Source: an uncultured Caryophanales bacterium (GTDB lineage Bacteria > Bacillota_I > Bacilli_A > RF39 > UBA660). From it: a stretch of DNA of 42,133 bases. This document shows positions 1 to 42,133 of this stretch, piece by piece (the stretch's first letter is position 1; each line of letters begins with the position of its first letter). Below the pieces are notes generated by a model that worked only from the letters and a program-made list of their open reading frames with translations, did not search any database and had not been told where the DNA came from. The position numbers were made by a program, and so were the translations under genes. The stretch covers positions 1 to 42,133 of the forward strand of contig CANOBK010000013.1 in the NCBI GenBank assembly GCA_947564265.1. The letters run 5' to 3'.

Positions 1-200
1 GAGCAGAGGAAGAAGGATTCAATAAAGGACTTGAAAAAGGAATCGAAAAAGGAATCAAAAAAGGAATCGAAAAGGGTCGACAAGAAGCTACTAAAGAAAG
101 TAAAATTGAAATGGCCAAATCTATGTTAAAAGAAAATCTAGAACCTTCTTTGATTGCTAAAATAACAGAATTAACACTAGAAGAGATTAATCGATTATAA
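1..200 (+). CDS. C-terminal tail of an Rpn-family (PD-(D/E)XK) nuclease/transposase, 5' partial
   Basis: Only the last 65 codons are present; the reading frame begins at base 3 and stops with TAA at 198-200. The visible tail has a run of KG-E-KG-I type repeats (about residues 8-26 of the fragment), followed by a helical segment ending in a T-L-E-E-I-N-R-L motif. This repetitive Lys/Gly/Glu linker with a final 'LSLEEI'-like helix is characteristic of the Rpn / recombination-promoting nuclease family (formerly annotated as putative transposases). The catalytic N-terminal domain lies outside the window, so the assignment rests on the tail alone. The gene converges on pbp1A and shares a terminator with it. 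Confidence 0.6.
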   Translation, partial: AEEEGFNKGLEKGIEKGIKKGIEKGRQEATKESKIEMAKSMLKENLEPSLIAKITELTLEEINRL

Positions 201-214
201 TAGTAAATAAAAAT

Positions 215-250
215 AAAAGAAATCAATGCGAATAACATTGATTTCTTTTT
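215..250. terminator. Bidirectional rho-independent terminator
   Basis: A perfect 14-bp stem (215-228 with 236-249) and a 7-base loop sit between two convergent genes. An A-run leads the left arm and a T-run ends the right arm, so it can stop transcription from both directions. Confidence 0.85.
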
Positions 251-251
251 G

Positions 252-3167
252 CTATTGAACAGTAACAGTTCTTGTAATTGTTTTTGTTTGACCACTGATT
301 TTAACAGTATAAGTAATTGTATAATTTCCAATTGCCAGTGGGGTAGCTGTTCCATCTATAGAACCTAAAGTACTTCCGTCAGGACCTTTAATTGTAGTTG
401 TTACAGTATGAGCTTCTGTCGTTGGAGTACCATTTTTTAATATTGTAAAAGGCTCTTGAGGATCTGTATACTTCTCAGTTGTTGAAATTTGTACAGGATT
501 ACTACCATTTAGGGAAAGACTATAATTTGCATTATTCGTTGGAGTTGGTGTTGGGGTAGGTTTATTGGTTGGCGTTGGGGTTGGTTTTGCTGTATAAGTA
601 AATTCATAAACTGCCGGATTACTTTCATTATAAGGATAATTTTCAAAGACAGCAGATACTTTGTAAGTTCCAGAAATATTTGTATTAGCATCAATTGTAT
701 AAGTGTTATTTTCCGTAAACCCAAGGAATGTATCACCATAGTATACATTGTACCCAAATTTCCCATAATTTGAATTACTAGTTGGTGCATTTTGTTTATT
801 CCAAGAAATTGTAATTTTTTCCTTTTCAGAACTATAACTTACTTTTAATCCTGTTGGTGTTGCAATCTTATTATATTTTTGTGAAGTTTCGGTTGGGTCA
901 TTACCTTTTATAAAATATTCATAAACAATTTGATCTTCTGGTGTTGAAGCACTTGGAAGACTTGGAGGATTGCTTCCAGCTTCGACACCTACCTTTACAA
1001 CACTGTCAGGTACTCTAAATTGTTGTCCATTTTTATTGAAAATAGCATTTCCTAAAGCTCTATAAAGAGAACCCCTAGCATTTACTGCTTGAATATCAGT
1101 ATTATAATATCCATCGTAGTTTTCAGGATATCCATACCACATACTAATAGCATATTCTGGATCGTATCCAACAATCCATGCATCGTTAATTGCATTTCCT
1201 GGATAATGTTTCTTTCTTTTTAACTCATCTGTGAAACTAGAAGTACCAGTTTTTGCAGCAACAGTGACACCATTTACTTTGGCTCCACTACTTAATCCTG
1301 AATCTACAGCGGTGACTAACATATCTGTAATCATAAAAGCAGTAGAATCTTTCATAACTCTCTGTGCTGTTCCTTCACAATTTTTGACTTCTCCCGTTTC
1401 ACGGAAGATAATCTTGTTAATAGTAAGTGGTTCATGGTAGGTTCCGCCATTTGCAAAAGTGGCATAAGCTGCTGCCATTTGTAACGGTGTGGTACCGTTT
1501 TTAGTAGAGAACGCTCCTAAGGAATGTGCCTCATGAATTTGACCATTAGAGACTTCTGCCTGAATTCCTAAACTGGTGGCAAATTCTAATATTTTCTTGT
1601 TTCCAACCTCTGATTGCACTGCCTGGAATGCTTTAAGTGCTGGAATATTTCTAGATAGAGAAAGAGCCGTTCTCATACTGATAGGTCCTAAGAAATTACG
1701 ATCCGAATTGTTAACAGTTGTCCCATTAGAATAACTCCAAGGTTCATCGACAATTTGTTCATAAGTTGACCAATTTAAGTATTCGATGGCAGGACCATAA
1801 TCGAAGATTGGTTTTGCTGCTGAACCGATTTGTCGATATGCCTGTGTTGCAAAGTTTGTTGTCGTTCTTGGACTAGATTTAAATCTTCCTCCACCGACAG
1901 CTACAATTTTTCCAGTGTCTACTTCTACTACAGCAACACCACTCTGAACCTTATCATCTTTCCAAGTAAAACTCTTATTATTCCCATTGAAGATGTCATC
2001 CACATTCTGTTGTCTTTGCTTATCCATATTCGTATAAACTTCAACTGCGGTTACATAAGGATTAATACCCCATTTATCCATCAATTCATCAATAACAGTA
2101 TCGATATAACTAATATAAGCAACTCCTTCTGTTGATTGACTCTTTGTAAGAGATGTCATTGGAATACTATTGGCGGCATCGGCTTCCGCTTGTGTGATGT
2201 AACCATGTCGCACCATTAAATTTAATACAGTGGAACGTCTTGCTTCAGCAGCAGCAGGTTTTAATAGTGGGTTGTAAGCGGTAGGGTTATTGAAGACACC
2301 TACTAAAGTTGCAGCTTCTGATAAATTTAAATCTCTTACACTCTTACCAAAGTAAGTTTTAGATGCTTGCTCTACTCCAAACGAGTTACTACTTAAATCA
2401 TAGTTATTAACATAAAATTCGATAATTTGTTCTTTACTATAATTCTTTTCTAATTTGAATACTGCTAGATAAATATCGGTAAACTTACGAATAATTCCTT
2501 CGGAATTCATTCCATTTTGCTTTGCATTCGTATAAGTGTTTTTAACAAGCTGCATTGATAAAGTAGAGGCTCCACCAGCATTTCTCTTACCAAGAACTTG
2601 CCCAATACTTGCTTTGATGAAACGTGGTGCATCGAATCCGTTATGTTGGAAGAATCTAGAATCTTCTGTTGCGATTAATGCATCAATAAATACTTCTGGC
2701 AAATCATCATAGGTAATATTTTCTCTTAATTCTCCAAATCTTGCAAATTCTTCTCCGTCAGCAGTATAAAGAATACTAGCCTCTCTTTTATTTAATACTT
2801 CAATATTAAACTCTGGTGCTTTTTGTACAATGTAGATAAAGAAAGCGGATACTCCAATACATCCTGCTAAGGCAAGGAGTAGGAAGAGAATAATAAGGAT
2901 ATTTAAAACTCTCCGAAGCTTTGGTTTACTGTTCATCTTATCCATTAGCATCGCAATTCCTAAAATTAAGAAAATTCCAACACCTGTTGCTAAGGTTAGT
3001 AGTCCACCCATTAAAAAGTAGCAGATAACTAAAGTAACTAAGATAACTCCTAGAACAACCATTAAAAATGTTTGCTGTTCTTTTTTTGTTACTGTAACTG
3101 TTTTCCTTCTTTTCGTAGTTTTATTTTTGCTTGAACTTGTTGATTTTGTATGTTTTCCTTGTGCCAT
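252..3167 (-). CDS. Class A penicillin-binding protein (bifunctional transglycosylase/transpeptidase) with C-terminal FN3/Ig-like tail
   Basis: This enzyme polymerises and cross-links peptidoglycan outside the membrane (PBP1A/PonA type), 971 aa. Residue numbers are from the chosen start. The GT51 domain has the ATEDSRFFQH motif with catalytic Glu168, the GGASTLSMQLVKN motif near 198-210 and the EFYVNNYD motif near 250. The transpeptidase domain has SAAK (449-452), SRN (505-507) and KTG (639-641). After it come a fibronectin-III-like domain, a Thr/Pro linker and a second Ig-like domain. The N-terminus shows three hydrophobic stretches (about 33-51, 54-75, 86-114) instead of the usual one; an odd number still places the catalytic domains outside. 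I chose ATG at 3167 because a GGAGGT site lies just before it inside the recU end; an in-frame ATG at 3194 lacks such a site. It is co-transcribed with recU, as in Bacillus. Confidence 0.93.
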   Translation of the reverse strand: MAQGKHTKSTSSSKNKTTKRRKTVTVTKKEQQTFLMVVLGVILVTLVICYFLMGGLLTLATGVGIFLILGIAMLMDKMNSKPKLRRVLNILIILFLLLALAGCIGVSAFFIYIVQKAPEFNIEVLNKREASILYTADGEEFARFGELRENITYDDLPEVFIDALIATEDSRFFQHNGFDAPRFIKASIGQVLGKRNAGGASTLSMQLVKNTYTNAKQNGMNSEGIIRKFTDIYLAVFKLEKNYSKEQIIEFYVNNYDLSSNSFGVEQASKTYFGKSVRDLNLSEAATLVGVFNNPTAYNPLLKPAAAEARRSTVLNLMVRHGYITQAEADAANSIPMTSLTKSQSTEGVAYISYIDTVIDELMDKWGINPYVTAVEVYTNMDKQRQQNVDDIFNGNNKSFTWKDDKVQSGVAVVEVDTGKIVAVGGGRFKSSPRTTTNFATQAYRQIGSAAKPIFDYGPAIEYLNWSTYEQIVDEPWSYSNGTTVNNSDRNFLGPISMRTALSLSRNIPALKAFQAVQSEVGNKKILEFATSLGIQAEVSNGQIHEAHSLGAFSTKNGTTPLQMAAAYATFANGGTYHEPLTINKIIFRETGEVKNCEGTAQRVMKDSTAFMITDMLVTAVDSGLSSGAKVNGVTVAAKTGTSSFTDELKRKKHYPGNAINDAWIVGYDPEYAISMWYGYPENYDGYYNTDIQAVNARGSLYRALGNAIFNKNGQQFRVPDSVVKVGVEAGSNPPSLPSASTPEDQIVYEYFIKGNDPTETSQKYNKIATPTGLKVSYSSEKEKITISWNKQNAPTSNSNYGKFGYNVYYGDTFLGFTENNTYTIDANTNISGTYKVSAVFENYPYNESNPAVYEFTYTAKPTPTPTNKPTPTPTPTNNANYSLSLNGSNPVQISTTEKYTDPQEPFTILKNGTPTTEAHTVTTTIKGPDGSTLGSIDGTATPLAIGNYTITYTVKISGQTKTITRTVTVQ

Positions 3168-3168
3168 G

Positions 3169-3798
3169 TTACACACCTCCGATAATTTGATCAATAATTT
3201 TTAAATAATCTAATCTTGGAAACATAGATTCTTCAATCTTATAACCTTTTTCTAAGAAATAGGAATAAGGAATTGACTTTCTTGCTTCATTCTCTATGTA
3301 ATTAAACAAATCACATGTCATTAATAAATAAGTTTCTCCTAGAGAAGAAAAGCGTACAATGATAAAGCCAATCCCTCCACAACTCGTAATATTTTTTAAG
3401 TGCTCTAGCTGGTGTTTGTGAATATTTTCTAAAGGAAAAGAAGTTTTAGATTTTGTCTCTTTTGCCTCAAAATCGATGTATTTTCCTTGATAGATTCCAT
3501 TATAATCTGTAGTGGATGGTGATTCAAAGTAAGCTTCTCGAATTCTAACATTCGAAATTTTATTTTGTTTGGAAGGGTAATCCACCTTCACCAATTTAAT
3601 AGGTGTTGGTTTTTTATAAATAAAAGCAATTTTCTTTTCCTTATAGTAAGTATTCGACTTATTTATATCCTCTTCTAACCCCATACCACGTCCAGCATAA
3701 TTTGTTTTTTTCTGGTTTAATAATTGATATAATTCGTTTTGATAAGTGCCACTAGTTGATGCTCTTTTCTCTTTCTTTAATTTTATTTGATTGTCCAT
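3169..3798 (-). CDS. recU: Holliday junction resolvase RecU
   Basis: RecU cleaves Holliday junctions in recombinational repair and chromosome segregation in Firmicutes. The 209-aa protein is of normal family length. It contains the N-Y-A-G-R-G-M-G-L-E motif (about 33-42), the acidic nuclease core around S-T-T-D-Y-N-G and Y-I-D-F-E-A-K-E-T-K, and the following H-K-H-Q-L motif; together these are diagnostic. An AGGTGA site lies four bases before the ATG. Its stop codon is one base from the pbp1A start, and the pbp1A ribosome-binding site overlaps the recU 3' end, so the two genes are probably translationally coupled. The recU-ponA pairing is a conserved Bacilli arrangement. Confidence 0.95.
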   Translation of the reverse strand: MDNQIKLKKEKRASTSGTYQNELYQLLNQKKTNYAGRGMGLEEDINKSNTYYKEKKIAFIYKKPTPIKLVKVDYPSKQNKISNVRIREAYFESPSTTDYNGIYQGKYIDFEAKETKSKTSFPLENIHKHQLEHLKNITSCGGIGFIIVRFSSLGETYLLMTCDLFNYIENEARKSIPYSYFLEKGYKIEESMFPRLDYLKIIDQIIGGV

Positions 3799-3815
3799 AA
3801 TGTCACCTATATTGT

Positions 3816-3821
3816 ATTATA
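3816..3821 (-). promoter_or_regulatory. Possible -10 element of the recU-pbp1A promoter
   Basis: A TATAAT hexamer on the minus strand lies 18 bases upstream of the recU start codon. No good -35 hexamer is found at 16-18 bp; the best, TGGTAA, is weak. Confidence 0.4.
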
Positions 3822-3944
3822 CTATAAAAATTTCATCTTTACCATGTTTTTTTTGTAAGAAAATAGGGTCTTATTTTCTCTAGTTTTGTCGAATAAGATG
3901 TCAAAAAAGAAAAAATGTTGTAGATTTATGTTGAGGTGATAAAA

Positions 3945-4103
3945 ATGAGATGTTTATATATTATTGAAACTTTAGGAAAAATGGAACAGGATACGTTGAT
4001 GATTCAACTTTATATGGCTACGAAACGATATCATCGTGGTATAATGAAAAGTAAGAAATTGTTGTTGAGGGAGAGTATACAAAATGAAGGAGAAATTTTC
4101 TAA
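3945..4103 (+). CDS. Small hypothetical protein (52 aa)
   Basis: This short frame starts with ATG at 3945 behind a good GAGGTG site (3933-3938, six-base spacing). It ends with TAA at 4101, overlapping the start of the glycerophosphodiesterase gene by 20 bases. The predicted product is basic and has no recognisable domain; it begins MRCLYIIETLG and has a central M-x-Q-L-Y-M-A-T-K-R stretch. The overlap suggests translational coupling with the next gene, or that it is a leader ORF. I do not recognise it. The ribosome-binding site is the main support and it could be a chance frame. Confidence 0.4.
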   Translation: MRCLYIIETLGKMEQDTLMIQLYMATKRYHRGIMKSKKLLLRESIQNEGEIF

Positions 4104-4800
4104 TATCATATCTCATCGAGGATATCATGGGGAGGGAATTGTAGAAAATACGCTAGAGGCATTTTCTAAGAGTGTAAAAAATTCTTTACCAATCGAGTTA
4201 GATATTTATTTAACAAAGGATCAAAAATTAGTTGTGTTTCATGATGACACATTAAAGCGTTTAATGGGAATTGATAAAAAAATAGAGGAGTGTACCTATT
4301 CTGAATTATTAGAATATTCCTTTTTAGAAGGACAAGGAAAAATCCCCTTATTTTCAGAGGCTTTAGAATTAGTCCGAGGGAAAGTACCGTTTCTGATTGA
4401 GATAAAGCGCTGCAAGAACTATAAAAAAACTTGTAAGGCATTAGAAGGAATTTTGGAAAACTATACAGGAAAAGTTCAAATCCAATCATTTGATTTTCGA
4501 ATTGTCCGGTGGTTTTTAAAAAGAAAAAAATATCGTACAGGTTTATTAGTCTCTCCAAATCCAAAAGTACAGTATTATTGGTATTATTTACTAGTAAATT
4601 CCGCCTTTTTTGTCAAAAATATAGTCCGCCCAGAGTTTGTTTCTTACGATATTAAAGGAGTTCCTTCCCCCTTTTTAAAAGAGATTAGAAAAGCAGGAAT
4701 TCCTATTTACTTATGGACTATTCGAAGTAAAAAAGAGTTACAATTGGCTAAGAAATATGGAGATTATTATATTGCAGAGAGGCTTGGCTCTTTTCATTGA
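4084..4800 (+). CDS. Glycerophosphodiester phosphodiesterase
   Basis: Hydrolyses glycerophosphodiesters to glycerol-3-phosphate and an alcohol. The 238-aa protein shows the GDPD (PI-PLC-like TIM barrel) signatures: S-H-R-G-Y near residue 10, E-N-T-L-E-A-F near 23, the metal-binding E-L-D near 38, the F-H-D-D-T motif near 53, I-E-I-K near 98 and Q-S-F-D near 131. No signal peptide is visible, so it is probably cytosolic like UgpQ. It starts 20 bases inside the preceding small ORF. Its stop overlaps the gpsB promoter, so it is probably the last gene of its transcript. Confidence 0.9.
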   Translation: MKEKFSNIISHRGYHGEGIVENTLEAFSKSVKNSLPIELDIYLTKDQKLVVFHDDTLKRLMGIDKKIEECTYSELLEYSFLEGQGKIPLFSEALELVRGKVPFLIEIKRCKNYKKTCKALEGILENYTGKVQIQSFDFRIVRWFLKRKKYRTGLLVSPNPKVQYYWYYLLVNSAFFVKNIVRPEFVSYDIKGVPSPFLKEIRKAGIPIYLWTIRSKKELQLAKKYGDYYIAERLGSFH

Positions 4801-4825
4801 CTTTTTACAATTATTTTGGGATAAT
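4797..4825 (+). promoter_or_regulatory. Promoter of gpsB (and probably rnpB)
   Basis: TTGACT (4797-4802), a 17-bp spacer and GATAAT (4820-4825), with a TGg extended -10. The -35 overlaps the stop codon of the upstream gene. Confidence 0.75.
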
Positions 4826-4851
4826 AGTAGCATAAGGGATTGGTGATAAAT

Positions 4852-5223
4852 ATGATGCAAGATAAGATTTCCCTAACACCACAAGATATTCTAGAAAGGG
4901 AATTTAAAATTGATACGAGAGGTTATCGTTTAAAAGAAGTTGATCAATTTTTAGATCAGATTATTGGTGACTATGAACAATTCTATGCAATCATCAAAGC
5001 ATTCGAAAAGGAAAAAGAAGAATTACTAAAAGAAATTATGAGCTTGAAGAGAGAACTTAGAAATGTTAGAATGAGTATTGATATTGCGAAAACCAGTGAT
5101 AAAGAGGTTACCAATATGGATATCATTCGTCGTGTTTCTAACTTAGAAAAGATTGTCTATGGAAAATCTTCAGCACTTAGTGATGATTTAGAAAACGATG
5201 ATGATGAAGGAAGTAATCTATAA
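4852..5223 (+). CDS. gpsB: Cell-division protein GpsB (DivIVA-like)
   Basis: GpsB is a small DivIVA-domain adaptor that shuttles class A PBPs between the septum and the lateral wall. The N-terminal domain carries the family hallmarks: L-T-P-Q-D-I-L-E-R-E-F, R-G-Y-R-L-K-E-V-D-Q-F-L-D and D-Y-E-Q-F. A coiled coil follows, then the C-terminal D-I-I-R-R-V-S-N-L-E-K-I-V-Y-G helix typical of GpsB, and an acidic tail. The frame could extend to a TTG at 4840, but a GGTGAT site places the start at ATG 4852 or 4855. As in Bacillus, rnpB follows immediately. The PBP1A partner is encoded 1.7 kb away. Confidence 0.93.
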   Translation: MMQDKISLTPQDILEREFKIDTRGYRLKEVDQFLDQIIGDYEQFYAIIKAFEKEKEELLKEIMSLKRELRNVRMSIDIAKTSDKEVTNMDIIRRVSNLEKIVYGKSSALSDDLENDDDEGSNL

Positions 5224-5577
5224 TAGTACTTTGACAAACGCTGTATTTTGATAATATAGAGGAAAGTCCATGCTCACAAAGGCTGGAATGCCTTTAGTGT
5301 TCGTGCTAAGGGAAAAAATAACCTTAGGTAGCTTTATGCTAACGGCGATGAAAATTCCTAAGTTCTTTGAATAAGGAGTTAGTAGTTGTAAAGTGCCGCA
5401 GTGACGATTTTTTTCGAAAGAAAAAAGTGAAACGTGGTAAACCCCGCGAGTGAGAAACCCAAATTTGGTAGGGGAGCTTCGAGGAAGGAATCATAACGGA
5501 ATCGAGGACCGAAATTCGGTAGATAAATGTTTGTCACCTAGTAATAGGTACAGAACATGGCTTATAAAGTATTATTA
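5222..5577 (+). ncRNA. rnpB: RNase P RNA, bacterial type B
   Basis: Catalytic RNA that removes the 5' leader of pre-tRNA. The conserved GAGGAAAGTCC block is at 5259-5269, the GAGAAACCCAAATTTGGTAG block near 5453-5472, and the 3' ACAGAACATGGCTTATA block at 5550-5566. The helices confirm it. P1 pairs about 5222-5232 with 5566-5577 (one G-U), P2 pairs GACAAAC (5233-5239) with GTTTGTC (5529-5535), and P3 pairs TGTATT with AATATA around a TTGA loop. At about 356 nt it is shorter than the ~400 nt Bacillus RNA. The ends are inferred from P1 pairing. P1 overlaps the gpsB stop codon, so processing from a gpsB-rnpB transcript is likely. Confidence 0.96.
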
Positions 5578-5601
5578 TTTTGATTAACAGAGGTGTTTTA
5601 A

Positions 5602-6093
5602 ATGAAAGAAATTGGTAAGTATTTAAAGCAAGCTCGAGTAAAGAATGGCGTCAGTTTAGAAGAGGCCAGCGAAGATTTGAATATGTCTATTGTTCAACTA
5701 GAAAATATAGAAGAAGGAAATGTCCGTGCTTTTAAAGATATTTTTTCTCTTCGTGATTATGTAAAAGACTATGCAAAATATTTGGGTTTGAACGTAAATA
5801 AATTATCAGATGAATTTAATGATTTTATGTTTGAAAGAACCTCTAAAATCTCATTAGCAGCAGTAACTGAAAAAAAAGATAGTTCGAAAGAAGAGAAGGA
5901 TGAGATTTCCTCTCCTTATACGAAAATTAAAGATAAAAAAAATATTCCAATGAAACCAATTTTGTTGATTACGATTGGACTAATTGTTATTTTGATTCTA
6001 TTTTTTATTATCATTCGAATTTCTTCTAAGAAACCACCAATTACCAGTGAACTGTTAGGAAACGGAAGTGAACTCTATGAACTTACCTACTAG
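5602..6093 (+). CDS. RodZ-like membrane protein with N-terminal helix-turn-helix, short form
   Basis: The 163-aa protein starts with an XRE-like helix-turn-helix (about 1-75), the RodZ domain that binds MreB. A charged linker and one transmembrane helix (about 117-139) follow. The usual extracytoplasmic DUF4115 domain is missing: only about 20 residues follow the membrane segment. It starts behind an AGAGGTG site and overlaps pgsA by 17 bases. In Bacillus the rodZ homologue (ymfM) also precedes pgsA, which supports the assignment. The role is likely cell-shape control, but the truncation means it may only anchor the cytoplasmic domain. Confidence 0.75.
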   Translation: MKEIGKYLKQARVKNGVSLEEASEDLNMSIVQLENIEEGNVRAFKDIFSLRDYVKDYAKYLGLNVNKLSDEFNDFMFERTSKISLAAVTEKKDSSKEEKDEISSPYTKIKDKKNIPMKPILLITIGLIVILILFFIIIRISSKKPPITSELLGNGSELYELTY

Positions 6094-6664
6094 ATTAACT
6101 GTTGTTCGTATTATATTTGCGATTTTATTAATCCTATTACTAATTTTTCCATTCGATTTGGTAGGAATTGAACTTCCAGTCATTCGAGATGTAATCGATA
6201 TGGATTTTCGCTATGTTGTTGCGGGAGTAATCTTTATTATCGCAAGTCTTACGGATTTTCTGGATGGCCACTTGGCACGAAAATATGATATGGTGACGAA
6301 CAGAGGAAAAATTCTTGATGCGATTGCTGATAAAATTTTAGTAAATCCAATTTTGATTATATTTACAGCAGAAGGATTGATTCATCCAATTGTTCCTGTC
6401 ATTGTAGTTACTAGAGATATTGTTGTTGATGTCATTCGAATGGAAGCTGCTACCAAAGGAAAAGTAATTGCAGCAATTCATTCAGGAAAAATTAAAACTG
6501 CTACGATGATGATTGGAATGGTACTACTATTCTTTAGTAATATGCCATTTGAATATATAGGGATTCGAGTAGATTTATTCTTTATTTACTTTGCTACAAT
6601 TATGTCGATGGTCTCCTTAGTTCAGTATTATTCATTAAATAAAAAAATTCTTTTTGAAGATTAG
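6077..6664 (+). CDS. pgsA: CDP-diacylglycerol--glycerol-3-phosphate 3-phosphatidyltransferase
   Basis: Makes phosphatidylglycerophosphate, the committed step to phosphatidylglycerol, in the membrane. The CDP-alcohol phosphatidyltransferase motif D-x2-D-G-x2-A-R-x8-G-x3-D-x3-D is complete (D-F-L-D-G-H-L-A-R ... G-K-I-L-D-A-I-A-D). Several membrane helices surround it. A GTG three codons upstream is possible, but ATG 6077 has GGAAG at good spacing and gives the family-typical MNLPTRLT start. It overlaps the rodZ-like gene and ends at a terminator, so recA is transcribed separately. Confidence 0.95.
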   Translation: MNLPTRLTVVRIIFAILLILLLIFPFDLVGIELPVIRDVIDMDFRYVVAGVIFIIASLTDFLDGHLARKYDMVTNRGKILDAIADKILVNPILIIFTAEGLIHPIVPVIVVTRDIVVDVIRMEAATKGKVIAAIHSGKIKTATMMIGMVLLFFSNMPFEYIGIRVDLFFIYFATIMSMVSLVQYYSLNKKILFED

Positions 6665-6685
6665 AGTCCAAAAGGACTTTTTTTT
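6665..6685 (+). terminator. Terminator after pgsA
   Basis: AGTCC/GGACT stem with an AAAA loop (6665-6678), followed by an eight-T run. Confidence 0.8.
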
Positions 6686-6721
6686 CTGTATAATAATAGA
6701 TAGGAAGTGTAAGAAATAACA

Positions 6722-6735
6722 AGAACAATTGTTTT
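6722..6735 (+). promoter_or_regulatory. Candidate LexA (SOS) box upstream of recA
   Basis: A GAAC-N4-GTTT near-palindrome (GAAC 6723-6726, GTTT 6731-6734) resembles the Gram-positive SOS box GAAC-N4-GTTY. It lies 25 bp upstream of the recA -35. A second, weaker AAAC-N4-GTTT palindrome follows close by, before the -35. No lexA gene is in the window. Confidence 0.4.
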
Positions 6736-6759
6736 ATAAAACATTTGTTTGAAAAAGTA

Positions 6760-6788
6760 TTGCATTTTTAGAAAAAATATATTATGAT
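6760..6788 (+). promoter_or_regulatory. recA promoter
   Basis: TTGCAT (6760-6765), a 17-bp spacer and TATGAT (6783-6788), 33 bases before the recA start. Confidence 0.75.
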
Positions 6789-6821
6789 TAATTTGTCAGG
6801 ATATAAATATAGGAGGTTTTT

Positions 6822-7835
6822 ATGGCAAAGGCAGAGAATAATACAAATAAGGATATGGCTTTAGAGAAAGTATTAGGAGATATTGAAAAACAATTTGGAA
6901 AAGGGGCTATCATGAAACTTGGAGATAACAAGCATTTAGAATTAGATGTAACACCAAGTGGAAGTTTATCTCTTGATATCGCACTGGGAGTTGGTGGATA
7001 TCCTAAGGGTAGAATTATAGAAATCTATGGACCAGAATCAAGCGGTAAGACAACGTTTGCTCTGCATGCGATTGCGGAGGTTCAAAAACGAGGAGGAAGA
7101 GCAGCTTTCATTGATGCAGAACATGCATTAGATCCAGTGTATGCGAAGAATTTAGGAGTTGATATCAACGAATTACTACTTGCACAACCGGATACAGGAG
7201 AACAAGCTCTTGAAATTTGTGAGGCACTTGTTCGTAGTGAAGCTGTTAGTATCGTCGTAATCGATAGTGTTGCGGCACTAGTACCGCAAGCAGAAATCGA
7301 CGGAGATATGGGGGATGCTCATGTTGGACTCCAAGCAAGGTTGATGAGTCAAGCACTTCGTAAACTTTCTGGTACCATTAATAAAACCAAAACAACGGCA
7401 ATCTTTATTAATCAATTAAGAGAAAAAGTAGGCATTATGTTTGGAAATCCAGAAACAACACCAGGAGGAAGAGCCCTGAAGTTCTATGCTAGTATTCGAC
7501 TTGATGTTCGTCGTAGTGAAGCACTAAAAATGGGAGATGGAATCGTCGGTAATAAGACAACTGTCAAAGTTGTTAAAAATAAAGTGGCTCCTCCATTTAA
7601 AACAGCAGTGGTTGATATCATGTATGGAGAAGGGGTATCACACGAAGGAGAACTAATCGATTTAGCCAGCGACTGTGGTGTTTTAGAGAAGAGTGGTGCT
7701 TGGTATTCATATCAAGGAGAAAAAATCGGACAAGGAAAAGAAAACGTGAAATTATTCCTAAAGGATCACAAAGAAATCACAGCCGATATCGAAGCAAAAG
7801 TTCGTTCTTACTATGCAATTGAAGAGAAAAAATAG
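6822..7835 (+). CDS. recA: Recombinase RecA
   Basis: ATP-dependent strand-exchange protein and SOS co-protease, 337 aa. The Walker A GPESSGKT is at residues 70-77, and the V-V-I-D-S-V-A-A-L Walker B, the L1/L2 DNA-binding loops (the latter around G-N-P-E-T-T-P-G-G) and the C-terminal domain are all present. The C-terminus ends in a short Glu/Lys tail, so the long acidic tail of some RecAs is lacking. A strong AGGAGG-type site precedes ATG. The gene has its own promoter with a possible SOS box and its own terminator, so it is monocistronic. Confidence 0.99.
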
Positions 7836-7856
7836 AGTAGAATTTTAATAATCACT

Positions 7857-7883
7857 GAGAAGAAAATTTATCTTCTCTTTTTT
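7857..7883 (+). terminator. recA terminator
   Basis: GAGAAGA/TCTTCTC stem (7857-7863 with 7871-7877), seven-base loop, then a T-run. Confidence 0.85.
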
Positions 7884-7884
7884 A

Positions 7885-7913
7885 TTGTCATCTTCCTGTT
7901 CTAATGGTATTCT
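7885..7913 (+). promoter_or_regulatory. Promoter of the ABC transporter pair
   Basis: TTGTCA (7885-7890), a 17-bp spacer and TATTCT (7908-7913) with a TGg extended -10. Confidence 0.6.
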
Positions 7914-7938
7914 ATAAATATAATAGGAGTGAGTGAAA

Positions 7939-8661
7939 ATGAAAGTATTGGAAGCTGCTGGAATTAGTAAAAAATTCGGTAAAAATGAAGTTTTACATTC
8001 CATCAATATTTCCTTAGAAGAAGGAGAAATTGTCGGTTTTGTTGGTCCAAATGGAGCTGGAAAATCTACCTTTATTAAATCTATTTTAGGACTTTATCAT
8101 ATCGATAGTGGATCCATCAAAATCTGTGATTTTGACGTACAAAAAGATTTTGAAAATGCTTTAAGAAATGTTGGATGTATTATAGAAAATCCAGACTTGT
8201 ATGATAATATTTCTGGAAGAAAAAATTTAAAAATTGCCTCCTTAATGTATGGATTAAAAAAGAACCAGAAAAGTATGGAGACCATTATTAAACTAGTAAA
8301 ATTAGAAAATAGAATTGATGATAAAGTAAAGAATTATTCTCTTGGAATGAAACAACGCTTAGGACTTGCTCAAGCACTTTTAAATCAACCGAAACTACTA
8401 ATTTTAGATGAACCAACAAATGGATTAGATCCTCTTGGAATTAAAGAATTAAGAAGTATGTTAAAAGAAATCAATAAAGTATATGGAATGACCATTTTTA
8501 TATCAAGTCACATCCTATCTGAAATAGAAAATGTATGTGACCGTATCATTATGATTGATCATGGAGCGATTGTGGAAAATGTTACCATTGATGAAATTAA
8601 AAATAAAAATATAAGTCTAGAAGAAGAATTCTTGAAAAAAACTACGGGAAGTATAGAATAG
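7939..8661 (+). CDS. ABC transporter ATP-binding protein, LanF/BcrA type
   Basis: The 240-aa ATPase has Walker A GPNGAGKST (36-44), the signature S-L-G-M-K-Q, Walker B L-L-I-L-D-E-P-T and the S-S-H switch histidine. Where the Q-loop glutamine is normally found there is Glu83 (I-I-E-N-P-D). That E-loop is known from lantibiotic immunity ATPases (LanF) and the bacitracin-resistance BcrA group. I took ATG 7939 rather than GTG 7933 because the AGGAG site then sits nine bases away. The permease gene follows after eight bases. The natural substrate is unknown; peptide export or self-protection is the family-based guess. Confidence 0.88.
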   Translation: MKVLEAAGISKKFGKNEVLHSINISLEEGEIVGFVGPNGAGKSTFIKSILGLYHIDSGSIKICDFDVQKDFENALRNVGCIIENPDLYDNISGRKNLKIASLMYGLKKNQKSMETIIKLVKLENRIDDKVKNYSLGMKQRLGLAQALLNQPKLLILDEPTNGLDPLGIKELRSMLKEINKVYGMTIFISSHILSEIENVCDRIIMIDHGAIVENVTIDEIKNKNISLEEEFLKKTTGSIE

Positions 8662-8669
8662 GTGATTAT

Positions 8670-10322
8670 ATGAAAATAGTACAATTAGTTCAATGTGAAT
8701 TTATTAAAAATTTTTCTCTTAAAAGATTGATTATTACAGTACTAGTTCTTACTTTATGTTGTTTCGGGCTTATTAAATTTGAAGAGTTTTATAAGGGTAG
8801 TTATTACGATAGTTCTTTATTAGTATCTGAAAAAGAATTTGAAAAACAATATGAAAAAGTAAAAAAAGAATATGCTGATGTAGATAATGTTATTAAAAAG
8901 GGAATTTTTTCTTCTTATGAAGAGATATTATCTAATTATCAATATATCAATAGGGATTTATTAGAGAATGAAAAAAATGATTGGCAAGAAACTGCTTTAT
9001 ATACAATTAAGAATTATGTGCCAAAAAGGGAAGCACTATTTACATTAAAAGAAAATTATCAAAGTTCCACTTTGAAGGAATATTTAGAAACTCATGAAAA
9101 ATATGATAAATCTTATGATTCTTCTGTTTTAACACAGGTATATATTTCTAACTTAAATCGATTTTTTGATTCTAGCCTGGAAGAGTTAGAAAAAGAGTTT
9201 ACTTTTTTAAATTCTCAGATTTCTTTATTAGAAGAAGCACTTCAAAAAGACTTATATTATCTAGTTATTCAGTTTAGTTATAATCAAGCTTTGTTTAATG
9301 CAGAAAAATATGATGTTGAAATTAGTAAGTCAGAGATAGAGTTCTATCAATATGTGATTCAAAATAAATTTTTAGATCCTGATGATTATCGGGTAATAAA
9401 TGCTAGCGAGTACCAATCTCTTTGGTATAGTGAAGAAGAGCGTAGTATTCCAACATTAAAAGAATATAAACAGGGTCTTGTAAATCTAACTTTTAATGGA
9501 TATGAAGCAAGTAAAAGATATAATCTCATTATGAGAGAAGAAGAGACAAAACAAAAATTGATTGTAAAGTATGCCATGAATCATGAAATAAAACATGATG
9601 CATATTTAAAAGGTGATGATATTACTCCTACTTATTTAACATCTAAAAACTTTATGAACTTAGGACTTCATCTTGGTTTGGTAATTATGTTTTTATCAGC
9701 GATTTATCATGCAGGAATTGTTGCCAAAGAGCATGATAAAGGAACCATTAAACTTTTACTAACAAAACCGATTAAAAGGGAAAAAATATTACTTTCTAAA
9801 ATGATATATTTAATTTTAGATACGTATTTATTATGGTTATTAGGTTCATTTATTATGTTTTTGATCGTTGGATTTTATTCTGGATTTGGGGATTTATTTA
9901 CCGCAAAACTAATTATTAGTCATAAAGAAGTGATAGAAGTAAATTATTGGTTATGGTATTTGAAGGAATTATTGATTTGTGGAATTCCTATTTGTTGTTT
10001 CCAAGTGGTACTGTTCAGTCTATCTGCGCTTACTTTAAATACTTCTTTTACCGCTAGTATTATTTCTATTTTAACAGTATTCTCTTTTATGATTTGGGCT
10101 TTAATTTCTCAGTTCGGTCTTACCTTCTTAGACTTTTTAAGTTATACACCAATTCCTTATTTAGATTATTGGTTTGTTCGTTATAATAGTAGAATTTATC
10201 TAGAGGCAGTTGTAAGAAGTAATGTATTTACTGGCTATGGTTTAGTGATTGGAATTGTGGTTGCTGTTTTATTGATGACTATAACACTATTTGTATATAA
10301 GAAAAGAGATATTAAAAACTAG
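8670..10322 (+). CDS. ABC-2 type permease with a large extracytoplasmic insert
   Basis: Membrane partner of the preceding ATPase, 550 aa. One membrane helix lies near the N-terminus (about 17-36). A charged, largely helical region of about 290 residues, probably outside the cell, follows. The C-terminal half has five or six membrane helices. The H-D-K-G-T-I-K-L-L-L-T-K-P-I-K-R segment after the second helix is the typical ABC-2 coupling motif. An AGGTGAT site precedes ATG, eight bases after the ATPase gene. The large external domain is like that of ABC-2 exporters acting on peptides or lipids. The substrate cannot be deduced. Confidence 0.82.
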   Translation: MKIVQLVQCEFIKNFSLKRLIITVLVLTLCCFGLIKFEEFYKGSYYDSSLLVSEKEFEKQYEKVKKEYADVDNVIKKGIFSSYEEILSNYQYINRDLLENEKNDWQETALYTIKNYVPKREALFTLKENYQSSTLKEYLETHEKYDKSYDSSVLTQVYISNLNRFFDSSLEELEKEFTFLNSQISLLEEALQKDLYYLVIQFSYNQALFNAEKYDVEISKSEIEFYQYVIQNKFLDPDDYRVINASEYQSLWYSEEERSIPTLKEYKQGLVNLTFNGYEASKRYNLIMREEETKQKLIVKYAMNHEIKHDAYLKGDDITPTYLTSKNFMNLGLHLGLVIMFLSAIYHAGIVAKEHDKGTIKLLLTKPIKREKILLSKMIYLILDTYLLWLLGSFIMFLIVGFYSGFGDLFTAKLIISHKEVIEVNYWLWYLKELLICGIPICCFQVVLFSLSALTLNTSFTASIISILTVFSFMIWALISQFGLTFLDFLSYTPIPYLDYWFVRYNSRIYLEAVVRSNVFTGYGLVIGIVVAVLLMTITLFVYKKRDIKN

Positions 10323-10357
10323 AAGTACATTTTGTATTGTACTTCTTTTCTTTTTTA
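10321..10357 (+). terminator. Terminator after the ABC permease
   Basis: A nine-bp stem (10321-10329 with 10338-10346) overlaps the stop codon and is followed by a T-rich run. Confidence 0.85.
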
Positions 10358-10382
10358 TTAAAATGAAGGGTCTTTTGTATGA

Positions 10383-10411
10383 TTGTAAATCCTATCATTT
10401 TATGATATAAT
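10383..10411 (+). promoter_or_regulatory. Promoter of the 612-aa orphan gene
   Basis: TTGTAA (10383-10388), a 17-bp spacer and TATAAT (10406-10411) with a TGa extended -10. Confidence 0.75.
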
Positions 10412-10434
10412 AACGCCTAATTGAAAGGGGTATT

Positions 10435-12273
10435 ATGATGGATGAAACTTACGAAGAAGTACTTCAATATAATGTATACGATGCGATTGAACTAAAAGCA
10501 GGAAAACCTCAGAGAAAATTAGGGTTTGATGGTTTTTATCATGATAATTCACCCGCTAATATTCCCAATCATCCTTCACTTACAGATAAAGAATGGCTGT
10601 ATGAACATGTTGAATATCTATTTATTCATGACATGTTTAATTATCAAAGATGCCAAGGTCCAAAAGAATACTATTTACTATTCAAAACTTTGATTGAGAA
10701 ATATAATATAGAAGAAGATTATCAAAAATATTCTGATTGTAATGGTTTAGAATTTGGTACTTTTAAATCTAAATGGGAAAAGTTTGCTATTCAATTCGTT
10801 GACTTTCTTGCTCATGCTTTTGATCATAATGGAGTTTTAGATGATTTGTTTTGTAGGACTGATTTTGTTGACTATTTTTTTAGATATCCTAAAATTTATA
10901 CTTACGAAGTGTTGAGAGACTTTGGTTATATTGGTATTAGTAAGTTATTAAATTATGAAGAATTTTCTTCTTATTATCTAGAACATCCTGATGAACTCAT
11001 TCATCTCATGAGAAATAATCCCAAGTTAGAGGTTCCAGCAAAACTATTCTCTGATAAACGTTTTCAAAAAATTGCTCATGATATCAATGTTGAAAATTTC
11101 TATTTCAATATGAATTTTGTTTGGGAAAATTCTAGTGGTATTCACTGTCTAGAAGAACATCAAAGATTTTGTGACTATCAAATGACACATGCAAATCATG
11201 GAATTTTACCAAGCTTACGAAAAGAATATGAATCCTCTCCAGAAAATGTAACAGAAGATGATGAAGATGATTTGGAATGGTATCTCAATCCTTTAAAGGA
11301 ACAAGTGATTCAAAGAATCTTTGAACTTTATAATGAAAAAAGTATTCCTAAGCTTCTGTTTTATCAAAAGTTATCTAAGTATATTGCAGTCGGATTATTA
11401 ATTAGTAGGTATTTTGAAACGAGTCCTTATAATCTACTAATTGATATTAGAACTCTCTATGAGTTTGCAACAAAACATAAGCGGAAACTAGAAGGAGATT
11501 ATATATATGAATTCCTAATTAATTTTGAGAAATTTGATATATTCGATATCATTGATTTCTATCAAAAAGTGAAAGATTTGCCTCTAAAAGATATTTTATA
11601 TGATGATTGGGAAGAGCAAAAAAATAAATTTGTTGAAGAAGTGAATCGTAATATGATCCAACCAGAAGTTTTAGTTTCTAAAAATAGTGATTATGGTGTA
11701 CCATATTATGATATTAGTGATTTAGAAAATCCTATTGTTGTTCATAACACAGGTATTGTAATTGATAACTTTCATGCAATCGACCGAATGATTGATTGTA
11801 TTGAAAATGGTGTAGGAAATAGGTTATGTTTGAGCCTGCAAGATTTAAAACATCAAATATTCTATGAAAAAACTCCGAAACATACCATTAAATTTATTTA
11901 TGGCACTTTAGATCCTAGTCGTGTTGGAATTATTTTTCATAGTGATGCTTATTCACAAGGACTTATGGAAGTAGAGTATGAGAATGCTTACTATAAAAGA
12001 AGACTTTATACTTTAGAAGAATTTATGATGCTTACTAATAATGGTTATAATGAAATTGTTTATTCTATTGACCAACCAATGAGGCCTCTTGGAATTCTTT
12101 GTGAAGAAGAGCCTACTAGTGAAGAAATTAGAGTAGTACAAGAGCTGAATATTTCTATATTTTATAGACCTAAAAAATATAATGATAAAGTACCTTCCTC
12201 TAACGAAAAACGACTCACTCAAAGGTATGGATGGAGAACAACTGATATGAATTTATTTCCGAAAGAAAAATAA
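10435..12273 (+). CDS. Large hypothetical protein of unknown function (612 aa)
   Basis: I do not recognise this protein. It is soluble: no signal peptide or membrane segment is visible. It is rich in aromatic and acidic residues. The N-terminal two thirds look helical, with an acidic linker (E-D-D-E-D-D) near residue 280. The last ~170 residues seem to form a separate domain with I-V-V-H-N-T-G, an S-R-V-G-I-I-F-H-S-D-A-Y stretch, then R-P-L-G-I-L and an E-E-I-R-V-V-Q-E-L-N-I strand-helix unit. It has its own strong promoter and terminator, so it works outside an operon. ATG 10435 and 10438 are both possible behind AAAGGGG. An intracellular lineage-specific function is all I would infer. Confidence 0.8.
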   Translation: MMDETYEEVLQYNVYDAIELKAGKPQRKLGFDGFYHDNSPANIPNHPSLTDKEWLYEHVEYLFIHDMFNYQRCQGPKEYYLLFKTLIEKYNIEEDYQKYSDCNGLEFGTFKSKWEKFAIQFVDFLAHAFDHNGVLDDLFCRTDFVDYFFRYPKIYTYEVLRDFGYIGISKLLNYEEFSSYYLEHPDELIHLMRNNPKLEVPAKLFSDKRFQKIAHDINVENFYFNMNFVWENSSGIHCLEEHQRFCDYQMTHANHGILPSLRKEYESSPENVTEDDEDDLEWYLNPLKEQVIQRIFELYNEKSIPKLLFYQKLSKYIAVGLLISRYFETSPYNLLIDIRTLYEFATKHKRKLEGDYIYEFLINFEKFDIFDIIDFYQKVKDLPLKDILYDDWEEQKNKFVEEVNRNMIQPEVLVSKNSDYGVPYYDISDLENPIVVHNTGIVIDNFHAIDRMIDCIENGVGNRLCLSLQDLKHQIFYEKTPKHTIKFIYGTLDPSRVGIIFHSDAYSQGLMEVEYENAYYKRRLYTLEEFMMLTNNGYNEIVYSIDQPMRPLGILCEEEPTSEEIRVVQELNISIFYRPKKYNDKVPSSNEKRLTQRYGWRTTDMNLFPKEK

Positions 12274-12292
12274 TATTTTTTCTTTCTTTTTT
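12261..12292 (+). terminator. Terminator after the 612-aa gene
   Basis: A ten-bp AT-rich stem (12261-12270 with 12277-12286) overlapping the stop codon, followed by six Ts. Confidence 0.65.
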
Positions 12293-12355
12293 GTATAGAT
12301 GTAAACTAAAAAGGAGATTTTGCGTGATACAAAGAAAGAGAAATGAATCAAATTC

Positions 12356-12384
12356 TTGACTTATTTTTCTATTAAACTTACAAT
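12356..12384 (+). promoter_or_regulatory. rny promoter
   Basis: TTGACT (12356-12361), a 17-bp spacer and TACAAT (12379-12384). Confidence 0.75.
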
Positions 12385-12443
12385 AGAATTAGATGTAATG
12401 ATTATGAATAATTATGTACATAGAAAGAAATGGAGGAATCGGT

Positions 12444-13994
12444 ATGGATTTAGTATTCTCCATTTTACTAGTCGTTATTGGATTAATTTTAGGTTTTGGA
12501 TTATGTGTTCTTTTTAATTATTATAGAGCAAATAGTGCTTCTAAAAAAGTAGAAGCGTTAATGGAAAAGGCAAAGAAAGATGCTGAAAAAGCAAAAAGAG
12601 AGTCAATTTTAGAAACAAAAGAAGAAATTCATAAATTAAAATTAGATTATGAAAAGGAATTAAAAGAAAAGAAAAACGAAATTAAAATGTCTGAAGAGCG
12701 TTTGATTCAAAGAGAAAAGAATATGGACAAGCGTGATGAACTTTATCAAAAAAGGGAATCAACTTTGGATGATCGTGAAAACAAATTATTTGATAAACAA
12801 AAAGAAATCCAGGACGAACAGGTGAAAGTGGAAGAAATTAAGCAACAACAACTCGATTTGTTGCATGAAATCTCTGGAATTGGGATAGACAAAGCCAAGG
12901 AAATGGTAATGAGTAAAGTAAAGGAAGCAATGACAAAAGAAATTACTTCCTACATTCGAGAAAGTGAAAATGAAGCAAAATTAGAAGTAGATCGTAAGTC
13001 AAAGGAACTATTAGTTAGTTCGATGCAAAAATTTGCATCTGATGTTGCGAGTGAACAAACTGTTACAGTAGTAAACCTCCCAAATGATGATTTAAAAGGT
13101 AGAATTATCGGACGCGAAGGAAGAAATATTCGTACGATTGAGGCGATTACTGGTGTAGATTTAATTATCGACGATACCCCAGAAGCAGTCGTTTTATCTA
13201 GTTTTGATCCACTTCGTCGTGAAATTGCACGTGTTACCTTAGAAACATTATTAAAGGATGGAAGAATTCATCCAACAAGAATTGAAGAGCTATACGATAA
13301 AGTTAGTAAAGATATGAAATCAAAGATTATCGAATATGGAAATGATGCTTTATTTGAATTGGGATTAACCAAAGTGGATCCAGAATTAGTAGAGATTATT
13401 GGAAAACTTAACTTTAGAACTAGCTATGGGCAAAATGCACTACAACATTCAATAGAAGTTGCTCACTTATCCGGTATTTTAGCTGGCGAAATTGGAGAAA
13501 ATGTAGCACTTGCCAAACGAGCAGGACTTCTTCATGATATTGGAAAAGCAATTGATCATGAAATAGAAGGAAGTCATGTGACAATTGGAGTTGATTTAGC
13601 CAAAAAATATCATGAACCAGAAGTTGTAATCGATGCCATTGCTTCTCATCATGGGGATACACAAGCAAAAAGTGTAATTGCAATTATCGTAGCGATTGCT
13701 GATGCATTAAGTGCATCCCGTCCAGGTGCTAGAAACGATTCTTTAGAAAACTACATCAAGCGTTTAGAACAATTGGAATCTATCGGTAATGATATCGAAG
13801 GAGTCGAAAAGACATTTGCTGTTCAGGCAGGTAGAGAACTAAGAGTTATCGTAAAACCAGAGGAAATCGATGATTTAACTTCTCATAAAATTGCCCGCGA
13901 TATCAAGGAACAAATTGAATCGACGATGCAATATCCTGGAACAATCAAAGTTACCGTCATTCGTGAAACAAGGGCGCAAGAAGAGGCAAAATAA
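12444..13994 (+). CDS. rny: Ribonuclease Y
   Basis: Membrane-anchored endoribonuclease that starts mRNA decay in Firmicutes. The 516-aa protein has an N-terminal membrane helix (about 3-25), a long charged coiled coil to about residue 190, a KH domain around [12 protein letters not shown], and an HD domain with [14 protein letters not shown] and S-H-H-G. Length and domain order are normal. The frame is open to an ATG at 12414, but GGAGGA six bases before 12444 and the family-typical start favour 12444. RNase J is encoded 2 kb downstream on the other strand. Confidence 0.98.
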
Positions 13995-14004
13995 GTCTCT
14001 TTTT
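13978..14004 (+). terminator. Terminator at the end of rny
   Basis: AAGAAGAG (13978-13985) pairs with CTCTTTTT (13997-14004), one G-U pair, with a continuing T-run; the stop codon lies in the loop. Confidence 0.55.
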
Positions 14005-14006
14005 TC

Positions 14007-14041
14007 TTGTAACTTTTGCTTCAATTTGTTATATTTATAAT
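14007..14041 (+). promoter_or_regulatory. Promoter of the paired surface-protein genes
   Basis: TTGTAA (14007-14012), a 17-bp spacer and TATATT (14030-14035) with a TGt extension; a TATAAT at 14036-14041 is an alternative -10. Confidence 0.55.
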
Positions 14042-14064
14042 AGAGTAGAAAGGAAGCATTTGCT

Positions 14065-14940
14065 ATGTATAATGAAGAACAAGTATTAGAAAAAGTTTCC
14101 AAAAAGAAACAGAAGAAAATTTTAATTTTCACAATCGCAATTAGTGTTTTCTTTATTATGGTATTTAGTGTAGGAATCTATTTATATTCAGATAATCAGC
14201 CACTCATCGAATTTCCAACCTATAGTTTATCAACGGAACAGTGGACAACGGATGATGTGATTGTAACAATTACCAATGATAGTAGTAAAATTCTATCTTA
14301 TTCTTTTGATGGTGGATTATCTTGGCAATCTAACAACACTTACACAATGAATGAAAATGGAGAAATTACAATTCAAGTAATGGATACAAAAAACAAACTT
14401 AGTAAAAAGACAATTGTCTCAGTTTCTAATATTGATCGTACTCCACCAGAAATGGCATTTGAATCAACGACAACTGTTCAAATGGGAACTTCCTTTTCTG
14501 TAAGAACTGGCGTACAAATTTCTGATAAAGAGTCCGGACTTAGTAATGATTACACAGCAGTCCCTAGTACGATTGATACTACGAAAGAGGGAGAGTATCA
14601 AGTTGTTTATTCTGCCTTTGATCGTGCAGGAAACTTTACAGAAAAATCTAGAACGATTATTGTAAAAGATATTAAAGGAAGAACTTACTATCGTTATCGT
14701 GATGGAAAAATTGAGTCTTACCAATGCGAGCCATATTTGTGTAATTGTGTATCTTCAGCGACTGCTTCTTCTACAGGAACATGTCCAACGGGATATACTT
14801 TAAACGAACAAGGGGAATGCTGTAATGTTTGCTATAAATCATGTTCACGTACGATTTGGGGTCCATGGAGTGAATGGTCTCAAGAAGAAGTCACTGCTAC
14901 TTCTACAAGGGAAGTAGAAACGATGATTAAAGAAGATTAA
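14065..14940 (+). CDS. Membrane-anchored surface protein: Ig-like domains, cysteine cluster and WSEWS motif (paralogue A)
   Basis: This 291-aa protein has a short basic cytoplasmic tail, one membrane helix (about 19-41) and an extracellular part. The first outer domain has S-Y-S-F-D-G-G-L-S-W-Q, as in OmpL47-like Ig folds. The second (after D-R-T-P-P-E) resembles DUF5011-type Ig domains, with G-E-Y-Q-V-V-Y-S-A-F-D-R-A-G-N. Then comes a cluster of about nine cysteines in C-x4-C-x-C ... C-C-x2-C-x3-C spacing, and finally W-G-P-W-S-E-W-S, like a thrombospondin type-1 motif. The next gene is a clear paralogue 18 bases downstream. A surface-adhesion role is possible, but no function is established. 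Confidence 0.85.
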   Translation: MYNEEQVLEKVSKKKQKKILIFTIAISVFFIMVFSVGIYLYSDNQPLIEFPTYSLSTEQWTTDDVIVTITNDSSKILSYSFDGGLSWQSNNTYTMNENGEITIQVMDTKNKLSKKTIVSVSNIDRTPPEMAFESTTTVQMGTSFSVRTGVQISDKESGLSNDYTAVPSTIDTTKEGEYQVVYSAFDRAGNFTEKSRTIIVKDIKGRTYYRYRDGKIESYQCEPYLCNCVSSATASSTGTCPTGYTLNEQGECCNVCYKSCSRTIWGPWSEWSQEEVTATSTREVETMIKED

Positions 14941-14958
14941 AAAGGAATGGGTGGTAAA

Positions 14959-15879
14959 ATGTTAAAGAAAAAAGAGGAGTATATTGGACCTGTAGATCAA
15001 TATGGTCGTCCAATCGATACAACAAATATTCCAGATCGTGCAGAAGATGATCGAAAACTTGGAATGATCTTTTTTACGATTCTTGGAATTGCGACCATTA
15101 TCATACTAGTGTTTATTTTTATATTTAATTATCTTGAGCAGAACCGATTAGAAATACCTAAAGCAACGTTATCCACAACAGAGTGGACAAGTGAATCTGT
15201 TACAGTAACAGTAGATAAAACTAGAGGAAATGTTAGTGAATTTTCCTTTGATGGTGGAAAAACGTGGCAAGAGAGTAATCAATATGAGGTATATACCAAT
15301 CAAGAATTAGTAATTCAAGCTAGAAATAAGAAAGGCAAAACAAGTAAAAAGGCAACCGTGGTAGTTTCCAATATCGATCAGGACTTGCCAGAACTTTACT
15401 TTATTGATCCACTTTATATCGAAACGAATGATGAGTTTGATCCAAGAGTAAATGTTTCAGTTCTGGATAGTGGTTCTGGAATTCAGGATTATGATGTTAA
15501 TTTATCAGGACTTGATGTTCAAACACCTGGAGAATATCCTATTACATATATTGTATCTGATTTGGTAGGAAACAGTATTATGAAAACAAGAAAAATTATT
15601 GTAGAAGAGGGACCTCACAGTTACCAGTATCGTTCTAGAACCTTTCAGTTAATGGATTCTACTTGTGACTCACCTTGTAAATGCACGCCATTAGTAGAAA
15701 ATACTTGTCCAGAAGGGAAAGTTTTACAGGATTTAAAAAATTGTTGTAATATCTGTACAGAACCTTGTCAGGAGTTTCAATATGGAAGATGGTCTGAGTG
15801 GGGTGATGAAAAAATTATTCCTACTTCAGATTTAGAAGTAGAAATGAGAAGTGAACTTCTAGCAGTAATACAAGAATAA
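14959..15879 (+). CDS. Membrane-anchored surface protein: Ig-like domains, cysteine cluster and WSEW motif (paralogue B)
   Basis: Tandem paralogue of the preceding gene with the same plan: cytoplasmic tail with a G-P-V-D-Q-Y-G-R-P-I-D motif, one membrane helix (about 32-54), an Ig-like domain with E-F-S-F-D-G-G-K-T-W-Q, a DUF5011-like domain, a cysteine cluster (S-P-C-K-C ... N-C-C-N-I-C-x3-C) and a final R-W-S-E-W-G. A frame ATG at 14947 is nearly on top of its AAGGA. ATG 14959 with GGGTGGT before it is more likely, giving 306 aa. Co-transcription with paralogue A is likely because the gap is 18 bases. The shared cysteine pattern suggests disulfide bonds outside the cell. Confidence 0.83.
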   Translation: MLKKKEEYIGPVDQYGRPIDTTNIPDRAEDDRKLGMIFFTILGIATIIILVFIFIFNYLEQNRLEIPKATLSTTEWTSESVTVTVDKTRGNVSEFSFDGGKTWQESNQYEVYTNQELVIQARNKKGKTSKKATVVVSNIDQDLPELYFIDPLYIETNDEFDPRVNVSVLDSGSGIQDYDVNLSGLDVQTPGEYPITYIVSDLVGNSIMKTRKIIVEEGPHSYQYRSRTFQLMDSTCDSPCKCTPLVENTCPEGKVLQDLKNCCNICTEPCQEFQYGRWSEWGDEKIIPTSDLEVEMRSELLAVIQE

Positions 15880-15893
15880 TCATTTTAGAAAAG

Positions 15894-15928
15894 AAAAGAT
15901 GCTCATCAATTGACGAACATCTTTTTAC
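15894..15928. terminator. Bidirectional terminator between surface-protein genes and rnjA
   Basis: AAAAGATG (15894-15901) pairs with CATCTTTT (15918-15925), and the loop contains a further TCAATTGA palindrome. A-run and T-run flank it, fitting the convergent genes. Confidence 0.75.
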
Positions 15929-17616
15929 TTTCCATTTTTCTTAATATCAATAATGACCGGTAAAATAATTGGTCTTCTTCCTGTTAGTTCTTCTGTGTGT
16001 ACAATCAATTCACTAATTAATTTACTCTTTAATTCATTGATCGTATCTTTACTGTTTTTTAGTCGTTCTTCTAAAATATTTTCACATACCGTTTCAATTT
16101 TTTTAATCAATTCTTCATTTTCATTGACTAAAATAAATCCACGTGTTGTGATATTTGGCTTGATGAGTAGCCTTCTTTTTTCCATATCAATGTTTGCGAT
16201 TACTACTAAGATTCCATCATTTGACATCATCTTTCGATCACGAATGACAGCACTACCAACTTCTCCAATTCGGTTTCCATCGACATAGACATCGTCTCCA
16301 GATACACGTTCTTTTGACTTTTTGATTTCATGATCTTTTAATGATAAAATATCCCCATTCTCTAATACAAATGTATTTTCTTTTGGTACACCGCAATCAA
16401 TCGCGATATTAGCGTGATGTTTTAACATTCGGTAGTCCCCATGAAATGGCATGACATACTTTGGCATAAATAAACGAATCATTAATTTTAATTCTTCTTC
16501 ATTGGCATGTCCAGAAGTATGAAGATCACCATCCGAATTACTGTTTGTAAATACTTTTACTCCCTTTAAATACAATTTATTAATGGTTTTAGAAATCGCT
16601 ACGGCATTTCCTGGAATTGGAGAAGAAGAGAAGATGACAATATCATCTGGTCTTAAAGATACTTGTTTATGAGTTCCTTCTGCAATTCTTGATAAAGCTG
16701 CAAGAGGTTCTCCTTGAGATCCTGTACATAAGACAGTAACCTCTCCTGGCTTTAACGTATTGGCAACCTCTGGAGTAATAAACAATTCTTTATGATTGAT
16801 ATAGCCTCCATTGATTGAAATTTGAATATTATTTTCCATGCTTCTTCCAAAAACACAGATTTTTCGGTTATGTTTATAACATGTTTCTACAATATGTTTT
16901 AGACGGTAAATATTTGAGGCGAAAGTTGCGATAATAATTCTTCTATTTTGATATTGGCTAAAGATATCCATTAAAGTATCATCTACTTTAGATTCACTAA
17001 TTGACATTCCTTCATTTAAAGCATTGGTTGAGTCACTGATTAATAAATCAATTCCACGTTTTCCAAGTTCTGCCATTTTGTGTAAATCTGCCATAGGACC
17101 AATCGGAGTTAAATCAAATTTAAAGTCTCCTGTTGTTACTACACTTCCATTCGGTGTTTTTAAATAAACACCATGAGAATCTGGAATTGAGTGCGTCGTT
17201 CTGAAAAATTCAATTTCGATATTTTTAAATTTAATCTTGGTAGTATCATCATAAGCATACAAATGGTCATATCGAATATTTCGATCTTCTAATTTTAACG
17301 CAATCAACTCTTTTGCTTGATTAGGTGCATAAATAGCAGGAATTTCAAGTGATTGTAATAAAAATGGGATTCCTCCAATATGATCTTCATGTCCATGTGT
17401 AATAATCAAACATTTAATTTTTTCTTGATTCTCTTTTAGAAAAGTAAAGTCTGGTAAGACGTAATCAATTCCTAATAAATCTCCTTCTGGGAAACGAATT
17501 CCCGCATCAATAATAACAATTTCCTCTCCATGCATTAAACAATACATGTTTTTTCCAACTTCGCCTAAACCACCTAAAACAATAATTTTTGTTTCATCTG
17601 GTTTATTTATTTTCAC
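15925..17616 (-). CDS. rnjA: Ribonuclease J
   Basis: Beta-lactamase/beta-CASP metallo-ribonuclease with endo- and 5'-exonuclease activity in RNA decay. The 563-aa protein has the zinc motif T-H-G-H-E-D-H (His74, His76, Asp78, His79), the T-T-G-D-F-K motif, the beta-CASP region, a P-F-H-G-D-Y-R motif and the C-terminal domain. It starts with GTG behind GGAGT. Only one RNase J is seen here; J1 is the nearest label, but J2 cannot be excluded from the sequence alone. It is divergent from the 292-aa orphan, with separate promoters in the shared gap. Confidence 0.95.
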   Translation of the reverse strand: MKINKPDETKIIVLGGLGEVGKNMYCLMHGEEIVIIDAGIRFPEGDLLGIDYVLPDFTFLKENQEKIKCLIITHGHEDHIGGIPFLLQSLEIPAIYAPNQAKELIALKLEDRNIRYDHLYAYDDTTKIKFKNIEIEFFRTTHSIPDSHGVYLKTPNGSVVTTGDFKFDLTPIGPMADLHKMAELGKRGIDLLISDSTNALNEGMSISESKVDDTLMDIFSQYQNRRIIIATFASNIYRLKHIVETCYKHNRKICVFGRSMENNIQISINGGYINHKELFITPEVANTLKPGEVTVLCTGSQGEPLAALSRIAEGTHKQVSLRPDDIVIFSSSPIPGNAVAISKTINKLYLKGVKVFTNSNSDGDLHTSGHANEEELKLMIRLFMPKYVMPFHGDYRMLKHHANIAIDCGVPKENTFVLENGDILSLKDHEIKKSKERVSGDDVYVDGNRIGEVGSAVIRDRKMMSNDGILVVIANIDMEKRRLLIKPNITTRGFILVNENEELIKKIETVCENILEERLKNSKDTINELKSKLISELIVHTEELTGRRPIILPVIIDIKKNGK

Positions 17617-17671
17617 TATAGTACTCCTTTCTTCTAAGTTAATTTTTGATATAAAAGAACTAACCGATAAA

Positions 17672-17700
17672 ATTATACTAAAAAAAACGAAGTTTGTCCA
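17672..17700 (-). promoter_or_regulatory. rnjA promoter
   Basis: On the minus strand, TGGACA (17695-17700), a 17-bp spacer and TATAAT (17672-17677). Confidence 0.65.
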
Positions 17701-17726
17701 TCCTACCGAACGCTTTCTTGTTCTTC

Positions 17727-17755
17727 TTTACATTTTTTATAAAATGTGCTATAAT
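17727..17755 (+). promoter_or_regulatory. Promoter of the 292-aa orphan gene
   Basis: TTTACA (17727-17732), a 17-bp spacer and TATAAT (17750-17755) with a TGc extended -10. It stands back to back with the rnjA promoter. Confidence 0.75.
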
Positions 17756-17782
17756 ATGCGACATGAAAGAGGGGAAAAAGAA

Positions 17783-18661
17783 ATGGAAAAAGAAACGGGT
17801 GTAAAAAATTTAGAAGTAAGTGAAACAACCATTAATACTTCAGTAAACCGCGTCTATAAAGTAAAAATTGATGAATCAGGATTAAGTCAAATTTTTATTC
17901 CAAGTGTAGAGAATGAGAATAAAGTCCGTCTTACAGGAAGAATTTGTGGAAGTTTTATGTTAGACACCATTTTAAGAGGTAAAGTGTGTAAAGCCTCTGG
18001 AATCCGTGTAAAAGATTTAAAACAAAAAGAGGGAGACAATTTTTATCGTTTAACACTTCTTCAAGAAGAATTTGAAAAATTAACAGGATTTAAAAATTAT
18101 TGGAATAGTTTACAAATTATTTTAGATTATATCGCAACCTATAATTATGGGAAAAGTAAAGGGTACGAGTATGATTCTTATACAGAAAAACAAGTAGAAG
18201 AATATCAAGAACAAGTAGATTGTCGATTAAAAGAAGCCGTAACAAATGCATTTCTTAATTTTGGAGAGAAGGGAAAATATCAAATTACACCAAGAGAGTT
18301 TTGTAAAAGAATGGGAAATCTTAGAAAAATCATTGTACAAGAGTATGAATCGAAACATGTTGTAAAAAGTATAGAAGTATCTGATTCAGAAGGACAATCC
18401 AGAATGGCACTTACGATTGTAGGAGAAGCCAAAGAAATAGATCAACCAAGGAAACAAACTACAAGAGTATATGGAAGAATCCCTGCTGTTCATAAAAAAG
18501 AACAACCTTCAGTACGTGTACCAGAAGTAGCTTCCAAAGTAGAATTACCAGTGCTTGAAACTACAAAATCATGGGAAAGAGCATCATTTATGGAAGTACC
18601 ACAACAACCAACGATAGGAATTACAGCAGTTGCTGAAAAGCCAAGACAAAAACATTTATAA
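17783..18661 (+). CDS. Hypothetical protein (292 aa)
   Basis: Not recognised. The frame is open much further upstream, but that part overlaps rnjA and its promoter. ATG 17783 has GAGGGG at good spacing and lies just after the promoter. The product is probably cytosolic: no signal or membrane segment. The first 200 residues look like a folded alpha/beta unit with K-D-L-K-Q-K-E-G-D-N-F-Y-R-L and an E-F-C-K-R-M-G-N-L-R-K-I-I motif. The last 80 residues are rich in Pro, Val and Gln and look disordered. It is monocistronic with its own terminator. No function can be proposed. Confidence 0.75.
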   Translation: MEKETGVKNLEVSETTINTSVNRVYKVKIDESGLSQIFIPSVENENKVRLTGRICGSFMLDTILRGKVCKASGIRVKDLKQKEGDNFYRLTLLQEEFEKLTGFKNYWNSLQIILDYIATYNYGKSKGYEYDSYTEKQVEEYQEQVDCRLKEAVTNAFLNFGEKGKYQITPREFCKRMGNLRKIIVQEYESKHVVKSIEVSDSEGQSRMALTIVGEAKEIDQPRKQTTRVYGRIPAVHKKEQPSVRVPEVASKVELPVLETTKSWERASFMEVPQQPTIGITAVAEKPRQKHL

Positions 18662-18667
18662 GAAGTA

Positions 18668-18696
18668 AAATCACTATGATAGTTAGTGATTTTTTT
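18668..18696 (+). terminator. Terminator after the 292-aa gene
   Basis: A nine-bp stem AAATCACTA/TAGTGATTT (18668-18676 with 18684-18692), followed by Ts. Confidence 0.85.
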
Positions 18697-18710
18697 AATG
18701 CAGAAAATTC

Positions 18711-18739
18711 TTGTTCTTTAAAGGGAACTATAGTATATT
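18711..18739 (+). promoter_or_regulatory. Possible promoter of the glycosylase-like/DHH pair, with a ~145-nt leader
   Basis: TTGTTC (18711-18716), a 17-bp spacer and TATATT (18734-18739). The stretch 18740-18890 before the gene is AT-rich and has no clear structure apart from a weak AGTATT/AATACT inverted repeat. Confidence 0.45.
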
Positions 18740-18890
18740 TGAATTACTAAAACACAGCAAACAAGATAGTATTTAGGGAATGATAGAATACTTGAAAGCT
18801 ACTGGTTAATTTAAACGATAGATTCAGTATAGAGAAAAATATAAAGTCACAAACAGATTGATTTTTAGTAGAAAATGGAGTAGTGGTAAG

Positions 18891-19652
18891 ATGAAAGAAG
18901 TAATTCTTAAAAAAGTAGATATCTTATATGAAATGTGGAAAAAGGGAAATTTAGGTGGAGAGATAATGCCAGAAGACCAAAATCCACAGTTAGAAAAATC
19001 ATCTTTAGAAAATTATCTATATTTTACCTTGCCAATGGCATTAAACTATCAAAGAAATTCTTATACGTTATGGGAAAGTGCAAATCAAACATATCAAGAC
19101 CCAGAAACAAAATTTGTATTTGATCCTATCAAAGTAGTAAAATCACCTTTTGAAGAGGTACAAAAGGCATTAACAAAATATAAAGTAGCACTTCAGAAAA
19201 ATAAACAGACAGAAATCTGGATACGTTTGTGTCATACGTTTGTAGAACTTTATGGAGGAGATATTAGAAAACTATTTGATGAATTCCAAAATGATGTCAA
19301 TTTGATTCGAAATTTTATTCAGAAAGCGAAAAAGACAGATTTCCCTTATTTATCTGGTACGAAAATTTGTAATTATTGGCTTTATGTCATTTGGCAATAT
19401 ACCGATCGGGAATATAAAAATATTGAAAATTTAACGGTAGCGCCAGATACACATGTAGTAAAAGCAACTCACAGATTAGGATTGATTAATGATAAAGAAT
19501 TAGAAAGTTCGAATGTACAAAATATTGTGATTGACAGATGGAATCAGTTATTTGAGGGGACAAAGTATAAACCAATTGATATTCATACGGCCTTATGGTT
19601 ATGGAGTAGAAATGGTTTTATTGAATTAGATAATTCTGTATTAGAAGATTGA
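18891..19652 (+). CDS. Putative HhH-GPD-type DNA glycosylase (AGOG-like)
   Basis: The 253-aa protein is mostly helical. Residues 153-160 (Y-L-S-G-T-K-I-C) resemble the hairpin of helix-hairpin-helix glycosylases, with Lys158 where the catalytic lysine would be. Residues 183-198 (V-A-P-D-T-H-V-V-K-A-T-H-R-L-G-L) resemble the V-D-T-H-V-x-R-x2-x-R-L-G-L motif with the catalytic Asp (Asp186). The 28-residue Lys-Asp spacing is closer to archaeal AGOG 8-oxoguanine glycosylase than to endonuclease III. This would make it a base-excision repair enzyme, but the overall match is weak and I infer it from motifs only. ATG 18891 has GGAG ten bases before it; the DHH gene follows after 12 bases. Confidence 0.55.
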   Translation: MKEVILKKVDILYEMWKKGNLGGEIMPEDQNPQLEKSSLENYLYFTLPMALNYQRNSYTLWESANQTYQDPETKFVFDPIKVVKSPFEEVQKALTKYKVALQKNKQTEIWIRLCHTFVELYGGDIRKLFDEFQNDVNLIRNFIQKAKKTDFPYLSGTKICNYWLYVIWQYTDREYKNIENLTVAPDTHVVKATHRLGLINDKELESSNVQNIVIDRWNQLFEGTKYKPIDIHTALWLWSRNGFIELDNSVLED

Positions 19653-19664
19653 AGGAGTGATTGT

Positions 19665-20603
19665 TTGAAAGTTTTATTGTTTACTCATAAAAGTGATATT
19701 GATGGAATGGGGAGTGTGATTCTCGCAAATCTTGCTTTCGAAGAGGTAGAGTATGTGTTATGTGAGACATTCGAATTACAGGAACAAGTAAAAAAATACT
19801 ATGAAGATAAGACGATCTATCAATTTGATCAAATTTATATTACGGATTTGTCCCTTTTAAATCCCATGCTTGAGATTATTATGAAAGATATAAAATTAAA
19901 GGATAAATTCTTTATTTTTGATCATCATAAAACAGCACTCAAAGAAGAAATTACAAAGTATGATTGTGTGACAATTAAAATTTGTGATGAAAATGGTCTA
20001 TGTTCTGGAACAAGTTTATTCTATCAATATTTAGTAAAGAAGAATCTACTTCCATCTAATTCGAAGGGAATCTTTGAATTTCAGGAATCAACGAGGAGAT
20101 ATGATACTTGGGAGTGGAAAACCAAATATAATGATGAGTTAGCTCATGAATTAACCCTATTATTCTATTCGGTTGGATGTAATGGTTATATTTCCTTATT
20201 GACGGATAAATTAAAGAAGGACTCTACTACAACATTTTCTCTAAATGAATTTGAACGTATGGTAGTAGAACAACAGAAAAAGAAGATTGATGCGAAGGTA
20301 TCTAAGTATGCATCTTCTATCATTTATCGAGAAATTCAAGGAAAAAAGGCAGGAATTGCATTTATTGATTATGAATCAAGAAATGATCTAGCAGAGTACT
20401 TGAGAACAGAAGGCTACGAAATGGATTTTTGTATGATGATTTCTCTTGATGCAGGGAGTGTTTCTTATCGTAGTATAAAAGATGAGGTAAACGTTCGTGT
20501 TATTGCAGAATCCTTTGGTGGCGGTGGTCATGATAAGGCATCAAGTAGTCCGATTTCAGAAGAATTAAGAACACTTTTTGTTGATAAATTAATGGAAAAA
20601 TAA
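19665..20603 (+). CDS. DHH-family phosphoesterase (NrnB-like oligoribonuclease)
   Basis: The 312-aa protein has the DHH/DHHA1 metal motifs: T-H-K-S-D-I-D-G-M-G near residue 7, D-L-S near 66, F-D-H-H-K near 86-90, and G-G-G-G-H-D-K-A-S in the C-terminal DHHA1 domain. Bacillus NrnB (YngD), which degrades short RNA and pAp-like substrates, has this plan. A cyclic-dinucleotide or nanoRNA role is therefore likely, but substrate choice is not visible. It starts with TTG behind an AAGGAG site, 12 bases after the glycosylase-like gene. Confidence 0.8.
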   Translation: MKVLLFTHKSDIDGMGSVILANLAFEEVEYVLCETFELQEQVKKYYEDKTIYQFDQIYITDLSLLNPMLEIIMKDIKLKDKFFIFDHHKTALKEEITKYDCVTIKICDENGLCSGTSLFYQYLVKKNLLPSNSKGIFEFQESTRRYDTWEWKTKYNDELAHELTLLFYSVGCNGYISLLTDKLKKDSTTTFSLNEFERMVVEQQKKKIDAKVSKYASSIIYREIQGKKAGIAFIDYESRNDLAEYLRTEGYEMDFCMMISLDAGSVSYRSIKDEVNVRVIAESFGGGGHDKASSSPISEELRTLFVDKLMEK

Positions 20604-20612
20604 AATTGATTG

Positions 20613-20640
20613 GTGGAAAGATTGGTCTTCCACTTTTTTT
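20613..20640 (+). terminator. Terminator after the DHH gene
   Basis: GTGGAA/TTCCAC stem (20613-20618 with 20628-20633), then seven Ts. Confidence 0.8.
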
Positions 20641-20674
20641 GTGAAAAGAAAATATTCTTTTCTTTTGTTTATAG

Positions 20675-20703
20675 TGGTATTTTACAGGATACTTTGTTAT
20701 AAT
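20675..20703 (+). promoter_or_regulatory. ftsY promoter (extended -10 type)
   Basis: TATAAT (20698-20703) with TGt before it; the -35 TGGTAT (20675-20680) is weak. Confidence 0.55.
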
Positions 20704-20738
20704 GTTAATGTAGAAGAGGATGAATTACAGGAGGATTT

Positions 20739-21899
20739 ATGGGACTATTTAGTAAAATTAAAGATATGTTTAAGAACTCTTCCGTGTCAAATGAAGAAGA
20801 GTTAGAGAGTGAAGTAATAGAACAGGTTGAGGAAGAAAAAAATGAAATTATTCTAGAAAAAACTGTCGAAAATAAACAGGAAAAGCCAAAGAAACAAGAG
20901 TCTAAGGAAGCACAAGATGATACGGATTTTCTGTCTAATGAGGCAGAAAAAGCTAATAAACATAATGTCAATCAAGATGTAAAAATCTATGAGAAAGGAC
21001 TGACAAAAACAAGGAAAAGCTTTGTTTCCAATCTAATTGGACTTACCTCTCGGTATCAGAAAATCACAGACGAGTATTTTGATGAATTAGAAGAAATTTT
21101 AATTATGGCAGATATTGGGGTCAATACCGTAATGAATTTCATGGACCGGTTAAGAGATCGTGTTCGAAAAGAAAAATTGGAAAGCCCAGAAGAATTAAAA
21201 GAAATCATTGTTGATGAATTATTTATCATTTACGTTAACGATAGTATTTTAACGAACAAAATCCAATATGCAGAAAGTGGACCTACGATTCTTTTATTTG
21301 TGGGAGTCAATGGCGTTGGAAAGACAACTACAATTGGAAAACTTGCTTGGAAATTAAAACAAGAAGGAAAAAAAGTATTACTAGTTGGAGGGGATACTTT
21401 CCGTGCAGGCGCTGTGAAACAACTAGAAGAGTGGAGCGTAAAAGTGGGTGTTGGATTCGTTGGAAAAGAAGAAGGAAGCGATCCTGCCTCTGTTGTCTTT
21501 GATGGATTAAAAAAAGCCAAAGAAGAATCTTATGATGTTGTATTAATTGATACAGCAGGTCGATTACAAAATCGAGTGAACTTAATGAACGAACTAGAAA
21601 AAATCAATCGAATTATTGGAAGAGAAATTCCAGAAGCCCCTCATGAAACTTTACTGATTATTGATGCAACGACAGGTCAAAATGGAATTAGTCAAGCTAA
21701 AAAATTTAAAGAAATTACCAATATTACAGGAATTGTGTTAACAAAATTAGATGGGACTGCAAAAGGTGGAATCGTTCTCGCTATTAAAGAAGAAGTAATG
21801 CTTCCCGTAAAATATATAGGTCTTGGAGAAGCAAAAGAAGACTTACAATCATTTGATATTGAAAAATACATTTATGGATTATTTAAAGATATGATGTAG
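20739..21899 (+). CDS. ftsY: Signal recognition particle receptor FtsY
   Basis: GTPase receptor that docks SRP-ribosome complexes at the membrane. The 386-aa protein has an acidic, glutamate-rich A domain of about 85 residues, then the NG domain with G-V-N-G-V-G-K-T-T-T-I-G-K-L-A, G-G-D-T-F-R-A-G-A, D-T-A-G-R-L-Q and T-K-L-D-G-T-A-K-G-G. These are FtsY-specific variants of the SRP GTPase motifs. An AGGAGG site precedes ATG. ylxM follows after eight bases, and ffh lies further down, so the SRP operon order is recognisable. Confidence 0.97.
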   Translation: MGLFSKIKDMFKNSSVSNEEELESEVIEQVEEEKNEIILEKTVENKQEKPKKQESKEAQDDTDFLSNEAEKANKHNVNQDVKIYEKGLTKTRKSFVSNLIGLTSRYQKITDEYFDELEEILIMADIGVNTVMNFMDRLRDRVRKEKLESPEELKEIIVDELFIIYVNDSILTNKIQYAESGPTILLFVGVNGVGKTTTIGKLAWKLKQEGKKVLLVGGDTFRAGAVKQLEEWSVKVGVGFVGKEEGSDPASVVFDGLKKAKEESYDVVLIDTAGRLQNRVNLMNELEKINRIIGREIPEAPHETLLIIDATTGQNGISQAKKFKEITNITGIVLTKLDGTAKGGIVLAIKEEVMLPVKYIGLGEAKEDLQSFDIEKYIYGLFKDMM

Positions 21900-21907
21900 G
21901 AGGAAGT

Positions 21908-22198
21908 ATGGATAAGAAAATTTATCTGAATAACTTGTACGATTACTATTCTCTTCTTTTTACAGAAAAACAAAGAGAATACTTTGAATCATACTATTTC
22001 GAAGATTTATCTTTAAGTGAAATTGCAGAAAATAGTGGGGTTAGTAGAAATGCAGTGCATGGACAAATCAAAATCGTAGAAGAAAAATTAGAATTTTATG
22101 AAGAAACGTTACATCTATATGAAAAATCTGAAAAAATCAGGGCTTTAATTGAAAATATGGATCCAGAAACGAAAAAGAAATTCGAAGACTTAATTTGA
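21908..22198 (+). CDS. ylxM: YlxM-family SRP-associated DNA-binding protein
   Basis: A 96-aa helix-turn-helix protein that in Gram-positive bacteria is encoded with ffh and ftsY and modulates SRP. The sequence shows the family pattern: N-x-L-Y-D-Y-Y, L-L-F-T-E-K-Q-R-E-Y-F, L-S-L-S-E-I-A-E-N-S-G-V-S-R-N-A-V, then a C-terminal coiled helix. An AGGAGG site overlaps the ftsY stop codon. Unlike in Bacillus, it is not directly followed by ffh. Confidence 0.93.
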   Translation: MDKKIYLNNLYDYYSLLFTEKQREYFESYYFEDLSLSEIAENSGVSRNAVHGQIKIVEEKLEFYEETLHLYEKSEKIRALIENMDPETKKKFEDLI

Positions 22199-22236
22199 AT
22201 GGAAGTCGTAGTAGGATATTAAAGGGGAAATGAAAA

Positions 22237-23991
22237 ATGTTTGAGAAAATATTATATATTGGAAATCAAGATGCACAAATTAAGCTTTCGGATAATACTC
22301 CAATTGAATCAGATATTATGAATATGCCTTTGGTACTTCAAGATAATGAAAAGGCTATTTTAGGAGAAGTGAAGGATCTTTTGGATGGCTCTGTCAAAGT
22401 AAAATTGCTAGGTCAGATAGAGAATGGAAAGTTTTTAGGAGGAGTCTTAAGAAAACCGAGTCTAAACGCATCGATTCGTTCTCTTACGGTCGAAGAGTTA
22501 CCTTTGATTGTAGGAAAACCTGAATTTGGTTTCATGGAACTTGGTGTTAGTCCATTCTATTCGAATCAAAAAGTCTATGTAAATATGAATGAGTTGTTTA
22601 GTACTCATATGTGCGTATTTGGAAATACGGGTGGTGGAAAAAGTTGTGGAGTTGCTAGAACCATTCAAAATGTATTTTATAATCCACAATTTGTTCCTTT
22701 TAAATCAAATTTCTTAATCTTCGATTCTTCAGGAGAATATTACACTGCCTTTTCCAAGATTCATGAAATCAATCCAAATTATCATTTCCGTTTTTTTACA
22801 ACAAATCCTAACAGTGTTCATGGTGGAGAAATTTTAAATATTCCAATCTGGCTATTGAATGTTGAAGATATGGCGTTACTATTGTCTGCAACAACTCATA
22901 CGCAAATCTCAATTATTGAAAAGATGATGAAACTAGTCAAAATTTTCTCTCAATCAGATGGAGAGGCTTTAGAGTACAAGAATCATTTAATTGCGAATGC
23001 GATTATGACCATTTTATATTCAAATCAAGGATCAGCTAGTAAACGTGATGAAATCTTTTCTATCTTTAATACTTGTCCAACCAATGAATTTAATCTAAAT
23101 GCTACGGTGGAAGGAATTGGATATACAAGAAAATTACAAGAATGTTTTTTAATTGATTCCAATGACCAGTTTTCAGAACGAGTACTTTTAACAGAATATA
23201 TCAGTAAATTTATGAAACCAGAACTCAATCAGTATGAACCAACAGAAGTACGTTACTTCACGCTAGTAGATTTAGAAAATGCACTGAATTTTGCATTAAT
23301 CAGTGAAGGATGGTTGCGGAATGAAAATGTTTATGCAGATGCAATTACGTTAAAAGTAAAACTTCATGAATTAGTAATTAGTGCCAAATCCAAATTTTTT
23401 GATTGTAAAGAATTTGTGAGATTAGATCAGTACTTAGGTAGCTTGATTGTAAAAGATAACCAAAAATTTCAAATTATTAATATCAATTTAGAAGACGTCG
23501 ATGATGCTTTTGCCAAAGCAATTGTAAAAATTTTTACTCGTTTAATTTTTGAATTTTCTAGAAAGATTCAAAGAGGAAGTTTACCGTTTAATATTTTATT
23601 AGAAGAAGCACACCGTTATGTACAAAATGATCAAGATCAATTCCTTCTTGGATACAACATTTTTGACCGTGTTGCGAAGGAAGGAAGAAAATATGGTATT
23701 ATCATGATGCTAATTTCGCAAAGACCAGTTGATTTAAGTGAAACAGTAATTTCACAATGTAGTAACTTCTTAATATTTAAAATGAGTCATCCTAGAGATA
23801 TCGAATATATTACGAAAATGATTCCAAATATTACAGAAGATATTATTGAAAAACAGAAGTCACTACAAGTAGGAAATTGTCTTGCCTTTGGAAGTGCGTT
23901 TAAAATTCCGATTGTTACCAAGTTAGAAATGCCGAATCCAATGCCACAAAGTAGTAGTTGTAATGTAGTTGAAAATTGGACAAGTCATTAG
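22237..23991 (+). CDS. HerA/DUF87-type P-loop ATPase
   Basis: The 584-aa protein has a small N-terminal beta domain (HAS-barrel-like, about 1-95). Walker A G-N-T-G-G-G-K-S is at 129-136, with a following F-D-S-S-G-E-Y motif, Walker B-like I-L-L-E-E-A-H-R-Y, and sensor S-Q-R-P-V-D-L-S. This layout is that of HerA-family hexameric DNA-translocating ATPases, which often act with a NurA nuclease; no nurA is visible here. It lies between ylxM and ffh, 38 bases after ylxM, and is followed by a membrane protein whose ribosome site overlaps its end. A DNA-processing role is family-based. Confidence 0.88.
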   Translation: MFEKILYIGNQDAQIKLSDNTPIESDIMNMPLVLQDNEKAILGEVKDLLDGSVKVKLLGQIENGKFLGGVLRKPSLNASIRSLTVEELPLIVGKPEFGFMELGVSPFYSNQKVYVNMNELFSTHMCVFGNTGGGKSCGVARTIQNVFYNPQFVPFKSNFLIFDSSGEYYTAFSKIHEINPNYHFRFFTTNPNSVHGGEILNIPIWLLNVEDMALLLSATTHTQISIIEKMMKLVKIFSQSDGEALEYKNHLIANAIMTILYSNQGSASKRDEIFSIFNTCPTNEFNLNATVEGIGYTRKLQECFLIDSNDQFSERVLLTEYISKFMKPELNQYEPTEVRYFTLVDLENALNFALISEGWLRNENVYADAITLKVKLHELVISAKSKFFDCKEFVRLDQYLGSLIVKDNQKFQIININLEDVDDAFAKAIVKIFTRLIFEFSRKIQRGSLPFNILLEEAHRYVQNDQDQFLLGYNIFDRVAKEGRKYGIIMMLISQRPVDLSETVISQCSNFLIFKMSHPRDIEYITKMIPNITEDIIEKQKSLQVGNCLAFGSAFKIPIVTKLEMPNPMPQSSSCNVVENWTSH

Positions 23992-24004
23992 AAGGAGGAA
24001 AACT

Positions 24005-25189
24005 ATGAATTATTTTTTACTATTAGATATCATGAAGGATTTTATTGATCCTTTGATGCCGTATTGGCTTGAATTATTAATTCTATTTGGCTTGCTTTTA
24101 TTTTTAATGATGCTAGGAATTTGTGAAACTTTTAGAAAAGCAGGAAAACCTGCTTGGGGTGCTTGGATTCCTATCTATAATCTTTATCTACTTTTTGATA
24201 TTATCGATAAAAACGGATGGAAGTTCTTAACCTTATTAATTCCTGGTTATAATATTTTCCTATTAATTATTCTTCCCTTTAAATTAGCAAAAAAATTTAA
24301 TCATGGTTTTCTATTCGGGTTCTTTCTCCTCATTTTCCCATTTGGTGGATACCCAGTTTTAGGATTTGATGATTCTAAGTATGTGGACCGAAAGAATAAG
24401 AAAAAGGTAGTTTCTAAAAATCCTTCTAAAGTAGTGGAAGAAAAAATAGAAAAAGAGGAAGTCATCAAGGAAGAAATAGAAAAGGAAGAACCAATCAAAG
24501 AAAATACTCGTTCTAATTCTAAAAATACAGAAGAATCGATTTCTGTTGCTACTTCATCTCTTGCCAAAAGAAGAGAACTAGCTGCTAAAAAACGCGCAAT
24601 GGCAATGGAAGAAACGAAAAAATCAGAAGAAAAATTAGAAATCAAAGAAGAGAAGCTAGACAAAGAACAAAAAATAGATTTTGTAGAACAAAGGAAACAA
24701 ATTGTTTCTGAATTAGAGAAATTTATGGAAATGATGGAAGAGTCAAAGAAACAACGAGAGGCAAAGGAGAAGAAAAATAAAAAGACACCAATCATTAATG
24801 TAGAAGATCCTGCTTTTCAGGCATTAAAAGAATCTTTAAACGCTTCTATCCAAAAAATAAATCAAACGGAAAAGAAAAAGAAGTCTTTGATAACAGAAGA
24901 AGATGCCAAAATATTAAAAGAATCCTTAGAAAGTTCACTACAGGCAATCAAAGAACATCTAGTATCAGAGGTAAAATCAACTCGTAAGGAAACAAGAGAT
25001 TCTAAAGCAGATAAAAACCGTTTACTATTACTGGACGAACTAGATTCCATTGAGTCTATTCTTGGAAATCTTTCTGTAACACCAGTAAAAAAAGAAATCG
25101 CTACCAAAAAGGAAAAAAGAATCAAGGAGGATACTTCTGATCCATTATCTTCCGAACTTTCTTTTCTAGATTCTATTCTAGATAAATAA
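24005..25189 (+). CDS. DUF5684-type membrane protein with long charged coiled-coil tail
   Basis: The 394-aa protein begins with three or four membrane helices (about 15-120). They contain F-R-K-A-G-K-P-A-W-G-A-W-I-P-I-Y-N and later G-G-Y-P-V-L-G-F-D-D-S-K-Y, which are hallmarks of the DUF5684 family (often labelled signal-peptidase-like). A roughly 260-residue Lys/Glu-rich tail with predicted coiled coils follows, probably cytosolic. I start it at ATG 24005, where GAAGGAGG gives the ribosome site; the frame extends 12 codons upstream into the ATPase gene. It is next to ffh and might relate to membrane targeting. No activity is known. Confidence 0.85.
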   Translation: MNYFLLLDIMKDFIDPLMPYWLELLILFGLLLFLMMLGICETFRKAGKPAWGAWIPIYNLYLLFDIIDKNGWKFLTLLIPGYNIFLLIILPFKLAKKFNHGFLFGFFLLIFPFGGYPVLGFDDSKYVDRKNKKKVVSKNPSKVVEEKIEKEEVIKEEIEKEEPIKENTRSNSKNTEESISVATSSLAKRRELAAKKRAMAMEETKKSEEKLEIKEEKLDKEQKIDFVEQRKQIVSELEKFMEMMEESKKQREAKEKKNKKTPIINVEDPAFQALKESLNASIQKINQTEKKKKSLITEEDAKILKESLESSLQAIKEHLVSEVKSTRKETRDSKADKNRLLLLDELDSIESILGNLSVTPVKKEIATKKEKRIKEDTSDPLSSELSFLDSILDK

Positions 25190-25205
25190 AAATAAAATAA
25201 AAAAC

Positions 25206-25233
25206 AAAAAGGAGTGTAAGAACTTCTTTTTTC
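25206..25233 (+). terminator. Terminator after the DUF5684 gene
   Basis: AAAAAGGAGT (25206-25215) pairs with ACTTCTTTTT (25222-25231), one G-U, six-base loop. Confidence 0.65.
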
Positions 25234-25262
25234 TTGGTGAACATTAGAACTTGTAGTATAAT
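25234..25262 (+). promoter_or_regulatory. ffh promoter
   Basis: TTGGTG (25234-25239), a 17-bp spacer and TATAAT (25257-25262). Confidence 0.7.
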
Positions 25263-25289
25263 ACTAATTGATACAAGGAGGGATACTCA

Positions 25290-26597
25290 ATGTTTGAATC
25301 TTTAGGTGATCGCCTACAAACAGTAATGCACAAAATCAAAGGATATGGAAAAATTACAGAAGATAATATTAGTGAAATGATGAGAGAGATTCGTCTCGCT
25401 TTATTAGAGGCAGACGTCAATTATAAAGTAGTGAAAGAATTTACGAATACCGTGAAAGAAAAAGCATTAGGAGAGGAAGTTCAAAAAAGTATTAAACCAG
25501 GAGACTTGTTTGTTAAAATCGTAAAAGATGAATTAACAGAACTCTTGGGAGGAGAAAATGTACCCCTCAATACAAGTGGAAATCCTGCAACGTTAATGCT
25601 AGTGGGACTTCAAGGATCTGGTAAAACAACAACGATTGGAAAACTTGCTAACTTTTTAAGAAAAAAACATGCCAAAAAACCTTTGTTAGTAGCCTGTGAT
25701 GTTTATCGTCCCGCTGCGATTGATCAATTAAAACAAATTGGAAAGCAACTGGGAATCGAGGTTTATGAAGAGGGAAAAAAAGATCCAGTAGAAATTTCGA
25801 AAAATGCTTATTCTTATGCCAAAGAAAATCAGTATGATTATGTACTAATTGATACTGCTGGACGACTACACATTGATGAAGAATTAATGAGGGAACTAGA
25901 AAGAATTACAGAAGAAATCAAGCCACAAGAAACGTTATTAGTGATCGATTCTATGATGGGTCAAGATGCGATTAATGTAATTGAAGGGTTTCATAGTGCC
26001 CTACAATTAACAGGTGTTATTTTAACAAAGTTAGATGGGGATACGAGAGGTGGAGTTGCCCTATCCGTTCGTCATTTAACGAACGTTCCCATTAAATTTA
26101 TTGGAATAAGTGAAAAACTAGATGGATTAGAACCTTTTGATCCAGAACGTATGGCAGGAAGAATTCTTGGAATGGGAGATATTATTTCTCTTGTTGAAAA
26201 AGCAACAGAAGCAATCGATGAGAAAGATGCGATGGATGCTGCAAAAAAGATGCAATCTGGAAAATTTGATTTAGATGATTTCTTAAAGCAAATGAAGCAG
26301 ATTCGTAAATTAGGACCTTTAGAAAACTTATTAAAATTATTGCCAGGAGCAAAAAAGATGAATCTAGATCAAATAAAAATCGATCCAAAACAGATGGCTC
26401 ATGTAGAGGCGATTATTTTATCAATGACGCCAAAAGAAAGAAAAAATCCAGATATTATTAAGGCAAGTAGAAAAACTAGAATCGCTGCTGGATGTGGACT
26501 CTCTGTTCAAGAAGTAAACAAATTACTCGCACAATTTGATCAGATGAAGAAAATGATGAAACAAATGATGAATGGCAATATGAAATTACCATTTTAA
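25290..26597 (+). CDS. ffh: Signal recognition particle protein Ffh
   Basis: GTPase subunit of SRP that binds signal sequences and 4.5S/6S RNA. The 435-aa protein has the NG domain with G-L-Q-G-S-G-K-T-T-T-I-G-K-L-A, D-V-Y-R-P-A-A-I-D-Q-L and T-K-L-D-G-D-T-R-G-G. The Met-rich M domain ends with Q-F-D-Q-M-K-K-M-M-K-Q-M-M. The RNA-binding S-K-x-R-x-R-I-A-x-G-S-G motif reads A-S-R-K-T-R-I-A-A-G-C-G. It has its own promoter and an AAGGAGG ribosome site, separate from the ftsY block upstream. Confidence 0.98.
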   Translation: MFESLGDRLQTVMHKIKGYGKITEDNISEMMREIRLALLEADVNYKVVKEFTNTVKEKALGEEVQKSIKPGDLFVKIVKDELTELLGGENVPLNTSGNPATLMLVGLQGSGKTTTIGKLANFLRKKHAKKPLLVACDVYRPAAIDQLKQIGKQLGIEVYEEGKKDPVEISKNAYSYAKENQYDYVLIDTAGRLHIDEELMRELERITEEIKPQETLLVIDSMMGQDAINVIEGFHSALQLTGVILTKLDGDTRGGVALSVRHLTNVPIKFIGISEKLDGLEPFDPERMAGRILGMGDIISLVEKATEAIDEKDAMDAAKKMQSGKFDLDDFLKQMKQIRKLGPLENLLKLLPGAKKMNLDQIKIDPKQMAHVEAIILSMTPKERKNPDIIKASRKTRIAAGCGLSVQEVNKLLAQFDQMKKMMKQMMNGNMKLPF

Positions 26598-26663
26598 TAA
26601 GTAAAATAAAAAATGAAATATTAGATGAGAAAACAAATGATAAATAGATAGTAGGTGGGGTTT

Positions 26664-27026
26664 ATGGGAAAGAAAACAAAAAAAACAGAATTTGGAAAAT
26701 TTGTAGCAAAGTTAAGAGTTACGTACGATCAAACGCAAAAAGAAATGGCAAATGTTTTATCTGTTTCGGCTGCTTTTTTATGCAGGGTAGAAAACGGACG
26801 AGCGAACCCTATTTTAGAATGGGTGGATATTTTGGCTGAAAGTTATTCGTTGTCTCTTGAAGAAGAAGAGGAATTAAGAAGAATTATTCTAGATGAGCGA
26901 AACAAGAGTAGCTATATTAAGAATTTAACAGTGGGTGATCAAGACTTAGTATTTTTGCTAGTAGAAAAGATTTCTGATATGCCATCTGATAAAAAAGAAA
27001 AAATAAAAAAATTAATATCTGAGTAA
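26664..27026 (+). CDS. XRE-family helix-turn-helix regulator
   Basis: The 120-aa protein has an N-terminal XRE helix-turn-helix (about 10-65). It contains F-G-K-F-V-A-K-L-R, T-Q-K-E-M-A-N-V-L-S-V-S-A-A-F-L-C-R-V-E-N-G and P-I-L-E-W-V-D-I-L-A, and a helical C-terminal extension probably used for dimerisation. A GTG lies three codons upstream, but AGGTGGGG before ATG 26664 decides the start. It lies between ffh and the CotD-like gene. No operator is evident; targets are unknown. Confidence 0.82.
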   Translation: MGKKTKKTEFGKFVAKLRVTYDQTQKEMANVLSVSAAFLCRVENGRANPILEWVDILAESYSLSLEEEEELRRIILDERNKSSYIKNLTVGDQDLVFLLVEKISDMPSDKKEKIKKLISE

Positions 27027-27066
27027 AAGAAATGGGCAAATCAATTATGACATATTTTTATGCCAT

Positions 27067-27075
27067 CATACTATA
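27067..27075 (+). promoter_or_regulatory. Sigma-K-like -10 (CATA-N3-TA) before the CotD-like gene
   Basis: CATACTATA fits the sporulation sigma-K -10 pattern, and an AC dinucleotide lies 15 bp upstream where the short sigma-K -35 would be. A vegetative TATAAA reading (27072-27077) is also possible but lacks a good -35. Short motif in AT-rich DNA, so weak. Confidence 0.3.
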
Positions 27076-27097
27076 AAGTAGATAGGAGGAAAAAAAT

Positions 27098-27439
27098 ATG
27101 TTTAGAAATGCTTGTTACGATAGGCAAAACGAAATGAACAATGAGTTCAATGCTGAAAACATGAATGTTGATATCGATGTTCAAATGGGAGATAACAACA
27201 TGATGGGAAATGGAATGGGAACAGCCCCTGCTGCTACTACTCAAGGACCTATTATGGAACCTATGAGAGAACGTCAAGTACATCGTACCATCATGCATGA
27301 TGTTCAACACGTTTGCCCAATTCGTACTAGAGTAATCAACCACCATGTATTCCGCCATACATATCGTCCATCATATTCTTGCTGTGAAGAAAATGTATGT
27401 AGTCAAATTCAATGTGGTTCTTGCTGTAATTTTAGATAA
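27098..27439 (+). CDS. CotD-like small His/Cys-rich protein
   Basis: The 113-aa protein begins with an Asn/Met-rich stretch, then E-R-Q-V-H-R-T-I-M-H-D-V-Q-H-V-C-P-I-R-T-R-V-I-N, H-H-V-F-R-H-T-Y-R, and a C-terminal part with three CC or C-x-S-x-C type motifs. The His-x-Phe-x-His repeats and terminal cysteines resemble Bacillus spore-coat protein CotD. It has an AGGAGG site before ATG and a strong terminator. If the organism does not sporulate, a surface or metal-binding function is an alternative. The match is by composition and motif, not alignment. Confidence 0.6.
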   Translation: MFRNACYDRQNEMNNEFNAENMNVDIDVQMGDNNMMGNGMGTAPAATTQGPIMEPMRERQVHRTIMHDVQHVCPIRTRVINHHVFRHTYRPSYSCCEENVCSQIQCGSCCNFR

Positions 27440-27457
27440 AAGTCGAAAGACTTTTTT
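27439..27457 (+). terminator. Terminator after the CotD-like gene
   Basis: AAAGTC/GACTTT stem with GAAA loop (27439-27454), followed by a T-run. Confidence 0.85.
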
Positions 27458-27516
27458 CTTTTTGCAAAGATAAAAAAGATAAACTTGTAAATTTTTGTAT
27501 AATTCTTTTAAATTTC

Positions 27517-27545
27517 TTGTAATATTTACCAATTCCTCTTATTAT
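27517..27545 (+). promoter_or_regulatory. rpoZ promoter
   Basis: TTGTAA (27517-27522), a 17-bp spacer and TATTAT (27540-27545). Confidence 0.55.
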
Positions 27546-27566
27546 TAAAATAGGGAAGGTGATACA

Positions 27567-27767
27567 GTGATTTATCCATCAATCGATAAGATATTAAACG
27601 TTATTGACTCCAAATATGAATTGGTTCATATCATTAGTAAGAGAAGTAAACAGATGGCAGCAACCAAACACTATCAAATACCAGAATATAAATATATTTC
27701 TAAAAAGAATTTGGGGCGGGCATTAGAAGAGATTTCAGAAAACTTAATTACTGTAAAAAAGGACTAG
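27567..27767 (+). CDS. rpoZ: RNA polymerase omega subunit
   Basis: A 66-aa protein with the omega signature: Y-P-S-I-D-K-I-L near the start, S-K-Y-E-L-V-H-I-I-S-K-R-S-K-Q-M near 15-30, and N-L-G-R-A-L-E-E-I-S near the end. It assists RNA polymerase assembly by binding beta-prime. The start is GTG behind GGGAAGGTGAT. The stop codon lies in its terminator. In Bacillus rpoZ sits with gmk and priA; here it stands alone before recX. Confidence 0.88.
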   Translation: MIYPSIDKILNVIDSKYELVHIISKRSKQMAATKHYQIPEYKYISKKNLGRALEEISENLITVKKD

Positions 27768-27782
27768 AATTAGTCTTTTTTT
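27756..27782 (+). terminator. rpoZ terminator
   Basis: AAAAAGGACTA (27756-27766), GAAT loop and TAGTC plus T-run, overlapping the rpoZ stop codon. Confidence 0.85.
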
Positions 27783-27791
27783 GAATTTCTT

Positions 27792-27821
27792 TTGACGAAC
27801 AAATGTACTCTGTTGTACAAT
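27792..27821 (+). promoter_or_regulatory. recX promoter with overlapping LexA-like box
   Basis: TTGACG (27792-27797), an 18-bp spacer and TACAAT (27816-27821). CGAAC-AAAT-GTACT at 27796-27809 overlaps the -35 and spacer and matches the Gram-positive SOS consensus CGAAC-N4-GTTYG at all but two fixed positions. Confidence 0.5.
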
Positions 27822-27848
27822 GTAAGTAATGAGGAAGGTGATGACTTC

Positions 27849-28601
27849 GTGAAAATAATCAAGTATCAAAAAAAGAAACTAGGAAAATATGTCATTGAAC
27901 TAGAAGGAGGAGAAGAAATTGAAACATATGAAGATTTAATTTTAAAATATGATCTTCTAATCAAAAAAGAAATTTCCTTAGAATTGCTGGAAAAAATCAG
28001 AGAAGAAAATGTAATGTATGAGGTATATTTTGTCGCACTGAAATATATAAAAGTAAAGATGCGTAGTGTTTACGAACTAAAAAAATATCTTTTAAAAAAG
28101 GAATATCCGAGTGAAAAAATTGATGATGCGATTGTTCTTTTAAAAAAACAAGGATATTTAAATGATGAAGCTTATGCGAAATCTTTTCTTCATGATCGAA
28201 TTGCCTTTAGTACCGATGGACCATTAAAAATAAAACAGGAGTTTGAAAAATTGGAACTTAGTGAAGAACAAATAAAAGAAATTTTGTCAGAATACCAAGA
28301 GGAATTAGAATTAGAAAGAATTGAAAAATTAATTCAAAAGCAAATACGTAGTAATCATACAAAAAGTAACTATTCCTTAAAACAAAAGATTTATCAGAAT
28401 CTATTAACACTGGGATATCATCCTTCTTTGATAGAGGAAAAATTATCTTTTGTAGAACAAGGGGAAGAAGAGGAAGAAAAAATTTATCAAAAAGAATATC
28501 AAAAACTTTATCGGAAATTAAGTAGAAAATATAGTGGGACAGAACTGGAATATCAAATGAGACAAAAATTATTTCAAAAAGGATTTCGTCAGAATAGGTG
28601 A
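27849..28601 (+). CDS. recX: Regulatory protein RecX
   Basis: RecX binds RecA filaments and modulates recombination. The 250-aa protein starts at GTG 27849 behind GAGGAAGGTGAT; the frame extends to TTG 27792, but that is inside the promoter. RecX hallmarks are A-L-K-Y-I-K-V-K-M-R-S, E-L-K-K-Y-L, L-N-D-E-A-Y-A-K-S-F-L-H-D-R, G-P-L-K-I-K-Q-E-F and repeated three-helix units. It is longer than Gram-negative RecX but normal for Firmicutes. An upstream SOS-like box suggests co-regulation with recA. The XRE gene follows after three bases. Confidence 0.9.
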   Translation: MKIIKYQKKKLGKYVIELEGGEEIETYEDLILKYDLLIKKEISLELLEKIREENVMYEVYFVALKYIKVKMRSVYELKKYLLKKEYPSEKIDDAIVLLKKQGYLNDEAYAKSFLHDRIAFSTDGPLKIKQEFEKLELSEEQIKEILSEYQEELELERIEKLIQKQIRSNHTKSNYSLKQKIYQNLLTLGYHPSLIEEKLSFVEQGEEEEEKIYQKEYQKLYRKLSRKYSGTELEYQMRQKLFQKGFRQNR

Positions 28602-28604
28602 TTT

Positions 28605-28916
28605 ATGATTAATCAAAGTTATATTTTTGAGTTAATGAAAGAGAGAAAAATTAAGACATTAAGTGAGCTTTCTAGAATCTTAGGAGTGAATTATTATAAC
28701 TTGCGTTATGGTCTAAATAAAGGAAGTTTACGTCTTGATTTAGCTGTTTCTATAGCTGATTTTTTTAAAATTCCTGTTTCTTCCCTTTTGATTTCCAAAG
28801 AAAAACAATATATTAAATGTACTCAGTGGAAACAAAAAGATATCAATTATCAAATATCTAGCTCTGGTGATATTCATTATTTAATGTTTTGTATTTTAAA
28901 CGCAGAAGTTCTTTAA
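28605..28916 (+). CDS. Small helix-turn-helix (XRE-like) protein
   Basis: The 103-aa protein has a helix-turn-helix (about 5-65) with T-L-S-E-L-S-R-I-L-G-V-N-Y-Y-N-L-R-Y-G-L and A-V-S-I-A-D-F-F-K-I-P-V-S-S-L-L, then a short C-terminal part. Its AGGTGAT ribosome site overlaps the recX stop, so it is translationally coupled to recX. Regulatory target unknown. Confidence 0.75.
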   Translation: MINQSYIFELMKERKIKTLSELSRILGVNYYNLRYGLNKGSLRLDLAVSIADFFKIPVSSLLISKEKQYIKCTQWKQKDINYQISSSGDIHYLMFCILNAEVL

Positions 28917-28933
28917 GAAAATTGCCCATTTAG

Positions 28934-28962
28934 TTGGACGAGAAAACAATTTATAGTATAAT
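28934..28962 (+). promoter_or_regulatory. pcrA operon promoter
   Basis: TTGGAC (28934-28939), a 17-bp spacer and TATAAT (28957-28962). Confidence 0.8.
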
Positions 28963-28983
28963 TAATTTAAGGAGTAGATAGGA

Positions 28984-31080
28984 ATGATGAAGATAGATAA
29001 CTTAAATGATAGACAGAAGGAAGCTGTTATGATGACAGAAGGTCCTCTCCTTGTTTTAGCAGGTGCAGGAAGTGGAAAAACAAAGGTATTAACAACTAGA
29101 ATTGCCTATTTAATAGAAGAAAAGGGAGTAGACCCTTACCATATTTTGGCAATTACTTTTACGAATAAAGCAGCAAAAGAGATGCAGTCAAGAATAATTC
29201 AACTAATTGGAGAAGAAGCAAGAGGAATTCAAGTATCCACTTTTCATTCCTTTGGACTGAAAATTTTACGTGAAAACTATGAACTTTTAGGATATGATAG
29301 AAACTTTGTTATCATGGATAGTGATGATTCTCTAACTGTGATTAAAAAAATCTTAAAAGGTTTAGATTTAGATCCAAAACAGTATAATCCAACCGCAATT
29401 AAAAATAGGATTAGTGGATGTAAAAATGAATTAATGACTCCAGAAACATATGAAAAATATGCGACAACGGATTTTGAAAAAGTGGTACTACAAGTATTTG
29501 CTTCTTATGAAAAGAGATTAAAAGAAAATAATTCGATTGATTTTGATGACTTATTAATTCTACCAATCCGATTATTTCAAAAAGACCCTTATATCTTACA
29601 AAAGTATCAAGAACGTTTCCGATATGTGTTAATTGATGAGTACCAGGATACGAACGAGGCACAATACATCCTAACGAAAATGATGAGTGCCAAATACAGA
29701 AATATCTGTGTCGTAGGAGACGAAAATCAAAGTATTTATTCCTTCCGAGGAGCAAATTATAGAAATATATTAAACTTCGAAAAAGATTATAAAGAGACAA
29801 AAACAATTAAACTAGAACAGAATTATCGTTCAACACAAAATATTTTAAATGCAGCAAATCAAGTAATTCAAAATAACCAAAATCGAAAAGATAAAAATCT
29901 TTGGAGTAATCAAGGAGCAGGGGAAAAGATTACTTATTATCGTGCTTATGATGAGAAAGATGAAGCTCACTTTGTTGCCTCTACCATTAAAAAAATCTTA
30001 GACGAAGGTGTAGAAGCAGAAGAAATTGCGGTTCTTTATCGAACCAATGCGCAGTCTCGTACTTTAGAAGAAGATTTATTAAAAACAAATATTCCTTATC
30101 GTGTTGTTGGTAGTTTTTACTTCTATTCACGAAAAGAAATTAAAGATTTAATGGCGTACTTAAGATTAATTCATAATGAAAAAGATAACGTTTCTCTACT
30201 ACGAGTAATTAATACACCAAAACGGGGAATCGGTCTAAAGACCATTCAAAATCTAACAACTATCGCAGATATCGAAGGAAAAAGTATCTATGAAGTAATT
30301 CAATCTGGAAAAGAGATGGAGTTTAAAAAAATTATTGAAGATTTAAAAAGAGTATCTGAAGATTTAACATTGACAGAATTAGTGGATAAAATTTTAGATA
30401 CGACAGGAATGAGACGTGAGTTAGAATCTGAAAAAACACTAGAATCTGATATTAGGCTAGAAAACTTAGAAGAATTTAAATCAATTACAAAAGCATTTGA
30501 AGAACGGGAAGGACTAATTTCCCTAGAAGACTTTCTATTTGAGGTTAGTCTAGTAAGTGATCGAGAAGAATATAAAGATAGTAGTAATAAAGTGAGTTTA
30601 ATGACCGTTCATTCAGTCAAAGGTCTTGAGTTTAAGTATGTATTTGTTGTTGGACTAGAAGAAGGAATATTTCCTCATATGAACAGTTTAATGGATAATC
30701 AAGAATTAGAAGAAGAAAGAAGACTGGCTTATGTCGCGATTACCAGAGCGAAAGAAAAACTTTATCTAATGAATGCCAGAAGACGTATGCTTTTCGGAAA
30801 GGATCAAATTAATCCACCGAGCAGATTTATTTCAGAGATTGAAGATGATTTATTAGAAAAGACACATGTTGAAACCAAAGAAGCACAGGTTCCAATCAAA
30901 AAAGAAGAAAACTTCTATCAAGAAGATATTGAATGGAAGGTAGGAGAATACGTTTATCATGATGTATTTGGGGCAGGAAGAATTGTGGAAGTTTCTAATA
31001 CGTTAATTAGTATTGCCTTTAAAAGTCCTCATGGAATTAAAAAGATGATGAAAAATCATAAGAGTTTGAAAAAAGTATAG
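28984..31080 (+). CDS. pcrA: ATP-dependent DNA helicase PcrA (UvrD/Rep family)
   Basis: 3'-5' helicase for repair and replication fork restart. The 698-aa protein has motif I A-G-A-G-S-G-K-T, the T-F-T-N-K-A-A-K-E-M motif Ia, D-E-Y-Q-D-T-N motif II, V-G-D-E-N-Q-S-I-Y-S-F-R-G-A motif III, Q-N-Y-R-S motif IV, V-H-S-V-K-G-L-E-F and A-I-T-R-A-K, and the C-terminal Tudor-like domain with H-D-V-F-G-A-G-R-I-V. An AAGGAG site precedes ATG 28984. In Bacillus pcrA is next to ligA; here a nucleotidyltransferase, a lipoprotein and a kinase-like gene are interposed, with short gaps that suggest one transcript. Confidence 0.96.
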   Translation: MMKIDNLNDRQKEAVMMTEGPLLVLAGAGSGKTKVLTTRIAYLIEEKGVDPYHILAITFTNKAAKEMQSRIIQLIGEEARGIQVSTFHSFGLKILRENYELLGYDRNFVIMDSDDSLTVIKKILKGLDLDPKQYNPTAIKNRISGCKNELMTPETYEKYATTDFEKVVLQVFASYEKRLKENNSIDFDDLLILPIRLFQKDPYILQKYQERFRYVLIDEYQDTNEAQYILTKMMSAKYRNICVVGDENQSIYSFRGANYRNILNFEKDYKETKTIKLEQNYRSTQNILNAANQVIQNNQNRKDKNLWSNQGAGEKITYYRAYDEKDEAHFVASTIKKILDEGVEAEEIAVLYRTNAQSRTLEEDLLKTNIPYRVVGSFYFYSRKEIKDLMAYLRLIHNEKDNVSLLRVINTPKRGIGLKTIQNLTTIADIEGKSIYEVIQSGKEMEFKKIIEDLKRVSEDLTLTELVDKILDTTGMRRELESEKTLESDIRLENLEEFKSITKAFEEREGLISLEDFLFEVSLVSDREEYKDSSNKVSLMTVHSVKGLEFKYVFVVGLEEGIFPHMNSLMDNQELEEERRLAYVAITRAKEKLYLMNARRRMLFGKDQINPPSRFISEIEDDLLEKTHVETKEAQVPIKKEENFYQEDIEWKVGEYVYHDVFGAGRIVEVSNTLISIAFKSPHGIKKMMKNHKSLKKV

Positions 31081-31115
31081 AGGTATTGATAAAAGAGAGT
31101 GTAAAGGAGAAATTT

Positions 31116-32039
31116 ATGGAAAAAGAAAATTTGACATTATTAATTATGGCAGCAGGAATGGGAAGTAGATTTGGAGGATTAAAACAAATTGAACCATTTG
31201 GTCCTCATGGAGAGTTTTTAATTGATTATTCGATTTATGATGCAATTCAAGCAGGATTTAACAAGGTAGTATTCATTATTAAAGAAGAAAATTATCAAGA
31301 TTTTAAAGAAACTGTAGGGAAAAGAGTAGAATCTCATATTCCAGTAGAATATGTGTTCCAGAAATTAGAATTGGTTCCTACAGGAGTAATCATTCCAGAA
31401 ACTAGAAAGAAACCTTGGGGAACTGCTCATGCGATTTATTGTGCCAAAGATGCTATTCATGAAAACTTTGCGATTATTAATGCAGATGATTTTTATGGAA
31501 GAGATGCCTTTCTAAAAATTTCAGAATTCTTTAAAAATTATCAAGAAGTACCAAGCCAAGATTCCTACGGTTTAGTGGGATACTTGGTATCCAATACACT
31601 CACTGAAAATGGTTCTGTAAAACGAGGAGTATGTCAAAAAAAGGGAGAATATTTAGATACACTCATTGAAAGTAGTGTGATTCGAGAAAAGGATAGAATT
31701 ATTGCGTCTCCGTTAGATGGAAGAGACAGTTTCGAAGTAACAGAACAAGATTTTGTCTCTATGAATATGTTTGGATTTACGCCTTCTATTTTTTCTTATA
31801 TAGAATCTAAAATGACGACCTTTTTTGAACAAAACAAAGATTCCTTAGAGGGGTGTGAATTTTTAATACCAGACGTTCTAACAGAACTCATTCAGGAAGG
31901 AAAAGCAACTGCAAAAATTTTAACTACGAATGCCAAATGGATGGGGGTAACATATAAAGAAGACAAAGAGGAAGTTGTCTCTCGGTTAAAAAAATTAATA
32001 GAGGAAGGAGTTTATCCAGAACAATTATGGGAAAAATAA
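31116..32039 (+). CDS. NTP_transferase-family nucleotidyltransferase
   Basis: The 307-aa protein has the sugar-nucleotidyltransferase (GT-A) start M-A-A-G-M-G-S-R-F-G-G-L-K-Q near 12-24, then N-A-D-D-F-Y-G near 120 as the metal-binding Asp, and a long C-terminal region. It probably activates a sugar or alditol phosphate with an NTP, but the substrate cannot be told from motifs. Start at ATG 31116 with AAAGGAGA; a frame start at 31086 has no such site. The lipoprotein gene overlaps its end by 13 bases. Confidence 0.82.
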   Translation: MEKENLTLLIMAAGMGSRFGGLKQIEPFGPHGEFLIDYSIYDAIQAGFNKVVFIIKEENYQDFKETVGKRVESHIPVEYVFQKLELVPTGVIIPETRKKPWGTAHAIYCAKDAIHENFAIINADDFYGRDAFLKISEFFKNYQEVPSQDSYGLVGYLVSNTLTENGSVKRGVCQKKGEYLDTLIESSVIREKDRIIASPLDGRDSFEVTEQDFVSMNMFGFTPSIFSYIESKMTTFFEQNKDSLEGCEFLIPDVLTELIQEGKATAKILTTNAKWMGVTYKEDKEEVVSRLKKLIEEGVYPEQLWEK

Positions 32040-32443
32040 AAAAGTGTTTTTTAATCAGTCTTTTTTTCCTACTTACGGGGTGTAACTTATTTGTCCATAC
32101 TTGGATCTACCGAGAACTTCCTAATGATTATGCAATTCAAAAACTAAGTGATACAAAGATGGCAGTTGGAAAGTATATTGATAATTTATTTGAAACAGAA
32201 AAAGATGGGAAAAAAATTGGCTTTGAAGAATATGTTTCTGAGTTCCAAAAAGGGAAAAAATATGTTGGATTTAAGTGTGTAAAATCAGCGGATTCTGGGA
32301 TTGATATGTTATTTTATATTATCGATACCGAAGAAAATGATGTCTATGGACCCTATCCGTTAGAGTCTACCTATGAAGCAGTAAAACAAAAAATTGTAGA
32401 CGAAGATCTCGGGGATTGGATTAAGACTTCAACAATTGAGTGA
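32027..32443 (+). CDS. Small hypothetical lipoprotein
   Basis: A 138-aa protein with a lipoprotein signal: basic N-terminus, hydrophobic stretch and lipobox L-T-G-C with Cys19. The mature part is charged, without known domain; it contains G-F-E-E-Y-V-S-E-F-Q-K and Y-G-P-Y-P-L-E-S-T-Y motifs. It overlaps the nucleotidyltransferase gene and has no close ribosome site of its own, so coupled translation is likely. Outer-surface location is inferred from the lipobox. Confidence 0.8.
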   Translation: MGKIKKCFLISLFFLLTGCNLFVHTWIYRELPNDYAIQKLSDTKMAVGKYIDNLFETEKDGKKIGFEEYVSEFQKGKKYVGFKCVKSADSGIDMLFYIIDTEENDVYGPYPLESTYEAVKQKIVDEDLGDWIKTSTIE

Positions 32444-32475
32444 ATATTTTTGACTCAATATAGGTGGTGTTTAAT

Positions 32476-33441
32476 ATGGAAAATGAAATCCGAAATGATG
32501 GGTATATTGAGTTAGAAAGAATTTTTGAAAAAGACGGATGTACTTTAATTGATCTTGAAGAAATGCCTAAGTATTGGATATTTGAAGAATCTACTATTGG
32601 GGCTTTTTTCTCATATCAGGGAGAGATATGGCTTTTTAAGCCAGAATTCGAATTTTTAAAAAATGCTTCTTATATAGAACTAGTATTAGAGGAACTCGCA
32701 CATGATTTTGGAATTCCTTCAGCTCATTATGACCTCGCTACTTTAAATGGCAAAAAGGGAATTATTACTAAATATTTTAAACAAAAAGATTGCCAGTACA
32801 CTCTTGGTGAAGAATTATTGGAGGATTATGTATATTATGGTTTAAAGATTTCTCAGGATGATTTTTTCACGTTGGATAGTGCTGTGTTAACGCATAATAG
32901 TTTAGAAGGAATTTGGAGAGCACTTGATTATCGTTATCGTAATTTGAAAAATCGTGAGTCCATTGTTTGGCATTTGATGAGTCGTTTAGTAGATATTTTT
33001 ATTTTTGATATTTTAACCCATCAAGAAGATCGCCATTCTAAAAATTGGGGGATTGTAGAATCAAAAGACAAAATTGATATTCAACCGATTTATGATAATG
33101 AGCTAGCATTTAATAATATTAAGGCATTGCCTTCGTTAGTGAGTGAAAGTTTAAAAGAAGAGGAATTGTTTCATTTTTCTCATTACGAACATGCTGTTAA
33201 AGATGTACTATTGGAGTTTTTAGAAGTATCAGGAGGTAGATATTTAGAAAAACTTCAAGAGAAACTCCCTTTAATTCAAAATGAGAATATTGTATCTGTT
33301 CTTTCTAGAGTAGAGAATAGAATTGGATGCGAAATTCCGCAAGATGTGAAGAGTTATATTCAGAATTGCTTTTCAAATATTGTTTTAGAAACGACAGAAA
33401 CGATAAAGGAATATAAGGAAAGTTTAAAGATAAATCATTAA
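32476..33441 (+). CDS. HipA-like kinase-fold protein
   Basis: A 321-aa protein resembling the HipA C-terminal kinase domain. Near 50 it has W-L-F-K-P, where Lys would bind ATP. Near 175 it has F-D-I-L-T-H-Q-E-D-R-H-S-K-N-W-G, similar to the N-x-D-R-H-x2-N catalytic loop of HipA, although the first Asn is replaced. I-Y-D-N-E-L-A-F may be the metal-binding loop. No HipB-like partner is adjacent, so toxin-antitoxin function is unsupported. ATG 32476 has AGGTGGT; two GTG codons upstream are less likely. It sits between pcrA and ligA. Confidence 0.7.
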   Translation: MENEIRNDGYIELERIFEKDGCTLIDLEEMPKYWIFEESTIGAFFSYQGEIWLFKPEFEFLKNASYIELVLEELAHDFGIPSAHYDLATLNGKKGIITKYFKQKDCQYTLGEELLEDYVYYGLKISQDDFFTLDSAVLTHNSLEGIWRALDYRYRNLKNRESIVWHLMSRLVDIFIFDILTHQEDRHSKNWGIVESKDKIDIQPIYDNELAFNNIKALPSLVSESLKEEELFHFSHYEHAVKDVLLEFLEVSGGRYLEKLQEKLPLIQNENIVSVLSRVENRIGCEIPQDVKSYIQNCFSNIVLETTETIKEYKESLKINH

Positions 33442-35436
<1,995 letters not shown>

Positions 35437-35488
35437 AAATTTTCACTACGAACGAAATATAGTGCTTGTAGAAAATTGTAAAATAAAC

Positions 35489-35516
35489 TTGTAATCATAG
35501 AAATATATGTTATACT
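35489..35516 (+). promoter_or_regulatory. Promoter before the XRE gene and leader hairpin
   Basis: TTGTAA (35489-35494), a 16-bp spacer and TATACT (35511-35516) with TGt extension. The predicted start site lies directly before the hairpin at 35525. Confidence 0.6.
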
Positions 35517-35524
35517 GAATTTGT

Positions 35525-35570
35525 AAAGGGCTAGTAGAGACTTTATTGTTTTTACTAGTCCTTTTTCTTT
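35525..35570 (+). terminator. Terminator or attenuator hairpin in the XRE leader
   Basis: A 12-bp stem (35525-35536 with 35553-35564, one G-U) followed by a T-rich run. It can end ligA transcription, and it also lies between the promoter at 35489 and the XRE gene. Confidence 0.7.
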
Positions 35571-35592
35571 GAAAGTAGTGGAGGGTATGGAT

Positions 35593-35826
35593 ATGAATGA
35601 GAAAAAAATTGGAAAATTTATTGCAGAACGGCGTAAGGAAATGGGATATACACAAGATCATTTGGGAAGATTGCTAGGGATATCTGGAAAGGTGGTTTCT
35701 AAGTGGGAAACTGGAACATGTTTGCCAGACATTTTACTATTAAATGATCTTAGCAAATTATTAAGAGTGACAACAACGGAGTTATTAGAAGCTAAAGATA
35801 GAGAAGATGAAACTATAAAACAATAG
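35593..35826 (+). CDS. Small XRE-family regulator (77 aa)
   Basis: Almost the whole protein is a helix-turn-helix domain: F-I-A-E-R-R-K-E-M-G-Y-T-Q-D-H-L-G-R-L-L-G-I-S-G-K-V-V-S-K-W-E-T-G, a canonical Cro/CI-type XRE sequence, followed by L-P-D-I-L-L-L-N-D-L-S. GGAGGG lies seven bases before ATG 35593; ATG 35587 is closer but less likely. It lies just upstream of the secreted-protein/ABC cluster on the same strand and may regulate it, though a terminator separates them. Confidence 0.85.
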   Translation: MNEKKIGKFIAERRKEMGYTQDHLGRLLGISGKVVSKWETGTCLPDILLLNDLSKLLRVTTTELLEAKDREDETIKQ

Positions 35827-35832
35827 GAAAAA

Positions 35833-35855
35833 TCGCCAAATTTGCGACTTTTTTT
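35833..35855 (+). terminator. Terminator after the XRE gene
   Basis: TCGC (35833-35836) pairs with GCGA (35844-35847), then a T-run; a short stem. Confidence 0.6.
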
Positions 35856-35867
35856 GCTATAAAAATA

Positions 35868-35896
35868 ATGACAATATATTTTAATTTTGCTACAAT
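35868..35896 (+). promoter_or_regulatory. Promoter of the secreted-protein/ABC cluster
   Basis: ATGACA (35868-35873), a 17-bp spacer and TACAAT (35891-35896) with TGc extension. A leader of about 105 nt follows before the first start codon. Confidence 0.7.
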
Positions 35897-35939
35897 GAAG
35901 TCACAAATAGTTAACAACCTGATGTTTGATTTATTAACG

Positions 35940-35982
35940 ATAATAACAATATTACAAGTGCGCATAGTGATAATGTTATTAT
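35940..35982 (+). promoter_or_regulatory. Long leader hairpin in the 5' UTR of the secreted-protein gene
   Basis: Positions 35940-35955 pair with 35967-35982 over 16 positions (one mismatch, one G-U) around an 11-base loop. No T-run follows and the AGGAGG site lies 12 bases downstream, so it is not a terminator. mRNA stabilisation or regulation of translation is possible. Confidence 0.6.
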
Positions 35983-36006
35983 AAATATATTTTTAGGAGG
36001 ATATTT

Positions 36007-36405
36007 ATGAAGAGAAAAATGAATCGTCTTTTGGTATTTTCAATATTTACGATTGTTGGTTCTATATTCTTTATGAGTACGGTAGATGCAACTATAGTAA
36101 ATATATCAGCAAAAGTTCCCTCATTCCAGCAATATGGATATGTAAGGCAAGCTGAGAAAAGTAAAAACGGTAAGGAGGCAGCTGTAGATCTTTGGGTAAT
36201 GCAAAATGAAGCAGTAACATTTAGTGTCAAATCAGTGGGTGATGGTACATATGGACGGGGTACCACAGTGAAATATGTTGACGTAGCCTATACCATTAAC
36301 TATTCTAAAGAGTATGCAAAAGGAGAGCAAGTTCAGGCGCGTTATAGAAATCACAACTGGACACCTAATTCTGGACAAATGGATGGATACTTTGATTATC
36401 AGTAA
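36007..36405 (+). CDS. Secreted small protein, candidate bacteriocin-like product
   Basis: The 132-aa precursor has a Sec signal peptide: basic start M-K-R-K-M-N-R, hydrophobic core and a V-D-A cleavage site after residue 28. The mature ~104 residues have no cysteine and look beta-rich, with T-Y-G-R-G-T-T-V-K-Y, R-N-H-N-W-T-P-N-S-G and a terminal D-G-Y-F-D-Y-Q. The plan (secreted beta protein, then a dedicated multi-permease ABC transporter) resembles lactococcin-972 and DUF2712-type loci, but I cannot claim family membership. AGGAGG stands six bases before ATG. A perfect 12-bp hairpin follows the stop, which would favour higher levels of this first gene's mRNA. Confidence 0.75.
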   Translation: MKRKMNRLLVFSIFTIVGSIFFMSTVDATIVNISAKVPSFQQYGYVRQAEKSKNGKEAAVDLWVMQNEAVTFSVKSVGDGTYGRGTTVKYVDVAYTINYSKEYAKGEQVQARYRNHNWTPNSGQMDGYFDYQ

Positions 36406-36434
36406 AATATGAGCCCAGTATTTGGGCTCATATT
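36406..36434 (+). terminator. Intercistronic hairpin (partial terminator or mRNA stabiliser)
   Basis: Perfect 12-bp stem (36406-36417 with 36423-36434) and a five-base loop directly after the secreted-protein stop. No T-run follows and the next gene starts at 36453, so read-through or 3' protection is more likely than full termination. Confidence 0.6.
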
Positions 36435-36452
36435 AAATTGAAAGGAAAGAAA

Positions 36453-37262
36453 ATGAAAGAATTAAAATTTAACCTAAAACTTTTAATTTATAGAAAAGAA
36501 TTTTATTTTGCCACTTTCGTTATATTTTTAGTAAATATTATTCAATGTTTTATGGCAGTTCAGTATAGCAGTGGTTTAAATCTATTAGCAGAAAATGGAT
36601 ATTCAGCGGAATACCAAACTATATTATATAACAATATGGTGTCCTTAAATTCTATTATAATTATTGTGTTTCCAATTGTATGTGCGACAATTTTTTCGGA
36701 TTCCTCTTGGTTAGAAGAAAAAAATAAAACATTTAATATTTTATATTCAAGATTAAATATAAAAAAAAATAACCTAATTCGTTATATATTATCGTTTCTT
36801 ATTCCGTTTATAATTTGCTTTCTTGGGTTTATGCTTAATTATGGAATGATGCGTTTAATTTTTCCAAGTGGAACCTTATCAACATTTTATAATGATGTGA
36901 GTTTTTATTTAATTTCTGGTAGTGAATTCTTAGATAATTTAAGACTTGAAAATCCAGTTCATTATATTATTTCAATCATATCTGTTGTTTCACTAGCTAT
37001 AGGACTTCTTTCCAGTCTATCTTACTCCTTCTCAATATTTTTCAAAAAAAGAGTATTAATTTATTTTATACCACTACTTGCAATAATTTCATTAGAACTT
37101 ATTACAGCGGGTTATAATTTTGGAAACATATCATTTCTAAAACTATTACAACCTACATCACATATCTCTATGAGGGAAGTATTAATTATTAGTACAAATA
37201 CAGTTTTAATAGGGTTATCGATAGTATATATTAAAGGAAAACAAAAAAATCATATAATATAA
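36453..37262 (+). CDS. Six-pass ABC-2-like membrane protein
   Basis: The 269-aa protein shows six membrane helices (near 17-38, 66-86, 112-138, 175-200, 208-230, 242-262). After the second helix comes a charged E-E-K-N-K-T-F-N-I-L-Y-S-R segment, like the cytosolic coupling region of ABC-2 permeases. It starts at ATG 36453 with AAGGAA before it (a TTG at 36438 is also open). It lies behind the intercistronic hairpin and probably belongs to the same transporter as the ATPase at 39452. Confidence 0.75.
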   Translation: MKELKFNLKLLIYRKEFYFATFVIFLVNIIQCFMAVQYSSGLNLLAENGYSAEYQTILYNNMVSLNSIIIIVFPIVCATIFSDSSWLEEKNKTFNILYSRLNIKKNNLIRYILSFLIPFIICFLGFMLNYGMMRLIFPSGTLSTFYNDVSFYLISGSEFLDNLRLENPVHYIISIISVVSLAIGLLSSLSYSFSIFFKKRVLIYFIPLLAIISLELITAGYNFGNISFLKLLQPTSHISMREVLIISTNTVLIGLSIVYIKGKQKNHII

Positions 37263-37329
37263 AAGATATTTATGATACTAATAAAATCTTTGCACTAGAC
37301 AAAGAAGGATAGTAGGTGAAGTTAAATTT

Positions 37330-38019
37330 ATGAAAATGCTAATAAGATTTATAATTATGTTTACCATTCTTTTGACCTTATCAATAACTGCCATTATCTA
37401 TGGAAGAATAGAAATAAAACATATCGATTATGAAAATTATATAGAAAATAGTAAATATGCTGTTTCTATTGTTGGTCAGTACCTTTATGAAAATTATCCA
37501 GAGTTAAAAAGCGTTATTATACCAAATAAAATGATAGATTCAATAGATGATCTAGTAAAGAATTCGGAGGCTGTACTTGTTATTGAGGTAAAAGAAAATC
37601 CAATTATTCACGGAAGTGGTATTCTTAATAACTGTATTATAAAAAAAATAATTAAAGGAGAAAATTTAAAATTAAATGAAATAATTCAAGTATATGACCT
37701 AACGGCACACACACAAGCTGATGTAACTTTATACATAGATAACACTACACCATTAAAAAAGAATGAACCATATTTAGTTTTTTTAAACAAGGCGCCACGA
37801 CCGTCTATTAAAGGAACATATGTATTTTCTAACGCAGAATTCGGTCATATTCGATTAAATGGCAAAAAAAATTATTTAAAAGACTATGAAAATTATTCTA
37901 TAACTATGAAAGATATTCTTCAATATGACTATGTATTTTTGAAAGAAAGTTATAAATCCGAAGATATTGAGAAATATGAAAGAATTGCTGAAGAGGCACT
38001 AAATTTATTAAATAAGTAA
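37330..38019 (+). CDS. Membrane-anchored extracytoplasmic protein
   Basis: A 229-aa protein with one N-terminal hydrophobic segment (about 5-23), which may be a signal anchor, and no lipobox cysteine. The outer part has V-K-N-S-E-A-V-L-V-I-E-V-K-E, K-K-I-I-K-G-E-N-L-K-L, P-L-K-K-N-E-P-Y-L-V-F-L and G-H-I-R-L. This pattern recalls small secreted beta domains of unknown function found in many Firmicutes. Its place between permease genes suggests an accessory to the transporter or an immunity factor. I could not name a family. AGGTGA lies about 10 bases before ATG. Confidence 0.7.
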   Translation: MKMLIRFIIMFTILLTLSITAIIYGRIEIKHIDYENYIENSKYAVSIVGQYLYENYPELKSVIIPNKMIDSIDDLVKNSEAVLVIEVKENPIIHGSGILNNCIIKKIIKGENLKLNEIIQVYDLTAHTQADVTLYIDNTTPLKKNEPYLVFLNKAPRPSIKGTYVFSNAEFGHIRLNGKKNYLKDYENYSITMKDILQYDYVFLKESYKSEDIEKYERIAEEALNLLNK

Positions 38020-38099
38020 AATATACTTTTTACTTAAGAAATAATAAAAATTAACTGAATGATGAAATAATAGAAGAAAAATATAATAGGAGATGTAGT

Positions 38100-38810
38100 A
38101 TGAAAAAATTAAAATTGAATTTCATAAAAAAGATATTCAGCAACTTTACACTTTTTCTTTGCATTCTATTTCCATTATTTTTAGGGTATATCATAGGTAA
38201 TGATATAAATAATGAATTTATGAAATTATATATATCTAAATTTTCTGTAATTCCTATTCGATATTCAATTTTGATCTTTCTTGTTTTTATAGATTATCAA
38301 ATTTTTGCATCACTTAATTATACCAGTATTATCTTTAGAAATAAATCTATGCTTTCCTATTTTATTAATTCAATAGTGAAAAGTTTAAAATATATTATTC
38401 TGTTTTTTATCATGCTAAATACCCCAGTATTTATCATAAATAGTAAACAATTTATCTCTAATTTATCAACAATTTTACTTTTTATTTTAAATGATATTGT
38501 AGTACTAGTTCTACTAATTAGTGTGATTCGATTGATAGACTCTAAAATAAAGAAAAGGATATTATCTAGTTGCTTATTTATCAGTACTTTTACCATTTTA
38601 GACTTTATTTTAGACAATTATAATTTTTATTACTTTGATAATATAGCGTTTAGTTTTAATTATATCTTTACCTTACCCTCAGTTTATGAATCTTATATAT
38701 TTATTCTACTCTTGTTGATTGGACTAATTATATTAATGATTATACTTTCTATAAAATTTATGGAGAAAGGAGATTATATGCTAAATGAAAAAAGCGATGA
38801 AGAAAATTAA
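38100..38810 (+). CDS. Six-pass membrane protein of the ABC cluster
   Basis: A 236-aa very hydrophobic protein with six membrane helices and little loop sequence; rich in Ile, Phe and Leu. It contains F-R-N-K-S-M-L-S-Y-F between helices 2 and 3, similar in place to the coupling segment of bacteriocin-type permeases (DUF2705 group). AGGAGAT precedes ATG. Its last codons overlap the next gene by 26 bases, so the two membrane proteins are probably made together and may form a heterodimer. Confidence 0.75.
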   Translation: MKKLKLNFIKKIFSNFTLFLCILFPLFLGYIIGNDINNEFMKLYISKFSVIPIRYSILIFLVFIDYQIFASLNYTSIIFRNKSMLSYFINSIVKSLKYIILFFIMLNTPVFIINSKQFISNLSTILLFILNDIVVLVLLISVIRLIDSKIKKRILSSCLFISTFTILDFILDNYNFYYFDNIAFSFNYIFTLPSVYESYIFILLLLIGLIILMIILSIKFMEKGDYMLNEKSDEEN

Positions 38811-39462
38811 AATTAAAAGTATTATCTTAATTCTAATTTTAATTGTAGCTGTTTTTGTATTAAAATCTCCTTATATTGATTCATTGTATGAGGGAGAATA
38901 TATTAATTTTATTAGGCAAATATTGTTTAAACAGGGAGATAATCTAATAGCAAATGTATTTTGGTTGTTTCCAATTGTTGGTAGTTTATTTGTAATATCT
39001 AACTATAGTTATAATCAACTAATTAATTTTAATACTAGATACAAAAATAGAAGAATTTATATAAAAAAGGTTTTGTTTCAAACTATTATTTATTCACTAC
39101 TATTCCATGCTTTTTTTGCCATACTTGAAATTGTTGTTTTTTCAAAATCTTATGGAATTCAATTTGGTTTAAAGATTATGAATGTTATTTTACAATACGC
39201 AATAGAGAATACCTTTTTGAGCTTACTAGTAATTTGTATTTCGTTCGTAGTTAAAAAATATATTTATAGTTATACATCGATTTTAACTGTGCTAATAATT
39301 CTATTAAACATTCCAAAATTGTATGGGAGATGGATACCGTTTGTTAGTTTCAATTATGTAAATTCTATTAATATAATTACAGTTACTAGTTGTGTAGTAG
39401 TGACTTTTATAATATATAAACTATATTTACATTGTGATATTGGAGGTAATTATGAAAATTGA
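38785..39462 (+). CDS. Six-pass membrane protein of the ABC cluster (second half of permease pair)
   Basis: A 225-aa protein with a basic N-terminus and six membrane helices. N-T-R-Y-K-N-R-R-I-Y-I-K-K-V lies between helices 2 and 3, a typical cytosolic coupling motif of DUF2705/YydJ-like permeases. It overlaps the preceding gene by 26 bases and the ATPase gene by 11, a tight arrangement supporting one complex. An AAGGAGA site lies 11 bases upstream of the ATG used. Confidence 0.75.
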   Translation: MKKAMKKIKIKSIILILILIVAVFVLKSPYIDSLYEGEYINFIRQILFKQGDNLIANVFWLFPIVGSLFVISNYSYNQLINFNTRYKNRRIYIKKVLFQTIIYSLLFHAFFAILEIVVFSKSYGIQFGLKIMNVILQYAIENTFLSLLVICISFVVKKYIYSYTSILTVLIILLNIPKLYGRWIPFVSFNYVNSINIITVTSCVVVTFIIYKLYLHCDIGGNYEN

Positions 39463-40093
39463 GTTAGTAAATTATAACAAGAAAATAGGAAAAAAGAGGA
39501 TATTATGCGATATTAATTTAAAATTAACTGGTGGAAATGTATATGGTTTTTATGGCAGAAATGGTTCTGGAAAGACAATGCTATTTCGTGCAATATCAAC
39601 TTTAATATATCCAACTTCTGGGGATGTAAAAATAGATGATGTATCAATCATTCATGAGGATTTTGATTTAAGAAATATTGGAATACTATTAGAAAATCCA
39701 GGATTTTATCCATATTTAACTGGATTAGAAAATCTTGAATTATTGTACACAATTAACAATAGGAAAAATGATGAACATATTATTTCTTGGATGAAAAAAA
39801 TAGGCTTAGAAGAATATAAAGATATGAAGTATAAAGAATATTCCTTAGGAATGAAACAAAAACTTAGAATTTTACAAGCAATTATGGAAAATCAACAAAT
39901 TATTCTTTTAGATGAGCCGACAAATGCGCTTGATGAGAAGAGTATATTAATAGTTCGAGATATTATCAAAGAACTAAAGAAGGAAGGCAAACTTATTCTT
40001 TTGGCTAGTCATAATAAAGAAGATTTGAAAATATTGTGTGATAAAATATATAATATTGAGGAAGGCTCTATTGTAGGTGAAATAAAGTTATAA
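39452..40093 (+). CDS. ABC transporter ATP-binding protein with E-loop
   Basis: A 213-aa ATPase with Walker A G-R-N-G-S-G-K-T (35-42), signature S-L-G-M-K-Q (131-136), Walker B I-I-L-L-D-E-P and switch A-S-H-N. At the Q-loop position it has Glu81 (L-L-E-N-P-G), as in LanF/BcrA-type ATPases linked to bacteriocin immunity. The frame is open to GTG 39434, but GGAGG before ATG 39452 sets the start. It energises the three membrane proteins encoded before it. The substrate is probably related to the secreted protein at 36007, by context only. Confidence 0.88.
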   Translation: MKIELVNYNKKIGKKRILCDINLKLTGGNVYGFYGRNGSGKTMLFRAISTLIYPTSGDVKIDDVSIIHEDFDLRNIGILLENPGFYPYLTGLENLELLYTINNRKNDEHIISWMKKIGLEEYKDMKYKEYSLGMKQKLRILQAIMENQQIILLDEPTNALDEKSILIVRDIIKELKKEGKLILLASHNKEDLKILCDKIYNIEEGSIVGEIKL

Positions 40094-40230
40094 GAATAAA
40101 AAATTAATTGATCATAATTGAATATATTTATAGTCTTTTTCGAAATTAATATTAAAAATGAATGTTAATCAGATTCTGAAGTTAAATTTAAAATGTTTAG
40201 TAATTTCATATATGAGTCTAGTATTATACG

Positions 40231-40239
40231 TGATATAAT
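40231..40239 (+). promoter_or_regulatory. Extended -10 promoter before the Nudix gene
   Basis: TGa-TATAAT (TATAAT 40234-40239), 20 bases before ATG; no clear -35. The gap 40094-40230 is AT-rich with nothing else recognised. Confidence 0.45.
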
Positions 40240-40258
40240 AAAAAAGAGGTGTTCAATT

Positions 40259-40858
40259 ATGGAAATAAAAAAAGAAGAAGAACTAAAAGAACTTGCTGAA
40301 AAACTTAAGAAAATGCCTTATTCTGAGTTTGTAGAAATTGTAAAAAATCTAACAGAAGAAGAAATTTTATTAGTTAGTAGAACGATTGGATATCCAGTAT
40401 TTATTCGTCTTTGTATGGGAGAACTTGCTCATACTATTCCTATATTGCAGGATGGTGCAGCTGCCATTATCGTTGATGAGAATGGAAGAATTCTTTTACA
40501 AAGTCGTGCTGATAGAAACAAGTGGGGTCTTCCTGGTGGATGTCAGGAAGCAGGTGAAAGTTTTGAAGAAGTTGTCATTCGTGAAATAAAAGAAGAAACA
40601 AATTTAGATGTAAAAGAGGAAGATTTAGAATTTATATGCACAATCTCTGGAAAATCTAGAAAAAATTCTTATTCAACGGGTGATATTGTCTACAATAATA
40701 CGGCGTTATATTGTATAAGAAGATATTCTGGAGAATTAAAATGGAATAGTGAATCAAAAGAAATGAGATTTTTTGAAGATGACAATTTGCCAGAAAATCA
40801 AAATGATCCAGATTTAATAGAATGCTATAAGACATGGGCTAAAAGTAAGAAAATATAA
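40259..40858 (+). CDS. Nudix hydrolase
   Basis: A 199-aa protein with the Nudix box G-C-Q-E-A-G-E-x7-R-E-I-K-E-E-T (G-x5-E-x7-R-E-U-x-E-E), which cleaves nucleoside-diphosphate-linked substrates. A ~60-residue helical N-terminal extension precedes the Nudix fold. The beta strand after it has W-G-L-P-G-G. ATG 40259 follows an AGAGGTG site; the frame extends 22 codons upstream through the promoter. ASCH gene follows after 27 bases. Substrate unknown. Confidence 0.88.
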   Translation: MEIKKEEELKELAEKLKKMPYSEFVEIVKNLTEEEILLVSRTIGYPVFIRLCMGELAHTIPILQDGAAAIIVDENGRILLQSRADRNKWGLPGGCQEAGESFEEVVIREIKEETNLDVKEEDLEFICTISGKSRKNSYSTGDIVYNNTALYCIRRYSGELKWNSESKEMRFFEDDNLPENQNDPDLIECYKTWAKSKKI

Positions 40859-40885
40859 CTATATATTGGAAAGAAAGAACATAAT

Positions 40886-41281
40886 ATGAAAGTTATAACC
40901 ATAAAACAACCATTTGCTTCTTTAATCGCAGAGGGGTTAAAAGAATATGAATTCAGAACTTGGAAAACGAAATATAGGGGAGAAATCTTAATTCATGCAG
41001 GTAAGGTTATTGATAAAAAAGCAATGAAAAAATTTGAAAAATATAATTTAAATTATCCAAGCGGTTGTATCATTGCGAAAGTTAATTTAACAGATTGTAT
41101 TAAAATTGATGATAAAGCAAGAAAAATGTTAGAAGAAAAAAATCCATTGATTTATTCTAGTATTATAAAACATACAGAGTGGGATGGATATGGCTTTCAA
41201 TTAGAAGATGTCAAAAAAATAGAGCCAATTTATATCAATGGTAAATTAAGTCTCTGGGATTATGATTATAAAGAATCATAA
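40886..41281 (+). CDS. ASCH-domain protein
   Basis: A 131-aa protein with the ASCH fold signature: K-Q-P-F-A-S-L-I-A-E-G-L-K-E-Y-E-F-R-T-W near the start and G-E-I-L-I-H-A-G-K, followed by G-C-I-I-A-K-V. ASCH domains are beta-barrels related to PUA, thought to bind RNA or modified nucleotides. It lies directly after a Nudix gene, so a nucleotide-related job is plausible. Only a weak GGAAAG ribosome site is seen. Confidence 0.85.
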   Translation: MKVITIKQPFASLIAEGLKEYEFRTWKTKYRGEILIHAGKVIDKKAMKKFEKYNLNYPSGCIIAKVNLTDCIKIDDKARKMLEEKNPLIYSSIIKHTEWDGYGFQLEDVKKIEPIYINGKLSLWDYDYKES

Positions 41282-41340
41282 GTGATAGATTGTATAATAG
41301 AAGAACCAATAAGATTTAATTAAAATATTAATGAAATATA

Positions 41341-41375
41341 AAAACTCGATTCCAAAATGGAAATCGAGTTTTTAT
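41341..41375. terminator. Bidirectional terminator between ASCH and collagen-like genes
   Basis: ACTCGATTCC pairs with GGAAATCGAGT (one bulged base), flanked by A-run and T-run, between convergent genes. Confidence 0.85.
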
Positions 41376-41397
41376 TTGTAGATCTAGTTGCCTCGTA

Positions 41398-42133
41398 TTA
41401 GTTTAATTTTTTAACAGAAAGTGTTGCATTTACTCCTGTACCTAAAGTAACCCCAACAGCTAGTAGAGCAGATATAGCCATGTCAATTACGTCACCAGCT
41501 GCTAATGTCACAATTGTGCTACCACTGTAAATAGAACCAACTCCAACGGATAACACCCTTGAAACTTCTGTACTAGGAATGTTCGTACCATTAATTCTTA
41601 CTGCCTGTGTTACTGTGGTTCCAAGTGCTACAGAAACATTACTGAAATAGTTAATTTCATAAGTTCCCGCTTCTGTAACAGTAATGCTATTTGCAGGTGT
41701 ATAAGTTGCATTTAGATTTGGCATTGCCGTTGGAAGTGGAATTTGTGATGGAGTTCCAATCGTAAGGTTTAATGTTTGAGGTGTATCGCTATATTTTCCA
41801 GCATAAGCATCGAGTCCAGCGGCAGGTCCCGTAGGTCCCGTAGGCCCAGTGGCTCCATCTAGTCCAGCAGCACCAGCAATACCTTGAGGCCCAGTAGGTC
41901 CTGTAGGTCCAGTGGGTCCAGTCGCACCGAGTAATCCTTGAGGTCCAGTAGGTCCAGTAGGTCCAGTTGCCCCATCCAGTCCAGCAGCACCAGCAATACC
42001 TTGAGGTCCTGTAGGTCCTGTAGGTCCAACAACAGTACTAGCAGGTCCAGTAGGCCCAGTGGCACCAGTTAATCCTTGAGGCCCAGTAGGTCCAGTCGCA
42101 CCGAGTAATCCTTGAGGTCCGATTGGTCCAGTA
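41398..42133 (-). CDS. BclA-like collagen-repeat surface protein, 5' partial
   Basis: The frame is open from the window edge to TAA at 41398; the C-terminal 244 residues are present. First come Gly-X-Y repeats of the G-P-T-G-P-T and [10 protein letters not shown] type. Then a linker [10 protein letters not shown] and a C-terminal ~130-residue domain with G-T-Y-E-I-N-Y and A-G-D-V-I-D-M-A-I, as in the BclA C-terminal (TNF/C1q-like) domain. Such proteins are trimeric surface filaments, known from Bacillus exosporium but also from non-spore surfaces. An ATG at 41724 falls inside the domain and is not the true start. Signal sequence and full repeat count are outside the window. Confidence 0.88.
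41822..42133 (-). repeat. Collagen-coding imperfect tandem repeats
   Basis: GGNCCN-type nine-base Gly-X-Y units. A higher-order block coding [14 protein letters not shown] recurs 117 bp (13 triplets) apart, seen at 41861 and 41978. Copies are imperfect. The array runs past the window end. Confidence 0.85.

Follow-up and report, generated by a model that had tools for sequence, protein, structure and literature searches.

Six genes follow ligA in the genome of an uncultured bacterium, and the question they raise is whether they encode the production of, and immunity to, a bacteriocin. The window (the whole stretch of DNA analysed, 42,133 nucleotides) carries them as six intact ORFs, here called sec, P1, out, P2, P3 and ATP, which lie where a first-pass annotation of the sequence had placed them (Table 1). 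That annotation likened the layout to bacteriocin production and immunity loci. The gene set recurs in relatives, and the cluster is best read, at somewhat better than even confidence, as an undescribed, horizontally moving module for a Sec-exported bacteriocin, in which a LanFEG-like transporter would confer immunity and a TIMP/NTR-like protein would sit at the surface; the resemblance does not extend to lactococcin-972 family membership.

Gene organization

Most of the structural description was borne out. The sec product lacks cysteine and carries a single hydrophobic segment, at its N-terminus, as stated for a secreted cysteine-free protein; hydropathy counts give the out product of the window the single segment expected of a membrane-anchored outer protein; and ATP carries a glutamate at its Q-loop position (LLENPGF), which confirms the E-loop. 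Several genes do overlap, namely P2/P3 and P3/ATP, with no overlap among P1, out and P2. Three six-pass membrane proteins had been proposed, and by hydropathy count P1 and P2 have six segments each but P3 of the window has five. A promoter-like site precedes sec; its description as strong is not established, because the density of such sites in 35400-40400 does not clearly exceed chance (51 found versus 41 ± 5.8 expected). Among the six cluster proteins, ATP alone reaches a Pfam cut-off. From its position, the helix-turn-helix (HTH) gene upstream is a possible regulator of the cluster.

Table 1. Features of the six-gene cluster and its upstream region in the window
Feature	Position	Strand	Description
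Terminator-like hairpin between ligA and HTH gene	35525-35564	+	17-pair stem, then T-rich tail
Small Cro/CI-type helix-turn-helix protein (77 aa)	35593-35826	+	Pfam HTH_3 2.1e-9; within inserted segment
Candidate promoter of sec	35868-35896	+	ATGACA-17-TACAAT, TG before -10; consensus match 10/12
sec	36007-36405	+	Secreted 132-aa cysteine-free protein, proposed bacteriocin; N-terminal signal-like segment
Stem-loop between sec and P1	36406-36434	+	12 bp stem, 5 nt loop, without T-run; z -5.65
P1	36453-37262	+	Six-pass ABC permease-like protein; 6 hydrophobic segments
Degenerate ABC ATPase gene tail before out	37263-37329	+	Frame-tolerant profile score 31.1
out	37330-38019	+	One N-terminal membrane helix and an outer domain predicted to adopt a TIMP/NTR-like OB fold; candidate immunity protein at the cell surface
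P2	38100-38810	+	Six-pass membrane protein; homologs in 10/11 other module loci
P3	38785-39462	+	Five- or six-pass membrane protein; homologs in 11/11 other module loci
ATP	39452-40093	+	ABC ATPase with E-loop, BcrA/DrrA/LanF-like; Pfam ABC_tran 1.7e-27

Recurrence of the module

The module recurs in 11 further loci from uncultured relatives, 12 including the window, which places the gene set beyond chance; comparison of these neighbourhoods answers the concern that the six genes might rarely occur together. P1, P3, ATP and out are found in all 12 loci (in L031, ATP is split in two ORFs and out is cut by the contig end), P2 in 11 and sec in nine. The order sec-P1-P2-P3-ATP-out is common to eight loci, with a 4 nt overlap of P1 and P2 in 8/8 and of ATP and out in five of the seven measured. 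P1 is 37-75% identical pairwise among eight six-gene loci, and hydropathy counts in five relatives give six segments for P1, five or six for P2 and for P3, and one for out.

The hosts are small-genome uncultured Bacilli, among which the spread is patchy: at E up to 0.001, matches were obtained in 8 of 385 order-level genomes, one of them weak, and in none of the 11 other same-genus genomes listed. A 52-residue match was obtained in G200 (E 5.6e-4) and one with stops inside in G439 (E 2.5e-4). Plasmids yielded no match to sec, P1, or the out and secreted proteins of the remote genome G462; none of 102 pattern matches to P1 in viral contigs was confirmed; and PADLOC returned ATPase-type matches only, apart from a single match of P1 to a 4TM effector at E 0.068.

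A remote form of the module is found in other families. In G462, a gene for a secreted 145-aa protein, which resembles sec weakly (hhalign probability 20%), is followed by P1-P2-P3-ATP-out. Five strong matches to out were obtained outside its own genome at E below 1e-15 (G462, G595, G702, G725 and G531), three of which were rows of the profile and one of which, G702, is near-identical to G595; all five adjoin an ATPase gene. Weak out matches in G892, G543 and G097 (E 1e-4 to 3e-4) were set aside, as they do not lie beside an ABC set. The end of a degenerate ORF in G531 resembles, as judged by eye, the G462 secreted protein. Genes for a P1-like protein, a permease and an ATPase occur in G470, where out has no match and inspection showed no sec-like ORF ahead of P1.

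Upstream of its module, G462 carries AgrD (48.1 bits, cut-off 19), an AgrB-like gene (E 1.3e-12, below cut-off), a lactococcin-972-like gene (TIGR01653 E 4e-7; 30.2 bits, just under the cut-off of 32.1), bact_immun_7tm (217 bits, cut-off 189) and L_ocin_972_ABC (280 bits, cut-off 255), a neighbourhood seen in this one genome only.

Insertion, rearrangement and probable transfer

The cluster is AT-richer than its neighbours, as had been claimed: 35437-40215 has 25.4% GC versus 31.6% for 1-35436, and 38001-40000, at 22.7%, is poorer in GC than all 2-kb windows tested across the first 35 kb, none of which falls under 26.5%. This AT-richness is partly intrinsic to the cluster genes, since in the eight relatives measured the cluster likewise exceeds the remainder of its own locus in AT content, if by just 0.4 points in L045. 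In one of 11 same-genus genomes (G292), ligA and the NUDIX gene are 65 bp apart; judged from this arrangement, the window cluster, HTH gene included, is an insertion between the two.

Between P1 and out, the leftover ATPase tail scores 31.1 versus -1.4 ± 5.4 for shuffled sequences, none of 2000 of which reach 31.1. The window copy is a rearranged one, with out between P1 and P2, and it may not be fully coupled, a point against the main reading. Elsewhere, a near-identical copy of the module is found in L028 and L029, which share 7.09 kb at 99.6% identity in genomes binned to different genera, although mis-binning is possible; if the binning holds, this stretch would represent transfer between genera.

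Sequence and loss of the secreted protein

Homologs of sec lie directly 5' of P1 in eight other loci, including L029, in which the gene is broken near its start and which is counted among the nine. Cysteine is absent from seven of the nine proteins counted, L022 and L024 having two each, and beyond residue 30 the proteins are near neutral (net -4 to +4). With a mean pairwise identity of 34%, versus 33% for P2 and P3, sec is not the fastest-diverging gene overall; within the closest pair, L028/L030, its identity is the lowest (47.6% versus 61.5-83.6%). Near-neutral charge and the lack of faster divergence weigh against the bacteriocin reading. A stem-loop 3' of sec occupies the same place with another sequence in five of seven relatives (z below -2.9).

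As a single query against 193 family genomes, sec gave its own match; two genomes yielded others, with E of 2e-3 to 8e-3. L003, a single-query match, was rejected as a homolog because it was not sec-like on inspection; other such matches were L002, which is interrupted by stops, and L004, which lies within a frame of 405 aa. The sec profile retrieved its own match and one weak partial match (G466) in 395 class genomes, and its own match only in 34 order genomes.

Three of the 12 loci have no sec beside P1. The transporter occurs without sec in L025, L031 and L032 and, in other families, in L042-L044, where no sec-like ORF before P1 was recognised by eye. L032 retains five intact genes and a mere remnant of the sec gene that is found in its syntenic relative L026. 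From gene order and this loss of sec with the transporter kept, we infer that the transporter and out may provide dedicated immunity.

The outer protein

The AlphaFold2 model of out is confident (pLDDT 87.5), and the best 50 of its 417 PDB fold matches are all NTR-bearing or OB-type proteins, namely agrin NtA, TIMP, complement/CVF chains, PCOLCE NTR and the ComEC OB domain; these 50 are weak, at about 10% identity, with a best E of 2.7e-3 and none at 0.001 or lower. The predicted fold of the outer domain is like that of TIMP/NTR (netrin-like) OB-fold domains, with the difference that the weak matches are mostly animal proteins plus the ComEC domain, and that protease inhibition is no part of the likeness. 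A PDB sequence search with out gave no match. In contrast to LanI-type immunity lipoproteins, out is anchored by a transmembrane segment without a lipobox cysteine: the N-terminus of the window protein has no cysteine, and none of 10 out homologs shows the lipobox pattern within its first 36 residues. To our knowledge, the TIMP/NTR fold is not known in bacteriocin immunity, and a literature search found no paper joining netrin, bacteriocin and immunity protein.

The transporter and its relatives

P1, P2, P3 and out reach no Pfam or NCBIfam family, and profile similarity between P2 and P3 is faint (hhalign probability 24%, E 8e-4). The description of the cluster as LanFEG-like holds in part. 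An E-loop ATPase is a LanF trait, but ATP scores far below the TIGR03740 cut-off (143.1 versus 309.75 bits), and in place of two six-pass permeases, LanE and LanG, there are three membrane proteins of 5-6 segments that fall in no family. The Q-loop glutamate is present in 15/15 module-type ATPases examined; it is not specific to the module, because another ABC ATPase of the window (7933-8661) also has it. The cluster shares with LanFEG/LanI and CprABC-type transporters the combination, in one unit, of an E-loop-type ATPase, several six-pass permeases and a membrane-attached outer protein. It differs in its three dissimilar permeases, in the predicted NTR/TIMP-like domain of out and in that no lanthipeptide genes were recognised near it on inspection without a profile. 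The best NCBIfam match of ATP is TIGR01188 drrA (145.6 bits, below the cut-off of 312), a likeness to DrrAB/BcrAB-type ABC-2 drug and peptide exporters, which differ in that here three permeases, a secreted protein and an outer protein share the unit. The suggested resemblance to DUF2712/DUF2705 found no footing, as neither is among the Pfam matches; a literature search returned no paper on either. A search for E-loop, lantibiotic, ABC transporter and immunity gave nothing on topic, by title and abstract. Three permeases per transporter are nevertheless not unheard of, because Streptococcus mutans NsrFE1E2G-X combines three permeases with a single ATPase and has gene X in addition, according to the available text of PMC5786555.

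Alternative explanations

The comparable make-up of NsrFE1E2G-X favours a resistance or detoxification module of CprABC/NsrFEG type, directed against peptides of others, in which sec would be a binder or decoy, out a membrane-bound shield, and the producer would kill nothing. Such a module would suit the loci with a transporter and no sec, as well as the LytTR-type regulator near L043/L044. It is unlikely, if worth weighing, since sec is linked in 9/12 loci, stands first in the unit and is followed in most by the stem-loop; no two-component genes were seen by eye directly beside canonical loci among the ORFs listed, and a decoy would be expected to remain with its transporter.

It is rather improbable that sec serves at the cell surface or in signalling as a secreted protein, such as a contact or colonisation factor, with a transporter that exports or recycles a linked small molecule or lipid and no antimicrobial role. 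Consistent with this, none of eight sec proteins scanned reaches a known bacteriocin family, and one of the eight weakly matches Ape1_N, a peptidoglycan-esterase N-terminal domain (E 0.0024). The window sec has no Pfam or NCBIfam match. The structure model of sec, of low confidence (pLDDT 55), is beta-rich and resembles Ig-like sandwiches; a PDB sequence search gave two matches, both with E above 1. Decay of sec is also compatible with a non-antimicrobial protein, but patchy distribution, mobile context and loss of sec with the transporter kept fit competition genes better.

The proposed resemblance to lactococcin-972 loci stands for the neighbourhood in G462, where an operon of that type and the module lie near each other, but not for the family membership of sec. 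In these operons (TIGR01653/TIGR01654 DUF1430/TIGR03608; streptococcin B, mediterrocin), a Sec-secreted unmodified protein is followed by dedicated membrane proteins and an ABC ATPase, as here. In both, the gene for the secreted protein can go while the rest stays: pneumococcal strains without the bacteriocin gene of the scb locus retain predicted immunity and transport genes, according to the available portion of PMC11796350. They differ in that sec falls outside the family and P1-P3 and out lack DUF1430. Membership of sec was rejected: TIGR01653 matches none of eight sec proteins at E up to 1 (most matches above 0.1 being removed by filters), whereas the G462 lactococcin-972-like protein, as positive control, matches at 4e-7, and profile comparison of sec with that protein is null (probability 0.7%). 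No match to the DUF1430/TIGR01654 seven-TM partner was obtained in P1, P2, P3 or out of the window, and ATP reaches 105.6 bits with TIGR03608 (cut-off 254.85). Against these results, a divergent family member that has lost sequence similarity is very improbable, even though sec is secreted, predicted to be beta-rich and about 100 aa long after its signal, and mediterrocin is reported, in the accessible part of PMC12345188, to retain the predicted fold at 18% identity; lactococcin 972 is absent from the best 50 of 958 fold matches, the sec model being too poor to decide.

Proposed mechanism and significance

If the cluster is a bacteriocin module, sec would leave the cell via the Sec pathway by its own signal peptide and act outside, on whatever target it may have, as an antibacterial protein that is unmodified and probably of beta-sheet structure. 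The stem-loop 3' of sec may keep the sec message above that of the transporter, with the HTH gene perhaps adding a further level of control. P1, P2, P3 and the E-loop ATPase would form an ABC-2-type transporter that rids the producer's membrane of sec, in the way that LanFEG acts on lantibiotics, while out, with its TIMP/NTR-like OB domain outside, would take the part of the LanI lipoprotein and bind or block sec at the surface.

More tentatively, and at somewhat less than even confidence, the module may represent an undescribed class: a Sec-exported unmodified bacteriocin, which mobile elements would have spread among uncultured Bacilli and more remote relatives. Its partners would be an E-loop immunity transporter with three permeases and a membrane-anchored neutraliser of TIMP/NTR fold at the cell surface. 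The host bacteria presumably belong to the gut group RF39; among the literature matches listed for RF39 and bacteriocin, no title concerned a bacteriocin made by RF39. If the reading is true, the module would make uncultured bacteria a new source of antibacterial proteins. It would also assign a function to four protein families, three of membrane proteins and one of outer proteins, that carry no Pfam or NCBIfam name here.

Gene content and family relationships

All six complete plus-strand genes claimed in the first-pass annotation were found, preceded by a small helix-turn-helix (HTH) gene. Among these seven proteins, only ATP and the HTH protein reached a Pfam cut-off; P1 and out gave matches below cut-off (E 0.05–0.76), and none of sec, P1, P2, P3 and out had an NCBIfam match at E up to 1. 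The best NCBIfam relative of ATP was DrrA (145.6 bits) and its score against gallidermin-type protection ATPases was 143.1 bits, both well below cut-off. Its Q-loop position is glutamate, as is that of a second ABC-2 transporter ATPase encoded beside a large permease elsewhere in the window. The window also encodes a tandem pair of membrane proteins of similar architecture with cysteine-rich ends, the first bearing an Ig-like surface domain (Pfam 6.3e-10).

The model of out, which comprises an outer domain and a membrane helix, was confident (pLDDT 87.5). Its best 50 of 417 PDB matches (E up to 10) were agrin NtA, TIMPs, the PCOLCE NTR and ComEC OB domains, and complement C3/C4/C5 and cobra venom factor chains, none of these 50 at E up to 0.001; the complement matches presumably fall on the NTR (C345C) domain. 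The sec model, rich in beta structure, was of poor quality (pLDDT 55) and could not support a fold assignment. Profile similarity between P2 and P3 was faint.

Features of the window and of related loci (L numbers, contig stretches of other genomes)
Locus	Position	Strand	Feature
Window	7933-10322		ABC-2 transporter, ATPase and large permease
Window	14065-15879		Tandem membrane proteins
Window	32464-33441		HipA_C-domain protein, upstream of ligA
Window	35437-40258		Putative insertion
Window	35593-35826		HTH gene, downstream of ligA terminator
Window	36007-36405	+	sec, secreted protein
Window	36453-37262	+	P1, membrane protein
Window	37330-38019	+	out, membrane-anchored outer protein
Window	38100-38810	+	P2, membrane protein
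Window	38785-39462	+	P3, membrane protein
Window	39452-40093	+	ATP, ABC ATPase
Window	40176-40215		Weak ATPase-tail/out-start similarity
Window	40886-41281		ASCH-domain gene, downstream of NUDIX gene
Window	41398-42132	-	Collagen-repeat protein
L022	6402-9441		Secreted proteins, HTH proteins
L022	7599-8351, 8445-8720		Secreted proteins scanned
L017	3078-4672		Secreted proteins, HTH proteins
L019	2550-3299		Secreted protein
L026	10960-12279		Membrane protein downstream of out
L018	3640-4947		Membrane protein downstream of out
L025	6852-8237		Membrane protein downstream of out

Recurrence of the module

A two-row P1 profile matched eight of 385 order-level genomes (the source genome, six strongly and G200 weakly); the 11 further genomes listed from the same genus gave no match. 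The scan of named genomes yielded 11 loci, whose MAGs bear the titles Bacilli, Tenericutes, Bacillales or Bacillota; judged by length, six of the contigs had already been found in the order-level search. Rather than seldom occurring together, a possibility raised in the first-pass annotation, the genes recur as a set in 12 loci including the window: P1, P3, ATP and out in all 12, P2 in 11 and sec in nine, counting an ATP split into two ORFs and an out truncated by the contig end (both L031), and one sec interrupted near its start. The order sec-P1-P2-P3-ATP-out is found in eight loci. Flanks, named from translations read by eye, vary: Ffh/flotillin-like genes (L022), the ftsA-ftsZ region (L026, L032), a penicillin-binding protein (L031), or recombinase and FtsK-like genes (the L028/L029 type).

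L022, L017 and L019 have other secreted proteins, about 250 aa long, close to the module; the two scanned from L022 reached no Pfam or NCBIfam family. Membrane proteins of 435–461 aa, alike by eye, follow out in three loci; scans of those from L026 and L025 gave no family assignment.

The sec-P1 gap forms a long hairpin in six of eight sec-bearing loci (z −2.99 to −6.00), and its folding is unremarkable in L023 (z −0.94) and L026 (z −0.43). Hairpin position is constant and the sequences differ between loci. Because the window stem-loop has no T-run, we only infer that it partly terminates transcription or protects the 3' end of the sec message.

Probable insertion and rearrangement in the window

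The ligA gene was present in all 11 same-genus genomes searched. In G292 (locus L061) it is followed after 65 bp by a NUDIX gene, 67 % identical to that of the window, and then a collagen-like gene, in the order of the window but with none of the six module genes and neither the HTH nor the ASCH gene; the remaining ten have other ORFs downstream of ligA. Since ligA and NUDIX lie so close in G292 without the module, the window interval is most readily explained by the insertion of about 4.8 kb. The region was rightly described as AT-richer than its neighbours (35437–40215, 25.4 % GC versus 31.6 % upstream). The ASCH gene may be a second acquisition, as L061 has no homologue between NUDIX and the collagen-like gene. 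The window's collagen-repeat protein, at the place equivalent to the latter, carries a BclA C-terminal domain (Pfam 8.4e-16). Divergent relatives (25–34 % identity) of the HipA_C-domain protein (Pfam 2.5e-10) lie upstream of ligA in six of the 11 genomes.

The module is rearranged in the window. The 67-nt P1-out gap encodes a worn ABC ATPase tail with one frame change; a profile of eight tails, the window's own included, scored 31.1 on it versus −1.4 ± 5.4 for 2000 dinucleotide shuffles, none as high. As the ATPase end overlaps the out start in most canonical loci and the worn tail precedes the window's out, duplication or recombination, then deletion, probably produced this arrangement. A further trace of the rearrangement may be the weak similarity to the ATPase-tail/out-start junction that lies past the true end of ATP.

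Loss of sec

Within the module, sec is the expendable part. In the syntenic loci L026 and L032, sec is present in the former and a deleted remnant in the latter, with P1-P2-P3-ATP-out intact (80–93 % identity). In L029 sec is interrupted and lies within 7.09 kb that this locus shares at 99.6 % identity with L028, which comes from a different genus; assembly error or mis-binning could also produce such a pattern. At the remote locus of genome G531, a short ORF upstream of P1 has an end resembling, by eye, the G462 secreted protein. The pneumococcal scb locus has an equivalent loss pattern, there with a demonstrated bacteriocin (PMC11796350).

Remote form in other families

An 11-row P1 profile searched against 395 class genomes found five from other families, plus the source genome and one spurious match. 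G462 has the usual order: a secreted 145-aa protein, P1, P2 (weak match, E 0.0034), a membrane protein taken as P3-like from its position alone, ATP and out. Genes upstream encode a LytTR-type regulator, a protein that by eye looks sensor-like, AgrD and an AgrB-like protein, followed in this listing by a lactococcin-972-like product, a seven-TM bacteriocin-associated protein and a lactococcin-972 ABC ATPase; transposase-like genes and AgrB fragments are interspersed among them. Across this island (L045/L047), an AgrB-gene fragment is repeated between AgrD, the AgrB-like gene, the lactococcin-972-like operon and the module, and transposase-like genes seemingly interrupt the sensor-like gene. 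By such gene content, the remote form points to bacteriocins.

The 13-row out profile, which already contained the G462, G595 and G725 proteins, matched nine of 392 phylum genomes, the source genome included. All five strong matches outside it (G462, G595, G702, G725, G531) adjoin an ATPase and share the stretch with a P1-like gene; none of the weak ones (G097, G543, G892) lies beside an ATPase. G702 is near-identical to G595, and G531 is therefore the one clearly independent case of this search. The proteins of G462, G595 and G702 had come up before with a ten-row out profile, at E 1e-11 to 7e-10.

Proposed function

The bacteriocin-type interpretation of the first-pass annotation is plausible and has been strengthened, but membership in the named families fails. 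Counted against a bacteriocin are that sec is near-neutral, matches no family and diverges on average no faster than P2 and P3; that one of eight sec proteins weakly matches a peptidoglycan-esterase domain; that an E-loop also occurs outside the module; and that the Agr/lactococcin context comes from one genome (G462).

The nearest working model is LanI plus LanFEG. A single ATPase can go with three permeases, as NsrFE1E2G-X shows (PMC5786555). From Mediterrocin it is clear that a sequence-divergent, Sec-signal-bearing protein can serve a gut bacterium as a bacteriocin (PMC12345188). In the mechanism considered most likely, sec would be exported via the Sec route and inhibit related bacteria outside the producer, the ABC transporter would clear it from the producer's membrane, and out would intercept it at the cell surface.
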